Source of the DNA: Lentilactobacillus diolivorans DSM 14421
GTDB lineage: Bacteria; Bacillota; Bacilli; Lactobacillales; Lactobacillaceae
Direction of reading: 5' to 3'
Length of the DNA stretch: 64,000 nt
Assembly: GCF_001434255.1 (NCBI RefSeq)
Contig: NZ_AZEY01000007.1
Location: 1-64,000 of the forward strand
Shown: in pieces, positions 1 to 64,000 of the stretch
Position numbering within the stretch: position 1 is the first letter of the stretch
Layout: the number at the start of each line of letters is the position of its first letter
Program-made: the position numbers and the translations under genes
The notes under the pieces: generated by a model
Told to the model about the DNA's origin: nothing
The model's database searches: none
The model's input: the letters and a program-made list of their open reading frames with translations, nothing else

Positions 1-60
1 ATGACTAATTGTGGGCTATTTAATTCTTCAATTAAACTCTTGACTAATCGTAGGAAACAG

Positions 61-241
61 AGCGGGACAAAAGGCGTTTAACTTCCAGAGTGTAATTGAA
101 TTATCCGAATATTCTGAACTTGAATATTTGGATAATTCGATTACACGGCCGGAAGTTGCCTTTTGTCCCGCGTTTTTACTTGGTAATAATCGTGTTTACA
201 CTAACAGAGACTGGGCATAACAACTATTGTCTCAGCCTCTT
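61..241 (-). repeat. Two-hairpin interspersed repeat, copy 1
   Basis: Read on the minus strand, this block matches the intergenic blocks near 33.9 kb and 51.1 kb over about 180 bp. It has a first hairpin (degenerate here, GAGGCTGAGACA against TGCCCAGTCTC), a spacer containing ACGATTATTACC, and a larger hairpin whose arms contain GGCAACTTCC and GGAAGTTAAACGCC around a central AATTATCC/GGATAATT stem. The match in the spacer and in both arms is visible by eye. No protein is encoded. The element lies downstream of the oxidoreductase gene that follows. Confidence 0.85.
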
Positions 242-262
242 TATTATATCTAAACCTTATTA

Positions 263-889
263 TTAAGCCTTATTTAATGCCGAAATTAACCGATCCCGAT
301 TAGCGCGAATCGTATAGGCCGGGGTGCCATTTTGAAATCGGAACCCCTCGTGCAACTGCCCAACATCATAAGTATCAAAACCAAATTGATCAATTAAATG
401 ACTAACAACGGTTTTAGCCTCAGGGTCATTACCGGCAATTGGTAATGTTCGTCGGTTAGGATCGTCCTTTGATGCCGCAGTCGAAAGCAAATCACCGGCA
501 AAAATTGAATTAAACGCTTTGACAACGTTTGATTCTGGTAAATGAGCCTGAAGAAGTTCACTAGTCGTACTGGTGCCATTATCCAAAGCGACAATTTGAC
601 CATCCCGCGTTGGATAATAGTTCATCGTATCAATCACAATTTTGCCCTTCAATGGCTCAACCGGTACGCTTTGATAATTTTTGAGCGGGATTGTGACAAC
701 CACAATATCCCCTTGAGCTGCCGCATCTTTTGCCCAGGCCGCTTTCGCATGTGGCCCAAGTTCTGTCACCAAATTCTGCAACGTCTTCGGGTCGCGAGAG
801 TTGCTGATGATGACATCATGACCGTGTTTAACCGCCAAGCGAGCAAGATTACTGCCGATATGACCAGCACCAATCAATCCAATTTTCAC
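263..889 (-). CDS. NAD(P)-binding oxidoreductase, F420-dependent NADP reductase-like
   Basis: This 208-residue Rossmann protein starts with a GTG codon and opens with the dinucleotide-binding motif GLIGAGHIGSNLA at residues 4-16. It resembles the family annotated as NADPH-dependent F420 reductase or NADP oxidoreductase. In lactobacilli, which have no F420, such proteins are taken to be general NAD(P)H-dependent reductases of unknown substrate. The conserved segments VVVTIPL and VKAFNSIFAGDLLS fit the family. It is monocistronic, and repeat copy 1 lies just downstream. The substrate cannot be inferred. Confidence 0.8.
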   Translation of the reverse strand: MKIGLIGAGHIGSNLARLAVKHGHDVIISNSRDPKTLQNLVTELGPHAKAAWAKDAAAQGDIVVVTIPLKNYQSVPVEPLKGKIVIDTMNYYPTRDGQIVALDNGTSTTSELLQAHLPESNVVKAFNSIFAGDLLSTAASKDDPNRRTLPIAGNDPEAKTVVSHLIDQFGFDTYDVGQLHEGFRFQNGTPAYTIRANRDRLISALNKA

Positions 890-1012
890 TTAGAATCATC
901 CTTTCACTAAAAGCTAAATTTTAACTACGATCCTAGGTTAATAGATCACGGCTACATGATTCAAGTAAAAGGCATTCACATTCATCGAGAATAATAATGT
1001 TCGTTTTATTTA

Positions 1013-1996
1013 TTACTCAGGATCAGCCAACGATTTACCGCTCTTTACTTTTTTAAAGTCTGCAAACGCGGTATCAATGGTTTGATATTCTGAATCATTC
1101 AATGTTATCCGCATTGCTTTAGCATTTGCAATAACTTGATCCGGCTTTTTGGCTCCGGGAATGACAACACTAATTAACGGATTTTTCATATACCACGCTA
1201 ATATAATCTGAGCAACAGTCGCGTGATGATCCCTTGCAATTGGTCGGACCTGTTCAACGGCAGCTAAAGCTTTTGAATATCGTGGCTCTTGAAAATCGGC
1301 AATTTGACTGCGGATATCATCATCTGAAAATTTAACATTCTGATCATATTTTCCTGTCAGCAATCCGGATGCCAGTGGAAAATATGGGATAAAACTGATC
1401 TGGTTTTCTTTCAGATATGGCATCATCTCAACTGCGTGATCCTGGTGAAGTAGGCTGAACTCATCTTCAACAACGTCAACATAGCCATCCGTATTAGCTT
1501 CCTTAATCTGCGCCAGGCTAAAATTCGACAATCCAATTGCCTTGATTTTTCCCTGTTTTCTTAACTTCTGCAACGCACCAACGGCCTCGGCCTTTGGCGT
1601 TATTTTGTCAGGAAAATGAATATAATAAATATCTAAATAATCCGTTCCCAATCGTTTTAAACTGGCATCGACCTGCTTAATCAAAAACTGAGGATCATTA
1701 TTAATCACTTCTTGACCCGACGAAAAATCATGGGCACCCTTGGTTGCTAACGTTATTTTTTCACGATCAAAGCTTTTAATCGCCTGACCAACCAGTTCCT
1801 CCGAATGCCCTAATCCATAAACATAAGCAGTATCTAACAGTGTAATTCCATGTTCAAGGCCGGCTTTGACAATTTCCAAACCAGTTTCATCTTTTAAATC
1901 CGGAAACAGGTTATAACCGCCAACTGCATTCGTTCCCAGCCCAAGTCGTGTAGCTGTGACGTTAGTCTTACCAATTGTTATCGGTTGATGTGACAT
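1013..1996 (-). CDS. Aldo/keto reductase
   Basis: This is a 327-residue NADPH-dependent aldo/keto reductase of the TIM-barrel superfamily. The catalytic region LLDTAYVYGLGHSEELVG carries the Asp and Tyr of the tetrad. The segments YLDIYYIHFPD and GLSNFSLAQI and the cofactor-binding SVVIPGAKKPDQV are also typical. The ATG at 1996 is preferred over an upstream in-frame ATG because TAGGAGGAT lies at the right distance upstream of it. It is a single gene in a small accessory cluster of oxidoreductases. The natural carbonyl substrate is unknown. Confidence 0.9.
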   Translation of the reverse strand: MSHQPITIGKTNVTATRLGLGTNAVGGYNLFPDLKDETGLEIVKAGLEHGITLLDTAYVYGLGHSEELVGQAIKSFDREKITLATKGAHDFSSGQEVINNDPQFLIKQVDASLKRLGTDYLDIYYIHFPDKITPKAEAVGALQKLRKQGKIKAIGLSNFSLAQIKEANTDGYVDVVEDEFSLLHQDHAVEMMPYLKENQISFIPYFPLASGLLTGKYDQNVKFSDDDIRSQIADFQEPRYSKALAAVEQVRPIARDHHATVAQIILAWYMKNPLISVVIPGAKKPDQVIANAKAMRITLNDSEYQTIDTAFADFKKVKSGKSLADPE

Positions 1997-2135
1997 AGTA
2001 ATCCTCCTATATATTGTGAAATCGCTTACAATTATCTGTATCAATTATATCAAATGTTGATTGACAATTCAGCGATTTCCAGAAGACTCGTCACTTCCCT
2101 GTTAAAAGTTATCCTAAAAACGAATGCTAAGGCAA

Positions 2136-2256
2136 AAAGAGTGGCCACCAAGTATTTTCCCAGCTATATCAAATTTGTCACCAGTTATTCTTAGACCTGA
2201 TTTGTTTGATGACACCCTTTATATTCCGGAAACGATGTACTGGTGATCCACTCTTT
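2136..2256 (-). terminator. Long imperfect hairpin ending in a T-run
   Basis: The outer arms AAAGAGTGGCCACCAAGTA and TACTGGTGATCCACTCTTT are complementary apart from a small offset, and they enclose about 80 bp. On the minus strand the stem ends in CTCTTTTTG just downstream of the acetyltransferase gene, so it probably terminates that transcript. It is longer than a usual intrinsic terminator, and the inner part does not fold obviously. Confidence 0.55.
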
Positions 2257-2270
2257 GGTTTATTTTCCAA

Positions 2271-2837
2271 CTATGATGCTGATTGATCTGTGTCCTGTAA
2301 TAATTGCCGATAAGGAATAAACGGTGCCGGCTTTTTAGGTAACTGATTGACCAACGATTTGGTCATCCAAAGGACATCCAACCACTTATTAGCTTTGAAA
2401 CCAAAGTGCTTAAAGACTGCTGTCTGTTTGTAGCCGAACTTCTCATGAAACTTTTCACTACGGGCGTTCCCTGCTGTAATACAAGCTGAAGCATTCACAA
2501 CGTGTTGTCGTTTTAATTCATGTTCAAGTACCTGATATAGTGTGGTGCCAACTCCTTTAGCCAATGTTTCACGTGTAACATAAATTGAAACCTCAACTGA
2601 CCAGTCATAGGCATCCCGACCTTTATAATCATGGGCATACGTATAACCAATAATCTGGCCATCACTTTCCGCAACTAAATAAGGATACTTCTCTTTAATT
2701 GAAAGAATTCGCTGCTTAAAGTCTGAAATCGAAGGTGTGTTGTATTCAAGCGTAATGTTGGTTTGCTCAACGTAATAACGATAAATGTTAACCAAAGCTG
2801 GCGCATCGTTGATCGTAACCGGCCGAATATGAATCAT
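2271..2837 (-). CDS. GNAT-family N-acetyltransferase (phosphinothricin acetyltransferase-like)
   Basis: This is a protein of about 188 residues with the GNAT fold. It starts IRPVTINDAPALVNIY and has the DWSVEVSIYVTRETLAKGVGTTLY stretch, containing the acetyl-CoA loop R/K-x-x-G-x-G/A, and the C-terminal segment HEKFGYKQTAVFKHFGFKANKWLDV. This layout is typical of the PAT/phosphinothricin acetyltransferase branch (COG1247), whose real substrates are usually small amines or amino-acid analogues. The ATG at 2837 is chosen because GGGAG lies 8 nt upstream. A hairpin terminator follows. The substrate is not known. Confidence 0.85.
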   Translation of the reverse strand: MIHIRPVTINDAPALVNIYRYYVEQTNITLEYNTPSISDFKQRILSIKEKYPYLVAESDGQIIGYTYAHDYKGRDAYDWSVEVSIYVTRETLAKGVGTTLYQVLEHELKRQHVVNASACITAGNARSEKFHEKFGYKQTAVFKHFGFKANKWLDVLWMTKSLVNQLPKKPAPFIPYRQLLQDTDQSAS

Positions 2838-2901
2838 ATTTGAATCTCCCATCATAGATTTAATGAGTTTTATTATACAATCACCAAGTCATTTCAAACA
2901 G

Positions 2902-3861
2902 TTAAATTAATTTTTTATCGCTTTTCACCATGTCCAACAATTTTTGATCCCGCTGCGCGACAATCTCTTTGCCTTTATCACCTTGCCAATCAAAGAATCC
3001 TTCACCTGATTTCAGACCAAGTCTGCCTTCATCAACCATTTTCTCGAGAAGTGGATCGGTTTCCTGTTCACTTGCCAAGTCCGCATATAGATAACTGCTA
3101 ATATTTTTAAAGACATCCAATCCACCCAGATCCGCACTGGCAATCGGTCCCACCAAAGACCAGCGACGTCCCAAGCTATATTTAATAATGTCATCAACTG
3201 CAGCAGGATCAGCAATGCCATCTTTAACAATTTTAAACGCCTCACGTAAAACCGCGAGTTGAATCCGGTTGCCAACAAATCCCAAAGATTCCCGTTTCAA
3301 GGCAATGGCATGTTTGCCAACGTGATTCATTAATGCTGTTGTCAATGTAATCGTTGCTTCATTAGTTAGATTACCGGGAACAACTTCCACCAAGGGCATC
3401 AATTGAGCTGGATTCCAGAAATGCGCAACAACCAATCTCTCTGGATGGTGCAGCTTAGATTGAATTGCAGTAGGGCTAAGTCCGGACGTGTTGGTTGCAA
3501 AAACTGTCTCATCAGAAGCGAACTGTTCAACCTTTTGCCAAACTAATTGTTTCACAGTCAAATCTTCAACAATTGATTCAATAACGAAATCTGCCTTTGA
3601 AATCGCTTTCTGGTAATCTGTAGTTGGGATTATCCGGGCTAAAATATCCGTTTCTTCATCAGCTTGAACGATATTGGCACCTAAAAATGTTTGAAGATCG
3701 TGTTTAATCAAATCAAGCCCATGATTTAATGCTTTCTGTGTCGTATCCAATAAATAAACGTGATAACCGTACATTGCAAATTGCAAAGCCGTTGCATGAC
3801 CCATTGTGCCGGCACCAATGTTGGCAATTGTTTTAATATCTGATAGTTTTAAAGAATCCAT
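2902..3861 (-). CDS. 3-hydroxyacyl-CoA dehydrogenase family protein
   Basis: This 319-residue NAD-dependent dehydrogenase has an N-terminal Rossmann domain (NIGAGTMGHATALQFAMYGYHV, residues 14-35) and a C-terminal helical 3HCDH domain. The catalytic segment HFWNPAQLMPLVEVVPG and the signature LKRESLGFVGNRIQLAVLREA are present. Family members include 3-hydroxybutyryl-CoA, L-carnitine and L-gulonate dehydrogenases. Lactobacilli lack beta-oxidation, so a small hydroxy-acid substrate is as likely as a CoA ester. The start has a strong GGAGG site. No partner genes are adjacent. Confidence 0.8.
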   Translation of the reverse strand: MDSLKLSDIKTIANIGAGTMGHATALQFAMYGYHVYLLDTTQKALNHGLDLIKHDLQTFLGANIVQADEETDILARIIPTTDYQKAISKADFVIESIVEDLTVKQLVWQKVEQFASDETVFATNTSGLSPTAIQSKLHHPERLVVAHFWNPAQLMPLVEVVPGNLTNEATITLTTALMNHVGKHAIALKRESLGFVGNRIQLAVLREAFKIVKDGIADPAAVDDIIKYSLGRRWSLVGPIASADLGGLDVFKNISSYLYADLASEQETDPLLEKMVDEGRLGLKSGEGFFDWQGDKGKEIVAQRDQKLLDMVKSDKKLI

Positions 3862-3977
3862 TTTGCAGACCTCCGATTCAAAAACGATAGTAAAGCGGTT
3901 ACATTTTTCTTTACCGTCAGTGTAGCATAGTTACCCGTTAACCTTTAATAGAATGGTTGTTTCAATGATCTGATCTA

Positions 3978-4847
3978 TTAAAGGATCTTCCCAATTGACT
4001 CGCCCTTGACACTATGGACGTCATCAACGACGACAACAGCAGTCGGATCAATTTCTGAAATCAGCGGTACGAGTTGCGCCGCCTGCTTATTGGTACAAAT
4101 CACGTAAATCATTGGTTGTTTTTCCTGATGATAATAGCCCTTGGCATTGATAATTGTGATCCCCTGCTTAAGCCGTTGTGATAACTCATACGTAATTTCT
4201 TCGGTTTGATTGGTAATAATGGTAACAGCTTTTCGGGCGCCAAATTTTGAAAGAAATCGATTTAAAACCGCTGCACCAACATAAAGTTCAACAATCGTTA
4301 ATAGCATATTTTGAAACCCAATAATAAATCCCGAGGGAATGGCAACAATGAGGTCAAAGAACAGCATTGCCGAACCCGTCATCATTCCAAAGTAGCGGTT
4401 CATAATCTTCGCCAGAATTGTACTACCGGCGATCGTTCCCCCACCACGGAAAATAACCCCGATCGCGATCCCCATGAGAACACCACCCGCAATTGCCGGG
4501 ATGATGGTTTGCGTTGTGTGATAATTTAATAATCGTGGCAGTTTCAAAAAAATCGAGATCCAAATCACGGCCCAAAGTGAATAACCAACTGTTTGCCGAT
4601 CCAAAAATCGAAAACCAATCAAAATCAAAATGCCGTTTGCAACAATGTTGGTTAAAGCCGGTGGAATATTTAAGGCGTAGTAACCAATCGTTGTTAATCC
4701 GGTAACACCGCCTTCGCCAATTTGATGGGGAATCAAAAAGTCGGTGATTGCGACAGCATAGATGAAAGCACCAAGGATAATTTGTAGCCCATTCCAAGCG
4801 ATTAGTGCACGTTTATTGTTAATGATCATCACCCCTTTTGTAAACAT
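3978..4847 (-). CDS. YitT-family membrane protein
   Basis: This 289-residue protein has five to six hydrophobic helices in the first 200 residues (DUF161/YitT). A soluble C-terminal DUF2179 domain (residues ~205-285, VTIITNQTEEITYEL to DDVHSVKG) follows. The family is widespread in Firmicutes and its function is not established. An alternative ATG at 4829 follows AAAGGGGTG very closely, so the exact start is uncertain by six codons. It lies upstream of no obvious partner, and the next minus-strand genes are the fluoride channels. Confidence 0.85.
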   Translation of the reverse strand: MFTKGVMIINNKRALIAWNGLQIILGAFIYAVAITDFLIPHQIGEGGVTGLTTIGYYALNIPPALTNIVANGILILIGFRFLDRQTVGYSLWAVIWISIFLKLPRLLNYHTTQTIIPAIAGGVLMGIAIGVIFRGGGTIAGSTILAKIMNRYFGMMTGSAMLFFDLIVAIPSGFIIGFQNMLLTIVELYVGAAVLNRFLSKFGARKAVTIITNQTEEITYELSQRLKQGITIINAKGYYHQEKQPMIYVICTNKQAAQLVPLISEIDPTAVVVVDDVHSVKGESIGKIL

Positions 4848-4892
4848 AATAGGTTAATTATACGGCAAACCGTGTTGCCAACAAAATTGCGA

Positions 4893-5252
4893 TTAAGTTG
4901 CCAGGTTGCCGAACCACAATCCGAGACAAATCGCACCAATTCCAAAGAAAGTCGATCCGAGATAATAAATAGCAGCTACCCGATATTGACTATTCTTGAT
5001 TAAGATAAACGTATCCATCGTGAAAGTCGAAAATGTTGTAAATCCGCCACAGATTCCGGTAACCAAAAACACCGTCAGTAGTTGATTGGAATGGATTCCA
5101 ACAACCAGCCCCGCTAAAAACGCCCCACTAATATTAATCAGCCAGGTTGCCAAGGGCATTTTCGGCCACAGTCGTTTACCAACAAGGGTAATGATATATC
5201 TCAAAACCGAGCCAATTCCGGCTCCTAAAGCAACCAGGCCAATCATGACCAT
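4893..5252 (-). CDS. crcB: Fluoride ion channel FluC/CrcB, subunit 2
   Basis: This is a 119-residue, four-helix Fluc fluoride channel. Hallmarks are GAGIGSVLRYI near the N-terminus, the central NISGAFLAGL (Asn in helix 2) and GGFTTFSTF (TFSTF, the Phe-box region). Lactobacilli often have two adjacent small CrcB genes whose products assemble as a heterodimer. The start overlaps the end of the upstream crcB by 10 bp, indicating translational coupling. The role is passive export of cytoplasmic fluoride. Both genes sit behind the fluoride riboswitch at 5683-5766. Confidence 0.95.
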   Translation of the reverse strand: MVMIGLVALGAGIGSVLRYIITLVGKRLWPKMPLATWLINISGAFLAGLVVGIHSNQLLTVFLVTGICGGFTTFSTFTMDTFILIKNSQYRVAAIYYLGSTFFGIGAICLGLWFGNLAT

Positions 5253-5653
5253 AACCCTCGCCCCCGATTAATCCATTTAGCGGACAAATAGCCAAATAAG
5301 GCCATTAAAAAACCGCCAATTAAATTTAAAGTCAGAAAAACAAAAACACCAATGATGTGTTGCTGATAATTAGTGATAAATGCCAACATCAGGGCAGAAA
5401 ACGTAGTAAAACCGCCAATCACACCGGTTCCCAACCCCAGCATCAACCATTCCGGTAAATCAAACCGCATTGAAATCCCATAAATCATAATGGCCATTAA
5501 AAAGCAGCCAATCAAATTAACAGCCGTCGTTCCTGCAAATTGGTTAAACTCATTCAAATAATCACTGAGTTCATAACGCCCTACGCCGCCCATTGCGCCG
5601 CCAATAAAAATTGCGACAAACTGCCCGATATCTTGCCAATTGAATCTACTCAT
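5243..5653 (-). CDS. crcB: Fluoride ion channel FluC/CrcB, subunit 1
   Basis: This is a 136-residue Fluc homologue with GGAMGGVGRYELSDYL, NLIGCFLMAIMI and GGFTTFSALML. The ATG at 5653 is preferred because AAAGGAG lies 8 nt upstream. It is the first gene of a two-gene operon preceded by a fluoride riboswitch and terminator. It has an extended N-terminus compared with the second copy. Pairing of two non-identical copies suggests a heterodimeric channel, which is inferred from synteny. Confidence 0.95.
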   Translation of the reverse strand: MSRFNWQDIGQFVAIFIGGAMGGVGRYELSDYLNEFNQFAGTTAVNLIGCFLMAIMIYGISMRFDLPEWLMLGLGTGVIGGFTTFSALMLAFITNYQQHIIGVFVFLTLNLIGGFLMALFGYLSAKWINRGRGLWS

Positions 5654-5682
5654 GATCCGTTCTCCTTTCAAAAATAAAAAAC

Positions 5683-5766
5683 GCCTACCTTAACAACCGT
5701 TAAAGTAGACGTCATCAACTCTTTGGTGTGTTAACACTGCTGAGTAAGGGCGAACGTCATCGCCGT
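5683..5766 (-). promoter_or_regulatory. Fluoride riboswitch (crcB motif) with terminator
   Basis: On the minus strand the leader holds GGCGATGACGTTCGCC (5749-5764), the signature 5' stem-loop of the crcB RNA motif. It is followed by GAGTTGATGACGTCTAC, corresponding to the conserved GCTGATG..CCTAC part. The 3' half overlaps an intrinsic terminator with arms GTCTACTTTAAC and GTTAAGGTAGGC (12 bp, loop GGTT) and then TTTTTT. Fluoride binding should stabilise the aptamer and prevent this terminator, switching on the crcB pair. Both sequence motif and downstream gene agree. Confidence 0.92.
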
Positions 5767-5878
5767 TTTAATAGTTAAAAGTATAGCAAATCAGCTGAAC
5801 AAGAACAACCCGCCATTGTTAGTGAAATATTAAAGCCTTATAATGAAACTTAATTTTGACAAGCAAGGAGGAATTCTC

Positions 5879-6956
5879 ATGATCAAGCCCAATCGACTTC
5901 ATCCTGGCGATAAGGTTGCAATCGTTAGCCTTTCCGGTGGCATATTGGGTGAAATCAGTGCCAAACATCAGCTAAAATTAGGAACTAAACGTCTTAAATC
6001 GTTTAAACTCAATCCAGTCATCATGCCCAACGCTTTAAAGGGTCTAAAATTTCTACAAGACCATCCCGAAGCGCGGGCTCAAGATTTAAAAATTGCCTTT
6101 TTGGACCAATCAATTAAAGGAATTATCTGCGTTATCGGTGGCGATGATACCTATCGCTTATTACCATACTTGCTGAATGATTCGGACTTTATTCGGGCGG
6201 TGCAAACTTCCCCCCAAACTGTTTACTGGTTTTTCCGATACAACGATTAATCATCTAATGTTCTATCAACTTGGCATGACCAGCTTTTATGGCCCAAATT
6301 TCTTAAATGACTTAGCCGAACTTGGTCCGGTAATGCTACCGTATACTAAGCACGCTTTTCAAAACTTCTTTAATAATCAATCACCCACCGAAATCAAATC
6401 CAGTCCACTCTGGTATGAAGAACGAACTGATTTTTCGCCATCTGCTTTAGGAACTCCCCGAATTCAACATTTTGAAACGAAGGGTTACGAAGTCTTACGT
6501 GGTTCAGGCAAGATAACCGGCGCCCTTCTCGGTGGCTGTATCGACAGCTTCTACGACATTTTAGCAGGTAACCGTTATCCTGACGAAAAACCAATCGCAG
6601 AAAAATATCATCTATTCCCATCTAAAGAAGATTGGTAGGACAAAATTCTGTTTATCGAAACCAGTGAGGAACGCCCTTCCCCAACACTTTACAGACAAAT
6701 GCTTTTGAAACTCAAGGAAGTGGGCGTACTATCTGCCGTTTCGGCCATTATTGTCGGCAAACCCCAAGATAATACCTACTACGAATCCTACAAACAACAA
6801 CTATTAGCTGTTACCGAAGACCTGCATACGCCAATTCTATTTAACCTAAACTTTGGTCACAGTTATCCGCGAACCATTATTCCATATGGATTGAAATGCC
6901 AAATTAATTTTGATCGCGAATCAGTTGCAGTTATTGAACCTTGGTTTAGCGACTAA
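5879..6956 (+). pseudogene. LD-carboxypeptidase (peptidase S66) pseudogene
   Basis: The reading frame starts at ATG 5879 behind AAGGAGG and encodes a muramoyltetrapeptide carboxypeptidase-like (LdcA/MccF, S66) protein. The N-part has PGDKVAIVSLSG and ICVIGGDDTYRLLPYL. The frame shifts at a run of six C (about 6210-6215); removing one C restores ...QTSPKLFTGFSDTTINHLMF. A second lesion is the in-frame TAG at 6636-6638 (SKEDW-stop-DKILFIETSEE). The C-part continues with VGKPQDNTYYESY and NFGHSYPRTIIPYG. Two independent lesions make decay more likely than a sequencing error. It is opposite in direction to the other genes here. Confidence 0.9.
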
Positions 6957-7042
6957 CGATGCTTCCCAAGGGTATTCATCTGTTATTCAATACCTTGATA
7001 ATAAAACCTAAAAGCTTAATAACAATTTCCGGCAAATCATTT

Positions 7043-7522
7043 CTACTTATGGTACGGGCTACCCTCATTAATCATAAATGCCCGATAGATCTGCTCAGTC
7101 AACACTAATCTCATTAGCTGATGGGGCAACGTAAACTTTCCAAACGAAATTTGGTTATCAGCACGATCCAACACGTGTTTTGACAATCCCAACGACCCAC
7201 CAATCACGAACGTAATATCGGAATGGCCATAGGTTGTGAGGTCAGCGATTTCTTTGGCAAAGGCTTCAGACGACCGCTCTTTTCCCAAGATCGCGAGCGC
7301 ATATACGTATTCGCGATCTTTTATCTTGTCTAAAATCCGCGAACCTTCTTTATCCATCACGTCATCCATTTCAGCCTGACTTAGAGATTCGGGTGCCTTT
7401 TCATCGGCAACTTCCACAATCTTGAATTTACAAAAACGCGATAACCGTTTCGCGTATTCCGCAATTCCTTGTCTAAAATAGGTCTCTTTTAATTTACCAA
7501 CAACGACTAATTTGATATTCAC
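7043..7522 (-). CDS. rlmH: 23S rRNA (pseudouridine-1915-N3)-methyltransferase RlmH
   Basis: This is a 159-residue SPOUT-class methyltransferase, full length for the family, beginning at GTG behind GGAGGAC. It has the N-terminal [13 protein letters not shown], the SAM-binding knot region [18 protein letters not shown], and the C-terminal [21 protein letters not shown]. It methylates pseudouridine 1915 in helix 69 of 23S rRNA. As in many Lactobacillales it is the last gene of the wal-htrA-rlmH block. It is separated from htrA by about 700 bp full of DnaA boxes. Confidence 0.97.
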
Positions 7523-7581
7523 TGGATCAAGTCCTCCAAAATTATTGGTTTCCTGTGTAAAAAATGGTGCTTATAAACAAG

Positions 7582-7899
7582 TTATCCACAAAGTTATCCA
7601 CAGGTTTATGTGAATAACCATTTTTACACTCACCCGCATTTTTTGCCAAAATGTCAAGGGTCAAAATACTTATCCACAAAATTGTGAACAACATGTGTTC
7701 GCAATCCAACTACGCAAACCCTATTATAACAGCATCTATAGCTCCGAACAAAGTAATATTTTTCTTGAAAAAAAGTTATCCACAAAACTGTGGATAACTT
7801 TTGGCATTTAGTGGACAACTTCTAACAGCTAATCTACCACTATTTTACAAGTAGCTTGTGGATTGTCCACAGACTTATCCACAGGCCTAATGTGTATAA
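7582..7899. other. DnaA-box cluster between rlmH and htrA
   Basis: Perfect TTATCCACA or TGTGGATAA boxes occur at 7582-7590, 7594-7602, 7670-7678, 7776-7784, 7789-7797 and 7875-7883. Near matches lie at 7609-7617 (TGTGAATAA), 7864-7872 (TTGTCCACA) and 7891-7899 (TGTGTATAA). The 7776/7789 pair is arranged head to head. This density is similar to the oriC parts around dnaA but lies about 23 kb away. It could be an auxiliary origin element or a DnaA titration or reactivation site. No gene is seen between 7523 and 8140. Confidence 0.85.
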
Positions 7900-8140
7900 A
7901 CCTGCTCATCTCTGTTCTTAACTGAATTTTACTTGCAAAATTAATAGCTAAGTTCGGATCTGGTATCGAATAGTCATAAAAAAGGGCTTACTTTAATTGA
8001 CTCGTTCGGAAACAAAACATACCGTTAAGTTAGGTAGTTATGATTGTTCAGTTTCTTTATTCCCGATATTCAGCGTCGGCTACAGTGCACCCGTAGAAAC
8101 CGGTAACTTCAAACCTTTAGATCACTTCAGACCCAACTGA

Positions 8141-8185
8141 AAAAAAGTCCGATTAGAAACCAAACAATCGGGTTTCTAATCGGAC
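8141..8185 (-). terminator. htrA terminator
   Basis: The arms GTCCGATTAGAAAC and GTTTCTAATCGGAC pair perfectly over 14 bp. On the minus strand they are followed by TTTTTT. It sits about 45 bp after the htrA stop codon. Confidence 0.92.
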
Positions 8186-8228
8186 TTAACTAGCATAAGC
8201 AGCCTTAAAAGCACTTAAAAATCACTAT

Positions 8229-9494
8229 TTATTTACTTGCTTCACTTAATACCTTGCTGGTTGCTTTTTGGTTCAATGTAATCTTACCAGTTTCTTTCTT
8301 ACCTTTTTGATAATAAGTGGCTGAAATGGTATCGCCAACCTTATGCTTATACAGAATATCGCGAAGCTGACTCTGTTCAGTAATCTTAGTACCATCCAAC
8401 TCGGTAATGACGTCATATTTCTTAATCCCTGCGCGTTTAGCAGGTGAATTAGCATTAACTTGGAGAACAACCGCACCTGAGGTAACATCCTTAGGAACCT
8501 TCAAAATTGAGCGTTGCTGTTGTTCTGAAATATTGGAAAGATCGGTGTAGCCAATTCCAAGCGCTGGTCGGACAACCTGACCATTTTTGATTAATTGGTT
8601 AATAATCGTCACGACTTCGTTACTTGGAATCGCAAAGCCCATCCCTTCAACGCTGGTTCCCTGCTGATCCTGCGCTAATTTCATCGAATTAATTCCAACA
8701 ACTTGGCCGGCAAAGTTAATTAATGGACCACCTGAGTTCCCAGGATTAATGGCTGCATCGGTCTGAATAACCGTTGCGTTACCAACTTGTTGTCCAGACT
8801 CAGAGGTTTGCGGTACCTCTCGTTTCTTCGCTGAAATAATTCCCTGAGTAACCGAAGTGGCATATTGAGAACCAAGTGGCGATCCAATTGCCAGAACCGG
8901 TTCGGCAACCTTAATGTTATCAGAATCACCAAAGGTCGCTACTTTATTGATTTTATTGGAGTTAATTTTAATAACGGCCAGATCAGTAACGGCATCCTTA
9001 CCAACAACTTTGGCAGAAACTTTCGATCCATCATTTAAGATAATTTCCAAAGCATTCGCACCTGAAACAACGTGATTATTGGTGACGATATAAGCAGTGT
9101 TTCCGCTCTTTTTGTAAATAACACCCGAGCCTTCACTGGAAGCCTGTAATTCACCGCTCTTTTTTGAACTTCCTGAAGAACTGGAGCCGCCTTCCAAACC
9201 ACCGAGAATGCCAGCTAAGCTATTATCACCAGAGCTTTCACGTTGAAGATTAATAACGGAAACGACCGTACTCTTAGTTGCATTAAACGCTTTTTCTGCC
9301 TGAGTATTGAGGTTCACTTTCACATTGCTGATCTTGGTATTACCATTTTTATTACTGCCAGAAATTAATTCTGTCCCGGTACTATTGTTGTTACTGTTGA
9401 AATACGAAACACCGCCATACGTAATTCCGCCACCTAGTGCACCGGCCACTACAGCAGTTACAATAATTTTTCCAAAACCATTTTTTTGTGCCAA
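8229..9494 (-). CDS. htrA: Serine protease HtrA (DegP-like)
   Basis: This 421-residue membrane-anchored surface protease has an N-terminal transmembrane segment at residues ~9-31, a Ser/Gly-rich linker, a trypsin-like domain and one C-terminal PDZ domain (~320-410). The catalytic triad reads as His141 (VTNNHVV), Asp171 (TDLAVIKI) and Ser254 (NPGNSGGPL). It degrades misfolded exported proteins at the membrane-wall interface. The start is TTG behind AAGGGGGAA. It sits downstream of walRK-yycHI-yycJ as in most Lactobacillales, followed by its own terminator and the DnaA-box cluster. Confidence 0.96.
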   Translation of the reverse strand: MAQKNGFGKIIVTAVVAGALGGGITYGGVSYFNSNNNSTGTELISGSNKNGNTKISNVKVNLNTQAEKAFNATKSTVVSVINLQRESSGDNSLAGILGGLEGGSSSSGSSKKSGELQASSEGSGVIYKKSGNTAYIVTNNHVVSGANALEIILNDGSKVSAKVVGKDAVTDLAVIKINSNKINKVATFGDSDNIKVAEPVLAIGSPLGSQYATSVTQGIISAKKREVPQTSESGQQVGNATVIQTDAAINPGNSGGPLINFAGQVVGINSMKLAQDQQGTSVEGMGFAIPSNEVVTIINQLIKNGQVVRPALGIGYTDLSNISEQQQRSILKVPKDVTSGAVVLQVNANSPAKRAGIKKYDVITELDGTKITEQSQLRDILYKHKVGDTISATYYQKGKKETGKITLNQKATSKVLSEASK

Positions 9495-9761
9495 ATTAGT
9501 GTTCCCCCTTATATATTCTTAGTTTTATAATAAACTTTTTTCTTGAAAAATGTGTGATTAATATCTTAGGAAAGTTTAAAGGATCTTTTATAATTTTTCA
9601 AAATTGATACTGGATAACAAGAATCAATCACGCTTATCCATTAATTCAATCTTACTAGCCAAAAAGGACCAGAACAAATTTTCCGTTGCCCCAGCCCTCT
9701 ATTAACTTATAGAATAACACCAAGTAATAATATCGTGTTTAAAGATTCTTTCGCTAATCCC

Positions 9762-10565
9762 TCAAATAATCATCAATGGTGAGGCAATTTCTGGTTCTGT
9801 ATCATACAATTTAAAATCGCTACCCACACCCATATCATGATCCGCTAAAATCGACGCAACGGTCAAATGGCAAAGCGATTTCATGTTATTGTGCTGACTC
9901 CGATGACCTAGGAATATTTTCTTGGTTCGATGACCAACCACATCTAACATTGTATTCGCACCATCTTCATTTGATAAATGACCTTGGTCGCTAAGAATTC
10001 GCTGTTTCAACGGCCATGAATACTCACCGTTTTCCAGCATTTCAATATCATGATTGCATTCCAATAAATAACCGTCGGCATCTTTAATCACGCCTTCCAT
10101 CCGGTCTGAAACATAACCAGTATCTGTGAGAACCACAAACGATTTATTCCGATGATGAAACACGTAAAATTGGGGCTCTGCAGCATCATGAGAAACTGAA
10201 AAGCTTTCAATATCAATATCACCAAAGTCCATAACTGTGTCGGGCGGAAAAATGTTTTTCTCATCCTCAGGAACTTTGCCAATTTTAGAACTCATTGCAT
10301 CCCAAGTTCCTTGGTTGGCATAAACGTTTAAATTATAGCGCCTTGCCAAAACACCCACACTCTGACGATGATCAGAATGCTCATGTGTCACAAGCAACGT
10401 ATCGACATCGTTAATATCGCGATCAATTGACTTCATGAGGTTCGCGATTTTTTTGCCGCTTAAACCAGCATCCAACAGAATCTTATGCTGTGGTGTCTCA
10501 ACATATGTGACATTACCGGTACTACCACTGGCAAGCACACTAATTTGCATTTCATCATTATTCAT
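9762..10565 (-). CDS. yycJ: MBL-fold hydrolase YycJ/WalJ
   Basis: This 267-residue metallo-beta-lactamase-fold protein has the metal-binding THEHSDHRQSVG (HxHxDH) motif, then CNHD and LGHRSQHN segments. YycJ (WalJ) is the conserved partner of the WalRK operon. It is thought to be a nuclease-like hydrolase linked to cell-wall and DNA metabolism. The start at 10565 (MNNDEMQIS) is chosen over an upstream ATG because GGGAAGAAG precedes it. The gene directly follows yycI and ends the wal operon proper. Confidence 0.93.
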   Translation of the reverse strand: MNNDEMQISVLASGSTGNVTYVETPQHKILLDAGLSGKKIANLMKSIDRDINDVDTLLVTHEHSDHRQSVGVLARRYNLNVYANQGTWDAMSSKIGKVPEDEKNIFPPDTVMDFGDIDIESFSVSHDAAEPQFYVFHHRNKSFVVLTDTGYVSDRMEGVIKDADGYLLECNHDIEMLENGEYSWPLKQRILSDQGHLSNEDGANTMLDVVGHRTKKIFLGHRSQHNNMKSLCHLTVASILADHDMGVGSDFKLYDTEPEIASPLMII

Positions 10566-10585
10566 GATCGTTCTTCTTCCCAACA

Positions 10586-11425
10586 TTAATTAGTTAAGTC
10601 AGATAAGTCCTGACTATCCTTTAGATTTCCAGTTGTCTCTTTGATAATACCACCAGTAAATGCATTAATCTTCTTCAATTGGATTTCTGGAGAGTTTTGT
10701 GGCTTAATACCAATAATCCAAGTTGGAATGAAGACCCGGTCGTTATCAATCGACAATAGCTTCGTATATCCCAATTTTGTCCAAGCAATTTTAGTATTGT
10801 TTGGAATCTCGTTATATTGATACAACCATATTAAAGCACGAGTTTCCGAAATTGTCTCTGATTTTTCTCGTAAGCTTTTAACGTCTTGAAGATATGATTG
10901 CGTGTAACTAACAATTTGATGATTGGCATTCAAAGTAAAACTAATTTGGGCCTCACTAGAATAAATTGAACTCCCCATTGCCTTTTGACTGTAAACAAGA
11001 TTCCTGGAGGTTGAAAGATTCTTACTGTAAGAATACTGGCCGCCATTAACAACAAACGTTGGATCATCTAACATCTGATTAATTGATTTCTGCGGCGTTG
11101 TTTTATTAACCGTCACCGGTTCTTTAAATTCACTTTCCAGTTCATGGCTGACATAGTGGGGAGTCTGATTAGCCAGCTGCCCCATTTGTTGTCGTAAAAT
11201 ATCATTTTGGGTCCCTGACAGATAATAGGCAAAGTTTTTCTTCTCGGATAAGTGACTCACCTCAATCTGGTCGTCTCGCATTTCCTTAACAACTTGTGAA
11301 TCAGAGTCTCCATCCGACATGTTGTCGGCCTGTTGATTTGTATTCTGCTCAAACATCCCAAAAAGAAAAATATCAATCGCAATAAATGTGACCAAGAAGA
11401 TTAATTCAATTCGTCTAAAGTTCAA
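10586..11425 (-). CDS. yycI: Two-component system regulatory protein YycI
   Basis: This 279-residue protein has an N-terminal membrane helix (RIELIFLVTFIAIDIFLFGMF) and a large extracytoplasmic YycI domain. It starts with TTG behind a GGGGGGAG site. YycI acts with YycH at the membrane to modulate WalK kinase activity. Sequence identity in this family is low and the call rests mainly on the anchor, size and position between yycH and yycJ. The stop region overlaps a rejected upstream start of yycJ. Confidence 0.93.
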   Translation of the reverse strand: MNFRRIELIFLVTFIAIDIFLFGMFEQNTNQQADNMSDGDSDSQVVKEMRDDQIEVSHLSEKKNFAYYLSGTQNDILRQQMGQLANQTPHYVSHELESEFKEPVTVNKTTPQKSINQMLDDPTFVVNGGQYSYSKNLSTSRNLVYSQKAMGSSIYSSEAQISFTLNANHQIVSYTQSYLQDVKSLREKSETISETRALIWLYQYNEIPNNTKIAWTKLGYTKLLSIDNDRVFIPTWIIGIKPQNSPEIQLKKINAFTGGIIKETTGNLKDSQDLSDLTN

Positions 11426-11443
11426 TTGGCTCCCCCCTCTCTT

Positions 11444-12742
11444 CTAGTATTGATTCATTAGAGATGTATAACTATGCCATTGATTATTGTAATAAATATA
11501 CCAATCAGGAATAAGATTAATCAGCAGCTGTGACTCCTTATCTTTCTGCCAACCGTAACCAATTCGCATTTGTTGAATATCTTTGGTCTTGTATCCACGG
11601 GCAACTAATCGTCTAATAACCACCTCAGTTGCTGGTAGGGTTGTGTAACCACGTTTACTTGGAATTGGTACTTCTGGGTTATCCAGTGAAAAGTTCAATC
11701 GTTTGGCACTCGAATTCATAATCCTGGTTGAAATAGTCCCAAAACCATTCGCTCTAAAGATCGGGAATCCTTCAACAAAGGTTCGATACATCACTGTTCG
11801 GGTTTTGGTATCATAGCGGAAGAAACGCACGTTATCCAACGGCAATCCCAACTTGACCAAATCTTTGTAAGAATTATTGAGAACTGACGTAATTGCTCGC
11901 TGATCCTTATTAGTTCGATAATCAGAAAATTCTACCATTCGGGTTTGCGAATTAAACGTTAGCTGCAGTGAATTTTGATCGCTATAAATTAGCAGATTTC
12001 GACGTCGTTTAGCAGTAACATTTTGTGATTCTTCGTTATTCATCAGTCGACTTACAAAGTAATCCTGTGACTGTCGATCAACTAAATACTTATAGGGTTG
12101 CATTTGAACCGAATCATCCACATAAACCATTGGTTGCTTGTTAAATAAGCGTAATGATGCAGGAATGGTTCGAATATTCATGTCCAACACTTTGTTCAAA
12201 CTCTTTAAATCGTGGTGTTGAACACTAACTTGATACACTGCAAAATTCTTATCATTTAATAAATACAGTTTCGTTGAATTATTAGTTGGTAAAACAATCC
12301 GATTAACAGTGTGATTGGGAAAATTTTTAAACCGATGATTAACGATTTGATTAACGACTTTAATTGACACCGGACTGGAGTAATTCAACATAATTGAATC
12401 CGGTCGATTGGCGATATTTAAATACTTGGTTTGCGAATCACGACTTAAGGTTTTAATTTTAGCATCATGATAACCCTGCATCGTTTTTTTAATTTCGGTA
12501 ACCGCGTTGACCAACCGGTTAACCAAAATTTCCTGGGTACCATCCGAATTAGTATGAACTGCCTGAATTGGCGTATACACGTAACTCTTCGGTTTACTTA
12601 ACTGTTCAGTTTGCGGATTCTGTTCTGAATTTTGTTTACTTCGATAGTTAGCTGGATTGGTCCATAAAACAACAGAAAGCGTCAGGCTAACAACCACCGC
12701 GATGGTTAGTGCGATTGGTATCAGGTATCTACTAAACTTCAT
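11444..12742 (-). CDS. yycH: Two-component system activity regulator YycH
   Basis: This 432-residue membrane-anchored protein has a signal-anchor helix (YLIPIALTIAVVVSLTLSVVLW) followed by the two-domain extracellular YycH fold. It partners YycI in controlling WalK. The start overlaps the end of walK by 11 bp and has a GAGGAGG site, indicating translational coupling. Length matches the family. Confidence 0.95.
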   Translation of the reverse strand: MKFSRYLIPIALTIAVVVSLTLSVVLWTNPANYRSKQNSEQNPQTEQLSKPKSYVYTPIQAVHTNSDGTQEILVNRLVNAVTEIKKTMQGYHDAKIKTLSRDSQTKYLNIANRPDSIMLNYSSPVSIKVVNQIVNHRFKNFPNHTVNRIVLPTNNSTKLYLLNDKNFAVYQVSVQHHDLKSLNKVLDMNIRTIPASLRLFNKQPMVYVDDSVQMQPYKYLVDRQSQDYFVSRLMNNEESQNVTAKRRRNLLIYSDQNSLQLTFNSQTRMVEFSDYRTNKDQRAITSVLNNSYKDLVKLGLPLDNVRFFRYDTKTRTVMYRTFVEGFPIFRANGFGTISTRIMNSSAKRLNFSLDNPEVPIPSKRGYTTLPATEVVIRRLVARGYKTKDIQQMRIGYGWQKDKESQLLINLIPDWYIYYNNQWHSYTSLMNQY

Positions 12743-14585
12743 CCCATAAGTCCTCCTCTTCTAGCGGTTCATAAGGTAAGGCAATATAGAATGTTGATCC
12801 TTTGCCTTCAACACTTTCAGCCCAAAGTTGGCCATGCAAGGCTTCAACAACCTCTTTGGAAATAGCTAATCCCAAACCACTGCCACCTTGTTGACGAGAA
12901 CGGGCCTTATCAACCCGATAGAACCGATCAAAAATATGGGGAATATCCTTACGGGGAATTCCTAAACCTTGGTCACTGATGCTTAAAATAACTTTATTTC
13001 GAGTTTCATACAAGCGGCAGGTAATCGCACCGCCATCAGGTGAATATTTAATTGCGTTGTTCATCAAGTTATCAAGAACTTGAGTAAACCGGTCCGTATC
13101 CAAATCAACCCAAAGATCCCGCTTTGTAAAGTAACGTTTGATCTTGTATGTTTTCTCAGGATGATCATCCTTTTTTAAGATCATGTCAAATCTATTTAAG
13201 ACATAGTTAAATAACTCATTAATATTAACAAGTTCAACTTCCATTTTTTGAGTTCCGGAATCCATCCGTGACAATGTCAGTAAATCATTAATCATCCGAA
13301 TCATTCGATCTGTTTCATCCTGAGTAACTTTCAAAAACTTAGGAGCTAATTTAGGATCCTTCCAAGCACCATCATGAAGGGCTTCAATATAAGAACGAAC
13401 ACTTGTTAATGGGGTTCTTAACTCATGAGAAACATTGGAAACAAATTGTTTACGATCCTGATCAATTCGTTGTTGTTCAGTAATATCACGCAAAACGCAA
13501 ACCAAACCACTAATAAAACCCGATTCACGCTGAATTAATGAAAAATGGGCATGTAAGATAAGACTGTGATCGTCACTTGAAAAATCAAGAATCAGTTCGT
13601 CCGGTTTTTCCAACAAGTCACGCAGACTGTAATCCTTACGAATATCTAACACATCTAAAATTGACTGACCCATTGCCTGATTCTCATCCAAATCAAGAAA
13701 ACTGGCTGCCGTGTCATTAATAATAATGACGTTCCCCCGTCGATCCGTAGCAAGCACACCATCGGTCATGTTAGCTAAAACCGAATCCAGTCTTCGACGC
13801 TCGGATTCGGTTGATTCATGTGACTCCTCAACCCTAACTGACAAGTTGTTAACTGCGCTGGCTAATTGACCTAGTTCATCATTTCCGTAAACGTGAACTT
13901 GACCAGAATAATCGCCACGAGCAATTCGGATAGTTTGTTTCTTCATTTCTTCAATTGGTCGAGTAATCGCCCTGGAAATCACAATCGAGATTAATAGACC
14001 TAAAATAATCGCTATCGAAGCCGCAAATAAGTAAATCACGGTCACACTACTAATACTTTGATAAACATTGTCCAAGTTGGCTTTTGTATAAACAACCCCA
14101 ACTAACGTACTGTTATTTCCGGATCCTTTAATCAACGGCCTAATTGAGGTGTAATACCGCGTATTACTTGATGAATCATAGGTATTCTTCTCAACTTTTT
14201 GACTACTATAAATCGCATTCTTAACGTCATTATCAGTCGTTTTTTGGCCAACGATAGCCTGATTATTAATTTGATTGGTTCCTCGAATTGTCCCTTTATT
14301 ATCAATCACTTGGATTTGCGCAGAGCTACTGCTTCCCGAGTCGTTCAAGATTGCTCTAATTCGAGAGTTAGCAGCTGATTCATTTCGACGGGAAAGTTCT
14401 GTTTTTAGAGAATTACTGACGTAGGTTTGTAATTGAATCTGATTTTTAAACGTTGTTAGATTTTGATGTTCCAATTGCCTCACAAAAACAGCCCCAACGA
14501 TTTCAAGCGTTACTAATAATACAAGGGCGAAAACCAGCGCTATTTTGAATTTGATTGATTGGTAAAACTTAATTCGATTATTCAC
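12732..14585 (-). CDS. walK: Sensor histidine kinase WalK
   Basis: This 617-residue essential kinase of the WalRK system senses cell-wall status. The order is TM1 (~12-34), an extracellular Cache-like domain (~35-180), TM2 (~182-204), HAMP (~205-258), PAS (~263-370), HisKA with SHELRTP (phospho-acceptor His387) and a HATPase domain. The last carries DNLMNNAIKYSPDGG, DQGLGIPRKD and GGSGLGLAIS. It starts with GTG 40 bp after walR. Its output is phosphorylation of WalR, which controls autolysins and wall turnover. Confidence 0.97.
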   Translation of the reverse strand: MNNRIKFYQSIKFKIALVFALVLLVTLEIVGAVFVRQLEHQNLTTFKNQIQLQTYVSNSLKTELSRRNESAANSRIRAILNDSGSSSSAQIQVIDNKGTIRGTNQINNQAIVGQKTTDNDVKNAIYSSQKVEKNTYDSSSNTRYYTSIRPLIKGSGNNSTLVGVVYTKANLDNVYQSISSVTVIYLFAASIAIILGLLISIVISRAITRPIEEMKKQTIRIARGDYSGQVHVYGNDELGQLASAVNNLSVRVEESHESTESERRRLDSVLANMTDGVLATDRRGNVIIINDTAASFLDLDENQAMGQSILDVLDIRKDYSLRDLLEKPDELILDFSSDDHSLILHAHFSLIQRESGFISGLVCVLRDITEQQRIDQDRKQFVSNVSHELRTPLTSVRSYIEALHDGAWKDPKLAPKFLKVTQDETDRMIRMINDLLTLSRMDSGTQKMEVELVNINELFNYVLNRFDMILKKDDHPEKTYKIKRYFTKRDLWVDLDTDRFTQVLDNLMNNAIKYSPDGGAITCRLYETRNKVILSISDQGLGIPRKDIPHIFDRFYRVDKARSRQQGGSGLGLAISKEVVEALHGQLWAESVEGKGSTFYIALPYEPLEEEDLWDEV

Positions 14586-14625
14586 AACCAGCTATTACCT
14601 CTTACATTCATTGTTTCTAAAAGTG

Positions 14626-15345
14626 CTATGCTTGATCACTTTCTGGGTTCCTTAGATAATATCCAACACCTCGTCGAGTTACTAACCAAGTTGGGTGGCT
14701 TGGACTATCCTCAACCTTTTCACGAAGTCGACGAACAGTAACGTCAACCGTTCGAACATCTCCAAAATAATCATATCCCCAAACGGTTTGCAATAAATGT
14801 TCACGGGTCATTACTTGACCAATATGTTGTGCCAAATAGTGAAGTAATTCAAATTCCCGATGCGTTAACTCAATATTTTCACCACGTTTAGAAACTGAGT
14901 AGGCTTCTGGATGAATTACCAAATCACCAATTTTGATATCTTTGTTTTCGTCATTTTCATTTGACCCGCTGTTATTAGAAGTTCCCTGGCGCCGCAGATT
15001 AGCTTTAACTCGCGCAACCAATTCACGATTTGAGAAGGGTTTAGTCACATAGTCATCAGCACCAAGCTCCAACCCCAGAACTTTATCTAACTCAGAGTCC
15101 TTGGCAGTTACCATAATGATTGGAGTGTCCTTTGTTTTTCTAACCTCTCGAGCAACCTCAAGGCCATCAATTTTAGGTAGCATCAAATCCAGAATGATGA
15201 GGTCTGGATCAACTTCTTTAACTTGTTTTAATGCTTCTTCACCATCATAAGCAACGAATACTTCGTAGCCTTCTTTGGTTAAATTAAATTTTTCAATGTC
15301 GACGATTGGTTTTTCATCGTCTACGACTAATATTTTCTTTGCCAT
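14626..15345 (-). CDS. walR: Response regulator WalR
   Basis: This is a 239-residue OmpR/PhoB-type regulator. The receiver has the acidic pair VDDE, phospho-acceptor Asp53 (LIILDLMLP) and conserved Lys102 (TKPF). A short Ser/Asn/Asp linker leads to a winged-helix domain with [12 protein letters not shown] and VRRLREKVE. The ATG at 15345 follows AGGAGAA; longer in-frame extensions lack such a site. It is the first gene of the wal operon. An extended -10 promoter (TGTTATAAT, -10 at 15414-15419) lies about 70 bp upstream. Confidence 0.97.
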
Positions 15346-15413
15346 TAACAATTCTCCTAACATGGATTTTCGTATTGTTATTTTTAAAAATGTGCACACG
15401 CCAACATGTTGCT

Positions 15414-15422
15414 ATTATAACA
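15414..15422 (-). promoter_or_regulatory. Extended -10 promoter of the wal operon
   Basis: The minus strand reads TGTTATAAT, a perfect extended -10 element. The expected -35 position is poor (CTTAAA), as is common for extended -10 promoters. It is the best promoter match upstream of walR. Confidence 0.6.
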
Positions 15423-15564
15423 CAGCTGTGATTTTCTTTAAGAAATGCCCAAACTGTAAGTCTCAGCCATATTATTTTTGTATAAAATTATCTTTTTTAT
15501 TAAATACGAGTCCTTTTAATTTGTGACTATGCTCCCTTCTTTCTAAAAAAACTTCAAACACAGG

Positions 15565-15593
15565 TTGCAAATATTTTTTCCATATGCTATTAT
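15565..15593 (+). promoter_or_regulatory. Promoter of tRNA-Lys
   Basis: TTGCAA (15565-15570) and TATTAT (15588-15593) are separated by 17 bp and lie about 20 bp before the tRNA gene. The match is close to the vegetative consensus. Confidence 0.8.
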
Positions 15594-15612
15594 ATTTAAG
15601 TCGGTTAGTGAT

Positions 15613-15685
15613 GGGCAGTTAGCTCAGTTGGTAGAGCAACGGACTCTTAATCCGTGGGTCCAGGGTTCGAGCCCCTGACTGCCCA
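15613..15685 (+). tRNA. tRNA-Lys (CTT anticodon)
   Basis: This 73-nt cloverleaf has an acceptor stem GGGCAGT/ACTGCCC and the D-arm AGCTCAGTTGGTAGAGC. The anticodon stem ACGGA/TCCGT has the loop CTCTTAA, giving anticodon CTT for the AAG Lys codon. The T-arm is GGTTCGAGCCC, and the discriminator is A. CCA is not encoded. It is transcribed alone, with its own promoter and terminator, between the walR and dnaB promoters. Confidence 0.97.
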
Positions 15686-15702
15686 CTATTACATACCATT
15701 TA

Positions 15703-15747
15703 AATAACAATCACGCTGCTATTAAAAGCCGTGATTGTTATTTTTTT
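15703..15747 (+). terminator. tRNA-Lys terminator
   Basis: The arms AATAACAATCACG and CGTGATTGTTATT pair and are followed by a T-run. It lies 18 bp after the tRNA. Confidence 0.9.
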
Positions 15748-15837
15748 GCATAAATGACAGCAAATCAAAAGGACTGAGTAGATCTCAGTCCTTTTGTGTA
15801 TCCTAACACGGTTCGTTGGCTATTTCGAATGAATCGC

Positions 15838-17223
15838 TTATGATGCATCCGCGTATGATATTGATGAGAATTTATTATACGATTTAACAAATAAAAGTTT
15901 AACAGTTCCCCGAGGACCTGAACGGTTTTTCTCAATAATGACTTCAACTTCACCAACGTCATTTTCGTCATCTTCACCGCCACCATCATTATCATCATTA
16001 TCTGACTCGTCTTCGTCACGATAATAATCATCCCGATACAAGAAAGCAACAATGTCAGCATCCTGCTCAATTGATCCAGATTCACGAATATCGGACAAAA
16101 CAGGCCGCTTATCCTGTCGTTGTTCCACACCACGTGAAAGTTGCGATAGCGCAATAACAGGGACATGAAGTTCCTTAGCCAGCTTTTTTAACTGCCGTGA
16201 AATGTCAGAAACTTCTTGTTGCCGGTTTTCTCGATTGCCACCTTCAATCAGCTGCAAGTAATCGATCACAATTAAGCCTAAATTTCCATTCTCTTTAGCT
16301 AGTCGTCGACATTTTGCTCGAATTTCAGACATCTTAATACCGGCAGTATCATCCATAAAAATGTTTGCTCGGGATAAGCTGCCCATTGCAACAACCAGGT
16401 TTTGCCATTCATCTTCACTTAACTGTCCCGTTCGCAAATGATTGGCATTAATACTACCCTCGGAACACAGCATCCGATCAACCAATGATTCGGCACTCAT
16501 TTCCAAACTAAAAATGGCAACCGTTTTATCTGTTTTTGTTCCGACGTTCTGAGCCAAATTCAATGCAAATGCTGTTTTTCCAACGGCCGGTCGAGCAGCG
16601 ATAATGACCAGTTCATCCTTATGAAGACCGGTGGTAATTTTATCCAACTCAGGGTAGCCGGTTGACAGTCCCGTAACGGTGTCGCCTTCCTGAGAAAGAC
16701 GATCAATTTCATTAAAAGCAGAATTTAAAACATCCTTAATTGATTTAAAGCCGGATTGATTCCGATTCTCGGCAACATTCATAATGTCCCGTTCAGCATC
16801 ATCCAAAACGGTTGTGACATCATCTTCAGTATTGTAACTGTTAGTCACGATGTTAGTTGCAGTTTGAATAAGACGGCGCAAAATAGCCTTGTCTTTGACG
16901 ATTTTGGCATAGTAGGTCACATTGGCTGCTGTTGGTACAGAACCCGCCAACTCGGCAATATATTGCATCCCACCGACATCGTCCAAATTATTTTGATCTG
17001 TTAACAAATCAGTTATTGTCACAACATCGATAGCCTGATCCCGGTCATTTAAATCGACCATTGCTTGAAAAATAATTTGATGGGATCGCTTATAAAAATC
17101 TGTCGGATCCAAAAATTCCATTGCTTCAATGAGTGCATCCGTACTCAAAAAAATTGATCCGAGGACCGCTTTTTCAGCGTCAATATTCTGTGGCGGTAAT
17201 TCATTTACAAAATCATTACTCAT
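15838..17223 (-). CDS. dnaB: Replicative DNA helicase DnaB (DnaC in B. subtilis)
   Basis: This is a 461-residue hexameric replicative helicase. An N-terminal DnaB domain (PPQNIDAEKAVLGSIFL) and linker are followed by a RecA-like ATPase. The ATPase has Walker A ARPAVGKTAFALN, Walker B LIVIDYLQLI, ALSQLSRGVEQR and the arginine-finger region. An acidic insert-like stretch (DDYYRDEDESDNDDNDGGGEDDEND) near the C-terminus is longer than in many relatives. It is separated from rplI by a terminator, so it has its own transcript. Confidence 0.96.
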   Translation of the reverse strand: MSNDFVNELPPQNIDAEKAVLGSIFLSTDALIEAMEFLDPTDFYKRSHQIIFQAMVDLNDRDQAIDVVTITDLLTDQNNLDDVGGMQYIAELAGSVPTAANVTYYAKIVKDKAILRRLIQTATNIVTNSYNTEDDVTTVLDDAERDIMNVAENRNQSGFKSIKDVLNSAFNEIDRLSQEGDTVTGLSTGYPELDKITTGLHKDELVIIAARPAVGKTAFALNLAQNVGTKTDKTVAIFSLEMSAESLVDRMLCSEGSINANHLRTGQLSEDEWQNLVVAMGSLSRANIFMDDTAGIKMSEIRAKCRRLAKENGNLGLIVIDYLQLIEGGNRENRQQEVSDISRQLKKLAKELHVPVIALSQLSRGVEQRQDKRPVLSDIRESGSIEQDADIVAFLYRDDYYRDEDESDNDDNDGGGEDDENDVGEVEVIIEKNRSGPRGTVKLLFVKSYNKFSSISYADAS

Positions 17224-17285
17224 TTAAATTCCTCAAATTTCTATAGTGACAAATTCAATATTTTATTTTACACCAATTATCCTAA

Positions 17286-17325
17286 TAAAAGCGAGTGATT
17301 CAAAATCGAATCACTCGCTTCTTTT
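17286..17325 (-). terminator. Terminator downstream of rplI
   Basis: The perfect 11-bp arms GCGAGTGATTC/GAATCACTCGC have T-rich sequence on both sides, so it may work in either direction. It separates the gdpP-rplI transcript from dnaB. Confidence 0.85.
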
Positions 17326-17474
17326 CACAATGAAGTTAAATATTGCTATTTTATTTTAACCAGTTATTAAGGAAATTCCCAGCCAGATCCTCTTTCTCTG
17401 CACAAATAAGTCCTGTCTCACTGCCAGCTCAAGAAATGATTTAATTAAACTCATCATTTAATCATTGGCCCATA

Positions 17475-17927
17475 TTACTTTTCAGAAACATGAACTCTGA
17501 TCCGTGCTGTGACTTCAGAATGAAGTTTAACCGGAACATTAGTATACCCGGCTACCCGGATTGGATCAGACAATTCAATTTTACGTTTATCTAATTTAAT
17601 ACCAAATTGTTTATCAAGTGCCGATGCAATTTGTTTACTTGGAATCGATCCAAATAACCGGCCATCAGTCCCTGCTTTAGCTTGAAGTTCAACAACCGTC
17701 TTATCGTCTTCCAACTTGGCTTTAACTTGCTGCGCTTCTTCAACCTCTTCAACCTCACGACGTTTTTCCGCCTTTTGCTGACCCTTAAGTTGACTCATTG
17801 CAGAACGCGAAGCCTGCTTGGCTTTACCGTTCTTAATTAGGAAGTTTTGGGCATAGCCGTCGGGAACTTCTTTAACTTCGCCACGTTTACCTTTACCACG
17901 GACGTCTTCTAGAAAAATTACTTTCAC
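17475..17927 (-). CDS. rplI: 50S ribosomal protein L9
   Basis: This is a 150-residue bL9 with the N-terminal domain MKVIFLEDVRGKGKRGEVKEVPDGYAQN, a long connecting helix rich in E/K/Q, and the C-terminal RNA-binding domain. It starts with GTG behind AGGAGTGAT. It is transcribed with gdpP, as is usual in Firmicutes. Confidence 0.98.
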   Translation of the reverse strand: MKVIFLEDVRGKGKRGEVKEVPDGYAQNFLIKNGKAKQASRSAMSQLKGQQKAEKRREVEEVEEAQQVKAKLEDDKTVVELQAKAGTDGRLFGSIPSKQIASALDKQFGIKLDKRKIELSDPIRVAGYTNVPVKLHSEVTARIRVHVSEK

Positions 17928-17968
17928 AACCGATCACTCCTAATATTCTCAAAGTTATTTAAATACCT

Positions 17969-19981
17969 CTACTCATTATCATCGATATAGTCAATCGTTT
18001 CAAGCAATAATTGCTTAACCTCAGCAATTGACTTGTCAGCAAGTTGCGTAGCCCCACTAGATAGGTGACCACCACCACCCATTCGCTCCATAATGATTTG
18101 GACATTGATAGAACCTGTGCTACGTGCCGAAACACCAACTTTACCATCGGAACGTTTTGTAATAATAAAGGATGCATCAACGCCTGACATGGTTAACAAC
18201 GAATCACAGGCTTGGGCGGCCGTTACCGGATCATAGACGCGATCCTCTTCACCCACAATCATTGCCATATCCTTGTGGAAAAATTCAACCATTGATATCA
18301 AATGATTCCGTTGTAAGTAACTATCAATATTTTCTTTCATAAATTGCTGCATTTCTATTGAATCAGCTCCGGCAGACCGTAAGTAGCTTGCGGCATCAAA
18401 GGTTCTGGTCCCCGTTCGCATTGAAAATGATTGTGTGTCAATAAAGATTCCTGTCAACATTGCCGTTGCTTCAATTCGATTAATTGGTTCTTCTTCATGT
18501 GGTTGATATTCAAACATTTCAGTAATCAGCTCACAAGTTGATGATGCATATGGTTCAATATAAACCAGCATCGGGTTCTCAGGAAATTCCTCACCACGAC
18601 GATGATGATCAATAATCACCACTTTCTGATTCATTTTTTCATAAAGATCCTGTGAAATACTAATCGATGGCTTGGAATGATCCACCATAATAAGCAAACT
18701 ACTATCCGTTGTCTTAGACAGTGCTTCTGAAGGCGTAATAATTGAATCACTAATTTCCGGGTATTTTTTAGTTGCTTCTAATAGTCGTTGAATATCGGAA
18801 TGAACCTTTTCCTTATCCAGAACAATCCAACACTTCTTATTATTCATTTGAGCAATTCGTCGAATCCCCAAACAGGCACCAAGCGAATCCATATCCGGTC
18901 TGGTATGTCCCTGGACAAATATCTGGTCAGAGTCACTCATCAGTTCATTAAGTGCTTGTGAGATCATTCGGGCTCTAACCCGAGTTCGTTTCTCCATTGG
19001 ATTGGTCTTTCCGCCGTAAAATCTAGCAGTTCCATCAAGTGATTTAACAACAACTTGATCACCACCACGACCCAAGGCTAAATCCAGATTACTTTGTGCT
19101 TGATCAGCCAAGCTGTTTAAATCATCCTCGCCATAAGCAATTCCAATACTTAACGTAAGCGGGAAGTTCTGCTTAGACGTGCTCTCACGGACAACATCCA
19201 AAATGTTAAATTTATCATTCTCAATTGCAGTTAACGATTTGGCATATGCTAGTAGAAAGAAATGATCATCGTCAATCTGCTTGAGGTACATCCCATATTT
19301 TTGTGACCATGTTGCTAATTCATTAGTCACATAATTACTTAAATTAGAAATTTCCTGATCCGTCATTGATTGCGTAATTTCATCATAATTATCTAAAAAG
19401 ATCTGGCCAACTGAAATTTGTTCGTCTTTATAACGCTCCTCGAGATTAGCGTACCGGGTAATATCCAACAAATAAATGGTGTGATATTCCTTTTGAATCA
19501 ACATTGTTAATTTGTGATCCCGCCAAGTAATCGTGTGAAACTCGTCAGACTCTTCATATTTCATCATTAACTGCTGCAAATCACGATCAACATCGACAAT
19601 CTTTTTGCCAAGAATATTTTCATCTTTAAAATATTTAGTTAAATACGGATTGGTCCACTCGATTAAACCATCCGCATTTAAAACCATAACACCAATCGGC
19701 ATTTCTAATAATGCTTCTTGCTCACCACGATGAATTCGATAAGATAAGTCGGTAATATAGCGATTAGTATCCGAACTAATCTCATTCATCATCACAATGG
19801 TGTAAATCAATCCTGCAACACTAATGACGATCAAAACAGCTGAAGCAATAATATTATATAAAAATGAGATGACAACGCCATAAATAACGATTAACGCGAT
19901 AAATAACATTATTCGTCTTAACCGGCGATTATGAACAAACGGTGGTAATTCACCGTTGTCATGCGAAAACCAATTTTTCAT
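17969..19981 (-). CDS. gdpP: Cyclic-di-AMP phosphodiesterase GdpP (YybT)
   Basis: This 670-residue membrane enzyme hydrolyses c-di-AMP to pApA. It has two N-terminal helices (~24-66), a PAS domain (~90-170), a degenerate GGDEF domain (~175-310) and a DHH/DHHA1 phosphodiesterase. Metal-ligand motifs are GHTRPDMDSLGA, VDHS and IIDHHRRG, and GGGGHLSSGA marks DHHA1. It lies directly upstream of rplI. By regulating c-di-AMP it affects potassium transport and wall stress. Confidence 0.97.
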   Translation of the reverse strand: MKNWFSHDNGELPPFVHNRRLRRIMLFIALIVIYGVVISFLYNIIASAVLIVISVAGLIYTIVMMNEISSDTNRYITDLSYRIHRGEQEALLEMPIGVMVLNADGLIEWTNPYLTKYFKDENILGKKIVDVDRDLQQLMMKYEESDEFHTITWRDHKLTMLIQKEYHTIYLLDITRYANLEERYKDEQISVGQIFLDNYDEITQSMTDQEISNLSNYVTNELATWSQKYGMYLKQIDDDHFFLLAYAKSLTAIENDKFNILDVVRESTSKQNFPLTLSIGIAYGEDDLNSLADQAQSNLDLALGRGGDQVVVKSLDGTARFYGGKTNPMEKRTRVRARMISQALNELMSDSDQIFVQGHTRPDMDSLGACLGIRRIAQMNNKKCWIVLDKEKVHSDIQRLLEATKKYPEISDSIITPSEALSKTTDSSLLIMVDHSKPSISISQDLYEKMNQKVVIIDHHRRGEEFPENPMLVYIEPYASSTCELITEMFEYQPHEEEPINRIEATAMLTGIFIDTQSFSMRTGTRTFDAASYLRSAGADSIEMQQFMKENIDSYLQRNHLISMVEFFHKDMAMIVGEEDRVYDPVTAAQACDSLLTMSGVDASFIITKRSDGKVGVSARSTGSINVQIIMERMGGGGHLSSGATQLADKSIAEVKQLLLETIDYIDDNE

Positions 19982-20075
19982 TTTTTATCCTCTTAATCAA
20001 TATGCTTAATGTTTTTATTCTAACATAAATTAAGATTTAAATTTTTCAGAAGAATTTATATCATTTCGATTGTAA

Positions 20076-20106
20076 ATAAAAAAGCCATCTATTTTTAGAT
20101 AGCTTC
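20076..20106 (-). terminator. Terminator of rpsF-ssb-rpsR
   Basis: The arms AAGCTATCTA and TAGATGGCTT (one G-U pair) are followed on the minus strand by TTTTTTATTT. It lies just after rpsR. Confidence 0.88.
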
Positions 20107-20113
20107 TTTATGA

Positions 20114-20350
20114 TTAATCAGTAGCAACGAAAGGCATTAAGCCCATAATTCGTGCTCGTTTAATAGCGATTGTTAATTTACGTTGATTTTTAGCGCTTGT
20201 TCCGGTTACTCGACGTGGAAGAATCTTTCCACGTTCTGAAACAAATCGTCTTAACAAATCAACATCTTTATAGTCGATATATTCGATGTGGTTTGCAGCG
20301 ATAAAATCAACTTTGCGACGACGACGGCCGCCACGTCTTTGTTGAGCCAT
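20114..20350 (-). CDS. rpsR: 30S ribosomal protein S18
   Basis: This 78-residue bS18 has the core [35 protein letters not shown] and a basic N-terminus. It is the last gene of the rpsF-ssb-rpsR operon, with a GGAGGAAA ribosome site. It pairs with S6 in the small-subunit platform. Confidence 0.98.
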
Positions 20351-20387
20351 AGTATTTCCTCCTCAAATTAGTATCTTTAGCCATTCA

Positions 20388-20936
20388 TTAGAATGGTAAG
20401 TCATCGTCGGAAATGTCAATTGAATCTCCTGAATTAGCAAATGGATCGGCTGGATTATTGTTACCAGAATTCCCAGAGTTACTGGAATTTCCACCATTAT
20501 TACTATTTCCAGAAGATGGATTATTTGAATTATTATCAAATGGATTATTGCCATTTCCGTTATTTTGTTGAGGAGCATTACCGTTTTGCTGATTGTTTGA
20601 GTTCCCATGTCTCGAAGACTTAGGCTCAAGCAAAGCAAAGTTTTCTACCACGACTTCAGTCACATAAACACGTTGCCCTTGTTGATTTTCATAATTTCTA
20701 GTCTGAATTCGACCATCAATTCCAACAAGAGAGCCCTTATGAACGAAGTTGGCAAAATTTTCAGCGGATTTTCGCCAGATTACGCAGTTAATGAAATCAG
20801 CCTCACGTTCCCCCTGTTGATTGGTAAAACGCCGATCAACGGCGAGAGAAAACGTGCCGACAGCGGCACCGCTTTGCGTGTAACGTAAATCAACATCGCG
20901 GGTTAGGCGACCCGTTAGAACTGCACGATTAAGCAT
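20388..20936 (-). CDS. ssb: Single-stranded DNA-binding protein
   Basis: This 182-residue SSB has an N-terminal OB fold ([35 protein letters not shown]) and a long low-complexity Asn/Gly/Gln linker (~112-165). The acidic tip DISDDDLPF recruits replication and repair partners. The linker is AT-rich and repetitive and yields long spurious frames on other strands. It lies between the S6 and S18 genes, the normal arrangement. Confidence 0.98.
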
Positions 20937-20969
20937 GCTGAATTGCTCCTCTCATATTAGAATGATTAA

Positions 20970-21266
20970 TTAGTCATCTCGAACAACGATCATATGACGT
21001 AAAATGTCGTCATTGATTTTTGATAGACGATCAAACTCGTTTAATGCTGTATCAGAATCGGTTGTCAAAGTAATAACGTGATAAACTCCTTCGTTATAAC
21101 CACCAATTTCGTAAGCAAAACGGCGCTTTGACCAGTCTTTTGAATTAAGAATCTTGGCACCATTATCAGTTACGATCTTGTCGAATCGGTCAATTAAAGC
21201 TGACTTTGCTGATTCATCAATATCAGGACGAATGATGTAAGTAATTTCGTATTTCTTTTCTTCCAT
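20970..21266 (-). CDS. rpsF: 30S ribosomal protein S6
   Basis: This is a 98-residue bS6 ([18 protein letters not shown] ... HMIVVRDD). The ATG at 21266 is preceded by AAGGAGGTG; a GTG three codons earlier overlaps that site and is rejected. It is the first gene of the rpsF-ssb-rpsR operon. A near-consensus promoter lies 85 bp upstream with a structured leader between. Confidence 0.98.
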
Positions 21267-21274
21267 GATTTGCA

Positions 21275-21343
21275 CCTCCTTATGGACTTATGGCCCTCTT
21301 CCCGAGAGCAAGGAGAGTCTCTGTTTTTACCCAGATACTCACA
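21275..21343 (-). promoter_or_regulatory. Structured rpsF leader, possible S6:S18 autoregulatory RNA
   Basis: The untranslated leader of about 75 nt contains GAGACTCTCC and GCTCTCGGGAAGAGGGCC, which can form one or two G/C-rich hairpins before the ribosome site. In other Firmicutes an S6:S18-binding RNA motif occurs at exactly this position. I see the position and a foldable leader, but I cannot confirm the conserved bulge without alignment. Confidence 0.4.
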
Positions 21344-21350
21344 ATGTAAA

Positions 21351-21379
21351 ACTATACCATGCTTCACTTAAAAGATCAA
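21351..21379 (-). promoter_or_regulatory. Promoter of rpsF-ssb-rpsR
   Basis: On the minus strand TTGATC and TATAGT are separated by 17 bp. This is the only strong match upstream of rpsF. Confidence 0.8.
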
Positions 21380-21451
21380 TATGCCTAATTATTAATTTAC
21401 GTTACACTAATTATATACGCAAAAAAAGACAACTATCCATTAAAAATGGCT

Positions 21452-21520
21452 AAAAAATACATCAACCTTAATCTCGGAACCGGCTTTTAAGGCCCATCCC
21501 AGAATTAGGTTGACGTATTT
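21452..21520 (-). terminator. Terminator of lactate oxidase gene
   Basis: The long stem has arms AAATACGTCAACCTAAT and ATTAAGGTTGATGTATTT (minus strand), with inner G/C-rich pairing, and is followed by TTTTTAG. It lies about 90 bp after the stop codon at 21608. Confidence 0.8.
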
Positions 21521-21607
21521 CAATCGGCGTATCAAATTTTCACATCTATCAACTATGACTAAAAATAACCATTTATAAATAACTGATTCTTGGTCATATA
21601 CGATTTG

Positions 21608-22717
21608 TTAATAGTTAATCCCCAACAGATTTGTTTTCTTAATATCATCAATTGTCTTGGTACCAGCCAGTTGCATAATAATTTCAAGCTCTTGGTCTAA
21701 ATGCTTAAAGACTGATTGAACACCTTGTGCACCGCCAAGGGCCAAACCATAGATTGCTGGACGGCCAATTGCCACTAAATCTGCACCAGAGGCAATTGCT
21801 TTGAAGACATCGGATCCACGACGAACACCTGAATCAAAAATAACTGGTACTTTCCCATTAACGGCCTTAGCAACATCTGCTAAAACATCAAAGGAAGCTG
21901 GTCCACCATTTAATTGACGGCCACCATGATTTGAAACATAAACACCAGCTGCGCCAGCGCCAATTGCATAGAGAGCATCTTCAGGTGACTCAATCCCCTT
22001 TACAATAACTGGTAAATCTGTATAGCTGGCGATTCGTTCAACATCTTTTGGACCAATCTTTTGGGCAGCTGAAGCATAAATTTCAGCAATTCCTTTGCCT
22101 TGGCCGTTTCCTTCACTGTACTGGGTTAAGTTCGGCATTGGAATTGGGAATTGGAAATTATTAATGATATCTGCTTCACGGTAGCCATCAACAGTTGCGT
22201 CAACGGTTAAAATAATTCCCTTAACACCAGCCTTCTTAGCTTCATCAAGAAGTGACTCGTTAAAAGTCCAATCTTTACTCATATACAGCTGGAAGAACTG
22301 AGGGGCGCCATCACCAGCAGCCGCTGTATCAGAAATTGAAGTTGATGAGTAAGTACTTTGCGCCATTAAACCACCTACAGCAGCCACTCCCTTCGCAGTA
22401 TCAACTTCGCCTTTAGCATGAGCCAATCCCTGTGCAGCGGTTGGTGCCATCATGACTGGCGTCTTTAGCGGAAAGCCAAAAACAGTCGTATCCAATACGG
22501 GTTTCTCAATATTGCTTAAAGCCCGTGGCACAATCTGCTTATGCGTAAATGCCTTTCGATTAGCGCGAAGTGTCCATTCATCCTCAGAACCACCAGATAT
22601 GTAACCAAAACCACCAGTCGGAATAATTTCCTTTGCCTGTTGTTCAAGCTCAGGCAAGTTTAAAATATTTAGTTTCTTTTCGTTTTCACTTTGTTTATAA
22701 CCATTAACAACTGCCAT
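21608..22717 (-). CDS. lox: FMN-dependent L-lactate oxidase (alpha-hydroxyacid oxidase family)
   Basis: This is a 369-residue TIM-barrel flavoenzyme. It has GGFGYISGGSEDEWTLRANR, APTAAQGLAHAKGE and the catalytic YVSNHGGRQLNGGPASFDVL (proton-abstracting His and substrate Arg). The FMN-phosphate region is VIFDSGVRRGSDVFKAIASGAD. Its size and motifs fit lactate oxidase, which converts L-lactate and O2 to pyruvate and H2O2. Quinone-linked lactate dehydrogenase is a less likely alternative. It is a single gene inserted between gyrA and rpsF, with its own GGAGGT site and terminator. Confidence 0.87.
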   Translation of the reverse strand: MAVVNGYKQSENEKKLNILNLPELEQQAKEIIPTGGFGYISGGSEDEWTLRANRKAFTHKQIVPRALSNIEKPVLDTTVFGFPLKTPVMMAPTAAQGLAHAKGEVDTAKGVAAVGGLMAQSTYSSTSISDTAAAGDGAPQFFQLYMSKDWTFNESLLDEAKKAGVKGIILTVDATVDGYREADIINNFQFPIPMPNLTQYSEGNGQGKGIAEIYASAAQKIGPKDVERIASYTDLPVIVKGIESPEDALYAIGAGAAGVYVSNHGGRQLNGGPASFDVLADVAKAVNGKVPVIFDSGVRRGSDVFKAIASGADLVAIGRPAIYGLALGGAQGVQSVFKHLDQELEIIMQLAGTKTIDDIKKTNLLGINY

Positions 22718-22812
22718 TTATATATACCTCCAATGTATAACTATCTTAATTAACAAATTCAGTCTATCACTTACAAAAAGTAAGTCAAAAGATTAGCTTC
22801 TTTCTCCACACA

Positions 22813-22860
22813 AAAAAGGATTCCAAACACTCAAATTTGAGTGACTAGAATCCCTAATTA
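22813..22860 (-). terminator. gyrA terminator
   Basis: The arms GGATTCTAGTCACTCAAA and TTTGAGTGTTTGGAATCC (two mismatches) are followed by TTTTTTG on the minus strand. It directly follows gyrA. Confidence 0.88.
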
Positions 22861-22865
22861 ATTGC

Positions 22866-25388
22866 TTAATTTTCATCCTTTTCGTCTGAATCTTGATTGT
22901 TACTTGCTTGATCATCGGCAGAATCGTCAGTATCTTCCTGCTTTTCAACCTTTGCCATTGTTGCTACTTTAGCATCATCATCCATTCGGATTAAATGAAC
23001 ACCTAATGTAGCTCGTCCAGTCTGAGAAACATCCTCAATTGCAAAACGAATCATAACACCCTTATTGGTAATTAGCATAATATCTTCTTTGCCGCTAACA
23101 GTTGTTAAACCAGCAAGTGGTCCATTTTTTTCAGTAATATTGGCAGTTTTAATACCTTTTCCACCGCGACCCTTGATTGGGTATTCACCAGCTGAAGTTC
23201 GTTTACCATAACCATTTTCTGAAATGATAAAGACTTCGCTGTCAGGATTCAAGGTATCCGAACCAACCACGTAATCATTTTCACGAAGTCGAACACCTCG
23301 AACACCTGTGGCAGAACGGCCCATCGAGCGAACATCGGATGCTTTAAAACTAACGGCATAACCACGATGTGTTCCGATAATAATGTTTTGATCCTGATCC
23401 ACAATCAAAACATTCATAACTTGGTCGTCATCCTTAAGATGAATTGCTTTTAATCCATTACTACGAATATTTGCAAATTCTGAAACCGACGTCCGTTTTA
23501 CGGTCCCCAGCAAGGTGACAAAGAAAAGATCTTTTTCAATATCATGTTTACGATCTGAAATGTTAATAACTGCTTCGATCTTCTCGCCAGAATTAATATT
23601 CAGCAGATTGACGATCGGAATTCCTTTAGCTGAACGTCCATATTCTGGAATCTCATACCCCTTCATCCGATAAACTTTTCCAGCATCGGTAAAGAACAGC
23701 AGAACATCATGTGTTGAAGTAGAAACCAAATGTTCCACAAAGTCGTCATTATGGACACCCATGCCTTGAACACCACGGCCACCACGATTTTGAGCTTTAA
23801 ATTCAGTTGTTGGAAGTCGTTTAATATAACCATTGTGGGTTAATGAAACAATAACGTCTTCTTCCTCAATTAAGTCTTCATCCTCAAGACTGAGAACTTC
23901 ACCAACCAAAAGTTCGGTTCGGCGTTTATCACCAAATTTATTTTGAATTTCAAGCAATTCTTGATAAATAATCTGGTTAATTCGCTCACGACTAGCTAAA
24001 ATTGCCTTATATTCAGCAATATCTTTCATTAACTGAGCATATTCTTTATCAATTTTCTCACGTTCCAAACCGGTTAAACGCACTAATCGCATATCAAGAA
24101 TAGCTTGGGCTTGTTTACCATCCAAACCAAAGCCTTCAATCAATTGATTTTTGGCAACTTCACCAGTTTGAGAACCACGAATGATTTTAATAATTTCATC
24201 AATATGATCAAGTGCAATTCTCAAGCCTTCAAGAATATGAGCCCGTGCCTGAGCCTTCTTCAGCTCGTATGCAGTTCGGCGTTTAATGACTTGGACTTGG
24301 TGTTCCAAGTAATAATGCAAAATCTCTTTCAAGCTAAGAATCTTAGGTGTTCCGTCAACAATCGCCAACATGTTAAAACTAAATGATGTTTGCATAAAAG
24401 TTAGTTTATACAGATTGTTTAAAATGACTTCAGCACTTGCATCACGACGGACATCAATAACAACCCGCATTCCTTCACGATCAGATTCATCATTAATATC
24501 AGTAATACCTTCGATTCGTTTGTCACGGGCCAGTTCAGCAATCCGTTCAATTAATTTGGCCTTGTTGACCATGTACGGCAACTCTGTGGCAATAATTTTC
24601 TGTTTGCCAGTAGCTTCGCCTTCAATTTCAACTTTGGCTCGAACAATAATGGTCCCCTTACCAGTCTGATAGGCTTTTCGAATTCCTGATTTTCCCATCA
24701 CAACCCCGCCTGTTGGAAAATCAGGGCCTGGTAAGACTTCCATCAAATCAGCTGTGGTTGCTTCCGGATTATCCATTAAAACATGGATGGCACTGATAAC
24801 TTCAGATAAATTATGTGGTGGAATGTTAGTTGCCATCCCAACAGCAATCCCAGATGCACCATTTACTAATAAATTAGGAAATCGAGCTGGTAGAACACTA
24901 GGTTCTCTCTCTGTACCATCATAGTTGGGAACAAAATCAATCGTATCTTTATTGATGTCTCGCAACATTTCCATTGCAATTTTACTGAGACGAGCTTCGG
25001 TATAACGCATCGCAGCCGCACCATCCCCATCGACGGAACCAAAGTTTCCATGACCATCGACTAACATATAACGATAGCTAAAATCTTGTGCCATTCGAAC
25101 CATCGATTCATAAACCGCGGTGTCACCGTGGGGATGATATTTTCCTAAAACGTCGCCAACAATTCTAGCGGATTTCTTATACGGCTTATCCGGCGTAACG
25201 CCCAACTCATGCATATCATACAAGATTCGACGGTGAACCGGCTTCAAGCCATCGCGGACGTCAGGCAAAGCTCGTGCAACAATAACGCTCATTGCATAAT
25301 CTAAAAATGATGTCCGCATTTTTTTTGATAGGTCAACATTTGTAATTCGACCTGAATAGTCTCCATTTTGGTTATTTTCGTTGGCCAA
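22866..25388 (-). CDS. gyrA: DNA gyrase subunit A
   Basis: This is a gyrase A subunit of about 840 residues. The quinolone-resistance region [30 protein letters not shown] includes the wild-type Ser/Ala-to-Asp spacing, and the catalytic Tyr lies in [10 protein letters not shown]. The C-terminal beta-pinwheel includes the GyrA box [10 protein letters not shown]. An acidic tail follows. The start is best placed at TTG 25388, because GGAGG overlaps the more upstream ATG, which lacks a site. A parS-like 16-mer lies in the gyrB-gyrA gap. Confidence 0.97.
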
Positions 25389-25428
25389 ACTATTTACCTC
25401 CATTCATGACTTGCCAAAAGTCTAATGA

Positions 25429-25444
25429 TGTTTCATGTGAAACA
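25429..25444. promoter_or_regulatory. parS-like site 1
   Basis: TGTTTCATGTGAAACA differs from the canonical parS TGTTTCACGTGAAACA at one central position (C to T). It is intergenic between gyrB and gyrA. An identical 16-mer occurs at 39297. Confidence 0.75.
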
Positions 25445-25450
25445 CAAAAA

Positions 25451-27394
25451 CTAAACATCCAGATTTTCAACAAATGTGGCATTGTTCTCAATAAATTCAC
25501 GACGAGGTTCGACTTTGTCACCCATCAGCATCGAGAATACTCGATTAGCTTCAGCAGCATCTGAGGATTCAACCCGCAATAAATGACGGTTTTCAGGATT
25601 CATAGTCGTATCCCATAACTGTTCAGCATCCATTTCACCAAGTCCCTTGTACCGTTGAATAACGGGCTTAGGCGATGGTTGTAAAGTCCCAAGGAATTGA
25701 TTCAAGTCGTCATCCGAATCAATATATCGTTGCATCTTACCCTGACGGACTTGATACAAAGGTGGTTGGGCAACGTAAACATAACCGGCATCAATTAGTG
25801 GTCGCATATACCGATAAATTAACGTCAACAATAGCGTTTGGATGTGAGCACCATCGACATCGGCATCGGTCATGATAATCAATTTGTGATAATTAATTTT
25901 CGATAAATCGAAGTCATCACCAAATCCCGTTCCCATGGCAGTAAATAATGAACGGATTTCTTCATTAGCTAGGATTCGATCCATACTGGCTTTTTCAACG
26001 TTTAAAATTTTTCCTCGAATGGGCAGGATAGCCTGAGTAAGTCGAGATCGTCCTTGTTTAGCTGACCCACCAGCAGAATCTCCCTCGACGATAAAGAGTT
26101 CAGATATTTTAGGATCCTTACTTGTATTATCAGCCAACTTCCCAGGAAGATTACTGATTTCCAATCCACTCTTTTTCCGAGTAACTTCACGAGCACGTTT
26201 AGCTGCCGAACGCGCCTTTGAAGCAAGCAAACCACGATCAACGATTTTTCGGGCTAATTTTGGGTTTTCCATCAAGAACTTTGAAAAATGATCACTAAAC
26301 ACCCGATCAGTGACGGTTCTTGCATCAGAATTTCCAAGTTTGGTCTTCGTTTGACCTTCAAATTGTGGATCGGGATGTTTGATACTAACAACTGCAGTCG
26401 TTCCTTCACGAACATCTTCACCAGAGAGGTTGGCTTCATTATCCTTAAGTAACTTATTTTTACGGGCGTAATCATTTACAACTCGTGTTAGTGCCCGTTT
26501 GAATCCTTCCTCATGAGTTCCACCTTCGTAAGTATGAATATTGTTGGTAAAAGTCATCAATGTATTGTGGTAATCTTCCGTATAATCAATCGAGACTTCA
26601 ACGGTTATCCCATTCATGATTCCTTCAACGTAGATCGGTTCATCTAATAAAGTGTCCTTGTCTCGATCAAGATATTCAACATAATGCCGAATACCTCCCT
26701 CGTAAAGAAAATCCTTTTCAGTTGGTTTCTCTGGTCGCAAATCACGAATAACGATTCTCAGACCCTTATTTAAGAAAGCTAATTCTCTGAGCCGAGCCGT
26801 TAAAACTTTGATGTCGAAAGTTGTCGTTTCACGAAAAATATCAGGATCCGGTAAGAAATGAACTTTTGTTCCATGAAGGTCATCCGAAACATGATCCACA
26901 ACCTTCATTTTAGTAGTAACATGACCTCGCGAAAAGTCCATGTAGTAAACTTTTCCATCTCGAGTAACTGATACATCCAGTTCCGTTGAAAGTGCATTAA
27001 CAACTGATGCACCAACACCATGAAGACCACCAGAAACTTTGTAACCGCCACCGCCAAATTTACCGCCAGCATGCAAAATTGTGAATACGGTTTCTAGTGC
27101 TGATTTACCCGTCTTTTTTTGAACGTCAACTGGAATTCCACGACCATCATCAGTAACTGTAATGCTATTATCCTTCTCAACGGTTACCGTGATTTTACTA
27201 GCAAAACCAGCAAGGGCTTCATCGATTCCGTTATCAACAATTTCCCATACTAAATGGTGAAGTCCTTGCGAACTCGTTGTGCCAATATACATCCCAGGAC
27301 GCTTACGAACAGCTTCGAGTCCTTCAAGAACTTGAATTTGACTCGCGTCGTATTCATGAGCTAATTCTTTTTTAGTTTCTTTTTCGTCAGCCAT
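25451..27394 (-). CDS. gyrB: DNA gyrase subunit B
   Basis: This is a 647-residue GyrB. The GHKL ATPase has [19 protein letters not shown] and [15 protein letters not shown]. The transducer domain follows, and then the TOPRIM domain with [13 protein letters not shown] and DADVDGAHI. It pairs with GyrA to introduce negative supercoils. Eleven base pairs separate it from recF in a yaaA-recF-gyrB-gyrA operon. The start has AGGAGA. Confidence 0.98.
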
Positions 27395-27405
27395 TTGTAT
27401 GTCTC

Positions 27406-28527
27406 CTAACTATTTTCCAAATCAACTGTGCCATCTTTTATCTTAAAAATTCGTGGATTTGTCAGCAACTCCTGCTGCACACCGCTTAAACTAGTGGTGG
27501 TTAAAAAGGTCTGAACTTTATCTTGAATTGCTGTCAAAAGGTGAGTCTGTCGAAAATCATCCAATTCAGACAGAACATCATCCAGCAATAGAATTGGATA
27601 TTCGTCAGTCTGTTCTTTCATTAAATCGATTTCAGCTAACTTTACCGACAACGCTGTTGTCCTCTGTTGACCCTGTGAACCAAAGGATTGAACTTCCTTA
27701 CCGTTAATAACAAAGTGGAGATCATCACGATGTGGGCCAATCAAAGTTGTTGCTCGAAATATTTCTTTATCTTTTATTTCAGTGAACTGCTTCAAAAGGT
27801 TTTGATAAATTAACTCTACGGACCCTAGCTGCTCTTTGGAAACAACAGTTTTGTATTCAAAAGTAAGCTTTTCTTTTCCTTGAGAGATTTCAGTGTGAAT
27901 TATTCTGGCGAAATTTTCTAACTTTTTAAGTAGTTGTAATCGCTGAAAAATAATTTCCGCACCATAAGCTGACAACTGATCTGATAGAACGTCTAAGTAC
28001 ACTCGATCAGATTGTCTTTTCTGATGTAAATCTCGCAAATAGCGATTACGTTGTTTTAGTATTTTTCGATATTGGGCAGAATTATACAAATAACGATTGC
28101 TCATTTGACCAAATTCCATGTCCATAAATCGACGCCGAACTTGAGGAGACCCCTTAACAATTGACAAATCTTCCGGTGCGAACAAAATAACATTTAGTTG
28201 ACCAATATAAGTGGATAACTTTGCTTGTTCTAAGTGATTAACTCTGGCCCGCTTTCCTTTAGGGCCCAAATCCAGTTCAATGGGAACATTTCCTAAGCGC
28301 TTTTGTAAAACACCTTTAATTTGAGCAGTTTGGCTATTCCAATTAATGAGTTCCTTCTCGTTATTTGTGCGATGACTACGGGTCAATGCCAAAACATAAA
28401 TCGCTTCAAGCAAGTTGGTTTTTCCTTGGGCATTTTCACCCAGTAATACATTAATACCATCTGAAAATTTAAGCGTTTGATTTACATAATTACGAAAATT
28501 ATGAATTTCAATTGCCGTTAATTTCAT
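27406..28527 (-). CDS. recF: DNA replication/repair protein RecF
   Basis: This 373-residue SMC-like ATPase has Walker [16 protein letters not shown], signature [17 protein letters not shown] and Walker [14 protein letters not shown]. RecF loads RecA at gaps with RecO and RecR. The start overlaps the yaaA stop by 4 bp (translational coupling), in the conserved dnaA-dnaN-yaaA-recF-gyrBA order. Confidence 0.98.
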
Positions 28528-28754
28528 TCAGATTCCTGCTTTGAGCGAATAAAAAATAAGCCAACATCAGGAATCTCAACTTTATCACCATCGGATAACT
28601 TTCGACCACGGCGATTGTCAGGTTCATTATTGACATTAACTGCAGTTTCTTTTAAATACCATTTAGCTTGACCACCACTACTTATAATGGCTTCCTCTTT
28701 CAATAATTGTCCAAGAGTAATATAAGGCCCATCAATGAAAATCTCTTTTTTCAC
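28524..28754 (-). CDS. yaaA: S4-domain protein YaaA
   Basis: This is an RNA-binding protein of about 76 residues with an S4 domain (ITLGQLLKEEAIISSGGQAKWYLKE...VNNEPDNRRGRKL). It is a standard neighbour of recF and is linked to ribosome assembly. I place the start at GTG 28754 because AAGGTGG precedes it; a GTG at 28766 overlaps that site. Confidence 0.93.
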   Translation of the reverse strand: MKKEIFIDGPYITLGQLLKEEAIISSGGQAKWYLKETAVNVNNEPDNRRGRKLSDGDKVEIPDVGLFFIRSKQESE

Positions 28755-28783
28755 AATTTCACCCACCTTTTTTACATAGTATA

Positions 28784-28789
28784 ATTATA
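28784..28789 (-). promoter_or_regulatory. -10 element for yaaA-recF-gyrB-gyrA
   Basis: A perfect TATAAT lies about 30 bp before yaaA on the minus strand. The -35 region is poor. Confidence 0.5.
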
Positions 28790-29216
28790 CCTCTTTATTT
28801 ACTAAAAGTACATGTTTATAGCGATTCTCAAGCATTCTGAGCGGGTTTTGGCATTTTTGATATTTTTACCTTATGAGAGTAAAAAGCGCTAAAAAGTACG
28901 TATATGGACAATAAATGATCTTTTAAGCTTTTTTTAAGCAGTTGGCAGAATATTTTTAACAACCTTGATGTTTGTGAAAACAGGATAAAAACATTTTCCA
29001 AATTATCTTGGCTTCCAATTAATGGTACAAATAAAACAACCATTTCCAAAATAAACACCTGGATTAAGTAAATAGCCCTTTTTATCTAAAACTTTCCATA
29101 CATAAAGTAATCGTAAAGTAAGTTGTCTGAATATTATCTGTTGGGTAATTTAAGGACATAACTAAGAGTTGTCTTTAAATCATTGGTTAATTTCCTTATA
29201 ATTGCACGCTTATTAA
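28790..29216. other. yaaA-dnaN intergenic gap with no recognised gene
   Basis: This AT-rich gap of about 430 bp shows no ribosome site, RNA motif or convincing frame on either strand. A 76-codon minus-strand frame here lacks a start context and a family match. The gap is larger than in many relatives, where yaaA follows dnaN closely. Confidence 0.5.
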
Positions 29217-29257
29217 AAGAGGCTGAACAAAATAAAATTTGCTCAGCCTCTTTGTAG
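29217..29257 (-). terminator. dnaN terminator
   Basis: The arms AGAGGCTGAGCAAATTT and AAATTTTGTTCAGCCTCT-like pairing (GAGGCTGA/TCAGCCTC core) are followed by T-rich sequence on the minus strand. It lies about 45 bp after dnaN and may work in both directions. Confidence 0.8.
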
Positions 29258-29300
29258 GTTTAATAATGTTCTACAACATATCTAAAGTAACAGGGGATCT

Positions 29301-30440
29301 TTAAAATGTCCTAATTGGTGTAATTAATTGAATAAAACTCTCACTTTCTTCGGTTGGAGTCAATGTAAACGGCCGCAATGACGACGTAAAATCAATATTA
29401 ATGGTTGCCTGGCCAAACGATCTGAGCGCATCTTTCATGTAATCAGGATTGAAAGAAATCTCAAGTTCGTTTCCTTCGACGGTTTTTGGTTCAAGATCTT
29501 CCTCGACATTCCCAACATCTGGAGAGTTTCCATAGATGGTAACAGATTTTTTATCTGGATCTACTGTAATCTTAACAACATTATTTCTTGATTCATGGGA
29601 TAGCAAAGATGCCCGTTCGATTGCTGCTAAGAGATCAGGTGAATCAAAAGCAACTTGCGTGTCATGAGAATCAGGAATTAATCTTGTTGTGTCGGGATAG
29701 TTTCCTTCCAAAAGCCGAGAATAGAATAAAGTATTACCAATTACAAAAAGTGCCTGATTTTCAGTAACTGATAAAGTAACTTCAGTTTTAACATCGTCTA
29801 TCATTCGAGAAAGCTCGATTAAGCTTTTACCTGGAATAACGAAATTATAAGTGCCATTGATTGGATTTTCCAAGGTTACTTTACGTTGGCTTAATCGGTG
29901 ACTATCTGTGGCAACAGCCAGCAAGTTATTTTCAGAAAGGACAAAATGAACCCCAGTTAGAATTGGCCGACTTTCTTGACTTGAAACTGCAACAACGGTT
30001 TGACTAATAATTTGCTTAAATAGATCTCCTGCCAATGGAATGGTATCCGTGGTTTGAATTTCTGGAAGATGTGGATAATTATTAGCATCTAATCCATTAA
30101 TGGTAAAGGACGATTGACCAGAAGTAATTAATGTTTGAAAATTTTCGCCAACTTCTAAAGTAATCGTATCTTCAGGTAATTTTTTAATAATATCAGTAAA
30201 AAATCGGGCTGGTAGGACAATTGCGCCTTCTGATTGAATAACCAACATATTATCTGGATCATCAGATCTTATTGTTGTTTCAATGGAAATGTCAGCGTCG
30301 CTTCCTGTTAAAACGATACCGGTTTCATTAGCAACTAATTTAAGTCCTGTCAAAATTGGAATTGTTGTTTTTGTAGAAATAGCTCTTGCTACTGTATTTA
30401 ATCCTTTTGTAAATGCTGTGCGACCAATTGAAAATTTCAT
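29301..30440 (-). CDS. dnaN: DNA polymerase III beta subunit (sliding clamp)
   Basis: This 379-residue beta clamp has three repeated clamp domains. It starts MKFSIGRTAFTKGLNTVARAISTKTTIPILTGL and ends with the partner-binding C-terminal LITPIRTF. The ATG follows GGGAGGTAG. It is separated from dnaA by the DnaA-box-bearing origin segment at 30516-30616. Confidence 0.98.
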   Translation of the reverse strand: MKFSIGRTAFTKGLNTVARAISTKTTIPILTGLKLVANETGIVLTGSDADISIETTIRSDDPDNMLVIQSEGAIVLPARFFTDIIKKLPEDTITLEVGENFQTLITSGQSSFTINGLDANNYPHLPEIQTTDTIPLAGDLFKQIISQTVVAVSSQESRPILTGVHFVLSENNLLAVATDSHRLSQRKVTLENPINGTYNFVIPGKSLIELSRMIDDVKTEVTLSVTENQALFVIGNTLFYSRLLEGNYPDTTRLIPDSHDTQVAFDSPDLLAAIERASLLSHESRNNVVKITVDPDKKSVTIYGNSPDVGNVEEDLEPKTVEGNELEISFNPDYMKDALRSFGQATINIDFTSSLRPFTLTPTEESESFIQLITPIRTF

Positions 30441-30515
30441 GCGTTAAATCTACCTCCCAGAGAGTGGTGAATTATTTTATTTAATTAATAGAAAAACAGA
30501 AGTAATAGTAGGGCA

Positions 30516-30616
30516 TGTGGATATGTGGATAACTGAAAAGATACTGGCAATTAGCAGTTATCAACTTGTGGATAAGTCTGTGCATAACTTATTACTTCTC
30601 TGTTGAATTATCCACA
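30516..30616. other. oriC segment between dnaA and dnaN
   Basis: DnaA boxes lie at 30524-30532 (TGTGGATAA), 30567-30575 (TGTGGATAA) and 30608-30616 (TTATCCACA). Near matches lie at 30516-30524 and 30579-30587 (TGTGCATAA). The segment is one half of a bipartite origin as in B. subtilis. I do not see a clear AT-rich unwinding element here. Confidence 0.85.
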
Positions 30617-30630
30617 ACCAATTATACCAT

Positions 30631-31986
30631 TTAGTTTAGCTCACTTTTGATATCCGCAATTTCTTTTCTAATATCAATATCGATTTTGATGATTTCGGAA
30701 ATTTTATCGCAAGCATGGATAACGGTTGTATGATCTTTTCCACCAAATTCTTTACCGATTTTTGGTAGTGAGTTGTTTGTCATTTCACGTGAAAGATACA
30801 TTGCAATCTGTCTTGGAACAACGATGGACTTCATCCGTTTTTTTCCTTTAAGATCAGTTATTGAGACATGAAAATAACTAGCAACTTTATTTTGGATATC
30901 AACAATTGATAGTTCACGGCTTGTCTTGGTTAGTTTTAGACCGCGCAATGCTTCGTAAACCAGGTCAGTTGTTATTGGTTCATTTTTAAGTTTCGAATAT
31001 GCTTGAACTCGTGATAAAGCACCTTCAAGTTCTCTAACGTTAGAGTCAATTTGCCCAGCAATGTAGGCTAACGTATCATTTGGAATAACTAAATTGTCCA
31101 ATTTTGCTTTGTTTTTGAGAATGGCAATTCTGGTTTCAAGATCCGGTGGTGTAATATCAACCGGTAATCCCCAGGCAAACCGAGAAACCAATCGTTCCTG
31201 CAGCTTTGGAATTTCCTGTGGGACACGGTCGGAAGTTAAAACAATTTGTTTATCATTATTGTAGAGATCGTTAAAAGTATGGAAGAATTCTTCCTGGGTT
31301 CCTTCTTTTTGCGCAAAAAATTGAATATCGTCGACCATTAAAATGTCAACGTTACGATATTCTCGACGAAATTCCTCGGTTCGATTTGTTTGAATAGCAT
31401 TAATAAAATCGTTAGTAAAGGCTTCACTAGTAACATATTTTACGTTTGTTTCCGGATGATCCTCTAATCGTTTATTACCAATGGCTTGCATCAAATGAGT
31501 TTTTCCAAGTCCAACACCACCGTAAAAGAATAATGGATTGTAAAGTTTTCCGGGTTCTTCAGATACGATAAGTGCTGCAGCGTGCGCCATTTGGTTTCCT
31601 TTGCCGATAATAAAATTATCGAAAGTATAGTTGGGATTTAAATGAGTTTCTTTACTAAAGGAAAACTCTTCATCCGGCTCAGGCTCGTTAGCGTCATCTG
31701 TAGGTTCTGACTCTAATTCTGTTTCTTCTTTTTTGACATCGGAATCCAAAATAAATTTTGGTTCGATATTACCCTTAGTAATAACAAAGGCATATTCGAT
31801 GAGATTTGGAGCCAGTTGTTCTTTCCAATAATCCCGATGCAATTCAGAAGGTAAAGATAAAGTAAGTGTGGATCCATCGAAGCTAATGGGTGTCACTGGT
31901 TTTATCCATGTATCGTAAGTAAGGTCGGTTGTGTTCTCTCGAAATTGTTCACTTAGTTTTTGCCACAATGAATCCTTATCAAGCAC
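30631..31986 (-). CDS. dnaA: Chromosomal replication initiator protein DnaA
   Basis: This is a 451-residue initiator. Domain I (SLWQKLSEQFRENTTDLTYDTWIKP) and an acidic domain II are followed by AAA+ domain III with Walker A YGGVGLGKTHLMQA, Walker B ILMVDDIQFF and LQERLVSRFAWG. Domain IV has the signature FGGKDHTTVIHACDK. The start is GTG behind AGGGGGGAA. DnaA boxes flank the gene on both sides. Confidence 0.98.
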   Translation of the reverse strand: MLDKDSLWQKLSEQFRENTTDLTYDTWIKPVTPISFDGSTLTLSLPSELHRDYWKEQLAPNLIEYAFVITKGNIEPKFILDSDVKKEETELESEPTDDANEPEPDEEFSFSKETHLNPNYTFDNFIIGKGNQMAHAAALIVSEEPGKLYNPLFFYGGVGLGKTHLMQAIGNKRLEDHPETNVKYVTSEAFTNDFINAIQTNRTEEFRREYRNVDILMVDDIQFFAQKEGTQEEFFHTFNDLYNNDKQIVLTSDRVPQEIPKLQERLVSRFAWGLPVDITPPDLETRIAILKNKAKLDNLVIPNDTLAYIAGQIDSNVRELEGALSRVQAYSKLKNEPITTDLVYEALRGLKLTKTSRELSIVDIQNKVASYFHVSITDLKGKKRMKSIVVPRQIAMYLSREMTNNSLPKIGKEFGGKDHTTVIHACDKISEIIKIDIDIRKEIADIKSELN

Positions 31987-32055
31987 TTTGAAATTCCCCC
32001 CTGATTTTTAGTCGTTTTATGAAATGCAAATTAATTCTAGCATTCTCAATAAAAG

Positions 32056-32400
32056 TTTTCCACAGGCAAAACAAGCCTGTGCATAATTGTTTCACAGTTG
32101 TAGACAGTTGGGATAACTCTTCTGTGGATAAGTGGAAAAACAAAAGTTTAATTCAAGGAATTCACAGCGCTCTGTGGATAACTAAACGTTGTGTTAACAG
32201 GGCTTATCAAAATAAAATTAAAACTGTCCACAAGCTGTGGATAACTTTAAGAACATTCTGTTTCTTTGTGGATAACCTTGTGCAAATCAAGAAAATGATG
32301 TCTCGTAAATGACGGAGTTATCCACACCTTTTGTTCATGAAACAAATTTTATATTTTTTTAAGTTGCTTAACTATAAAAAATGGTATTTCATTAATAGGA
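32056..32400. other. oriC segment upstream of dnaA with adjacent AT-rich stretch
   Basis: Perfect TGTGGATAA/TTATCCACA boxes lie at 32123-32131, 32173-32181, 32236-32244, 32267-32275 and 32318-32326. Near matches lie at 32056-32064 (TTTTCCACA) and 32078-32086 (TGTGCATAA). An AT-rich stretch at about 32340-32400 is a plausible unwinding element. Position between dnaA and rpmH is standard for Firmicutes. No gene lies in 31987-32486; an open frame at 32019-32312 is made of DnaA-box sequence. Confidence 0.92.
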
Positions 32401-32486
32401 GTTTTATGTTAATATATTTGGGAAATGCATTTGAACATATTAATAAATGCTTAAACGCGACTTAAAAGAGTAAGGAGGATTTTTTT

Positions 32487-32621
32487 ATGAAAAGAACATA
32501 TCAACCAAAGAAGCGTCATCGCGCTCGCGTTCATGGCTTCCGTAAACGAATGAGTACCAGTAATGGTCGTAAAGTGTTAGCACGCCGACGTCAAAAAGGT
32601 AGAAAAGTATTGTCTGCATAG
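32487..32621 (+). CDS. rpmH: 50S ribosomal protein L34
   Basis: This 44-residue, very basic bL34 reads [18 protein letters not shown] at the start and ends GRKVLSA. TAAGGAGG lies 8 nt upstream of the ATG. It is the first gene of the rightward rpmH-rnpA-yidC cluster beside oriC, and a hairpin terminator follows at once. Confidence 0.98.
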
Positions 32622-32647
32622 ACCACTGACCATTCAGTGGTCTTTTT
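32621..32647 (+). terminator. rpmH terminator/attenuator
   Basis: GACCACTGA and TCAGTGGTC pair perfectly (9 bp) and are followed by TTTTT. It lies between rpmH and rnpA and would lower rnpA expression relative to rpmH. Confidence 0.9.
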
Positions 32648-32682
32648 CATTATTTTTAAACAGAAATATGTGGAGATGAATC

Positions 32683-33048
32683 ATGCGAAAATCGTATCGT
32701 GTAAAAAAAGAGTCCGAATTTCAAAAAGTGTTTGAAACTCACAACTCCGTTGCAAATCGTCAATTTGTTGTCTATTCGTTGGACAAGCCTAATCAATTAC
32801 ATTTTCGCGTCGGGATTTCCGTTGGAAAAAAGATTGGCAATGCAGTACATAGAAATTGGGTCAAACGTCGAATTCGTCAGGCAATACTAGAATTGAAGCC
32901 GGATTTGCGCCAAGACGTTGATTTTATTGTAATAGCGCGTCCATCAACGGATCAAATGTCGATGCAAGATATCAAATCCAGCTTGATTCACGTATTTAAG
33001 TTAGCAAAACTGATCGATTCCAATTATGATAGTGGGGAAAAACGTTGA
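32683..33048 (+). CDS. rnpA: Ribonuclease P protein component
   Basis: This is the 121-residue RNase P protein subunit (MRKSYRVKKESEFQKVFETHNS), with the conserved RNR-type basic helix HRNWVKRRIRQAILEL. It assists the RNase P RNA in maturing tRNA 5' ends. Its stop overlaps the TTG start of yidC by 4 bp. Confidence 0.97.
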   Translation: MRKSYRVKKESEFQKVFETHNSVANRQFVVYSLDKPNQLHFRVGISVGKKIGNAVHRNWVKRRIRQAILELKPDLRQDVDFIVIARPSTDQMSMQDIKSSLIHVFKLAKLIDSNYDSGEKR

Positions 33049-33881
33049 AAAAGAAAATAAGAAAAATAATGGTATTGCTATCTTTGGTCAGTCTAACGGT
33101 AGTACTCTCCGCATGTAGCAATACGCCAATTACTGAACATAGCAAGGGAATTTGGGATGGTTGGGTTGTCCTTAACTTCTCACGAGCAATTATTTGGTTA
33201 TCTAAATTCTTTAGTGATAACTATGGAATGGGAATTATCATATTCACGATTCTTGTCCGAATTGTGATTTTACCATTGATGATTTATCAAACGCGAAGCA
33301 TGAGAAAAACTCAAGAAGTTCAACCGCAGTTAAAGGCATTGCAAAAGAAGTATTCGTCTAGAGATGCTGAAACAATGCAAAAGCTGCAGGCTGAACAGAA
33401 AAAATTATATGCCGAAGCGGGAATTAACCCAATCGCAGGTTGTTTACCATTAATTGTTCAAATGCCAATCCTATTTGCTTTGTATCAAGCAATCTGGCGA
33501 ACTGATATTTTAAGAAGTGGCACTTTCTTCTGGCTGCAACTTGGCCATCCGGATCCAATCTTCATTTTGCCAATCTTGGCTGCGCTGTTTACGTTTATTT
33601 CTTCTTGGCTAGCAATGAAAGGCCAACCTGAATCAAATTCCATGACAACGATGATGACGATTGGAATGCCAATCTTTATTCTAATTATGGCCGTAAGTCT
33701 TCCTTCAGCCTTATCATTGTACTGGGTGGTTACCAACGCTTTCCAAGTTGGTCAGACACTGGTTATTCAAAATCCTTGGAAGATTCGTCGTGAACGTGAA
33801 CGAAAACAAAAAGCCGAACGTAATCGTAAACGAGCTGTTCAAAAGGCAATTCGTAAAGCAAAACGTAGTAAGCGAAAATAA
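33045..33881 (+). CDS. yidC: Membrane protein insertase YidC (lipoprotein form)
   Basis: This 278-residue YidC/Oxa1 insertase has a lipoprotein signal with lipobox LSAC (Cys ~24), five transmembrane segments and a basic C-terminal tail (RRERERKQKAERNRKRAVQKA). The start is TTG, coupled to rnpA. Jag/KhpB usually follows YidC directly; here about 2.6 kb intervenes. The repeat copy 2 hairpin follows 12 bp later and supplies the terminator. Confidence 0.97.
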   Translation: MKKKIRKIMVLLSLVSLTVVLSACSNTPITEHSKGIWDGWVVLNFSRAIIWLSKFFSDNYGMGIIIFTILVRIVILPLMIYQTRSMRKTQEVQPQLKALQKKYSSRDAETMQKLQAEQKKLYAEAGINPIAGCLPLIVQMPILFALYQAIWRTDILRSGTFFWLQLGHPDPIFILPILAALFTFISSWLAMKGQPESNSMTTMMTIGMPIFILIMAVSLPSALSLYWVVTNAFQVGQTLVIQNPWKIRRERERKQKAERNRKRAVQKAIRKAKRSKRK

Positions 33882-33892
33882 TAAAAAATAAA

Positions 33893-34078
33893 AAGGGCGG
33901 GGCCGAGACAAAAGTAATTTTGTCCGGCCCCGCTTTTTGTAATCATGACTATTACCAAGCAAAAACGTGAGACAAAAGCCCTTCCTGCCATACATCCAGA
34001 TTATCCCAATATTCAAGCCCTGAATATTGGGATAATCCAATTATACTCTGGAAGCTAATCGCCTTTTATCTCACTCTG
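33893..34078 (+). repeat. Two-hairpin interspersed repeat, copy 2 (includes yidC terminator)
   Basis: The first hairpin has arms GCGGGGCCGAGACAAAA and TTTTGTCCGGCCCCGC (one bulge) and is followed by TTTTTG, so it works as the yidC terminator. A spacer with ATGACTATTACC follows. The second hairpin carries the TTATCCCAATATTC/GAATATTGGGATAA stem and the flanking CTTCCTG and CTGGAAG. It is the same order and orientation as copy 3. Confidence 0.88.
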
Positions 34079-34172
34079 ATCCTTTGATTTTGTTGAACTT
34101 GGCTTAAATGTTTTAAGAAGTAACTGTGATCTAAATGTTTATTATAAATTAAAAGGACAAGAGATTATCTTT

Positions 34173-34943
34173 TTATTGATACCTCATGCCACCATCAACT
34201 AAGATAGATTGTCCTGTAATGTAGGCGGCTGCTGGTGATGCAAACCATGCTACCACCTCTGCCACGTCAGCTGGGGTGGCTTCACGCCCTAACGTAATTT
34301 CGCTGAGGACATTTTTTTGCTGTTCCGAAATAGAAATATGGCGGATCTCCGCGGTTCGTTTATCGATACCATCTCGTAGTGGGGTTCGAACAACCCCTGG
34401 GTCGTAAGCATTGACAGTAACCTTATCTGCTGCTAATTCCTTGGATGCAGCTTGAGTTAGACCTCGAATACCGAATTTAGAGGCAGAATAAGCACTTTGA
34501 AGTGCAGATGCTTCAATACCAGCCAATGAGGCTGCATTGATAATTCGACCACCTTTACCTTGTTTTTTAAATTGCTGAGCAGCCGCTTGGATTCCCCAGT
34601 AGGTACCAAGAAGATTAACATCAAGTAACCGACGAATTTTATCAGGAGTCGAGTCAACGATGGTATCGATAAATGCCACGCCGGCGTTATTAACAAAAAC
34701 GGCGAGGGTACCTAAATCATTGACTGCTGATTTTACTAAGTTGAACATATCTTCCCGATTGGCAACATCCAATTGATAACTCTTTGCTGAGTAGCCTGCT
34801 AACTTCAAATCTTTGGCAACCTGGGCTGCTGTATCGGAATTAATGTCTGCGACAGCGATTGAATAACCGTCTTTGGCCAAACGTTGCGCAATTCCTTTTC
34901 CAATTCCCTGTCCTGCCCCTGTAATAATTGCTAATTTTGACAT
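34173..34943 (-). CDS. butA: Short-chain dehydrogenase, acetoin/diacetyl reductase-like
   Basis: This 256-residue classical SDR has the NAD-binding TGAGQGIGKGIA (residues 9-20), NNAG (85-88) and catalytic Ser139, Tyr152 and Lys156 (AYSASKFG). The C-terminal GQSILVDGGMRY is typical. It is closest in pattern to (S)-acetoin-forming diacetyl reductases (BudC/ButA), but other 2,3-diol or hydroxy substrates are possible. Unusually for such an enzyme, a T-box leader whose specifier reads as Met precedes it. It runs against the replication direction, inside the yidC-jag insert. Confidence 0.85.
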   Translation of the reverse strand: MSKLAIITGAGQGIGKGIAQRLAKDGYSIAVADINSDTAAQVAKDLKLAGYSAKSYQLDVANREDMFNLVKSAVNDLGTLAVFVNNAGVAFIDTIVDSTPDKIRRLLDVNLLGTYWGIQAAAQQFKKQGKGGRIINAASLAGIEASALQSAYSASKFGIRGLTQAASKELAADKVTVNAYDPGVVRTPLRDGIDKRTAEIRHISISEQQKNVLSEITLGREATPADVAEVVAWFASPAAAYITGQSILVDGGMRYQ

Positions 34944-34988
34944 ATAATCACTCCATTTTCATATATTCACTAAAAATTAGGATACAAA

Positions 34989-35306
34989 AAACGCCTCTGT
35001 GGTAACTAGCAGAAGCGTTTTTTCGCGGTACCATTCTGGATTTGCTTGTTGATTACGCAACAAGCCTTATCAACCATTTTAAATCTTTCTCAATAAAGTG
35101 GTGTGTCTGGTAACGGAGACCATTCCGTTTGATGTTCGTGGACGTCATTTACACCAACCAATTATCGGCCATCTTCATTTGTTGCCAGCTTCGACTTGCA
35201 TCAACCGTCGATTCTCTGCAGGTGGCCGCAAATTACTCACCGAATCATTTTGTTTTACGAACTAACTTATTGGCCAAAATATAGCAGTGATTGGAAACCT
35301 TGTCAA
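34989..35306 (-). promoter_or_regulatory. T-box leader, Met specifier (ATG), upstream of SDR gene
   Basis: On the minus strand a promoter TTGACA-17-TATATT (35301-35306 and 35278-35283) drives a leader of about 280 nt. Stem I pairs TCGG/CCGA and ATTTG/CAAAT around a specifier loop with TGAGTA on the 5' side and GAAGATGG on the 3' side. In the usual GAA-N-codon-R spacing this gives specifier ATG at 35170-35172. AGAGA and GGTTGATGCAAGTCG mark the distal part. The T-box TGGTACCGCG lies at 35024-35033. The terminator has arms ACGCTTCTG/CAGAGGCGT and T6. TGGT fits a discriminator A, as in tRNA-Met. Confidence 0.9.
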
Positions 35307-35354
35307 GAAGCCCTAATCGGATTTGAAAGTTTTTAAATTGAATCCCTTTATTGT

Positions 35355-36308
35355 CTAGTCAACTTTTGACGGATCATTTCTTAGACTTACCGGGTAAGCC
35401 ATTACGTCCGCATCCAGAATATCGTATTGGGTCATTAAGACGCTTTCGACCTTTTCGCCAATCGAGTAGGCGGTTTGCAGTTCTGTATCATCCGCGAGAT
35501 AGATACCAATTTTCATCACAATTTGATCGCCGAGCCAGCGTGGCTCAATTCCCTGGACCCCTAAAACACCCGGAATCGCATTGATTGTCTTACTGTACTC
35601 ATTAATGACGCCGGGATTAAACCCTTCGGTAAGTCTCATAATGGTTGTTCTAAAAATCGAAATTGCGGCATGTAAAATTAAAATACCAACGGCAATGGTA
35701 GCAACGCCATCCAGCCATTGGGCGCCAAGAAAAGCACCACCAATGGACAGAAATGTTCCAAAACTGGTCCAAGCATCACTCTTTAAATCTTGACCAGAAG
35801 CAATTAATGCTTGATTTTTTAACTGAGCACCCCTGACACGATTAAATCTGGCAAGCACCGAAATAACTAAGGCCGAAGCCAGACTCACACCCAGAGACCA
35901 CCCGTTTGGAACAACGTGGTGACCAGACAAGAATCGGTTCACTGCGAAAACACCATCAACCAGAATTTGGATACTAACAGCAAACATAATAGTTGCTGAC
36001 AAGAAAGCGGCAATATTTTCATACTGCCAATGTCCCAAGACATGGTTGGAGTCCGGTGGTTTTCTTGAAATCTTTAAGCCCGCAATTAAGATAGCTGCCC
36101 CACAAACACCGGTCAGATTATTCAGCCCATCGGCAATTAAAACAGTAATGCTGTTCCAATAACCAATGATTAATTCAGCAGTCATAATAACGGCATAGGT
36201 ACCTAAGTTTGCAAGGGTAATTTTCTGAGCTTCCTGTAGTTTATTTAAGCGATGCTGACGGTCGACTTGGATGTTCCTACCAGCATCATACTGGTTAGTA
36301 TTTGCCAA
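35355..36308 (-). CDS. Cation diffusion facilitator family transporter
   Basis: This 317-residue CDF protein has six predicted helices and a cytoplasmic C-terminal dimerisation domain (~225-310). Metal-site helices appear as IADGLNNLTG (helix 2) and SDAWTSFG (helix 5). The family exports Zn2+, Mn2+, Fe2+ or Co2+ in exchange for protons. The metal cannot be told from the sequence. The start is TTG behind GGGAGTG. It lies in the yidC-jag insert, transcribed against the replication fork. Confidence 0.92.
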   Translation of the reverse strand: MANTNQYDAGRNIQVDRQHRLNKLQEAQKITLANLGTYAVIMTAELIIGYWNSITVLIADGLNNLTGVCGAAILIAGLKISRKPPDSNHVLGHWQYENIAAFLSATIMFAVSIQILVDGVFAVNRFLSGHHVVPNGWSLGVSLASALVISVLARFNRVRGAQLKNQALIASGQDLKSDAWTSFGTFLSIGGAFLGAQWLDGVATIAVGILILHAAISIFRTTIMRLTEGFNPGVINEYSKTINAIPGVLGVQGIEPRWLGDQIVMKIGIYLADDTELQTAYSIGEKVESVLMTQYDILDADVMAYPVSLRNDPSKVD

Positions 36309-36552
36309 TCTGACACTCCCTAAAACGAAAACTAGAATCTAAATTCTAAAGAGACTTTATTACCCAAATGATCCAGAAGGGGGTTTAATGTCAATTATAT
36401 CGTATTAGTGAAGTTTTGGTTAAATGAAGATTGCAAACATCACATTAATCTTTCAAGTTTCCGATTAGTTTGCGTTTTTTACCGGAAACCATTTATTAAG
36501 TTAATAATTTATGCTATCATAAATCAGTTAAATTAATTAAAGGGAGTTTATT

Positions 36553-37290
36553 ATGACAATTTACTCTGGAAAAACCATCCAAGACGCAGTAGAACAATCC
36601 CTAGCTGATTTATCACTCACACAGGACCAAGTTGAAGTTAAAATCCTCCAACAGCCAAGACATGGCTTCTTTGGTATCGGTCGCAAACTAGCTAAGGTTG
36701 ACGTTAAAAAGAAAAAGAACACAAACCAGAATCAAACGATCACAAATCAAAAACTAACTGAAGCAAAAAGTAACACTACTAATCTGTCTCGTCCTGATCA
36801 GGCAGATAATGATGTTACTAAAAAAGCCGTTGATCTCGAAAACATTTCTCAACAATTAGCCAATTATCTAAATGATGTGCTTGAAGCAATGGGATTTTCG
36901 TTTAAACTCAAATTAGATATGCGCAGTAAACATGCGATCTATATTGATATTAGCACTGACCAGGAAAGCCGTCTTATTGGGCGCCATGGCCGAACCATTA
37001 ATGCACTTCAGAATCTATCCCAAATTTTTATCAACCGATTGGGGGCTAATAATGTTAATGTTGAATTGGACACCGCGAACTATCGGGCCCGAAGAAGTGA
37101 GTCGCTAGAGCAGTTGGCGGAAAAGACAGCTCGTGATGCGATCGCCAATGGAAAACCAATTTACTTAAACCCAATGCCTTCATTTGAGCGCAAACAGATC
37201 CACAATACGCTCGCGGATAATGAGTACGTTATTACGTATTCAACGGGTAAGGAACCACATCGAGTGATCGTTGTGGCACCTAAGCAGTAA
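36553..37290 (+). CDS. jag: RNA-binding protein KhpB (Jag/EloR)
   Basis: This 245-residue protein has the Jag-N domain (MTIYSGKTIQDAVEQSLADL), a charged Asn/Lys linker (~55-100), a KH domain (~105-175, IGRHGRTINALQNLSQ) and an R3H domain (~176-243, NPMPSFERKQIHNTLA). KhpB with KhpA binds RNAs and influences cell elongation and division. A GGGAG site precedes the ATG. It is separated here from its usual neighbour yidC. Confidence 0.96.
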   Translation: MTIYSGKTIQDAVEQSLADLSLTQDQVEVKILQQPRHGFFGIGRKLAKVDVKKKKNTNQNQTITNQKLTEAKSNTTNLSRPDQADNDVTKKAVDLENISQQLANYLNDVLEAMGFSFKLKLDMRSKHAIYIDISTDQESRLIGRHGRTINALQNLSQIFINRLGANNVNVELDTANYRARRSESLEQLAEKTARDAIANGKPIYLNPMPSFERKQIHNTLADNEYVITYSTGKEPHRVIVVAPKQ

Positions 37291-37645
37291 CTTTAATTCA
37301 AAATTGTTTTGGATTAAGTGGATCCAATATATTTAAGTCAGAAATAAAATAGCCAATTGACTGATTTGGTTGGATTAGTTCCTTGTTAAATTGATAAGGT
37401 GTTCTGGCAGCGTCCTTTGCGATTGCTTCCGAAATAAAATACAGTTTATGGCAATGACTATTAATTAATATAAATGACGATAACCGCCTTATTTAGGGTG
37501 GCTTTCAAGGGATTGACTATTAAAAATAGCATACTCTTTTTGATGTGGCCTGATTATGGCAATTTTAAGGCTAAGGGAGCGTTTTTGGAATCACGATTTC
37601 CTATGAATGGCTAAGGAGACGTCTTTTTGTTGCGAATTTTTTATT

Positions 37646-37690
37646 TGACGTAATTTGTCTTTAACAAATAAGTTGCGTCATTTTATTTTT
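37646..37690 (+). terminator. Putative terminator after jag
   Basis: The arms TGACGTAATTTGT and ACAAATAAGTTGCGTCA pair with a four-base bulge and are followed by TTTTATTTTT. It lies about 355 bp after jag; the region between (37291-37645) shows no gene. Confidence 0.65.
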
Positions 37691-37713
37691 AGATGACTTC
37701 TCTTAATTTTGGA

Positions 37714-37833
37714 TTGACAAATGAGCGTCTTTAAAATATCATAAAGGTAATCATTCTTATCTTAACTAGGTAAAGTAGTCAAAGTGCTTTATCCATGCTA
37801 GATTTTTCTAGCGTGGAGTGGGCACTTTTTTTG
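37714..37833 (+). ncRNA. Promoter plus long-hairpin terminator: possible ~85-nt small RNA or mnmE leader
   Basis: TTGACA (37714-37719) and TATCAT (37737-37742) are 17 bp apart. About 30 nt after the expected start comes a long stem: AGTGC at the base with GCACT, and CCATGCTAGA with TCTAGCGTGG (10 bp, two G-U) around TTTT. Seven T follow. There is no frame or ribosome site inside. This predicts a short transcript ending about 65 bp before mnmE. Whether it is an independent RNA or an attenuated mnmE leader is open. Confidence 0.6.
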
Positions 37834-37899
37834 TGCACTAATATACAAAATGTGTTTTAATATTGTCTGTTGTATTTTTATGTGGGAGGAAGCTTAGTC

Positions 37900-39294
37900 A
37901 TGGTTTTAACAACAACAGAATTTGATACGATTGCAGCTATTTCAACACCACCTGGTGAGGGCGGTATTTCAATTGTCCGCATTAGTGGTGAGGAAGCAGT
38001 TGATGTTGCTAAGAAAATTTATCGTGGTAAGAACCTTGATAAGGTTGCCAGCAATACCATCAATTATGGTCATATTGTAGATCCCTCGACAGATGAAGAA
38101 ATTGACGAAGTGATGCTTTCAGTCATGAGAGCGCCACATACTTACACTAAAGAAGATATTATCGAAATTAATTGTCACGGCGGCATTGTTGCAACTAATC
38201 GAATCTTACAATTGGTGCTGAGCAACGGTGCGCGAATGGCAGAACCTGGAGAGTTTACAAAACGAGCCTTTTTGAATGGTCGGATTGATTTATCACAATC
38301 TGAGGCGGTAATGGATTTGATTGAGGCTAAAACTGATCGTTCAATGCAGGCTGCTATTAGTCAACTGGATGGAAACTTATCTCATCTCATTAAGCATTTG
38401 CGAAAAGATATTTTGGATGTTTTGGCACAAGTTGAAGTGAACATTGATTATCCTGAATATGATGATGTTGAGACAATGACCAGTAACTTGTTGCGGGAAA
38501 AAGCTAACGACGTTCATAGTCGAATTGTCCAACTTTTGGCAACTGCAAAACAAGGTAAAATTTTGCGTGATGGTCTTGCTACGTCAATTATTGGTCGTCC
38601 CAATGTGGGAAAGTCCAGTCTTTTAAATAATTTGCTTCACGAAGATAAGGCAATTGTGACTGATGTCCCTGGGACAACCAGAGATGTTTTGGAAGAGTAC
38701 GTTAATGTGCGTGGTGTTCCATTAAAGTTGGTGGACACAGCCGGAATTCGAGATACAACCGATAAAGTTGAAAAAATTGGTGTTGATCGATCACGAAAGG
38801 CGATTAACAGTGCTGATCTTGTCTTACTAGTTTTAAATGCGAGTGAGCCATTAACGGATGAGGACAAAGAATTACTTGCTGCGACAAAAGCTAAACAGCG
38901 AATCATCGTTTTAAATAAGACTGATTTACCAAATAAAGTTGATTTAGGCGAAATTAAGCGTCTTGCAAAGTCAAAAAATGTTATTTCAACTTCGGCGATA
39001 AAAGCGAATGGTCTTACTCACCTCGAATCCTTAATTGCAGAAATGTTTTTTAATGAAGGGATCGAAAGTAGTCAGAATGATGTCATGGTGACTAATGCCC
39101 GGCATATCGGCTTACTTAATCAGGCCAAAAGCGCATTGGAAGATGTTCTTAAAGGCTTGGATGAAGGGATGCCGGTTGATTTGGTTCAAATTGATATGAC
39201 GCGTTGTTGGGATTTTCTTGGTGAAATTACTGGTGATAGTTATCAAGATGAACTAATTGATCAACTATTTAGTCAATTTTGTTTAGGAAAATAG
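37900..39294 (+). CDS. mnmE: tRNA modification GTPase MnmE
   Basis: This is a 464-residue GTPase ([30 protein letters not shown]). It has an N-terminal folate-binding domain, a helical domain, a G domain with [22 protein letters not shown] and NKTD, and the C-terminal CLGK. With MnmG it installs the (c)mnm5 group on U34 of tRNAs. The ATG at 37900 follows GGGAGGAAG; an upstream frame extension lacks a site. It is followed after 35 bp by mnmG. Confidence 0.98.
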
Positions 39295-39296
39295 TT

Positions 39297-39312
39297 TGTT
39301 TCATGTGAAACA
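39297..39312. promoter_or_regulatory. parS-like site 2
   Basis: TGTTTCATGTGAAACA sits just after the mnmE stop codon. It is identical to site 1 at 25429 and is one base away from canonical parS. Confidence 0.75.
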
Positions 39313-39329
39313 TTTGGAGGAATTTGCAG

Positions 39330-41261
39330 TTGAAAAGTTTACGAGTTAGCGATGTTAAACAAAAATATCGCGGTGAGGATTATGATGTCATTGTTGTCGG
39401 AGCCGGTCATGCTGGGTGCGAGTCTGCATTAGCTGCTGCTCGAATGGGTAATAAAACATTGCTTATCACCATTAACTTGGATATGGTTGCTTTTATGCCA
39501 TGTAATCCATCCGTTGGTGGTCCTGCCAAAGGAACGGTTGTCCGAGAGGTTGATGCATTGGGCGGTGAAATGGGTCATAATATCGATAAGACCTATATTC
39601 AGATGCGGATGTTAAATACCGGAAAGGGCCCAGCCGTTCAGGCATTACGTGCCCAAGCTGATAAGCACGCATACCATGCCGAAATGAAGCATACGATTGA
39701 GAAGGAACCAAATTTAACGCTGCGTCAGGGAATTGTCGACGACTTGATTGTTGAAGACGGTATCTGCAAAGGTGTTATTACGAATACAGGTGCCAGATAT
39801 CAAGCTAAAGCGGTTGTTGTTTCAACCGGAACAGCAGCTCGCGGCAAGATTATTATTGGCGAACTTATGTATGCATCTGGGCCAAATAATTCTCAACCAG
39901 CCGAGAAGTTGACTCCAAATCTTGAAAAATTAGGATTTGATCTGGAGCGGTTTAAGACAGGAACGCCACCCCGAGTTGATGGGACAACGATTGATTATGC
40001 TAAGACTGAAGAGCAACCAGGGGATGAAAAGCCGCATCACTTTAGTTTTGAGACGCCTGACAAAGATTACTTAGCGGTTAAGGATCAGTTGTCTTGCTGG
40101 TTAACATATACAAATGAAACCACGCATAAAATTATCCGAGAGAATCTTGACCGGGCACCGATGTTTACTGGGGTCATTGAAGGGGTGGGTCCGCGTTATT
40201 GCCCATCCATTGAAGATAAGATTGTCAGATTTGCTGACAAGAAACGTCATCAACTTTTCTTGGAACCAGAAGGTAAAAATACTGAAGAATGGTATGTCGA
40301 TGGATTGTCAACCTCAATGCCTGAGGAGGTTCAGCAAAAGATGCTTCATACGGTTGCTGGTTTGGAACACGCTCAAATGATGCGGCCAGGTTATGCAATT
40401 GAGTATGATGTTGTGGCACCATATCAACTGAAACCAACTTTGGAAACTAAAATTGTGAAGAACCTATTCACCGCCGGTCAAACCAACGGCACATCAGGAT
40501 ACGAAGAAGCAGCCGGGCAGGGAATTATTGCTGGTATTAATGCTGGGCGTCGTGCGCTTGGAAAGGGCCCATTTGTTTTGAAGCGAAACGAAGCATATAT
40601 TGGCGTTATGATTGATGATTTGGTTACGAAAGGGACGAAAGAACCATATCGTTTGTTGACTAGTCGTGCTGAATACCGGTTATTGCTACGAACGGACAAT
40701 GCAGATATGCGTCTAACGGAAAAAGGTCACGACATTGGGCTGATTTCCGATAAGCGTTATGCTAAATTTTTAATTAAAAAACAAGCGATTGAAGATGAAA
40801 TTGATCGGCTAAATAAGATTCGAATTAAACCGTCTGATGAGGTTAACACCTTTGTTCAAGAACACGGTGATAAGCCACTTCAAGATGGTGTTATTGCGGC
40901 TGTCTTTCTTCGTCGACCATACGTTAACTATGAAACACTGCTTCGCTTCATTCCAAAATCTGACACGTCACTGGATCGGCGAGTGATTGAGCAAGTTGAG
41001 ATTCAAACAAAGTATGCTGGTTACATTGCTAAGGCAGAATCTAGTGTTGAAAAGATGAAACGGATGGAAGCTAAAAAGATTCCTGAACGAATTGACTATG
41101 AAGCAATTGATGGCATCGCAACTGAAGCCCGCCAGAAACTTCAGAAAATTCATCCTGAAACAATTGCCCAGGCGACCCGAATTAGTGGTGTTAATCCGGC
41201 TGATATTGCAATTTTAAGTGTTTATATCCAAGAAGGTAAGATTACCAAGTTAGCTCAGTAA
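39330..41261 (+). CDS. mnmG: tRNA uridine-5-carboxymethylaminomethyl modification enzyme MnmG
   Basis: This FAD enzyme of about 643 residues has the Rossmann motif [31 protein letters not shown] and the C-terminal helical MnmE-binding domain. TTG 39330 is chosen as start because GGAGG lies 9 nt upstream; the TTG six bases earlier is too close to that site. It partners MnmE in U34 modification. The rsmG-noc-parA-parB genes that often follow are absent here. Confidence 0.97.
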
Positions 41262-41369
41262 AAGCGGTTAGATTTAAGGTGAATGATCGTGAGGGGGTCT
41301 GTCACGGTTGGTGGTTTATCCTGGTAATCGTTATACACAGTCATCTAGCTGATAGTTTTAACTTAAAGT

Positions 41370-41423
41370 AAAATCCCGTAAAACCGGTTTGCATTCTGCA
41401 AAATTGGCTTTACGGGATTTTTT
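41370..41423 (+). terminator. mnmEG terminator
   Basis: The arms AAATCCCGTAAA and TTTACGGGATTT with inner CC/GG pairing are followed by T's. It may also serve the convergent MFS gene. Confidence 0.85.
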
Positions 41424-41520
41424 GATGTTAGGGAAATTTGTTATTTCATTTATGTTGACCGATATACAACCAGAAAATAGGTTAAAAACAGGTCTTGTGG
41501 TAGTAAATAAACATGCTTGG

Positions 41521-42720
41521 CTAATCTTTTATCGGCTTAAAACGAACCGTATTGAACAGTACCAAGCTGATACCGATACAGCCGACTATTGCAGTAGCCA
41601 TTGGTAAATAAGTACCGGTTCCCATTAATCCGACTAAGGGTGACATAATACCACCGATTGCATTTTGCGAAAGTCCCAGTAGGGCTGAAATACTGCCACT
41701 ATTTTTTAAAGAAAGATTCATGATAATTGAAGTGGTTAACGTAAAAATCATGCCAAATTGGGTCACAATTAGGAAAACCAAAGCGATGACGATGAAGAGG
41801 TTGTTGAAGAAAAATGAGCTTAACAGTAAGCCAATAGCTGTTAACAATGTTGATGTTAAAACAAATTTTGTTTGGGCAACCTCTGAAAAATGAGTTGCTA
41901 ACAATCCAGGAATAGCGGAACCAATCGCAATGCCAATCCCATTTATTGCATATAATAAGCCGAAATTAGAAACCGACATTCGAAAGAAATTTTGGAAAAC
42001 AAAGGATGACGCGGAAATGTAACTAAACAAGCCACCATAGGCGAGACCGGTTGCCAATATCAACTTTACAAATTTAGAATCATTTAACAAATCAAACATA
42101 ACGCCGACTGATTTAACAACATCGCCATGTAATCGTTTTTCGGGTGGCAATGTTTCGCGGATTCCTAGCCAAATGGCAACGAAAAGCAGGAACCCGATAA
42201 TTGCCAGCAAAACAAAGATTCCCTGCCAGCTGACGAATCGGATCATGAAGCCACCAATCACAGGCGAAATCACTGGGAAAATCCCATTTACTGCCGATAG
42301 CATTGCATAAAAGCGGGTTAATAATGATCCGGAAAACATGTCTGAAGCGATCGCCCGAGATAGTACCTGACCACTGGCGCCAGCCAAGCCTTGGATAAAT
42401 CTTAGGAATATTAACAGATAAACCGAATGACTGAATGCAATTAATAATGAAACAATTCCAAAGATAAAAAAGCCAACCATAAGCGGCCGTTTACGACCAA
42501 ATTTATCACTTAGTGGTCCGGAAATTAATTGCCCCAATGCCAGACCAATTAAACAGGCACTTAAACTAAGCTGAATAAGGGATGTTTGAGTATGTAAGCT
42601 GGTTGTCATTTCCGGAAGTGCCGGCAGGTAAAGGTCAATTGAGAGTGGCCCAGTCGCACTTATTGTTCCCAAGATAAAGGTTAGCCAAATTTTTTTGACC
42701 ATATTTGGGGAAGTTGCCAT
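41521..42720 (-). CDS. MFS multidrug efflux transporter, Bcr/CflA family
   Basis: This 399-residue protein has twelve predicted helices. Motif A appears as GPLSDKFGRKRPLM after helix 2 and the N-terminal helix has SIDLYLPALPEM, typical of Bcr/CflA drug:H+ antiporters. Known relatives export bicyclomycin, chloramphenicol-like drugs or sulfonamides; the natural substrate here is unknown. It is convergent with mnmG and divergent from lepB. Confidence 0.92.
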   Translation of the reverse strand: MATSPNMVKKIWLTFILGTISATGPLSIDLYLPALPEMTTSLHTQTSLIQLSLSACLIGLALGQLISGPLSDKFGRKRPLMVGFFIFGIVSLLIAFSHSVYLLIFLRFIQGLAGASGQVLSRAIASDMFSGSLLTRFYAMLSAVNGIFPVISPVIGGFMIRFVSWQGIFVLLAIIGFLLFVAIWLGIRETLPPEKRLHGDVVKSVGVMFDLLNDSKFVKLILATGLAYGGLFSYISASSFVFQNFFRMSVSNFGLLYAINGIGIAIGSAIPGLLATHFSEVAQTKFVLTSTLLTAIGLLLSSFFFNNLFIVIALVFLIVTQFGMIFTLTTSIIMNLSLKNSGSISALLGLSQNAIGGIMSPLVGLMGTGTYLPMATAIVGCIGISLVLFNTVRFKPIKD

Positions 42721-42912
42721 TTAATCACCTATTTCTATCAAGATAAGTCACTTACGTTATCATACCGAGTGCCAATAGAATGCGCAAATAAATTATGGTT
42801 CTGTTAATAATGGCTGAAAATGTTGTCATGGTAGGAAAGTATGCTAAAATTAAATCCGATTGCATTTTAATATCGTATTATCAATAAATAATAGTCCGTA
42901 AAGGAGTTTAAA

Positions 42913-43503
42913 ATGAAAGTTTTCAAGGGAATATTAAGTTGGATTATTCCAATCGTTGTTGGGTTATTAATTGCTGAGTTGTTACGAATGTTTGTTCTAA
43001 CGGTTGCTAAAGTGGATGGCCCATCGATGGAACCTAATTTGATTAATAATGAGCGGTTATTAGTTTTCCGCCATAGCAAGGTTAAGCATTTGAGTGTGAT
43101 TGTTTTTGATGCTCATGGTGTGGATCCTAGTGCAACCCAACCAAACACGGATTACGTAAAGCGGGTAATTGGATTGCCCGGTGATACTGTTTCAAGTAAT
43201 GATGGCAATATCTACGTTAACGGGAAGGCTATTAATCAGAAATTTATTAGTCAAAAAGAACGCACAACTGGAACCGGCAACTGGGATCTTAAGTCACTAT
43301 CAAAGAGCTGGAGTAAGAATACCGGTGCTGTTAAAGTTCCCAAGGGTGAGTATTTTGTCTTAGGAGATCATCGTAGTGTTTCCAATGATGGTCGTTACTG
43401 GGGATTCGTTCCAAAGAAGAAAGTTGTTGGAGTTGCCAAGACACTGTTCTTCTGGCAAACTGATAAAACGAAACGCAATAACGTTAATAATCTGGGCTAT
43501 TAA
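42913..43503 (+). CDS. lepB: Signal peptidase I
   Basis: This 196-residue type I signal peptidase has one N-terminal membrane anchor (~10-30). The catalytic dyad is Ser38 (GPSMEPNL) and Lys83 (YVKRVIGLPGD), and box E is LGDHRSVSNDGRYWG. It removes signal peptides from secreted proteins on the outer membrane face. The start follows AAAGGAG. A terminator lies at 43551-43605. Confidence 0.96.
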   Translation: MKVFKGILSWIIPIVVGLLIAELLRMFVLTVAKVDGPSMEPNLINNERLLVFRHSKVKHLSVIVFDAHGVDPSATQPNTDYVKRVIGLPGDTVSSNDGNIYVNGKAINQKFISQKERTTGTGNWDLKSLSKSWSKNTGAVKVPKGEYFVLGDHRSVSNDGRYWGFVPKKKVVGVAKTLFFWQTDKTKRNNVNNLGY

Positions 43504-43550
43504 GTCATCTTCAAAGAAAGCCGATTTAAGTTCAAGTGGGTCGGAAGCTT

Positions 43551-43605
43551 AAAATCCTGTAAAACCAGCTGAAATGGCACCATGCTGATTTTACAGGATT
43601 TTTTA
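43551..43605 (+). terminator. lepB terminator
   Basis: The arms AAAATCCTGTAAAA and TTTTACAGGATTTT enclose a second small stem and are followed by T's. The rest of the gap to 43810 shows no gene. Confidence 0.9.
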
Positions 43606-43810
43606 TAACAAATGATTTTGGCGGGGAAATAAAAAGATCGTCATTTTATTCAATTGCTAAGTCGCTTATGGAATGATTTATTGGTTGGATAAAAGCCAAT
43701 CCTATTTTGAAGATTATTTAGTGACAAGACGTAATAACTAGCCATCGCATAAAGGATATGTCTACCCAGGTTTAAATGGCTTACTGAGAATTTGAGAACC
43801 AATTCCATTT

Positions 43811-44449
43811 CTACTGGTTATACGATATTATTTTAGGGGTATCTGTAACGTCAAGAATTGTAATTCCGCCATTTTTGGGTTGTCTGAGGTAGGGATGACC
43901 TTCCGTGTAGATAGTTGCTAGATTCCGTAGGTATGTTCCATGTGAAACAACAATCGCTTGGTCGCCATCCTCAAGTTCATCTTGAAGATGTCCGACTGCC
44001 TGTTTGATTCGTTTCTCAATTTGGGCCGCCGTTTCTGCTTCATGAAAGGGATCTGCGTCATGCATAAAATCACGAACTTTTAAAAGACCGTGTTCGCGGA
44101 TTAGATCATCTTGCTTGAAATGCCCCAGCGGACCACCAATCATATTCCAGGTCTGTGTACTGTCGATGCCCTCGAAGGAACCAAAATAAACTTCGCGAAC
44201 ATCTTTGTGAATTTCACGTTTGAGGTTGTCAGTGTGCTGATTTTTTTTAAGGATAATATCAAGGGTATGAATTGCCCGCATCATATCAGAACTAACTGCT
44301 AAATTGAATTGGAGATCTTTTAACTGATCGCCAACTTTAGCAGCTTGGGATTCTCCCCTTTTTGTTAATGGCGAATCAACCCATCCCTGCATTCTCCGAA
44401 ATTGGTTTAGCAAAGTTTGACCATGGCGGACAAAATAAATAGTTTTCAT
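43811..44449 (-). CDS. Histidine phosphatase family protein
   Basis: This 212-residue protein of the phosphoglycerate-mutase-like superfamily has the phospho-His motif FVRHGQTLLNQ near the N-terminus, VREVYFGSFEG (catalytic Glu region) and VVSHGTYLRNLA (second His). The superfamily includes small-molecule and sugar phosphatases, and the substrate is unknown. A parS-like 16-mer lies inside the coding sequence at 43934-43949. Confidence 0.9.
   Translation of the reverse strand: MKTIYFVRHGQTLLNQFRRMQGWVDSPLTKRGESQAAKVGDQLKDLQFNLAVSSDMMRAIHTLDIILKKNQHTDNLKREIHKDVREVYFGSFEGIDSTQTWNMIGGPLGHFKQDDLIREHGLLKVRDFMHDADPFHEAETAAQIEKRIKQAVGHLQDELEDGDQAIVVSHGTYLRNLATIYTEGHPYLRQPKNGGITILDVTDTPKIISYNQ
43934..43949. 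promoter_or_regulatory. parS-like site 3
   Basis: TGTTCCATGTGAAACA differs from the B. subtilis variant TGTTCCACGTGAAACA by one base. It lies inside the histidine phosphatase gene. Confidence 0.7.
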
Positions 44450-44643
44450 TTTGGAATTCCTTTCAGCAAATTTACATACTCTGATTTTAGCATATGCAGG
44501 GGACTAAATTGATAATTATTTGATCTGGTCACTTACCATATCATAACCACTATTGGTAGCCCGATTGGTTATCGCTGGTTTTTAATTCATTGGATATATA
44601 ATAATAGCAGATAGAAATTTTGCGTTTAGGGACTGATTGATTA

Positions 44644-45192
44644 ATGAAGCATGAACTGACAAGATTAAGCAAACGATTATCATTTATTTTGAGGCACCAT
44701 CCCGATAAAATTGGTGTCACGCTGGATCAATATGGTCGCGTGAATCTGGATGAATTAATTACTAAATTTAATCAACACTTTGGAACTCCTATTAGTAAAC
44801 AGGTTATTCAACAGATCATGGCCCAAAGTGATAAGCAGCGCTACGCCATTGAGGGTGATACCATAAGGGCACTATATGGTCATAGTATTCCCGTTAAGCC
44901 GTTAACGCGGCCAATGACGCCACCAGATCGTTTGTTTCATGGGACAACTCATGCGGCAGCTAGATTTATTGTGGATGAAGGGTTGAAGAAAATGGATCGG
45001 GATTTTGTTCATCTTTCGGCCAATCAAGCAATGGCGATTCAGGTGGGCAAGCGCCGGGATCCGCAACCGGTTATCTTCCAAATTGCAGCCAAACAAGCCG
45101 CTAATCATGGTCTACTATTTTATCCAACTAAAAGTGGCATATGGCTGGTAGATGCGATACCCGCAAAATATTTAACAGCTATTCAAAGTTAA
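44644..45192 (+). CDS. kptA: RNA 2'-phosphotransferase KptA/Tpt1
   Basis: This is a 182-residue Tpt1 family protein. It has the N-terminal winged-helix SKRLSFILRHHPDKIGVTLDQYGRVNLDELI and the C-terminal ADP-ribosyltransferase-like lobe FHGTTHAAARFIVDEGL...FVHLS...KSGIWLVDAIP. In yeast Tpt1 removes the splice-junction 2'-phosphate from tRNA by NAD+-dependent transfer. Bacteria lack that splicing pathway, so the natural target here is unknown. A small zinc-ribbon gene follows 35 bp later. Confidence 0.93.
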   Translation: MKHELTRLSKRLSFILRHHPDKIGVTLDQYGRVNLDELITKFNQHFGTPISKQVIQQIMAQSDKQRYAIEGDTIRALYGHSIPVKPLTRPMTPPDRLFHGTTHAAARFIVDEGLKKMDRDFVHLSANQAMAIQVGKRRDPQPVIFQIAAKQAANHGLLFYPTKSGIWLVDAIPAKYLTAIQS

Positions 45193-45227
45193 GTGCTTAT
45201 AGTTAATAAAAATCGGAGGAAGTTATC

Positions 45228-45389
45228 ATGAATAATCAGCAATCAAAACAAGCAACTGGGTTCAAAAAGATTCCCCGATCCGTTCAGGGAAACTGTCCAC
45301 ATTGCCATCGACCGATGCAAATCAATTATGGTATGAATCGCTGCCCATCATGTGGCTATATTTTTAAGTCGAATTTTAAAGCAGAGTAA
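45228..45389 (+). CDS. Small zinc-ribbon protein
   Basis: This 53-residue frame starts at ATG 45228 with CGGAGGAAG upstream. It has two CxxC pairs, GNCPHCHRP and NRCPSCGYIF, about 15 residues apart, which should hold one zinc ion. The basic N-terminus and tail suggest nucleic-acid or protein binding, but I do not recognise the family. It lies 35 bp after kptA and is probably co-transcribed with it. Confidence 0.75.
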   Translation: MNNQQSKQATGFKKIPRSVQGNCPHCHRPMQINYGMNRCPSCGYIFKSNFKAE

Positions 45390-45488
45390 GGATATCGGAG
45401 GGATGAAATATGACTCTCTTTGAAAGTTGGAATAGTGCAATCTGTATACTGATTTAGTAATCGTCACCGGATACTGTTTAAAATTAGA

Positions 45489-45567
45489 AAACACCCTGAA
45501 ATTGGATTCAACACCAAGACTGGAAAAATCAGTTTTGGTTAAACCTAATTTCAGGGTGTTTCATATT
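45489..45567 (-). terminator. trpEG terminator (bidirectional)
   Basis: The outer arms GAAACACCCTGAAATT and AATTTCAGGGTGTTTC are perfect. An inner ACCAAGACTG/CAGTTTTGGT stem extends the hairpin. T-rich stretches flank both ends, so it probably also ends the kptA transcript. Confidence 0.88.
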
Positions 45568-45605
45568 TTAAATATTGATTACAAGAACTTTTAGGTTGCT
45601 GGTTA

Positions 45606-46208
45606 CTAAATCGTTTGTTTGATTGTCTTTGTAGTCATTTTTAAAAAGTTTGTCACAATTTGTTTACCAACAACGGGGTCGGTCATAATTGATTCAGGAT
45701 GAAATTGAACGCCGTAGACATCATTTTTTTCATCCGCGATTGCCATGACTTCATGATCAGTGGTTTTAGCGGTAACCGTTAAATGAGTCGGGATGGAATC
45801 GGAATCCACAATTAGTGAATGATAACGGGCCGCTTCAAATGTTTCTGGACATTTGGTAAAAAGACCATTATTTACGGAAACGTTAATTAGCGAAGACTTG
45901 CCGTGCATCAACTGTGGTGCGTGGACAATTTTAGCACCATAAGCCTGGGCAATTGCTTGATGACCTAAGCAGACGCCGAAAATAGGAACTTTGCCAATAA
46001 ACTCTTGGAGAATTGCGGGCATATTTCCAGCGTTTTCTGGACGGCCTGGTCCTGGCGAAAGAATAATACTATCAGGGTTTTCACTCCGCAGTTCATCTAC
46101 TGTGATGGCGTCATTTTTAACAACCTTAATTGGGTCATCGGTTAATGTACCAATCAATTGATAGAGATTATATGTGAAGCTATCGTAATTATCAATAAGA
46201 TAGTGCAT
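45606..46208 (-). CDS. trpG: Anthranilate synthase component II (glutamine amidotransferase)
   Basis: This is a class I amidotransferase of about 200 residues. It has LIDNYDSFTYNLYQ, the oxyanion strand LSPGPGRPENAG, nucleophile Cys in FGVCLGHQAIAQ, RYHSL, and His-Glu in VQFHPESIMT. It supplies ammonia to TrpE. It overlaps the end of trpE by about 17 bp and starts at ATG 46208. A PabA role in folate synthesis is possible for such proteins; pairing with trpE and a Trp T-box favours tryptophan. Confidence 0.92.
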   Translation of the reverse strand: MHYLIDNYDSFTYNLYQLIGTLTDDPIKVVKNDAITVDELRSENPDSIILSPGPGRPENAGNMPAILQEFIGKVPIFGVCLGHQAIAQAYGAKIVHAPQLMHGKSSLINVSVNNGLFTKCPETFEAARYHSLIVDSDSIPTHLTVTAKTTDHEVMAIADEKNDVYGVQFHPESIMTDPVVGKQIVTNFLKMTTKTIKQTI

Positions 46209-47673
46209 CTTTAACACTTCCCTTCATGGCGGTTTCTTTTAATGCGTTAACTACTGAGCTTGCTTTATTGTTAAACTCTTGATATTCATATTTAGCCACG
46301 CTATCAGCAACAATTCCAGCACCAGAATGAACCACTAAGTGTTTACCCTTCCGATAGGCTAAACGAATACCGATACATAAGTCCAAGTCACCATCAAATC
46401 CCAGGTATCCCAAGCAACCCCCATAGACACCACGCTTTCGATTTTCAAGTTGACCAATGATTTGCATTGCTGAAATTTTTGGCGCACCAGATAGGGTACC
46501 GGCAGGTAAAACAGCGTTAATGATATCGATGGCCGAAACATCCTTTTTTGCGGTACTTTCGATGACTGATCCTAAGTGCATCACGTTGGCAAATTTTAGT
46601 AATCGGCGATAAGCAGTGACATTTACAGTACCAAACTTACTGATACTGCCAAGGTCATTTCTGCCTAAATCAATTAGCATATTATGTTCCGAAAGCTCTT
46701 TGGCACTGTGTTGCAATTCATAAGCAAATTGATCATCTTCACGTTGATCCTTACCTCGACGGCGGGTGCCTGCCAGTGGATAACTAAAAAGTGTCTGGTC
46801 TCGTTTGGTAATGAGCGTTTCCGGTGAGGCACCAATTGTTTCAAAGTCGCCGTGGCGGAAATAGAATTGGTAAGGTGAAGGACTTTCTCTAAACAAGGTT
46901 GGCGCGACTGTAAATAAAGAACCAGTCATCGTTGCTTGTTGAGGATTCGATAAAATTAGTTGGAAAATGTCACCATCAACAATGTGCTTTTGAGTTTCAG
47001 CTACCTTCTCGGTAAATTCTTGTAAAGAAAACTGACTGGTTAGTGATGACATTGAAAAATCAGGGAATTGCCTGCGATCGGTCACGCTCAAGACTTGAGT
47101 TTTTAACTTCTTCAGATCAGTCATGACTAAATCATAAGCTGCTGATAAGTCAGCAGAGGCAATCACTTTGCTAAGGGTGACAGTTTGAGTCGAATGATTA
47201 TATGCAATGACCTGATCAATTAGGAGCAGATCAGCATCATCTAAATTCATTGGATTTTGAACATTTGGTAGGTTTGCCGTGGTTGCGTACTTAGCGTAGT
47301 CATAGCTGAAGTAACCAACCAGCCCGCCGACAAATGGTGGCAATTCAGGTAGTCGTGGAGTCCGGCTAGTTTGAAGAGTTTGGTTGATAACAGTCTTTAA
47401 CGCAACTGTTCCATGTGAAACATTACCGTGATTATCCGATATCGTCATGATACCGTCACGATAAGTGAATGTTTTGACTGGATTTAATCCGATAAAGGTA
47501 TAACCGTCTTCACTTTTTTTAGGTTGACCCGTTAATAAGAAACAGGGTGATTCAGGTTGATCGAAAGCCTGGGTAATGGCAATTGGATCAAAAGAGTCAA
47601 CATGAAATTGTAATGTAATTGGAATTGCTGGATAATTTTGAGCATTTTTTTTGAGTTGATTAAAAGTCATCAT
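46192..47673 (-). CDS. trpE: Anthranilate synthase component I
   Basis: This 493-residue chorismate-using enzyme has an N-terminal TrpE domain and a C-terminal chorismate-binding domain. Motifs include DGDIFQLILSNPQ, LIDLGRNDLG, VLPAGTLSGAPK and IVADSVAKYEYQE. With TrpG it converts chorismate and glutamine to anthranilate. The start follows CGGAGG. It is controlled by a Trp T-box. No trpDCFBA genes follow, which is unusual. A parS-like site lies within the gene at 47407. Confidence 0.94.
   Translation of the reverse strand: MMTFNQLKKNAQNYPAIPITLQFHVDSFDPIAITQAFDQPESPCFLLTGQPKKSEDGYTFIGLNPVKTFTYRDGIMTISDNHGNVSHGTVALKTVINQTLQTSRTPRLPELPPFVGGLVGYFSYDYAKYATTANLPNVQNPMNLDDADLLLIDQVIAYNHSTQTVTLSKVIASADLSAAYDLVMTDLKKLKTQVLSVTDRRQFPDFSMSSLTSQFSLQEFTEKVAETQKHIVDGDIFQLILSNPQQATMTGSLFTVAPTLFRESPSPYQFYFRHGDFETIGASPETLITKRDQTLFSYPLAGTRRRGKDQREDDQFAYELQHSAKELSEHNMLIDLGRNDLGSISKFGTVNVTAYRRLLKFANVMHLGSVIESTAKKDVSAIDIINAVLPAGTLSGAPKISAMQIIGQLENRKRGVYGGCLGYLGFDGDLDLCIGIRLAYRKGKHLVVHSGAGIVADSVAKYEYQEFNNKASSVVNALKETAMKGSVKDALSY
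47407..47422. promoter_or_regulatory. parS-like site 4
   Basis: TGTTCCATGTGAAACA is identical to site 3. It lies inside trpE. Confidence 0.7.
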
Positions 47674-47778
47674 AAGAACCTCCGATTTGATTGTGTTGTC
47701 AGCTAAAATCGGAAAATTGCCATCGTTTAGATCTAGATATCATAAGGATTCCTCCATATTTGAGTTTATCGTCTAAAT

Positions 47779-48103
47779 AAAAAAATCCGCCCAAAACAAA
47801 CTTTTGATTTGTTTAAGGACGGATTTTCCGCGGTACCACCTTAATTTGATGACAAAAAGACCGTCATCACCCTTAGCAAAGCGCTAGCACGCTCCCGACA
47901 ACTGACGTATGTCTGACGTTTCTTCGTACTCGTAACTTTCAGAAGAACCCTCTGTGGTCCATTTAACTGTTTGCGTTCGACCACACTCTCAGCAGCGGTG
48001 GCTCTCTTTACGTGCACAACAATCTTGATCTCCACATCAATGGTTTATTTAGGACGGATGTTTAATTGCCATTAAGCGTACGGCGATTATGTGAAAATGT
48101 CAA
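47779..48103 (-). promoter_or_regulatory. T-box leader, Trp specifier (TGG), upstream of trpEG
   Basis: A promoter TTGACA-17-TACGCT (48098-48103 and 48075-48080, minus strand) precedes the leader. Stem I pairs TGTGG/CCACA and GATTGTT/AACAGTT around a loop whose 3' strand is AAATGGA, giving specifier TGG at 47959-47961. The T-box GGTGGTACCGCGG lies at 47828-47840. The terminator has arms around ATCCGTCC and GGGCGGAT with a T-run. Uncharged tRNA-Trp should switch on trpEG. Confidence 0.92.
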
Positions 48104-48265
48104 GAAAAATTAGGCGGTGGTGTGAATAATTATGACTGGAGATTGCCGTTTAACATATTAAATTTGTTGATTTGGTTTCATATAACTCCCATTTTCTAAA
48201 CGAGTCATATATCCAATAATCAGTAAAAGTTAAAAAATGGTTTAACAAGTTAAATTAAGTATTAT

Positions 48266-48309
48266 GACCACCAATCCCGGTAGTGTAAGGGAATAAGTGG
48301 TCTTTTTTG
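48266..48309 (+). terminator. Orphan terminator-like hairpin upstream of the aro leader
   Basis: GACCAC/GTGGTC with an inner TCCC/GGGA stem is followed by TTTTTTG. No gene lies between the trp T-box promoter (48103) and this hairpin, and I see no clear promoter for it. The rest of 48104-48430 is AT-rich with nothing recognised. Confidence 0.6.
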
Positions 48310-48431
48310 AACTAAAAATGAGGATGACTTTAAAGAAAAGCTGGTTTCATATTAACCGACAACGTTTTTATCTATCCAGATTTTAAAATCGAGAATTTAG
48401 TTGTCATTTAAGCATCTTTTGAAATTAAAGG

Positions 48432-48458
48432 TTGACAATCATGATGATAAATTATAAG
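48432..48458 (+). promoter_or_regulatory. Putative promoter of aroF-aroB leader
   Basis: TTGACA (48432-48437) is followed by TATAAG (48453-48458) at 15 bp. The spacing is short and alternative -10 placements exist. It is the only -35 consensus upstream of the leader peptide. Confidence 0.55.
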
Positions 48459-48501
48459 CTAACTACAATTAAAATTTAACTTAACTTAGGAGATTCTAAT
48501 C

Positions 48502-48555
48502 ATGAAGAAAGTAAATCGCAAAATTAATCGATTTTATTACTATTGGTTCAGGTAG
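48502..48555 (+). CDS. Aromatic-amino-acid leader peptide of aroF-aroB
   Basis: A 17-codon frame with AGGAG 9 nt upstream encodes MKKVNRKINRFYYYWFR. Six of its last seven residues are Phe, Tyr, Tyr, Tyr, Trp and Phe, the three end products of the shikimate pathway. It lies 217 bp before aroF (3-deoxy-7-phosphoheptulonate synthase). Its Tyr-Trp codons form the 5' arm of the first leader hairpin (ACTATTGGT/ACCAATAGT). This is the expected design of an attenuation control peptide. It is too short to have another obvious function. Confidence 0.88.
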   Translation: MKKVNRKINRFYYYWFR

Positions 48556-48626
48556 TGTCCACATCGTACGGGATGCGGGCACTTGTCAGCATCCTGTGCG
48601 ACCAATAGTTCTTCAGCATGATTAGC

Positions 48627-48670
48627 GGTCACACAGTTCTCCATTTAAAATACTGTGGGACCATTTTTTT
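48627..48670 (+). terminator. aro attenuator terminator 1
   Basis: GGTCACACAGT and ACTGTGGGACC pair with one A-G mismatch and are followed by ATTTTTTT. It lies inside the aroF leader. Confidence 0.9.
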
Positions 48671-48686
48671 ACACAAATTTTCTTTA

Positions 48687-48720
48687 CCCCACAGTGTTTT
48701 CAGCCACTGTGGGGTTTTAT
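48687..48720 (+). terminator. aro attenuator terminator 2
   Basis: CCCCACAGTG and CACTGTGGGG form a perfect 10-bp stem followed by TTTTATTTT. It lies about 55 bp before the aroF start codon. Confidence 0.9.
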
Positions 48721-48772
48721 TTTATACTTTGATAAGCGTTAACTTTGAATTCTAAGAAATGAGGATGATATC

Positions 48773-49789
48773 ATGATTATTGTAATTAAAGACAACCAGA
48801 TGACAATTATTGACGAAATTAGGAACAGATTTGAAGGAACTCATGAAGTGTTTGTCCATCATAACCGAGTTGCGATTCAAGGGATTTCCGAGACTGATTT
48901 AACTCAGGACGAGAAAATCGCTGCTGATGCGATCATAGATAATGTGCCGGCTGCTGTTCAAGGCAGTCGATTATTTCACCCTGAGGATACAGTTATTACA
49001 ACCAAGCATAGTCAAATTGGTGGTGCCCATTTTACGATGATGGCGGGGCCGTGTTCCGTTGAATCAGCAGAACATGTCATGAAAATGGCAAAGGTCGCAA
49101 AAAGTGGTGGTGCCACTATTTTACGGGGTGGCGCATTTAAGCCACGGACCTCACCATACTCATTCCAAGGGTTGGGTGAAGATGGACTGAAATACTTAAG
49201 GGCCGCCGCTGATGCTTATGATATGGACGTATTAACTGAAGTCATGGATCAAGATCACGTTGATATGATTGCGCGTTACACGGATATTTTTCAAATTGGT
49301 GCTCGAAATATGCAGAACTTCTCGCTACTCAAAGCAGTCGGCAAAACAAATATTCCAGTAATGCTGAAGCGAGGGATGTCAGCAACAATTGATGATATTT
49401 TAAATGCTGCGGAATACATTGCCGCAGGCGGTAATCACCAAATCATGATTACAGAACGTGGCATTCGGACCTTTGATAATAAATACACGCGAAACACATT
49501 GGATTTAGGTGCTGTACCAGTTTTGCAAAAGTTGACTCACTATCCTGTCATTGTAGATCCTAGTCATGCCGCCGGTCATACAGAATTTGTCGTACCTGAA
49601 GCTTTGGCTGGGGTTGCAATTGGTGCTAGTGGCTTGGTGGTTGAAATTCACGATGATCCGGCTCATGCTTTTTCTGATGGTGCCCAAGCACTCAAACCTG
49701 ATGAATATCGGCAAATGGCAGCTAAAGCATTTGCAATCCGTCAATTAATTACGACGCCTAACGAAGAAAAAAGTGAGGTTACTTTATGA
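48773..49789 (+). CDS. aroF: 3-deoxy-7-phosphoheptulonate synthase (DAHP synthase)
   Basis: This 338-residue type I-beta DAHP synthase has an N-terminal ferredoxin-like regulatory domain (~1-75). The KdsA-like TIM barrel follows, with MMAGPCSVESAEH, RGGAFKPRTSPYSFQG, QIGARNMQNF, LKRGMSAT and VDPSHAAGH. It condenses PEP with erythrose-4-phosphate, the first step of aromatic synthesis. The start follows GAGGATG. Its stop overlaps aroB by 4 bp. Upstream is the aromatic leader peptide and attenuator. Confidence 0.96.
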   Translation: MIIVIKDNQMTIIDEIRNRFEGTHEVFVHHNRVAIQGISETDLTQDEKIAADAIIDNVPAAVQGSRLFHPEDTVITTKHSQIGGAHFTMMAGPCSVESAEHVMKMAKVAKSGGATILRGGAFKPRTSPYSFQGLGEDGLKYLRAAADAYDMDVLTEVMDQDHVDMIARYTDIFQIGARNMQNFSLLKAVGKTNIPVMLKRGMSATIDDILNAAEYIAAGGNHQIMITERGIRTFDNKYTRNTLDLGAVPVLQKLTHYPVIVDPSHAAGHTEFVVPEALAGVAIGASGLVVEIHDDPAHAFSDGAQALKPDEYRQMAAKAFAIRQLITTPNEEKSEVTL

Positions 49790-50862
49790 AGATTATCAAA
49801 GTAGATTTACCGGATCATTCGTACAATGTTGAAATTCAGGCTGGCCTTTTAAATTGTACCGGGCAGCTGGTCTCCAGTGTTTGGTCCGAGCGCAAAATCG
49901 CCTTGGTTAGTGATAGTAACGTGGCACCGCTTTACCAAAGTAAGGTTGCTGATGCGTTAGTTCGAGTTGGATTTACGGTTCATAATTACCAATTTCCAGC
50001 GGGGGAGGAATCCAAGTCGCTTGAAGTGTTGGCAAACTTAACTCGTCAAATGGCCGCTGATGGCTTTAACCGTGATGATGGTGTCATCGCTTTGGGCGGT
50101 GGTGTGACTGGTGATTTGGCTGGGCTGTTAGCAGCCACCTACATGCGTGGGATTAGTCTGATTCAGATGCCAACATCATTGTTAGCTCAAGTCGATAGCT
50201 CAGTTGGTGGTAAAACGGCTGTTGATTTAGATACCACTAAGAATATTATTGGAGCATTTTACCAACCCGATTTAGTTATTATCGATCCAGAAACTTTAAC
50301 AACACTGACAAAGCGGGATTTGGTAGAGGGATATGGTGAAATTGTTAAGGTTGGTGCCTTGTCTGATGGTGATTTATGGAAATTAATTGAATCAATTGAA
50401 ACACCTGAAGACATTTTGAAATATGCGCCTGAACTAAGTATGCATTCTGTTCAGTACAAAGCCAATATTGTGATGGGAGATGAAAAAGAAGGTGGACTTC
50501 GTCAATTACTGAACTTTGGTCATACCATTGGGCACGCTGTTGAAGCCTTAGCTGACGGTGATTTACGTCATGGTGAAGCAGTAAGCATTGGCATGGTTGC
50601 TTTAACCCGGATTTTTGAAGAAAAAGGATTATCACAAGCCGGGTTAACCCAAAAGCTAACTGATCGTTTAGAAGCCGTCGGGTTGCCGACCAGTTCATCA
50701 TTGCTCGATTCACCGGCAGTCTTTGACAAGATTAAAAACGATAAGAAAAATCGAGATGGCCACTTAAACTTAATCTATTTACACCAAATTGGTGGGCCGG
50801 CAATTAAATCAATTCCATCAAGTACGATTCGTGAGTTCTTAGATGCTAAAGAAAATGTTTGA
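49786..50862 (+). CDS. aroB: 3-dehydroquinate synthase
   Basis: This 358-residue NAD+- and metal-dependent enzyme of shikimate step 2 has GEESKSLEVL, the nucleotide-binding GGGVTGDLAGLLAATYMRG, PTSLLAQVDSSVGGKTAVD and metal-ligand His in NFGHTIGHAVEA. The ATGA overlap with aroF indicates coupled translation. The other shikimate genes are not in this window. Confidence 0.97.
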   Translation: MKIIKVDLPDHSYNVEIQAGLLNCTGQLVSSVWSERKIALVSDSNVAPLYQSKVADALVRVGFTVHNYQFPAGEESKSLEVLANLTRQMAADGFNRDDGVIALGGGVTGDLAGLLAATYMRGISLIQMPTSLLAQVDSSVGGKTAVDLDTTKNIIGAFYQPDLVIIDPETLTTLTKRDLVEGYGEIVKVGALSDGDLWKLIESIETPEDILKYAPELSMHSVQYKANIVMGDEKEGGLRQLLNFGHTIGHAVEALADGDLRHGEAVSIGMVALTRIFEEKGLSQAGLTQKLTDRLEAVGLPTSSSLLDSPAVFDKIKNDKKNRDGHLNLIYLHQIGGPAIKSIPSSTIREFLDAKENV

Positions 50863-51080
50863 AAAGGACAATTGTTTAAGCGGTTTAGCCGTCGACTAAA
50901 ATTGGGTGCTTCATCCTTTGTTTTATGACTATCGAATAAAGAATGAAGACTAATGACCTAAATGGTAATTTACGGCTAAAATAAAAATGAGTAGATGTAT
51001 CCCTCGGTTGCATGGCTAGAAATGATCTTTCCGGCATTTTCACTGAATAATAATCGTAATGAATAGAAAGTCGAGATGAA

Positions 51081-51264
51081 AGGGGCTGGGACAAAAGTAA
51101 TTTTGTCCCAGCCCCATTTGTGTAATCACGATTATTACCGAGAGAAAACGTGCGCCAAAAGGCAACTTCCTGCGCGTAACCGAATTATCCAAACATTCAA
51201 GCCCAGAATATTCGGATAATCCGATTACGCTCTGGAAGTTAACCGCCGTTCGTCCCACTCTCTT
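51081..51264 (+). repeat. Two-hairpin interspersed repeat, copy 3
   Basis: The first hairpin GGGGCTGGGACAAAA / TTTTGTCCCAGCCCC is perfect over 15 bp around GTAA. A spacer with ACGATTATTACC leads to a second long hairpin with GGCAACTTCC / GGAAGTTAACCGCC flanks and the AATTATCC/GGATAAT core. It matches the reverse complement of copy 1 nearly base for base. It probably doubles as the aroB terminator. The rest of 50863-51356 shows no gene. Confidence 0.9.
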
Positions 51265-51356
51265 TTGGAATACTGTTTGTAGGTAGATGTGATTGTTCAT
51301 TAAATCCAAAATTCCTATGCTACAATTGTGGTAATCACAATATTGAAGGGATTTAT

Positions 51357-52118
51357 TTGGCTAAATTACGCACAACTCAACACATATATGAATTTACCAG
51401 CAAACCAGGTTATCATGATAAGCTTGCGCGAGCTGTTCAAGCGGCACTTCCAGCGGGGATGACCTTAAGTGCAGGAAATTATGCCCGGTCAACAGCGAGT
51501 TCCTATTGGTTACTAAGGAAAAGAATATCTAACAATCGGACTATCTGGCTGACATTGCGGGTAGCAACGCATCATGGATGGTTGAGAAATGCTGAGCAAA
51601 GTGAAGTGTTATGGCAAGACCCGGGTAATTTTGAACAATTAACTCATTTAGTTAGCAGTCAGTTGACCAGCCGAGAAATAGCGGTTAATCAGTTTGAACT
51701 AACGGCGGGAGATATTGCTGCGCTTAAGTTATTAAAAGAGTTGGAACGACATCAACTTATTTGGTTTATTCAAATGAAACCTGATATTTTTGAGGCACAT
51801 AAAGAGCTCCCGTTTGATTTACAAACCGATTTTATCCAAGCACCCCTAATGATTGGTGATCGGAATAATGCAAATCATTTATTGGAAAAAGTGATTGTTC
51901 CGAAGTTTCAATCCCGGTTAGCGGTTTATTTTGGTGAGAATCTGTTGTTTTCACAATTCACAAAGCATCATTTGCTAAAATTATTGCCAACTAATCAGTG
52001 GATTGAACCAATGTTAGTAAAAGAATCTGCTCTAAACAATTGGCAGAATGAGGTTGCAAAAGCTTACGGCAACCAGTTTGTTGATTTTTGCCTGACTCAA
52101 ATGGCTGCTCAGCGGTAG
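51357..52118 (+). CDS. Hypothetical protein
   Basis: This 253-residue soluble protein starts at TTG behind GAAGGG. I do not recognise the family. There is no signal peptide or membrane helix. The N-terminal half has a Trp/Arg-rich segment (SSYWLLRKRISNNRTIWLTLRVATHHGWLRN) and the remainder is mixed alpha/beta in composition. Codon use looks like that of its neighbours. It lies alone between repeat copy 3 and convergent accessory genes. Confidence 0.65.
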   Translation: MAKLRTTQHIYEFTSKPGYHDKLARAVQAALPAGMTLSAGNYARSTASSYWLLRKRISNNRTIWLTLRVATHHGWLRNAEQSEVLWQDPGNFEQLTHLVSSQLTSREIAVNQFELTAGDIAALKLLKELERHQLIWFIQMKPDIFEAHKELPFDLQTDFIQAPLMIGDRNNANHLLEKVIVPKFQSRLAVYFGENLLFSQFTKHHLLKLLPTNQWIEPMLVKESALNNWQNEVAKAYGNQFVDFCLTQMAAQR

Positions 52119-52204
52119 AAGTAGTTAACAAACCTTAGTTAAATCCACTAATGGGGTATTCTTTGTTCTTTGATAATTATCGAATATCATCGAACTCGTG
52201 TTCG

Positions 52205-52975
52205 CTACTGTCTAATTAGTTTTAACATATGATTGGCAAGATCCTGCAATTCACGACTTGAGTAACATGTTAATGCCTTTGAAGCTCCCGTTCCGGTATA
52301 ATCCGATATTGCGGCGTTAATTAATTGATACTTTGTGTTTGAGAGATGGGTAAGCGCCCACTGACCGCCAGATAATTTGGATGTGATTAAGTGGTCATTC
52401 TTAAAGGCCAATGCCCGGCAAAGATTTAGAATCACATACATCGGCTGATTAACAATTTCTCTTTCAGCATCGTTGATATCAAACAAAATACTCTGCCAAT
52501 AAACAGCTTCGGGAACCGGGCTAAAAACCGTCTTGACTGGTGGACCAATCAAGACTTGACCAAAATGATTAATAATTGTCAGGTGGGCTGCTAAATCCGG
52601 ATCGACACCCTGCATTTTTGAAATATATTCCGTGTTATTCATTAAGTATTCCTGGTAATGCATTTGTGAAAAATGTAGGTCGAAAGGTAACGGGTCGACG
52701 AAATGGTGGGTATCTTTTAACAATAAGACATGAAATTCTAATCCTTTTTTTGGTGAAAGTGGCCAAAGTTGATTGACTGTATAAGCAAGTAATTGAGATT
52801 TGGTCGAAAATGAAAGCGGTTGCCTAACTACTACAATGTAATCAAGATCACTGACTGACTCGTTATAGGCATGCATGACATAAGAACCATGGAGATAAAT
52901 GCCAACTAGATTGGTTCCAATGATTGTTAAATAGCCGGTTTTAAGTAACCGGAGAAGTGTGGCTGTTTTAGTCAT
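52205..52975 (-). CDS. Nucleotidyltransferase-fold protein (aminoglycoside adenylyltransferase-like)
   Basis: This 256-residue protein has the polymerase-beta-type motif GSYVMHAYNESVSDLDYIVVV at residues ~29-50 (GS-x-DxD) and a helical C-terminal domain. The layout resembles the AadA/DUF4111 family. Known members adenylylate streptomycin or spectinomycin, but chromosomal lactobacillus homologues are not shown to confer resistance, so function is open. Its start overlaps the upstream UDG-like gene by 8 bp, indicating a two-gene operon. Confidence 0.75.
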   Translation of the reverse strand: MTKTATLLRLLKTGYLTIIGTNLVGIYLHGSYVMHAYNESVSDLDYIVVVRQPLSFSTKSQLLAYTVNQLWPLSPKKGLEFHVLLLKDTHHFVDPLPFDLHFSQMHYQEYLMNNTEYISKMQGVDPDLAAHLTIINHFGQVLIGPPVKTVFSPVPEAVYWQSILFDINDAEREIVNQPMYVILNLCRALAFKNDHLITSKLSGGQWALTHLSNTKYQLINAAISDYTGTGASKALTCYSSRELQDLANHMLKLIRQ

Positions 52976-53552
52976 GAAAGATGGCGGCCACCTTTGTTTG
53001 TAGTTCTGGCACGACCGTCTCTTTGAACCAAGGGTGTTGTTTCAGCCAACCATAGTTTAATGGTGATGGATGAACCAATGGAAAATATTTTGGTAAATAT
53101 TGATCGAAGTGGCGAACGGTTTCAGTTAAGTTTTTTTGCCGTTGCCGCTTTAAATAATATTTCTGAGCATATTGACCAATTAATAACGTTAATTGAATCT
53201 GGGGCATTAATGCCAAAAGTGGTTGATGCCATTTGTCAGCGAATCCCTTTCGAGGTGGTAGATCACCATGAGCCCCTTTACCTGGGTAATAGAAATCAAG
53301 TGGCATGACTGCAATTTTACCCGACCGATAAAATTCGTCCTTACTGACACCCATCCATTCTCGAAGCCGATCACCACTGGGGTCGTTCCAAAAAATCATT
53401 GATTCTTGGGCTTTACGACTTGGTGCCTGACTAATAATTAAAATTTGAGCGTCAGGAACAATATGGTAGAGTGGTAAAATTCCCTTTTCTGTGAAGGTTT
53501 GATTTTGAGGATCGGTTTGGATTTTTCGGAAAATATCAGTGGCAGTTTGCAT
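52968..53552 (-). CDS. Uracil-DNA glycosylase family protein
   Basis: This 194-residue UDG-superfamily protein has ILIISQAPSRKAQES in the position of the catalytic-loop motif, YYPGKG, LLIGQYAQKYYL and FPLVHPSPLNYGW, which is the His-containing C-terminal motif. The first motif is not the classical GQDPY, so it belongs to the broader uracil-DNA-glycosylase-like group seen in lactobacilli. Activity is inferred from fold only. It starts behind AAGGAGAG and is coupled to the nucleotidyltransferase gene. Confidence 0.85.
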   Translation of the reverse strand: MQTATDIFRKIQTDPQNQTFTEKGILPLYHIVPDAQILIISQAPSRKAQESMIFWNDPSGDRLREWMGVSKDEFYRSGKIAVMPLDFYYPGKGAHGDLPPRKGFADKWHQPLLALMPQIQLTLLIGQYAQKYYLKRQRQKNLTETVRHFDQYLPKYFPLVHPSPLNYGWLKQHPWFKETVVPELQTKVAAIFHD

Positions 53553-53575
53553 CGTTTCTCTCCTTGCATAAAGAA

Positions 53576-54307
53576 TTAGTTCTTGCCACTTATCTTAGCA
53601 CCTTGATTTTCATATTTGAATAAATAACCGAATCCGCGGATGGTTCTTAGCATCTGCGGATTTTTAGGCTCGGTTTCAATCTTTTTTCGTAAATTACTAA
53701 TATGCGTATCAATAATTCGCAGGGTGGCCCCAGTTGTATTTCCCCAAACTGCTGAAGCAATTTGGGTGCGACTTAATACAGTGTTTGAGTGACTAACAAA
53801 GAATAGAAGTAATTTATATTCAATGGGACTTAGATTCAGTCTCACGTTGCCGCTGTTAACCTGAATTTTGTCTAAATTGATTTTTAAATGACCGACTTTC
53901 AAATCGGGATCAGTCTGTCCCTGCTGGTTAATCTGTAAACGGTCTTTATTCTGGTAAACCCAGATTTTCTGAACAGTTCTGGCAACAATTTCTTTTAGTG
54001 AAGACGACTGAATATAATCGTCCAGATGATAGTTAAGGAAATAGGAACAAATTGTATCAATTGGTTCAGTATTTTGATCCAACAGTAAGATAGGACCCGT
54101 AATTTGGTTTCTTAAAATCTGTAGTTCAGAGGAATTTGTTGGTAGGGAAGTCGTATTAAGATCCCAGACGACTCCGGAAACCTGTTGTAGTAAATGGTCA
54201 AGTGGGTCGAACGATACCCGGGTGGTGATATTAAAGGAATCTAATAATTTTTCAAGTTGACTTGCGAGTTGTAAATTTTGGCTAATTAATAAAATTTCCA
54301 ATGGCAT
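53576..54307 (-). CDS. Atypical OmpR-type response regulator divergent from pst
   Basis: This regulator of about 243 residues has an N-terminal receiver-like domain and a C-terminal winged helix (~145-235, LSPIEYKLLLFFVSHSNTVLSRTQI, IDTHISNLRKKIE, RTIRGFGYLF). The receiver keeps an Asp at about 49 (VVWDLNTT). It lacks the N-terminal acidic pair (ISQN) and the conserved Lys (DDYIQSSS in place of DDYxxKP). No histidine kinase is adjacent. The start at 54307 follows GGAGG. It faces pstS across Pho-box-like repeats, so control of the phosphate regulon is likely. Confidence 0.85.
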   Translation of the reverse strand: MPLEILLISQNLQLASQLEKLLDSFNITTRVSFDPLDHLLQQVSGVVWDLNTTSLPTNSSELQILRNQITGPILLLDQNTEPIDTICSYFLNYHLDDYIQSSSLKEIVARTVQKIWVYQNKDRLQINQQGQTDPDLKVGHLKINLDKIQVNSGNVRLNLSPIEYKLLLFFVSHSNTVLSRTQIASAVWGNTTGATLRIIDTHISNLRKKIETEPKNPQMLRTIRGFGYLFKYENQGAKISGKN

Positions 54308-54382
54308 CCGGTTTTTCCTCCATTTTAAATAAAATTGTTTACATCTTAAGTTATGCCATACTTTTGACATGAATCGGCGATA

Positions 54383-54436
54383 TTTACGTTACTTTTACAT
54401 AAACGAAACTCGATTTTTACATGACGTTGATATATT
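54383..54436 (+). promoter_or_regulatory. Pho-box-like repeats and -10 of pstS
   Basis: TTTACG (54383), TTTACA (54394), a degenerate GAAACT (54405) and TTTACA (54416) start exactly 11 bp apart. TATATT at 54431-54436 is the -10 and there is no good -35. B. subtilis PhoP boxes are direct repeats of TT(A/T/C)ACA with 11-bp periodicity, so this is a good candidate operator. A matching arrangement occurs at 60596-60649. Confidence 0.78.
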
Positions 54437-54493
54437 AAAACTGTACTAAAACAGTACTAAAAAACTTGGTTTTCATTAGGAGGAAATCGGATT

Positions 54494-55387
54494 ATGAAAA
54501 AACGATCCTTATTTTCAACAATTGTCGCTTTATCAGCGTTGGGGGTTTTACTTACTGGGTGTGGATCTAGCAGTTCAAAATCGTCAAAGAGTACGTCAGC
54601 AGATTCAAATGTCAAAATTACGGCTGTTGGTTCAACTGCTTTACAGCCATTGGTTGAACAAGCTGCCAGTGATTACCAAAAAGCAAATAAGAAAGTTAAC
54701 ATCTCCGTGCAAGGTGGTGGTTCCGGAACTGGTCTTAGTCAAGTTCAGGAAGGTGCCGTTACAATCGGAAATTCAGATATTTTTGCCGAACAACAAGCCG
54801 GAATTAAAGCTAAGAAGTTAGTTGATCATCAAGTTGCCGTTGTCGGAATGACACCAGTTGTAAATAAAGGTGTTGGTATTAAGAACTTATCAATGGCGCA
54901 ATTAAAGGGAATCTTTACTGGAAAGATTAAGAACTGGAAAGAAGTTGGCGGTAAGGATCAAAAGATCAATGTTGTGAACCGGGTTCAAGGAAGTGGTACT
55001 CGAGCAACATTTGAAGGTGCAGTTCTTGAAGGTGCCAAGGCCATTAAGACTCAGGAACAAGATTCAAATGGAACTGTTCAAAAGATTGTGGCAAGTACCC
55101 CAGGAACTATTAGCTACCTTGCCTTCTCTTATGTTAACAGCAAGATTCAAGCACCTTCAATTAATCACGTTGCCCCAACTGATCAAAACGTTGAAAACAA
55201 TAAATGGAAGATCTGGTCATATGAACATATGTATACAAAGGGTCAACCAAATGCTGCAGCTAAGAAGTTCTTAAATTATATGGATTCAAGTAAAGTTCAG
55301 GACAGCTTGGTTCAAAAATTAGGTTACATCAGTATTCATGATATGAAAGTTCAAAAGAATGCCAGTGGTGCGGTTACTACTAAATAA
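54494..55387 (+). CDS. pstS: Phosphate ABC transporter substrate-binding lipoprotein PstS
   Basis: This 297-residue lipoprotein has lipobox LLTGC (Cys23), a Ser-rich linker and a PBP domain. Phosphate-binding segments are VGSTALQPL, GGGSGTGLSQV, GNSDIFAEQ and RVQGSGTRATFE. It captures inorganic phosphate outside the membrane for PstCAB. It is the first gene of pstS-C-A-B1-B2-phoU, behind a Pho-box-like array. The start has AGGAGGAAA. Confidence 0.97.
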   Translation: MKKRSLFSTIVALSALGVLLTGCGSSSSKSSKSTSADSNVKITAVGSTALQPLVEQAASDYQKANKKVNISVQGGGSGTGLSQVQEGAVTIGNSDIFAEQQAGIKAKKLVDHQVAVVGMTPVVNKGVGIKNLSMAQLKGIFTGKIKNWKEVGGKDQKINVVNRVQGSGTRATFEGAVLEGAKAIKTQEQDSNGTVQKIVASTPGTISYLAFSYVNSKIQAPSINHVAPTDQNVENNKWKIWSYEHMYTKGQPNAAAKKFLNYMDSSKVQDSLVQKLGYISIHDMKVQKNASGAVTTK

Positions 55388-55486
55388 TAACTATTGAGAA
55401 TCGTTCATCTAGCAGCTGACAGCTTGCATTTTAAAAGATTTCCGTTTCAAATTTGAAATATATTAACTTAACTAATTTTTTACTCT

Positions 55487-55524
55487 GGAGGCTGGCGGCA
55501 AATCCACATTTGCCCCAGCCTTCC
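55487..55524 (+). terminator. Intercistronic hairpin between pstS and pstC
   Basis: AGGCTGG-C-GGCAAAT and ATTTGCC-CCAGCCT form a strong stem with loop CCAC. No T-run follows directly, so it is more likely an mRNA-stability or partial-termination element that raises PstS over the permease subunits. Confidence 0.7.
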
Positions 55525-55561
55525 TGAGGTTTACCCTATTATTTTTTTGAGGAGGTTCAGT

Positions 55562-56485
55562 ATGGATGAGATTAAGCAGGAACTTCAAAGTTCTTCCAGA
55601 GCAACCCACCAAGATTACTTTGGTAAAGCGCTTAGCTATCTTTGCATCACCTTTGTTGGTCTACTGGTACTATCGATTTTGTACTTTATTACGACTCGTG
55701 GATTGGCAACTTTCACCGAAAACCACGTTAGTTTATGGAAGTTTTTGATAGAAAAAAATTGGAATCCAGGTGTGTTGGATTCGCATGGTCAGCCGCAAAT
55801 TGGGGCATTACCAATGATCGTGACGTCCTTCAGTGTGACGGTCTTGTCGGCTTTGGTTGCAACACCGTTTGCCCTTGGAGTTGCATTATTTATGACTGAA
55901 ATTGCACCAAAGCGAGGTACGAAAGTCCTTCAACCGGTAATTGAATTACTGGTCGGTATTCCGTCGGTTGTTTATGGGTTTATTGGCTTGTCAGTGATCG
56001 TGCCATTAATTCGACACACATTCGGTGGTACCGGTTTTGGTATTTTAGCCGGAGTAGTTGTGTTGTTTGTAATGGTATTGCCAACCATTACCTCATTATC
56101 CATTGATAGTATCAAGGCAGTACCAATGTACTACCGATCCGCGTCCCTTGCACTGGGAGCAACAAGGTGGCAAACAATTTATAAGGTTGTGCTGAGAGCT
56201 GCTACTCCGGGGATTATGACTGCCATTATTTTCGGGATGGCCCGGGCATTTGGTGAAGCATTAGCTGTTCAAATGGTTATTGGAAATGCGGTTCTGATGC
56301 CCCATGGTTTGTTAACGCCATCTTCAACGTTAACGAGTCAGTTAACGACTGGAATTGGAAACACAACAATGGGAACTTTACCAAACAATGCACTATGGTC
56401 ATTAGCATTGATTCTGCTGTTGATGTCCCTGGTATTTAACATCTTAGTTCGGTTTATCGGAAAGCGAGGTAGCTTAAAGAAATGA
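55562..56485 (+). CDS. pstC: Phosphate ABC transporter permease PstC
   Basis: This is an integral membrane subunit of about 307 residues with six helices and the permease loop EAxxxLGAxxWxT (YRSASLALGATRWQTIYKVVLRAATPGI). The ATG at 55562 follows GAGGAGG; a longer upstream frame lacks this. Its stop overlaps pstA by 4 bp. Confidence 0.96.
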   Translation: MDEIKQELQSSSRATHQDYFGKALSYLCITFVGLLVLSILYFITTRGLATFTENHVSLWKFLIEKNWNPGVLDSHGQPQIGALPMIVTSFSVTVLSALVATPFALGVALFMTEIAPKRGTKVLQPVIELLVGIPSVVYGFIGLSVIVPLIRHTFGGTGFGILAGVVVLFVMVLPTITSLSIDSIKAVPMYYRSASLALGATRWQTIYKVVLRAATPGIMTAIIFGMARAFGEALAVQMVIGNAVLMPHGLLTPSSTLTSQLTTGIGNTTMGTLPNNALWSLALILLLMSLVFNILVRFIGKRGSLKK

Positions 56486-57369
56486 ATAGCAAAACGACAA
56501 ACAACATCGCAACCGGTATTATTTATGTGCTGGTAGCTGCGGTCGTTGGTATCTTAATCTTTTTGCTGGGTTATATTCTGATAACTGGACTTCCTCATGT
56601 CTCATGGCACTTTCTAACATCGGCAGCCCAATCGTTTCGTGCTGGCGGTGGGATTCGTGACCAACTTTTTAATTCCCTGTATCTGTTGGTCTTAACGTTA
56701 ATTATTTCGTTTCCAATTGCGTTGGGCTCTGGGATTTATCTTTCCGAATATGCACCAAACAATTGGCTTACCGGGTTAATTCGAACCGCGATTGAAGTTT
56801 TAAGTTCGTTACCTTCTGTGGTTATTGGCCTCTTTGGATATCTACTATTTGTTATTCAGTTTCGAATGGGCTTTTCAATTCTTGCCGGTGCGATTGCATT
56901 AACGTTCTTCAATCTACCCCTTTTAACCAGAAGTGTTGAAGAATCTTTGGAGGATGTTTCTGACTTGCAACGTGAAGCGGGCTTATCACTTGGACTATCA
57001 CATTGGAAAACAATTACCGGGATTGTGTTACCGGCTGCTGTCCCCGGTATCTTAACGGGGATCATCTTGAGTGCCGGTCGAGTGTTTGGTGAAGCCGCTG
57101 CCTTAATCTATACTGCTGGGCAAAGTGCACCAATCGTTAATTATAGTAACTGGAATCCAATGAGCACCACTAGTTTTTTAAACCCAATGCGACCGGCTGA
57201 AACATTGGCGGTTCATATTTGGAAAGTTAATACAGAAGGTGTTACCCCTGATGCACTATCAATTTCAAGTGGGACATCAGCGGTGTTGATTATTGTAATT
57301 TTACTGTTTAACTTATCAGCACGATTATTAGGTAACTGGATGTACAAAAAAATGACGGCGACAAAGTAG
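56482..57369 (+). CDS. pstA: Phosphate ABC transporter permease PstA
   Basis: This 295-residue permease has six helices and the ABC-interaction loop LQREAGLSLGLSHWKTITGIVLPAAVPGI. It pairs with PstC to form the phosphate channel. The ATGA overlap with pstC indicates coupling. pstB1 follows after 10 bp. Confidence 0.96.
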   Translation: MNSKTTNNIATGIIYVLVAAVVGILIFLLGYILITGLPHVSWHFLTSAAQSFRAGGGIRDQLFNSLYLLVLTLIISFPIALGSGIYLSEYAPNNWLTGLIRTAIEVLSSLPSVVIGLFGYLLFVIQFRMGFSILAGAIALTFFNLPLLTRSVEESLEDVSDLQREAGLSLGLSHWKTITGIVLPAAVPGILTGIILSAGRVFGEAAALIYTAGQSAPIVNYSNWNPMSTTSFLNPMRPAETLAVHIWKVNTEGVTPDALSISSGTSAVLIIVILLFNLSARLLGNWMYKKMTATK

Positions 57370-57379
57370 GAGATTAGCT

Positions 57380-58174
57380 ATGCAAGATTACTCATTTGAT
57401 AAAACTCACATTATTGATATTCCAATTGAGAAGGCAATGACAACTGAAAATCTGCAAGTCTTTTACGGTGATAATCACGCCATGCATGATGCCAGTCTTC
57501 AGTTTTCCCGGTACCGAATTACGGCGTTAATTGGAGCTTCAGGATCTGGTAAATCAACTTATTTGCGTTGCTTAAACCGAATGAACGATCGGATTGCAAC
57601 TGTTAAGGGCAAGATTATGTATCGGGATATGGATATTAATAGTCCGAAAATTAATGTTTATGAAGTTCGTAAACACATTAGCATGGTCTTTCAACGCCCC
57701 AATCCATTTGCCAAATCAATTCGGGAAAATATCACTTTTGCGCTGAAACGAAATGGCATTAAAGATAAAACTGAATTAGAAGAACGGGTCGAAAGTAGTT
57801 TAAAGGCTGCGGCACTTTGGGATGAAGTTAAAGATGAGCTTGATAAAAGTGCGTTAGCCCTATCTGGCGGGCAGGCCCAGCGATTGTGTATTGCCCGCTG
57901 TGTGGCAATGAAGCCGGATATTCTACTGTTGGACGAACCGGCCAGTGCTTTGGATCCTATTTCAACGGCAAAAATTGAAGAAACTTTACAACAACTCCGA
58001 AAAAACTATTCCATTATTATTGTGACGCATAATATGCAACAGGCTTCGCGAATTGCTGATTACACGGCGTTCTTTCATATGGGCCATGTTCTTGAGTATG
58101 ACCGAACAGAAAAAATATTTACAAATCCACAAATTAAAGCCACTGAAGATTACATTTCAGGAAACTTTGGCTAA
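57380..58174 (+). CDS. pstB: Phosphate ABC transporter ATP-binding protein PstB (copy 1)
   Basis: This 264-residue ATPase has Walker [21 protein letters not shown]-loop VFQRPNPF, signature LSGGQAQRLCIARC, Walker B DILLLDEPASALD and switch His in VTHNM. Its N-terminus is longer than that of copy 2 and its Q-loop region says KSIRENITFALK. Two tandem pstB genes are common in Lactobacillales. Confidence 0.97.
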   Translation: MQDYSFDKTHIIDIPIEKAMTTENLQVFYGDNHAMHDASLQFSRYRITALIGASGSGKSTYLRCLNRMNDRIATVKGKIMYRDMDINSPKINVYEVRKHISMVFQRPNPFAKSIRENITFALKRNGIKDKTELEERVESSLKAAALWDEVKDELDKSALALSGGQAQRLCIARCVAMKPDILLLDEPASALDPISTAKIEETLQQLRKNYSIIIVTHNMQQASRIADYTAFFHMGHVLEYDRTEKIFTNPQIKATEDYISGNFG

Positions 58175-58189
58175 TAAGAGGTGCAGGCA

Positions 58190-58960
58190 ATGGGAAAAAT
58201 TATAACAAGTGAAGATGTCCATTTATATTATGGTGAAAAAGAAGCCTTGCACGGGATCAATCTTGATTTTACTGAACACGAAATCACAGCATTAATCGGG
58301 CCATCGGGTTGCGGTAAGTCTACATATCTCCGTTGCCTGAACCGGATGAATGATTTGATTCCAAATGTCACAATTACCGGCAGTATTAAACTACAGGATC
58401 AAGACATTTATGCACCGGGTGTGGATATTGTAAAACTAAGAAAACGGGTGGGGATGGTATTTCAACAGCCCAATCCCTTCCCATTTAGTGTGTATGAAAA
58501 CGTCGCATACGGGCTAAGGTTGGCTGGTGAACGGGATAAACATGTTCTGGACGATCGGATTGAAACCAGTTTGAAACAAGCGGCTATTTGGGATGAAGTT
58601 AAAGATCATTTATATGACAACGCGCTTTCGTTCTCAGGTGGTCAGCAGCAACGGATCTGTGTTGCCAGAGTTTTAGCCGTTCAGCCGGATGTTGTTTTAT
58701 TGGACGAGCCGACAAGTGCCCTGGATCCGATTTCCAGTGCGAAGATTGAAGATACCTTATTAAATATTCGACATGAATACACGGTCATTATCGTGACCCA
58801 TAATATGCAGCAAGCCTCTCGAATCTCTGATCGAACGGCATTTTTGTTAAATGGAAATTTGGTTGAATATGATAAAACCGAAAAGATGTTTATCAATCCA
58901 GACAGTGAGCAGACGAGTGACTATTTGAATGGGAAGTTTGGCCAGGAGGACTTACAATGA
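58190..58960 (+). CDS. pstB: Phosphate ABC transporter ATP-binding protein PstB (copy 2)
   Basis: This ATPase of about 256 residues has [40 protein letters not shown], signature [15 protein letters not shown] and [16 protein letters not shown] 58190 follows AAGAGGTG; a GTG nine bases earlier overlaps that site. It diverges clearly from copy 1, so the ATPase may work as a heterodimer or under different conditions. Its stop overlaps phoU by 4 bp. Confidence 0.97.
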
Positions 58961-59703
58961 GAGAGTTATTTGATGATGAATTAAAGAAATTGCATGGTCG
59001 ATTTGTTGAAATGGGTCTTAATATCAGTGAGCAAATTTATTACTCAACCAAGGCATTTATTGATCATGATAAAAAATTGGCGGCAGAGGTCATTGAAGCC
59101 GATAATAATACCAATGGTGAAGAAATGAAACTTGAAAAACAAGCTTTAAATTTAATTGCGTTACAGCAACCGGTGGCAACTGATTTTCGAATCATCATTA
59201 GTATTTTAAAAGCGAGTTCTGATCTGGAACGAATTGGGGACCATGCGGTTAGTATTGCCCGTGAGACGATCCGAATGAAAGGGACCCCGCGAATTCCCGG
59301 GGTTGAAAAAGAGATCGGTAAAATGACCGATGAGGTTCGAGACATGCTGGAAAAAGCTCTGGATGCCTATTCCAAGAGTGATGAAAAATCGGCTCGAGCC
59401 TTATCCGAACAGGATGTTGGCGTCGATAAGGAATACCTGCTGATTCGAGATGAAATCACCAAAGCAGTTGAAGCAAATTCCGAAACAATGCCCGCCAGTT
59501 CCAGTTATTTGATGGTCATTCGTTTATTGGAACGGATTGGCGATCATATTGTGAATTTGGCCGAATGGATTGTTTATAGTGCAAGTGGCAAGATTGTTGA
59601 ATTAAATCCAGGTAAAGCTAATCCAGAATTGGTAAACAAACTGTATTCTGAAGAAGTCATTGAGGAGGATAAAGACAAGGGACCCAATAAAGGCAGTAAG
59701 TAG
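58957..59703 (+). CDS. phoU: Phosphate transport system regulatory protein PhoU
   Basis: This 248-residue protein is made of two PhoU three-helix bundles. Metal-site segments are [17 protein letters not shown] and [16 protein letters not shown]. It links PstB activity to signalling and limits phosphate uptake. There is a C-terminal acidic/basic tail ([13 protein letters not shown]). It is the last gene of the pst operon. Confidence 0.96.
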
Positions 59704-60081
59704 TTGTTACCCACTGGTTAGATTTTACGTTTAAATTGTGATTGGCGAATGGCTAAGACAAGGTGGAACCGTTAAGTTTTTTATTCTGTTGCAAGTGATC
59801 ATTGTGATGAGAAGAAAAATGGTATGGGTTATCTTTCCTAGTCATTTTTTGTTTGATTTACAAAATTAATATAATCTTTTGATATTTCGTAATTGTAATT
59901 ATAATACTTAAATCCATATCGTATATGCTAACTTTCGTTTTATGAATAACGCTCTTAAAATTGATATTAAGAACATACGTTCTAAATAATAGGGCAAATG
60001 ATAACTTGGATTTGACGATGACGCCTTATTAAAGATACCCTAAAAAGGACGATTGTTGGTCTAAAAGTTAGGAGATTAATT
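59704..60081. other. phoU-lipoprotein intergenic gap
   Basis: This AT-rich gap of 378 bp has no recognised gene. A weak stem ending in AAGTTTTTTATT near 59775-59785 may terminate the pst operon. A poor promoter (TTGACG at 60012, weak -10 near 60036) may serve the next gene. Confidence 0.4.
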
Positions 60082-60570
60082 ATGAAAGAAACGCTCAAAG
60101 TCTTATTTATCGGGGTAGGTGTATTGCTGGTTTTTGTTCTGAGCAGTTGTGGTAAGACACCCAAGCGGTCAACATCCGAAGTTCATTTTGAAGCAAATGG
60201 TGGAGATATTGTTTCATTTCAGCAATTAGATCGGATTAAAGTTGGCAGTTCAGTCCAGTCAGTTGAGCGCGATCTTGGTCGACCGGATAAGATTAAACAA
60301 AATGGGCGGAAATTAGTTCATGAGTTTCAGTTATTAAATCAGTTAACAGCTGATTCGTTATCGATTATCAAAAAGTCTTTACATATGGTTTCCAAACCAA
60401 TTTCATTGAAGCAGACAACCCATCAGCTTGAAACATCGAAGCAAGCAACCGTGTTGATTTATCGGGCGCGAGGAAAAGAGCACGATCCAATATTAATGAT
60501 TTTTGCAAACCGACACCTTATTGATATTTTGACAATGTCAAAAGCAACGTTTAGAGATATTGATCAATAA
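60082..60570 (+). CDS. Small lipoprotein, SmpA/BLIP-like fold suspected
   Basis: This 162-residue protein has a lipoprotein signal with lipobox LSSC. A domain containing FQQLDRIKVGSSVQSVERDLGRPDKIKQNG follows, a pattern seen in SmpA/OmlA and BLIP-type domains. I do not recognise a named family. It lies between the pst operon and a secreted phosphatase, and has its own AGGAG site. It may be co-transcribed with neither. Confidence 0.65.
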   Translation: MKETLKVLFIGVGVLLVFVLSSCGKTPKRSTSEVHFEANGGDIVSFQQLDRIKVGSSVQSVERDLGRPDKIKQNGRKLVHEFQLLNQLTADSLSIIKKSLHMVSKPISLKQTTHQLETSKQATVLIYRARGKEHDPILMIFANRHLIDILTMSKATFRDIDQ

Positions 60571-60595
60571 CTGACGGTATTTTTAAAGAGTAAAA

Positions 60596-60649
60596 TTTAC
60601 TGACTTTTTACAAAATATTAGTGGGTAATTTACAAGGTTTAGGTATCCT
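60596..60649 (+). promoter_or_regulatory. Pho-box-like repeats upstream of small membrane ORF and acid phosphatase
   Basis: TTTACT (60596), TTTACA (60607), degenerate TTAGTG (60618) and TTTACA (60629) start exactly 11 bp apart. TATCCT at 60644 lies the same distance after the last repeat as the -10 of pstS does. The third repeat is degenerate in both arrays. This predicts co-regulation of the phosphatase with pstS by phosphate. Confidence 0.75.
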
Positions 60650-60700
60650 AAAAGTGGATGATGAATGGTTATCAGGGGTCGATTTGAAGGACGGTGAAAC

Positions 60701-60805
60701 ATGATGTCAACGATGATCAACGAGATTAGAAAGACGCCCAAAATGGGTTGGGAAATCGCGTTTGCTGTGTTGGCTCTGATTGTTATTCTGGTAAGCATTT
60801 CGTAG
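60701..60805 (+). CDS. Small single-pass membrane protein
   Basis: This is a 34-residue frame. It has a polar start (MMSTMINEIRKTPKMGW) and one hydrophobic helix (EIAFAVLALIVILVSIS). AAGGACGG lies upstream of the ATG pair. It sits between the Pho-box-like promoter and the phosphatase gene, 26 bp before it. No family is recognised. Its position suggests co-expression under phosphate limitation. Confidence 0.6.
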   Translation: MMSTMINEIRKTPKMGWEIAFAVLALIVILVSIS

Positions 60806-60831
60806 TAATTATTTTACTTGGAGGGTTCAAG

Positions 60832-62586
60832 ATGGGTAGTAAGCAAAGTTCGGTTTTGAAAACAGTTTTGAAGAGTGTCTTCGTATTTTCAGTAACGGGC
60901 GCAGCACTATTGGGCGCTCAAAATACCAGTCAAGCTGCTGACAGTAGTAAAAGTGTGGCTAGTGCTTTAGCACCCCAAAAAGCTTCTTATGGTTACTTTA
61001 TTGATCAATACAAAAAGAATATTAAACAAAATACAACGCCGGATACTAATCCGGCAATTTCAATTTTTGATAACACCTTTCTAAGTTATTGGTCACCTGA
61101 TGGCACCAAGAAGAACGCCGATGTTCTTAAAGAGAATTTAGATAAGTCAATTAAGATTACTAATGATGCTTCCCAAGATGAAGTTAATCGTTCGTATTTG
61201 ACCGATCGCCGTGATTTACGATATAACCTAATCAGCGGATTGGGTCAATACGCGCCTGCCTTCATTAAGGATGCAAGTGCTCAAACTGACTTTAATACGA
61301 TTCCGACATCGCCATTACCAGCAAATTCACCCTATAGTTCAATGAAGTGGGCTGATGAAAATTCTAAACTGGGTTCAGTTGTAAAGTTGGTTGACTTAAA
61401 TGAAGCATCTGATTGGTCAAGTACCGGGACACCTAAAGCATACATCAAATTTACCCGTCCCTATCGACAGAGTGATCAAGTTAAAGTCAATCCTTATCTT
61501 AAGAATGTCATGGCTGCCGCACCCGACAACGATTATGACTTTCCGAGTGGCCATACAACAGCTGCCTTTGAGACGGGTGAATCGTTAGCTTATGTTTTCC
61601 CTCAGCGTTTTCAACAATTAATTACCCGTTCGTCAGAAGTTGGTTATGACCGGGTTCTTGCTGGTCGTCATTCGCCGCTGGCTGTTATGGGCGGTCGGGT
61701 TTTAGGAACAGCAATGACAGCTGCAACTTTGAACGACCCTGCTAATAAGCAGCTTATTGAGCAGGCCTATCAAAACGCTCAAACAAACTTATCAAAGGCT
61801 AAGGATACTAACGCTGATGATTCGTTTAGTGATTATCAAAAGAATTTGAAAGATTACACTTATCGATTGACTTATGGATTTAAGCCCGTTGGTAGTACGA
61901 CCAAAGCAATGGTAGTTCCTAAGGGTGCGGAAGTATTGCTGAAGACCCGTTTCCCATATTTGTCTGATACGCAACGGCGTGAAATCCTATACACAACTGG
62001 ATTACCATCTGGTTATCCAATGGGTGATGACACTGAAGGCTGGGGACGATTAAATCTTTTTGCTGCTGCAAATGGATTTGGTAAATTCTTGACAGATACG
62101 GTTGTCAAGTTGGATGCATCTAAGGGTGGATTTAATGCAAATGATATCTGGAAGAACAATATCTCTGGTAATGGTGGGTTAACTAAGCAAGGCAGTGGCC
62201 AATTAACTTTGCTCGGTGAAAACACTTATCGTGGTGAAACTAATGTAGACGGCGGTTCACTGGTTGCTCAAAATAATCAGGCATTTGGTAATGGTGGTAT
62301 CAAAGTAAATGCTGGTAAACTTCAACTGAGTTCTAAATCAGTCACAGTTAAAGGAAATTACACCCAAGCAAAGCAGGGGACTCTAGAATTGGACTCTAAT
62401 AGTCACGCCCAGATTAATGGAACTGCTCATCTAGGTGGTAAGTTAGTCGTTAAGAGTGACTCTAAATTATCATCGGGTGATAAACTCCTGAGTTTTAAAA
62501 AGCACACTGGTAAATTTAATCATGTTTCATTACCCAAAGGTTGGCATTTAGATTATGGCAGCAAGGATATTCGAGTTGTCAAATAG
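60832..62586 (+). CDS. Secreted PAP2-family acid phosphatase with C-terminal autotransporter-type strand repeats
   Basis: This protein of about 584 residues has a signal peptide (cleavage expected after ...NTSQA, ~34). The class A/PAP2 phosphatase domain has motif 1 K202-x6-R209-P210 and motif 2 PSGHT (238-242). Motif 3 is RVLAGRHSPLAV, whose His280 is kept but the Asp expected four residues later is Ala. C-terminal residues ~440-545 look like autotransporter-associated beta-strand repeats (GNGGLTKQGSGQLTLLGENT, NVDGGSLVAQNNQ). The ATG at 60832 follows GGAGGG. A phosphate-scavenging role is inferred from pst and Pho-box context. Confidence 0.85.
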   Translation: MGSKQSSVLKTVLKSVFVFSVTGAALLGAQNTSQAADSSKSVASALAPQKASYGYFIDQYKKNIKQNTTPDTNPAISIFDNTFLSYWSPDGTKKNADVLKENLDKSIKITNDASQDEVNRSYLTDRRDLRYNLISGLGQYAPAFIKDASAQTDFNTIPTSPLPANSPYSSMKWADENSKLGSVVKLVDLNEASDWSSTGTPKAYIKFTRPYRQSDQVKVNPYLKNVMAAAPDNDYDFPSGHTTAAFETGESLAYVFPQRFQQLITRSSEVGYDRVLAGRHSPLAVMGGRVLGTAMTAATLNDPANKQLIEQAYQNAQTNLSKAKDTNADDSFSDYQKNLKDYTYRLTYGFKPVGSTTKAMVVPKGAEVLLKTRFPYLSDTQRREILYTTGLPSGYPMGDDTEGWGRLNLFAAANGFGKFLTDTVVKLDASKGGFNANDIWKNNISGNGGLTKQGSGQLTLLGENTYRGETNVDGGSLVAQNNQAFGNGGIKVNAGKLQLSSKSVTVKGNYTQAKQGTLELDSNSHAQINGTAHLGGKLVVKSDSKLSSGDKLLSFKKHTGKFNHVSLPKGWHLDYGSKDIRVVK

Positions 62587-62644
62587 TAGTGCTAAGACAT
62601 CAAAAAACGCAAACTAGAAATGGAAACTTAATCCAAGTTTGCGA

Positions 62645-62703
62645 AAAAGGCACCTAAGGTTTCCAATTATTTCACTAAATCGGAAACTTTGGGTGCCTTT
62701 TTG
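62645..62703 (+). terminator. Terminator of phosphatase gene
   Basis: The arms AAAGGCACCTAAGGTTTCC and GGAAACTTTGGGTGCCTTT pair with a few G-U pairs and are followed by TTG. A smaller CGCAAACT/AGTTTGCG stem lies just upstream. Confidence 0.85.
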
Positions 62704-62766
62704 TTTGCAGTAATTGCTTTATTTATTGGAATAGAAACTATTATATCTTTAGAAAGGGCGGTGGCC

Positions 62767-63405
62767 ATGAAAATTTTAGTGACTGGATTTGATCCATTTG
62801 GCACGGATTGGGTTAATCCGGCTCTTGAAGTCGTCAAACGATTACCAAATGAGATAAAAGGGGTCCAAATTATCAAGCTTGAAATTCCGACTAAATTTAA
62901 TGTTTGTGCTCAAGTTGTCCATCGTGCGATTCAGCAGGAAGGACCTGATTATGTTCTTAATATTGGTCAGGCTGGGGGTAGAAATGGCATTACACCAGAG
63001 CGAATTGTAATTAACTTAGATGATGCGAAAACGGTTGATAATGCCGGGGTTCGTCGAATCAACCAGCCGATTTAACAGGATGGGCAACCAGCGTATTTTA
63101 CCCAACTACCCATCAAAGCAATGGTTGCAGCGATAAGAAACCGGGGAATCATCAGTACGATCTCTAACAGTGCCGGCACATATGTTTGTAACCATATTAT
63201 GTATCAAGTCCAGTACATGAGAGATAAGGAATTTCCAAATATTAAGGCCGGCTTTATCCATATTCCCTTTTTACCTGAACAAGTCACTCAACGCCGTCAG
63301 TATCAGTTACCATCGTTATCTCTAGAGACCGATGCAGTTGGTATAATCGCAGCATTAAATGTGATGATCGATCGCGATGGTAAGAAAGACTTATTCGATT
63401 ATTGA
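62767..63405 (+). pseudogene. pcp: Pyrrolidone-carboxylate peptidase, interrupted by a stop codon
   Basis: The frame [22 protein letters not shown] starts at 62767 and reads a C15 pyroglutamyl peptidase of about 211 codons. An in-frame TAA at 63073-63075 follows ...RRINQPI, where CAA (Gln) would be expected. The frame continues [17 protein letters not shown]. The catalytic Glu ([10 protein letters not shown]) is before the stop; the catalytic Cys ([12 protein letters not shown]) and His ([11 protein letters not shown]) are after it. The truncated product should be inactive. Only one lesion is seen, so decay is recent or the base is a sequencing error. Confidence 0.88.
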
Positions 63406-63735
63406 CATTGTGGTGTAACCAGATTACGATTAGAAATAATTAATCATATTAGAAAAAAACGATGATAAGGAAAGTAATTGCCTTAACATTTTCAGGGAGA
63501 GTCGGCAAGTGGAAACGGCTTAATTGTTTTTGCAGTGAAAGTAACCTTTGAGTGAACGGATGCAAGTGATGAGCATCCGTTGGAAGCGTCCATTATCGCA
63601 CTAATGTAACTGAAAACAAAGTTAACAGTTTACATAATAAGGTAATAGTTGTGAAACTGTTACAAAGTTTGGGTGGTAACACGTGAAAACGTCCTTTGAG
63701 ATCAAGTTGATTTCAAAGGACGTTTTTTGTTTGAA
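63402..63735 (+). promoter_or_regulatory. T-box leader, Val specifier (GTA), upstream of cation antiporter
   Basis: The promoter TTGACA-17-TACGAT (63402-63407 and 63425-63430) overlaps the pcp stop codon. Stem I pairs AAGG/CCTT and ATTGC/GCAGT around AAAGTA on the 5' side and GAAAGTAA on the 3' side. In GAA-N-codon-R spacing this gives specifier GTA at 63541-63543. GGGAGAG marks the AG bulge. The T-box is the variant GGGTGGTAACACG. The terminator AACGTCCTTTGA/TCAAAGGACGTT is followed by T's. TGGT fits the discriminator A of tRNA-Val. Confidence 0.85.
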
Positions 63736-63754
63736 AAATAGGAGGCTCGATCAC

Positions 63755-64000
63755 ATGGCTTTTATTGGTAGTTTATGTTTACTTTTAATTTTTACGACCC
63801 TTGTTGGACATCTATTTAACAGGGTTGGTGTGCCATCGGTTATCGGCCAAATATTGGTCGGGATGTTGGTTGGACCTGGAGTTTTTAACCTGATCCAATC
63901 AAGTGGGGCACTCAACCTATTTTCTCAAATTGGTGTGATTATCTTAATGTTTCTTGGTGGCCTTGAAAGCAATTTGAAGTTGCTTAGAAAATATTTACGA
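63755..64000 (+). CDS. Cation:proton antiporter (CPA2 family), partial
   Basis: The first 82 codons of a membrane protein are present and the frame runs off the window. MAFIGSLCLLLIFTTLVGHLFNRVGVPSVIGQILVGMLVGPGVFNLI and LFSQIGVIILMFLGGLESNLKLL match the N-terminus of NapA/KefB-type Na+(K+)/H+ antiporters. ATAGGAGG precedes the ATG. It is the first gene after the Val T-box leader. Confidence 0.88.
   Translation, partial: MAFIGSLCLLLIFTTLVGHLFNRVGVPSVIGQILVGMLVGPGVFNLIQSSGALNLFSQIGVIILMFLGGLESNLKLLRKYLR

Follow-up and report, generated by a model that had tools for sequence, protein, structure and literature searches.

A candidate ribosome-mediated attenuator with an aromatic leader peptide ahead of aroF-aroB in Lentilactobacillus diolivorans, and its counterparts across Lactobacillaceae

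Attenuation by amino-acid leader peptides has long been known mainly from Proteobacteria and Actinobacteria, and in lactic acid bacteria T-boxes fill this role. The E. coli pheL, trpL and pheST leaders have a four-segment design in which mainly one amino acid is sensed, and the E. coli his attenuator is a six-segment chain in which the pairings A:B, C:D and E:F alternate with B:C and D:E like dominoes. The pheL, trpL and pheST leaders are named in the available text of PMC11802643. Upstream of aroF in C. glutamicum, the AroR leader encodes a Phe-Tyr-Phe peptide and attenuates the DAHP synthase operon (Neshat 2014 as cited in PMC11802643; PMC4046766). In Acholeplasma, uORFC-13-1 is a uORF, located exclusively upstream of aroF, that contains one or more Phe codons and is accompanied by a terminator; attenuation has been proposed for it (PMC8632094). 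Among Firmicutes, the available parts of the respective papers describe leader-peptide attenuation for ilv in Listeria (Rli60, branched-chain amino acids; PMC5864092) and for his and hisS (PMC2965389, PMC9413887), as well as T-boxes for His in Lactobacillales (PMC9413887). Among the papers listed by searches of the open literature, none names an aromatic leader peptide in lactobacilli, and an earlier mention is possible.

We analysed a window of 64,000 nucleotides (the whole stretch of DNA, from contig NZ_AZEY01000007.1 of L. diolivorans DSM 14421) in which an intergenic region separates divergent minus-strand trpE/trpG-like genes from aroF-aroB. An earlier note on this DNA had placed a 17-codon frame with a ribosome site in this region, and the window sequence bears this out: an AGGAG is followed by an ATG at 48502, and the frame ends with a TAG at 48553-48555. 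Its codon run is Phe-Tyr-Tyr-Tyr-Trp-Phe, and the functions of aroF and aroB match these aromatic codons. The leader and the genes behind it are the following.

48488..48492, plus strand: Shine-Dalgarno sequence AGGAG of the leader ORF, kept in most rows of the genus alignment A1
48502..48555, plus strand: leader ORF MKKVNRKINRFYYYWFR with its stop codon TAG; an aromatic leader lies at the same place in 19 of the 20 aroF-bearing genomes of the genus
48773..49789, plus strand: aroF, DAHP synthase (PF00793, PRK08673)
49786..50862, plus strand: aroB, 3-dehydroquinate synthase (TIGR01357)

Counting both strands, the window holds 32 ORFs of 8-30 codons that start with an ATG preceded by a Shine-Dalgarno sequence. 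Two of the 32 carry six aromatic residues within seven: one is the aroF leader, the other a chance ORF on the strand opposite a recF-like gene. The sequence TAYTAYTAYTGG occurs at eight places in the genome, and the window copy alone reads as a leader ORF. A promoter search at the aroF leader returned weak matches only. Elsewhere in the window, a row of ORFs at 25451-30440 (minus strand) is presumably gyrB-, recF- and dnaN-like; given this row, the window probably contains the replication origin region.

The divergent trpE/trpG-like genes have a T-box leader ahead of them (47812-48049, minus strand), whose specifier reads UGG (Trp) by our reading of the Rfam alignment, and one intergenic region is shared by two RNA mechanisms of one pathway, a T-box and an aromatic leader. 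A second T-box leader lies close to the window end (63453-63699, plus strand; 94.3 bits), and a fluoride riboswitch match at 5699-5773 (minus strand; 39.3 bits). With a T-box on the neighbouring operon, and in an order that commonly uses T-boxes, the aroF leader might itself be a T-box or a metabolite riboswitch. We consider this extremely improbable: neither the aroF leader nor any of the 60 aro-region loci searched in the family has an Rfam match at gathering score, and the T-box model RF00230 matches the window only at the two leaders just named and none of the 60 loci. The best match below threshold, to the trpB motif RF04312, scores 29.3 bits in the leader against a cut-off of 59, exceeds that cut-off in none of 24 genus genomes, and was set aside as background in the genus.

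Compared to dinucleotide shuffles, the leader RNA folds with a z of -7.0, and none of 200 shuffles is equally good. The hairpins 1:2, 3:4 and 5:6 and the alternative pairings 2:3 (one mismatch) and 4:5 (perfect) described in the earlier note are all present in the window with the coordinates given there. The hairpin W:X and the helix P0, absent from that note, add to them, and the segments are listed here in order.

48497..48504, plus strand: 5' arm of P0, spacer and start codon, TAATCATG
48540..48547, plus strand: outer arm of segment 1, from the last base of Tyr13 to the first base of Phe16; pairs with 48601-48608
48554..48565, plus strand: segment W, from the second base of the leader stop codon
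48565..48576, plus strand: segment X, inner 5' arm of 1:2; pairs with 48589-48600
48572..48583, plus strand: 3' arm of W:X, overlapping segment X; partner of W
48589..48600, plus strand: segment Y, inner 3' arm of 1:2; partner of X
48595..48603, plus strand: part of segment 2 in the antiterminator 2:3
48601..48608, plus strand: outer arm of segment 2; partner of 48540-48547
48617..48624, plus strand: 3' arm of P0, CATGATTA, in the linker between segments 2 and 3; partner of the P0 5' arm
48627..48637, plus strand: segment 3, 5' arm of 3:4; 48627-48635 pairs with segment 2
48652..48662, plus strand: segment 4, 3' arm of 3:4; 48652-48659 pairs with segment 5
48664..48670, plus strand: U-tract (T7) after 3:4, from the window sequence
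48686..48715, plus strand: terminator 5:6, with segment 5 at 48686-48696 and segment 6 at 48705-48715

The antiterminator 2:3 (48596-48603 with 48627-48634) spans eight positions, of which seven are paired and one is a C-A mismatch, and an extra pair 48595:48635 is possible. Helix 3:4 (48627-48637 with 48652-48662) has one A-G mismatch, 4:5 (48652-48659 with 48688-48695) is perfect, and the terminator 5:6 runs into the tail TTTATTTTAT. The segments overlap in one chain, W-X-Y(2)-3-4-5-6, with two mutually exclusive sets of pairings: 1:2 (X:Y and the outer arm), 3:4 and 5:6 on the one side, and W:X, 2:3 and 4:5 on the other.

We propose that aroF-aroB, the operon for entry into the shikimate pathway, is with high probability controlled by this element as a ribosome-mediated transcription attenuator. 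An ORF preceded by a Shine-Dalgarno sequence carries the regulatory codons, a terminator stands before the first gene, and a conserved antiterminator excludes it. When charged aromatic tRNA is plentiful, the ribosome would reach the stop codon and cover W; 1:2 would then form, followed by 3:4 and 5:6, and transcription would stop. A ribosome waiting on the Phe or Tyr codons (less surely on Trp) would cover the outer arm of segment 1 and leave W free. W:X would open the inner part of 1:2, segment 2 would pair with 3 before 4 is made, 4 would then pair with 5, and 3:4 and 5:6 would both fail, giving read-through. Should no ribosome load in time, P0 would form, block translation of the leader and lock the terminating state. 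The earlier note had also read the locus as an attenuator; the family-wide comparison strongly supports this reading, the regulation itself being predicted from sequence.

Within the genus, aroF is present in 20 of 24 genomes, and an aromatic ORF starts 228-294 nt upstream of it in 19 of the 20. In the twentieth (L097), codon run and hairpins are retained but a start codon is not recognisable; 48 nt of contig precede the matched codons. It was retained in alignment A1 and, being without a start codon, excluded from the set of 70 leaders described below. In the 20-sequence genus alignment, 2:3 is paired in 99.4% and 4:5 in 100% of the cells, as against 33-55% for slid versions of the two together. 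The corresponding values are 95.5% for P0 (two covarying pairs), 96.2% for the outer and 94.6% for the inner part of 1:2 (the latter with four covarying pairs), 91.8% for W:X and 93.0% for 3:4, one pair of which is nonstandard in 14 of the 20 sequences. Helix 5:6 comes to 39.6% on A1, where arm 6 is misaligned, and the hairpins were therefore located in each sequence separately. Because sequence variation inside the genus is small, this alignment taken alone indicates modest covariation.

Across the family, 148 of 397 genomes contain aroF (E <= 1e-60), often with aroE or tkt-aroE ahead of it, and the leader then precedes the first gene of the operon. In 16 genera of Lactobacillaceae an aromatic leader stands first in aroF, aroE-aroF or tkt-aroE-aroF operons. 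An attenuator of this kind, which the earlier note had expected to be unusual, is not unusual within this family. Leaders were found in 12 of 12 stretches of genus g20, in 11 of 40 deeper stretches and in 19 of 20 still deeper ones. The comparison set holds 70 leaders from 15 genera, the 16th genus having been added by a covariance model; as the 70 were chosen as aromatic ORFs, conservation of the peptide is partly built in, and that of the pairings is not.

The peptide cores include NRFYYYWF, NRFSYYW, NSYYYYWF, RYYWFS, FSYYYYQ and RFYSYW. This bears on a rival explanation in which the nascent aromatic peptide, possibly together with a free amino acid in the manner of TnaC, arrests the ribosome and the same RNA relay answers to a signal other than tRNA charging. 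Such a sensor would fit the short core N-[RS]-[FS]-Y-Y-Y-W-F, or one near it, which recurs over genera and adjoins the stop codon. However, the core drifts yet stays aromatic (FYYYWF, FSYYW, SYYYYQ, RYYWFS, FYSYW, YAWYA) and the N-terminal residues differ between genera, as codon counting predicts, and we judge an arrest peptide to be improbable compared to an attenuator that reads tRNA charging.

The covariance model R1, which extends from the aromatic codons to 3:4 and was built from 18 of the 70 leaders, finds 101 places in 99 of the 397 family genomes at E <= 0.001; for 84 of the 101, aroF follows on the same strand at a distance of 79-3141 nt. It adds g16 as the 16th genus, with the leader MNNKILKNNSYYYFWFM before tkt. 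Another match, in Leuconostoc fallax (L007), precedes a transketolase-like gene; the frame ends in LNSYYYFWFT, its start falls outside the sequence covered there, and it probably represents a 17th genus. In 71 aroF loci outside the family, R1 has no match. A peptide filter missed L006 and L007, where R1 finds the element, so that negatives of the filter are inconclusive, and L296 has an aromatic leader that was missed by the filter that built the 70-leader set. Reading of stretches from genera g4, g14, g19, g25 and g39 revealed no leader, nor was there one in front of those g18 aro operons that were read or of a second aroF copy (L116, L005). Likewise, L269-L271, L273-L279 and L299 show no leader-like feature, the leader of g16 (L273, L274) lying further upstream. 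An order-wide search for the pattern GGAG...YYYWF gave 39 places in 38 of 395 genomes, against about 30 for a reversed control; on reading by eye only four are leader-like, all from Lactobacillaceae, and the pattern is narrow and does not imply absence elsewhere.

Compensating change between genera was assessed by comparing the duplex energy of a leader's own two segments with that of the same 5' segment and the 3' segments of other genera. Each distinct segment pair entered the comparison a single time, which leaves 63 to 67 of the 70 leaders. The own pairing beats the cross-genus mean in 62/63 cases for W:X (-17.0 vs -10.5 kcal/mol), 53/64 for 2:3 (-15.8 vs -12.8 kcal/mol), 64/65 for 4:5 (-17.6 vs -11.3 kcal/mol) and 61/67 for P0 (-13.2 vs -8.6 kcal/mol; shuffles -8.2), with the caution that segments 3-6 share constraints and that sequences of one genus are not independent. 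By genus means, the own pairing is better in 15/15 genera for 4:5 and P0 and in 14/15 for 2:3, where g3 is tied. Against shuffles, p <= 0.05 is reached in 56/63 cases for W:X, 54/64 for 2:3, 51/65 for 4:5 and 38/67 for P0, the weak genera being g22 and g32 for 2:3, g7 and g38 for 4:5, and g6, g7, g12, g20 and g30 for P0. Helices 2:3 and 4:5 are maintained by complementary sequence that is specific to each genus. The earlier note had looked to relatives for a shared peptide and shared alternative pairings, and both are there: an F/Y/W-rich peptide in the 70 leaders, and 2:3 and 4:5 kept by differing sequences.

The 5:6 hairpin with its U-rich tail is present in 70/70 leaders, 69 of them by a search requiring the tail and L098 separately. 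A U-tract after 3:4 was found in 32/70, by a criterion that may miss tracts inside an extended stem: in 14/19 leaders of the home genus, in all of g3, g12, g13, g22 and g24, in part of g30 and g33, and in no leader of g2, g6, g7, g15, g20, g32 and g38. The double terminator claimed for the window is real there, with two hairpins followed by U-tracts, but it is not essential to the design. It is a lineage trait, with 5:6 as the likely regulated terminator and 3:4 mainly a link in the chain. Two such hairpins beside a divergent neighbour could also be plain tandem terminators, a barrier to transcription noise between the divergent trpE and aroF transcripts that regulates nothing. The hairpins, however, come after a conserved ORF with a Shine-Dalgarno sequence on the aroF strand, 3:4 is often without a U-tract, and the pairings that oppose termination (2:3, 4:5 and W:X) are conserved; plain terminators are therefore very unlikely.

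For an attenuator, the earlier note had raised the caveat that a waiting ribosome would not be expected to reach the inner part of 1:2. A conserved competing hairpin, W:X, answers the difficulty: in nearly every leader a hairpin starts in or beside the leader stop codon and captures the 5' arm of inner 1:2. Folding was constrained with an assumed ribosome footprint of -17 to +12 around the A-site codon. For RNA ending after segment 3, the mean 2:3 probability over the 70 leaders is 0.13 with no ribosome and rises to 0.37-0.45 when 8 to 4 codons separate the A site from the stop, peaking at 0.44-0.45 at 6 or 5 codons; it is 0.29 at 3 codons and 0.08-0.15 from 2 codons on. In the window leader, the constrained 2:3 probability lies between 0.19 and 0.39 for codons 10-14 and does not exceed 0.05 from Trp15 onward. 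Over folding runs it reaches only 0.19-0.47 under stalling, and even when the ribosome sits on Tyr13 or Tyr14 the minimum-energy fold contains inner 1:2. Because 2:3 falls from the Trp codon on, given the assumed +12-nt footprint, Phe11 and Tyr12-14 are the best supported sensors in these calculations and Trp15 is marginal. Of the claim that all three aromatic residues are sensed, the parts on Phe and Tyr agree in direction with the constrained folding of RNA ending after segment 3, and that on Trp is the least certain.

In the full-length RNA at equilibrium with a stalled ribosome, the 5:6 probability is over 0.5 in 66/70 leaders. For E. coli trp, a similar calculation yields 0.09 when free and 0.99 when stalled before segment 4; after that segment, the terminator reaches 0.82. 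Equilibrium folding does not discriminate here, because the E. coli trp control retains its terminator too. Since equilibrium, once segments 4 to 6 are made, favours termination in nearly all leaders whatever the ribosome position, the switch would have to be kinetic, as for E. coli trp, which the folding calculation suggests and does not prove.

Leaders of this kind are also found away from aroF. Of the 17 remaining R1 places, 16 were read, all but G389 from g18: 11 precede an aminotransferase gene, one (L379) has the same leader type where its contig ends, one lies before aroC and one before an MFS transporter, one is an orphan and one a false match. A single aminotransferase was tested and has NCBIfam PRK07309 as its nearest profile, at 575.1 bits just under the cut-off of 576, and the names of aroC, the transporter and transketolase come from the same profile comparison. 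A second covariance model matches 110/397 genomes, including all 20 aroF-bearing members of the genus, with some of its places being cross-matches to aro leaders. Of 30 second-model loci read, 13 of them from the genus, 29 show an aromatic leader followed by an aminotransferase motif and one runs off its contig. The genome of the window has a second aromatic leader, MENNCRTQLNSCRYYFWFFQI, before an aminotransferase gene (L340, G000:C22:97934-98045, plus strand). By eye, TGATCTGTG over the stop codon of this leader complements the 5' arm of the next hairpin, bar one or two wobble or mismatch positions, and the aminotransferase leader, read in the same way, is a simpler design than the aroF relay. 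Two g38 genomes (L386, L387) have the leader SFYFWYFR before an aminotransferase and no aroF at E <= 1e-60. At L380 (G186:C7), the leader MQKLLAKQSNRFYYYWFIQ with a shortened relay has no long gene close downstream and is possibly a relic of a lost aro operon.

In a set of 75 aroF loci (L007-L081), all but four of which come from outside the family, 11 have an ATG ORF preceded by a Shine-Dalgarno sequence with at least four aromatic residues in seven, at most 700 nt upstream, for example in Oscillibacter and other Clostridia; this count is without a chance control, and L025 looks like chance. Clostridia and relatives at L011, L019, L045, L048, L063, L064, L068 and L081 have other aromatic-rich uORFs before DAHP synthase, with the core AAEY(F/R)YF common to L011, L019, L045 and L048. 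Nine of the 11 uORF loci were folded and look unlike the Lactobacillaceae relay, and R1 does not match the uORF loci.

A broader reading, which we hold with moderate confidence, is that Lactobacillaceae possess a regulon of aromatic leader peptides throughout the family, whose basis is a seven-segment RNA relay locked at the start codon. Working alongside T-boxes of the same genome, it would govern an aminotransferase and the entry into aromatic synthesis (tkt-aroE-aroF-aroB, with aroC added in a single genome); with aromatic uORFs before DAHP synthase also in distant Firmicutes, such control may have arisen repeatedly. The presence of the leader in at least 16 genera suggests that the two systems split the work within one genome, here across one divergent intergenic region. 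The device probably lets lactobacilli switch on aromatic synthesis only when aromatic amino acids are scarce, and its hosts include tractable food bacteria in which the supply of these amino acids matters. The seven-segment relay offers a strong natural test case for co-transcriptional domino folding.

Among described systems, AroR and uORFC-13-1 come closest. AroR is like the Lactobacillaceae element in placing an aromatic leader peptide on a DAHP synthase operon. It differs in being actinobacterial and in being said to respond to Phe and not to Tyr, and the available text on AroR describes no multi-segment relay (PMC11802643, PMC4046766). uORFC-13-1, compared by its description, differs in its origin from Acholeplasma and environmental sequences and in its reliance on Phe, and the available part of its report mentions no tandem hairpin chain (PMC8632094); R1 has no match in the Acholeplasma/Acholeplasmataceae aroF loci L017, L018, L034 and L047. 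Rli60 and the Firmicutes His leaders have amino-acid attenuation in Firmicutes in common with the element, but concern other amino acids and other families. With pheL, trpL and pheST it shares the reading of tRNA charging by a leader peptide and the choice between terminator and antiterminator. The domino logic is common to the element and the E. coli his attenuator, compared to which the Lactobacillaceae element has an extra segment W, up to two terminators, a start-codon helix and aromatic codons.
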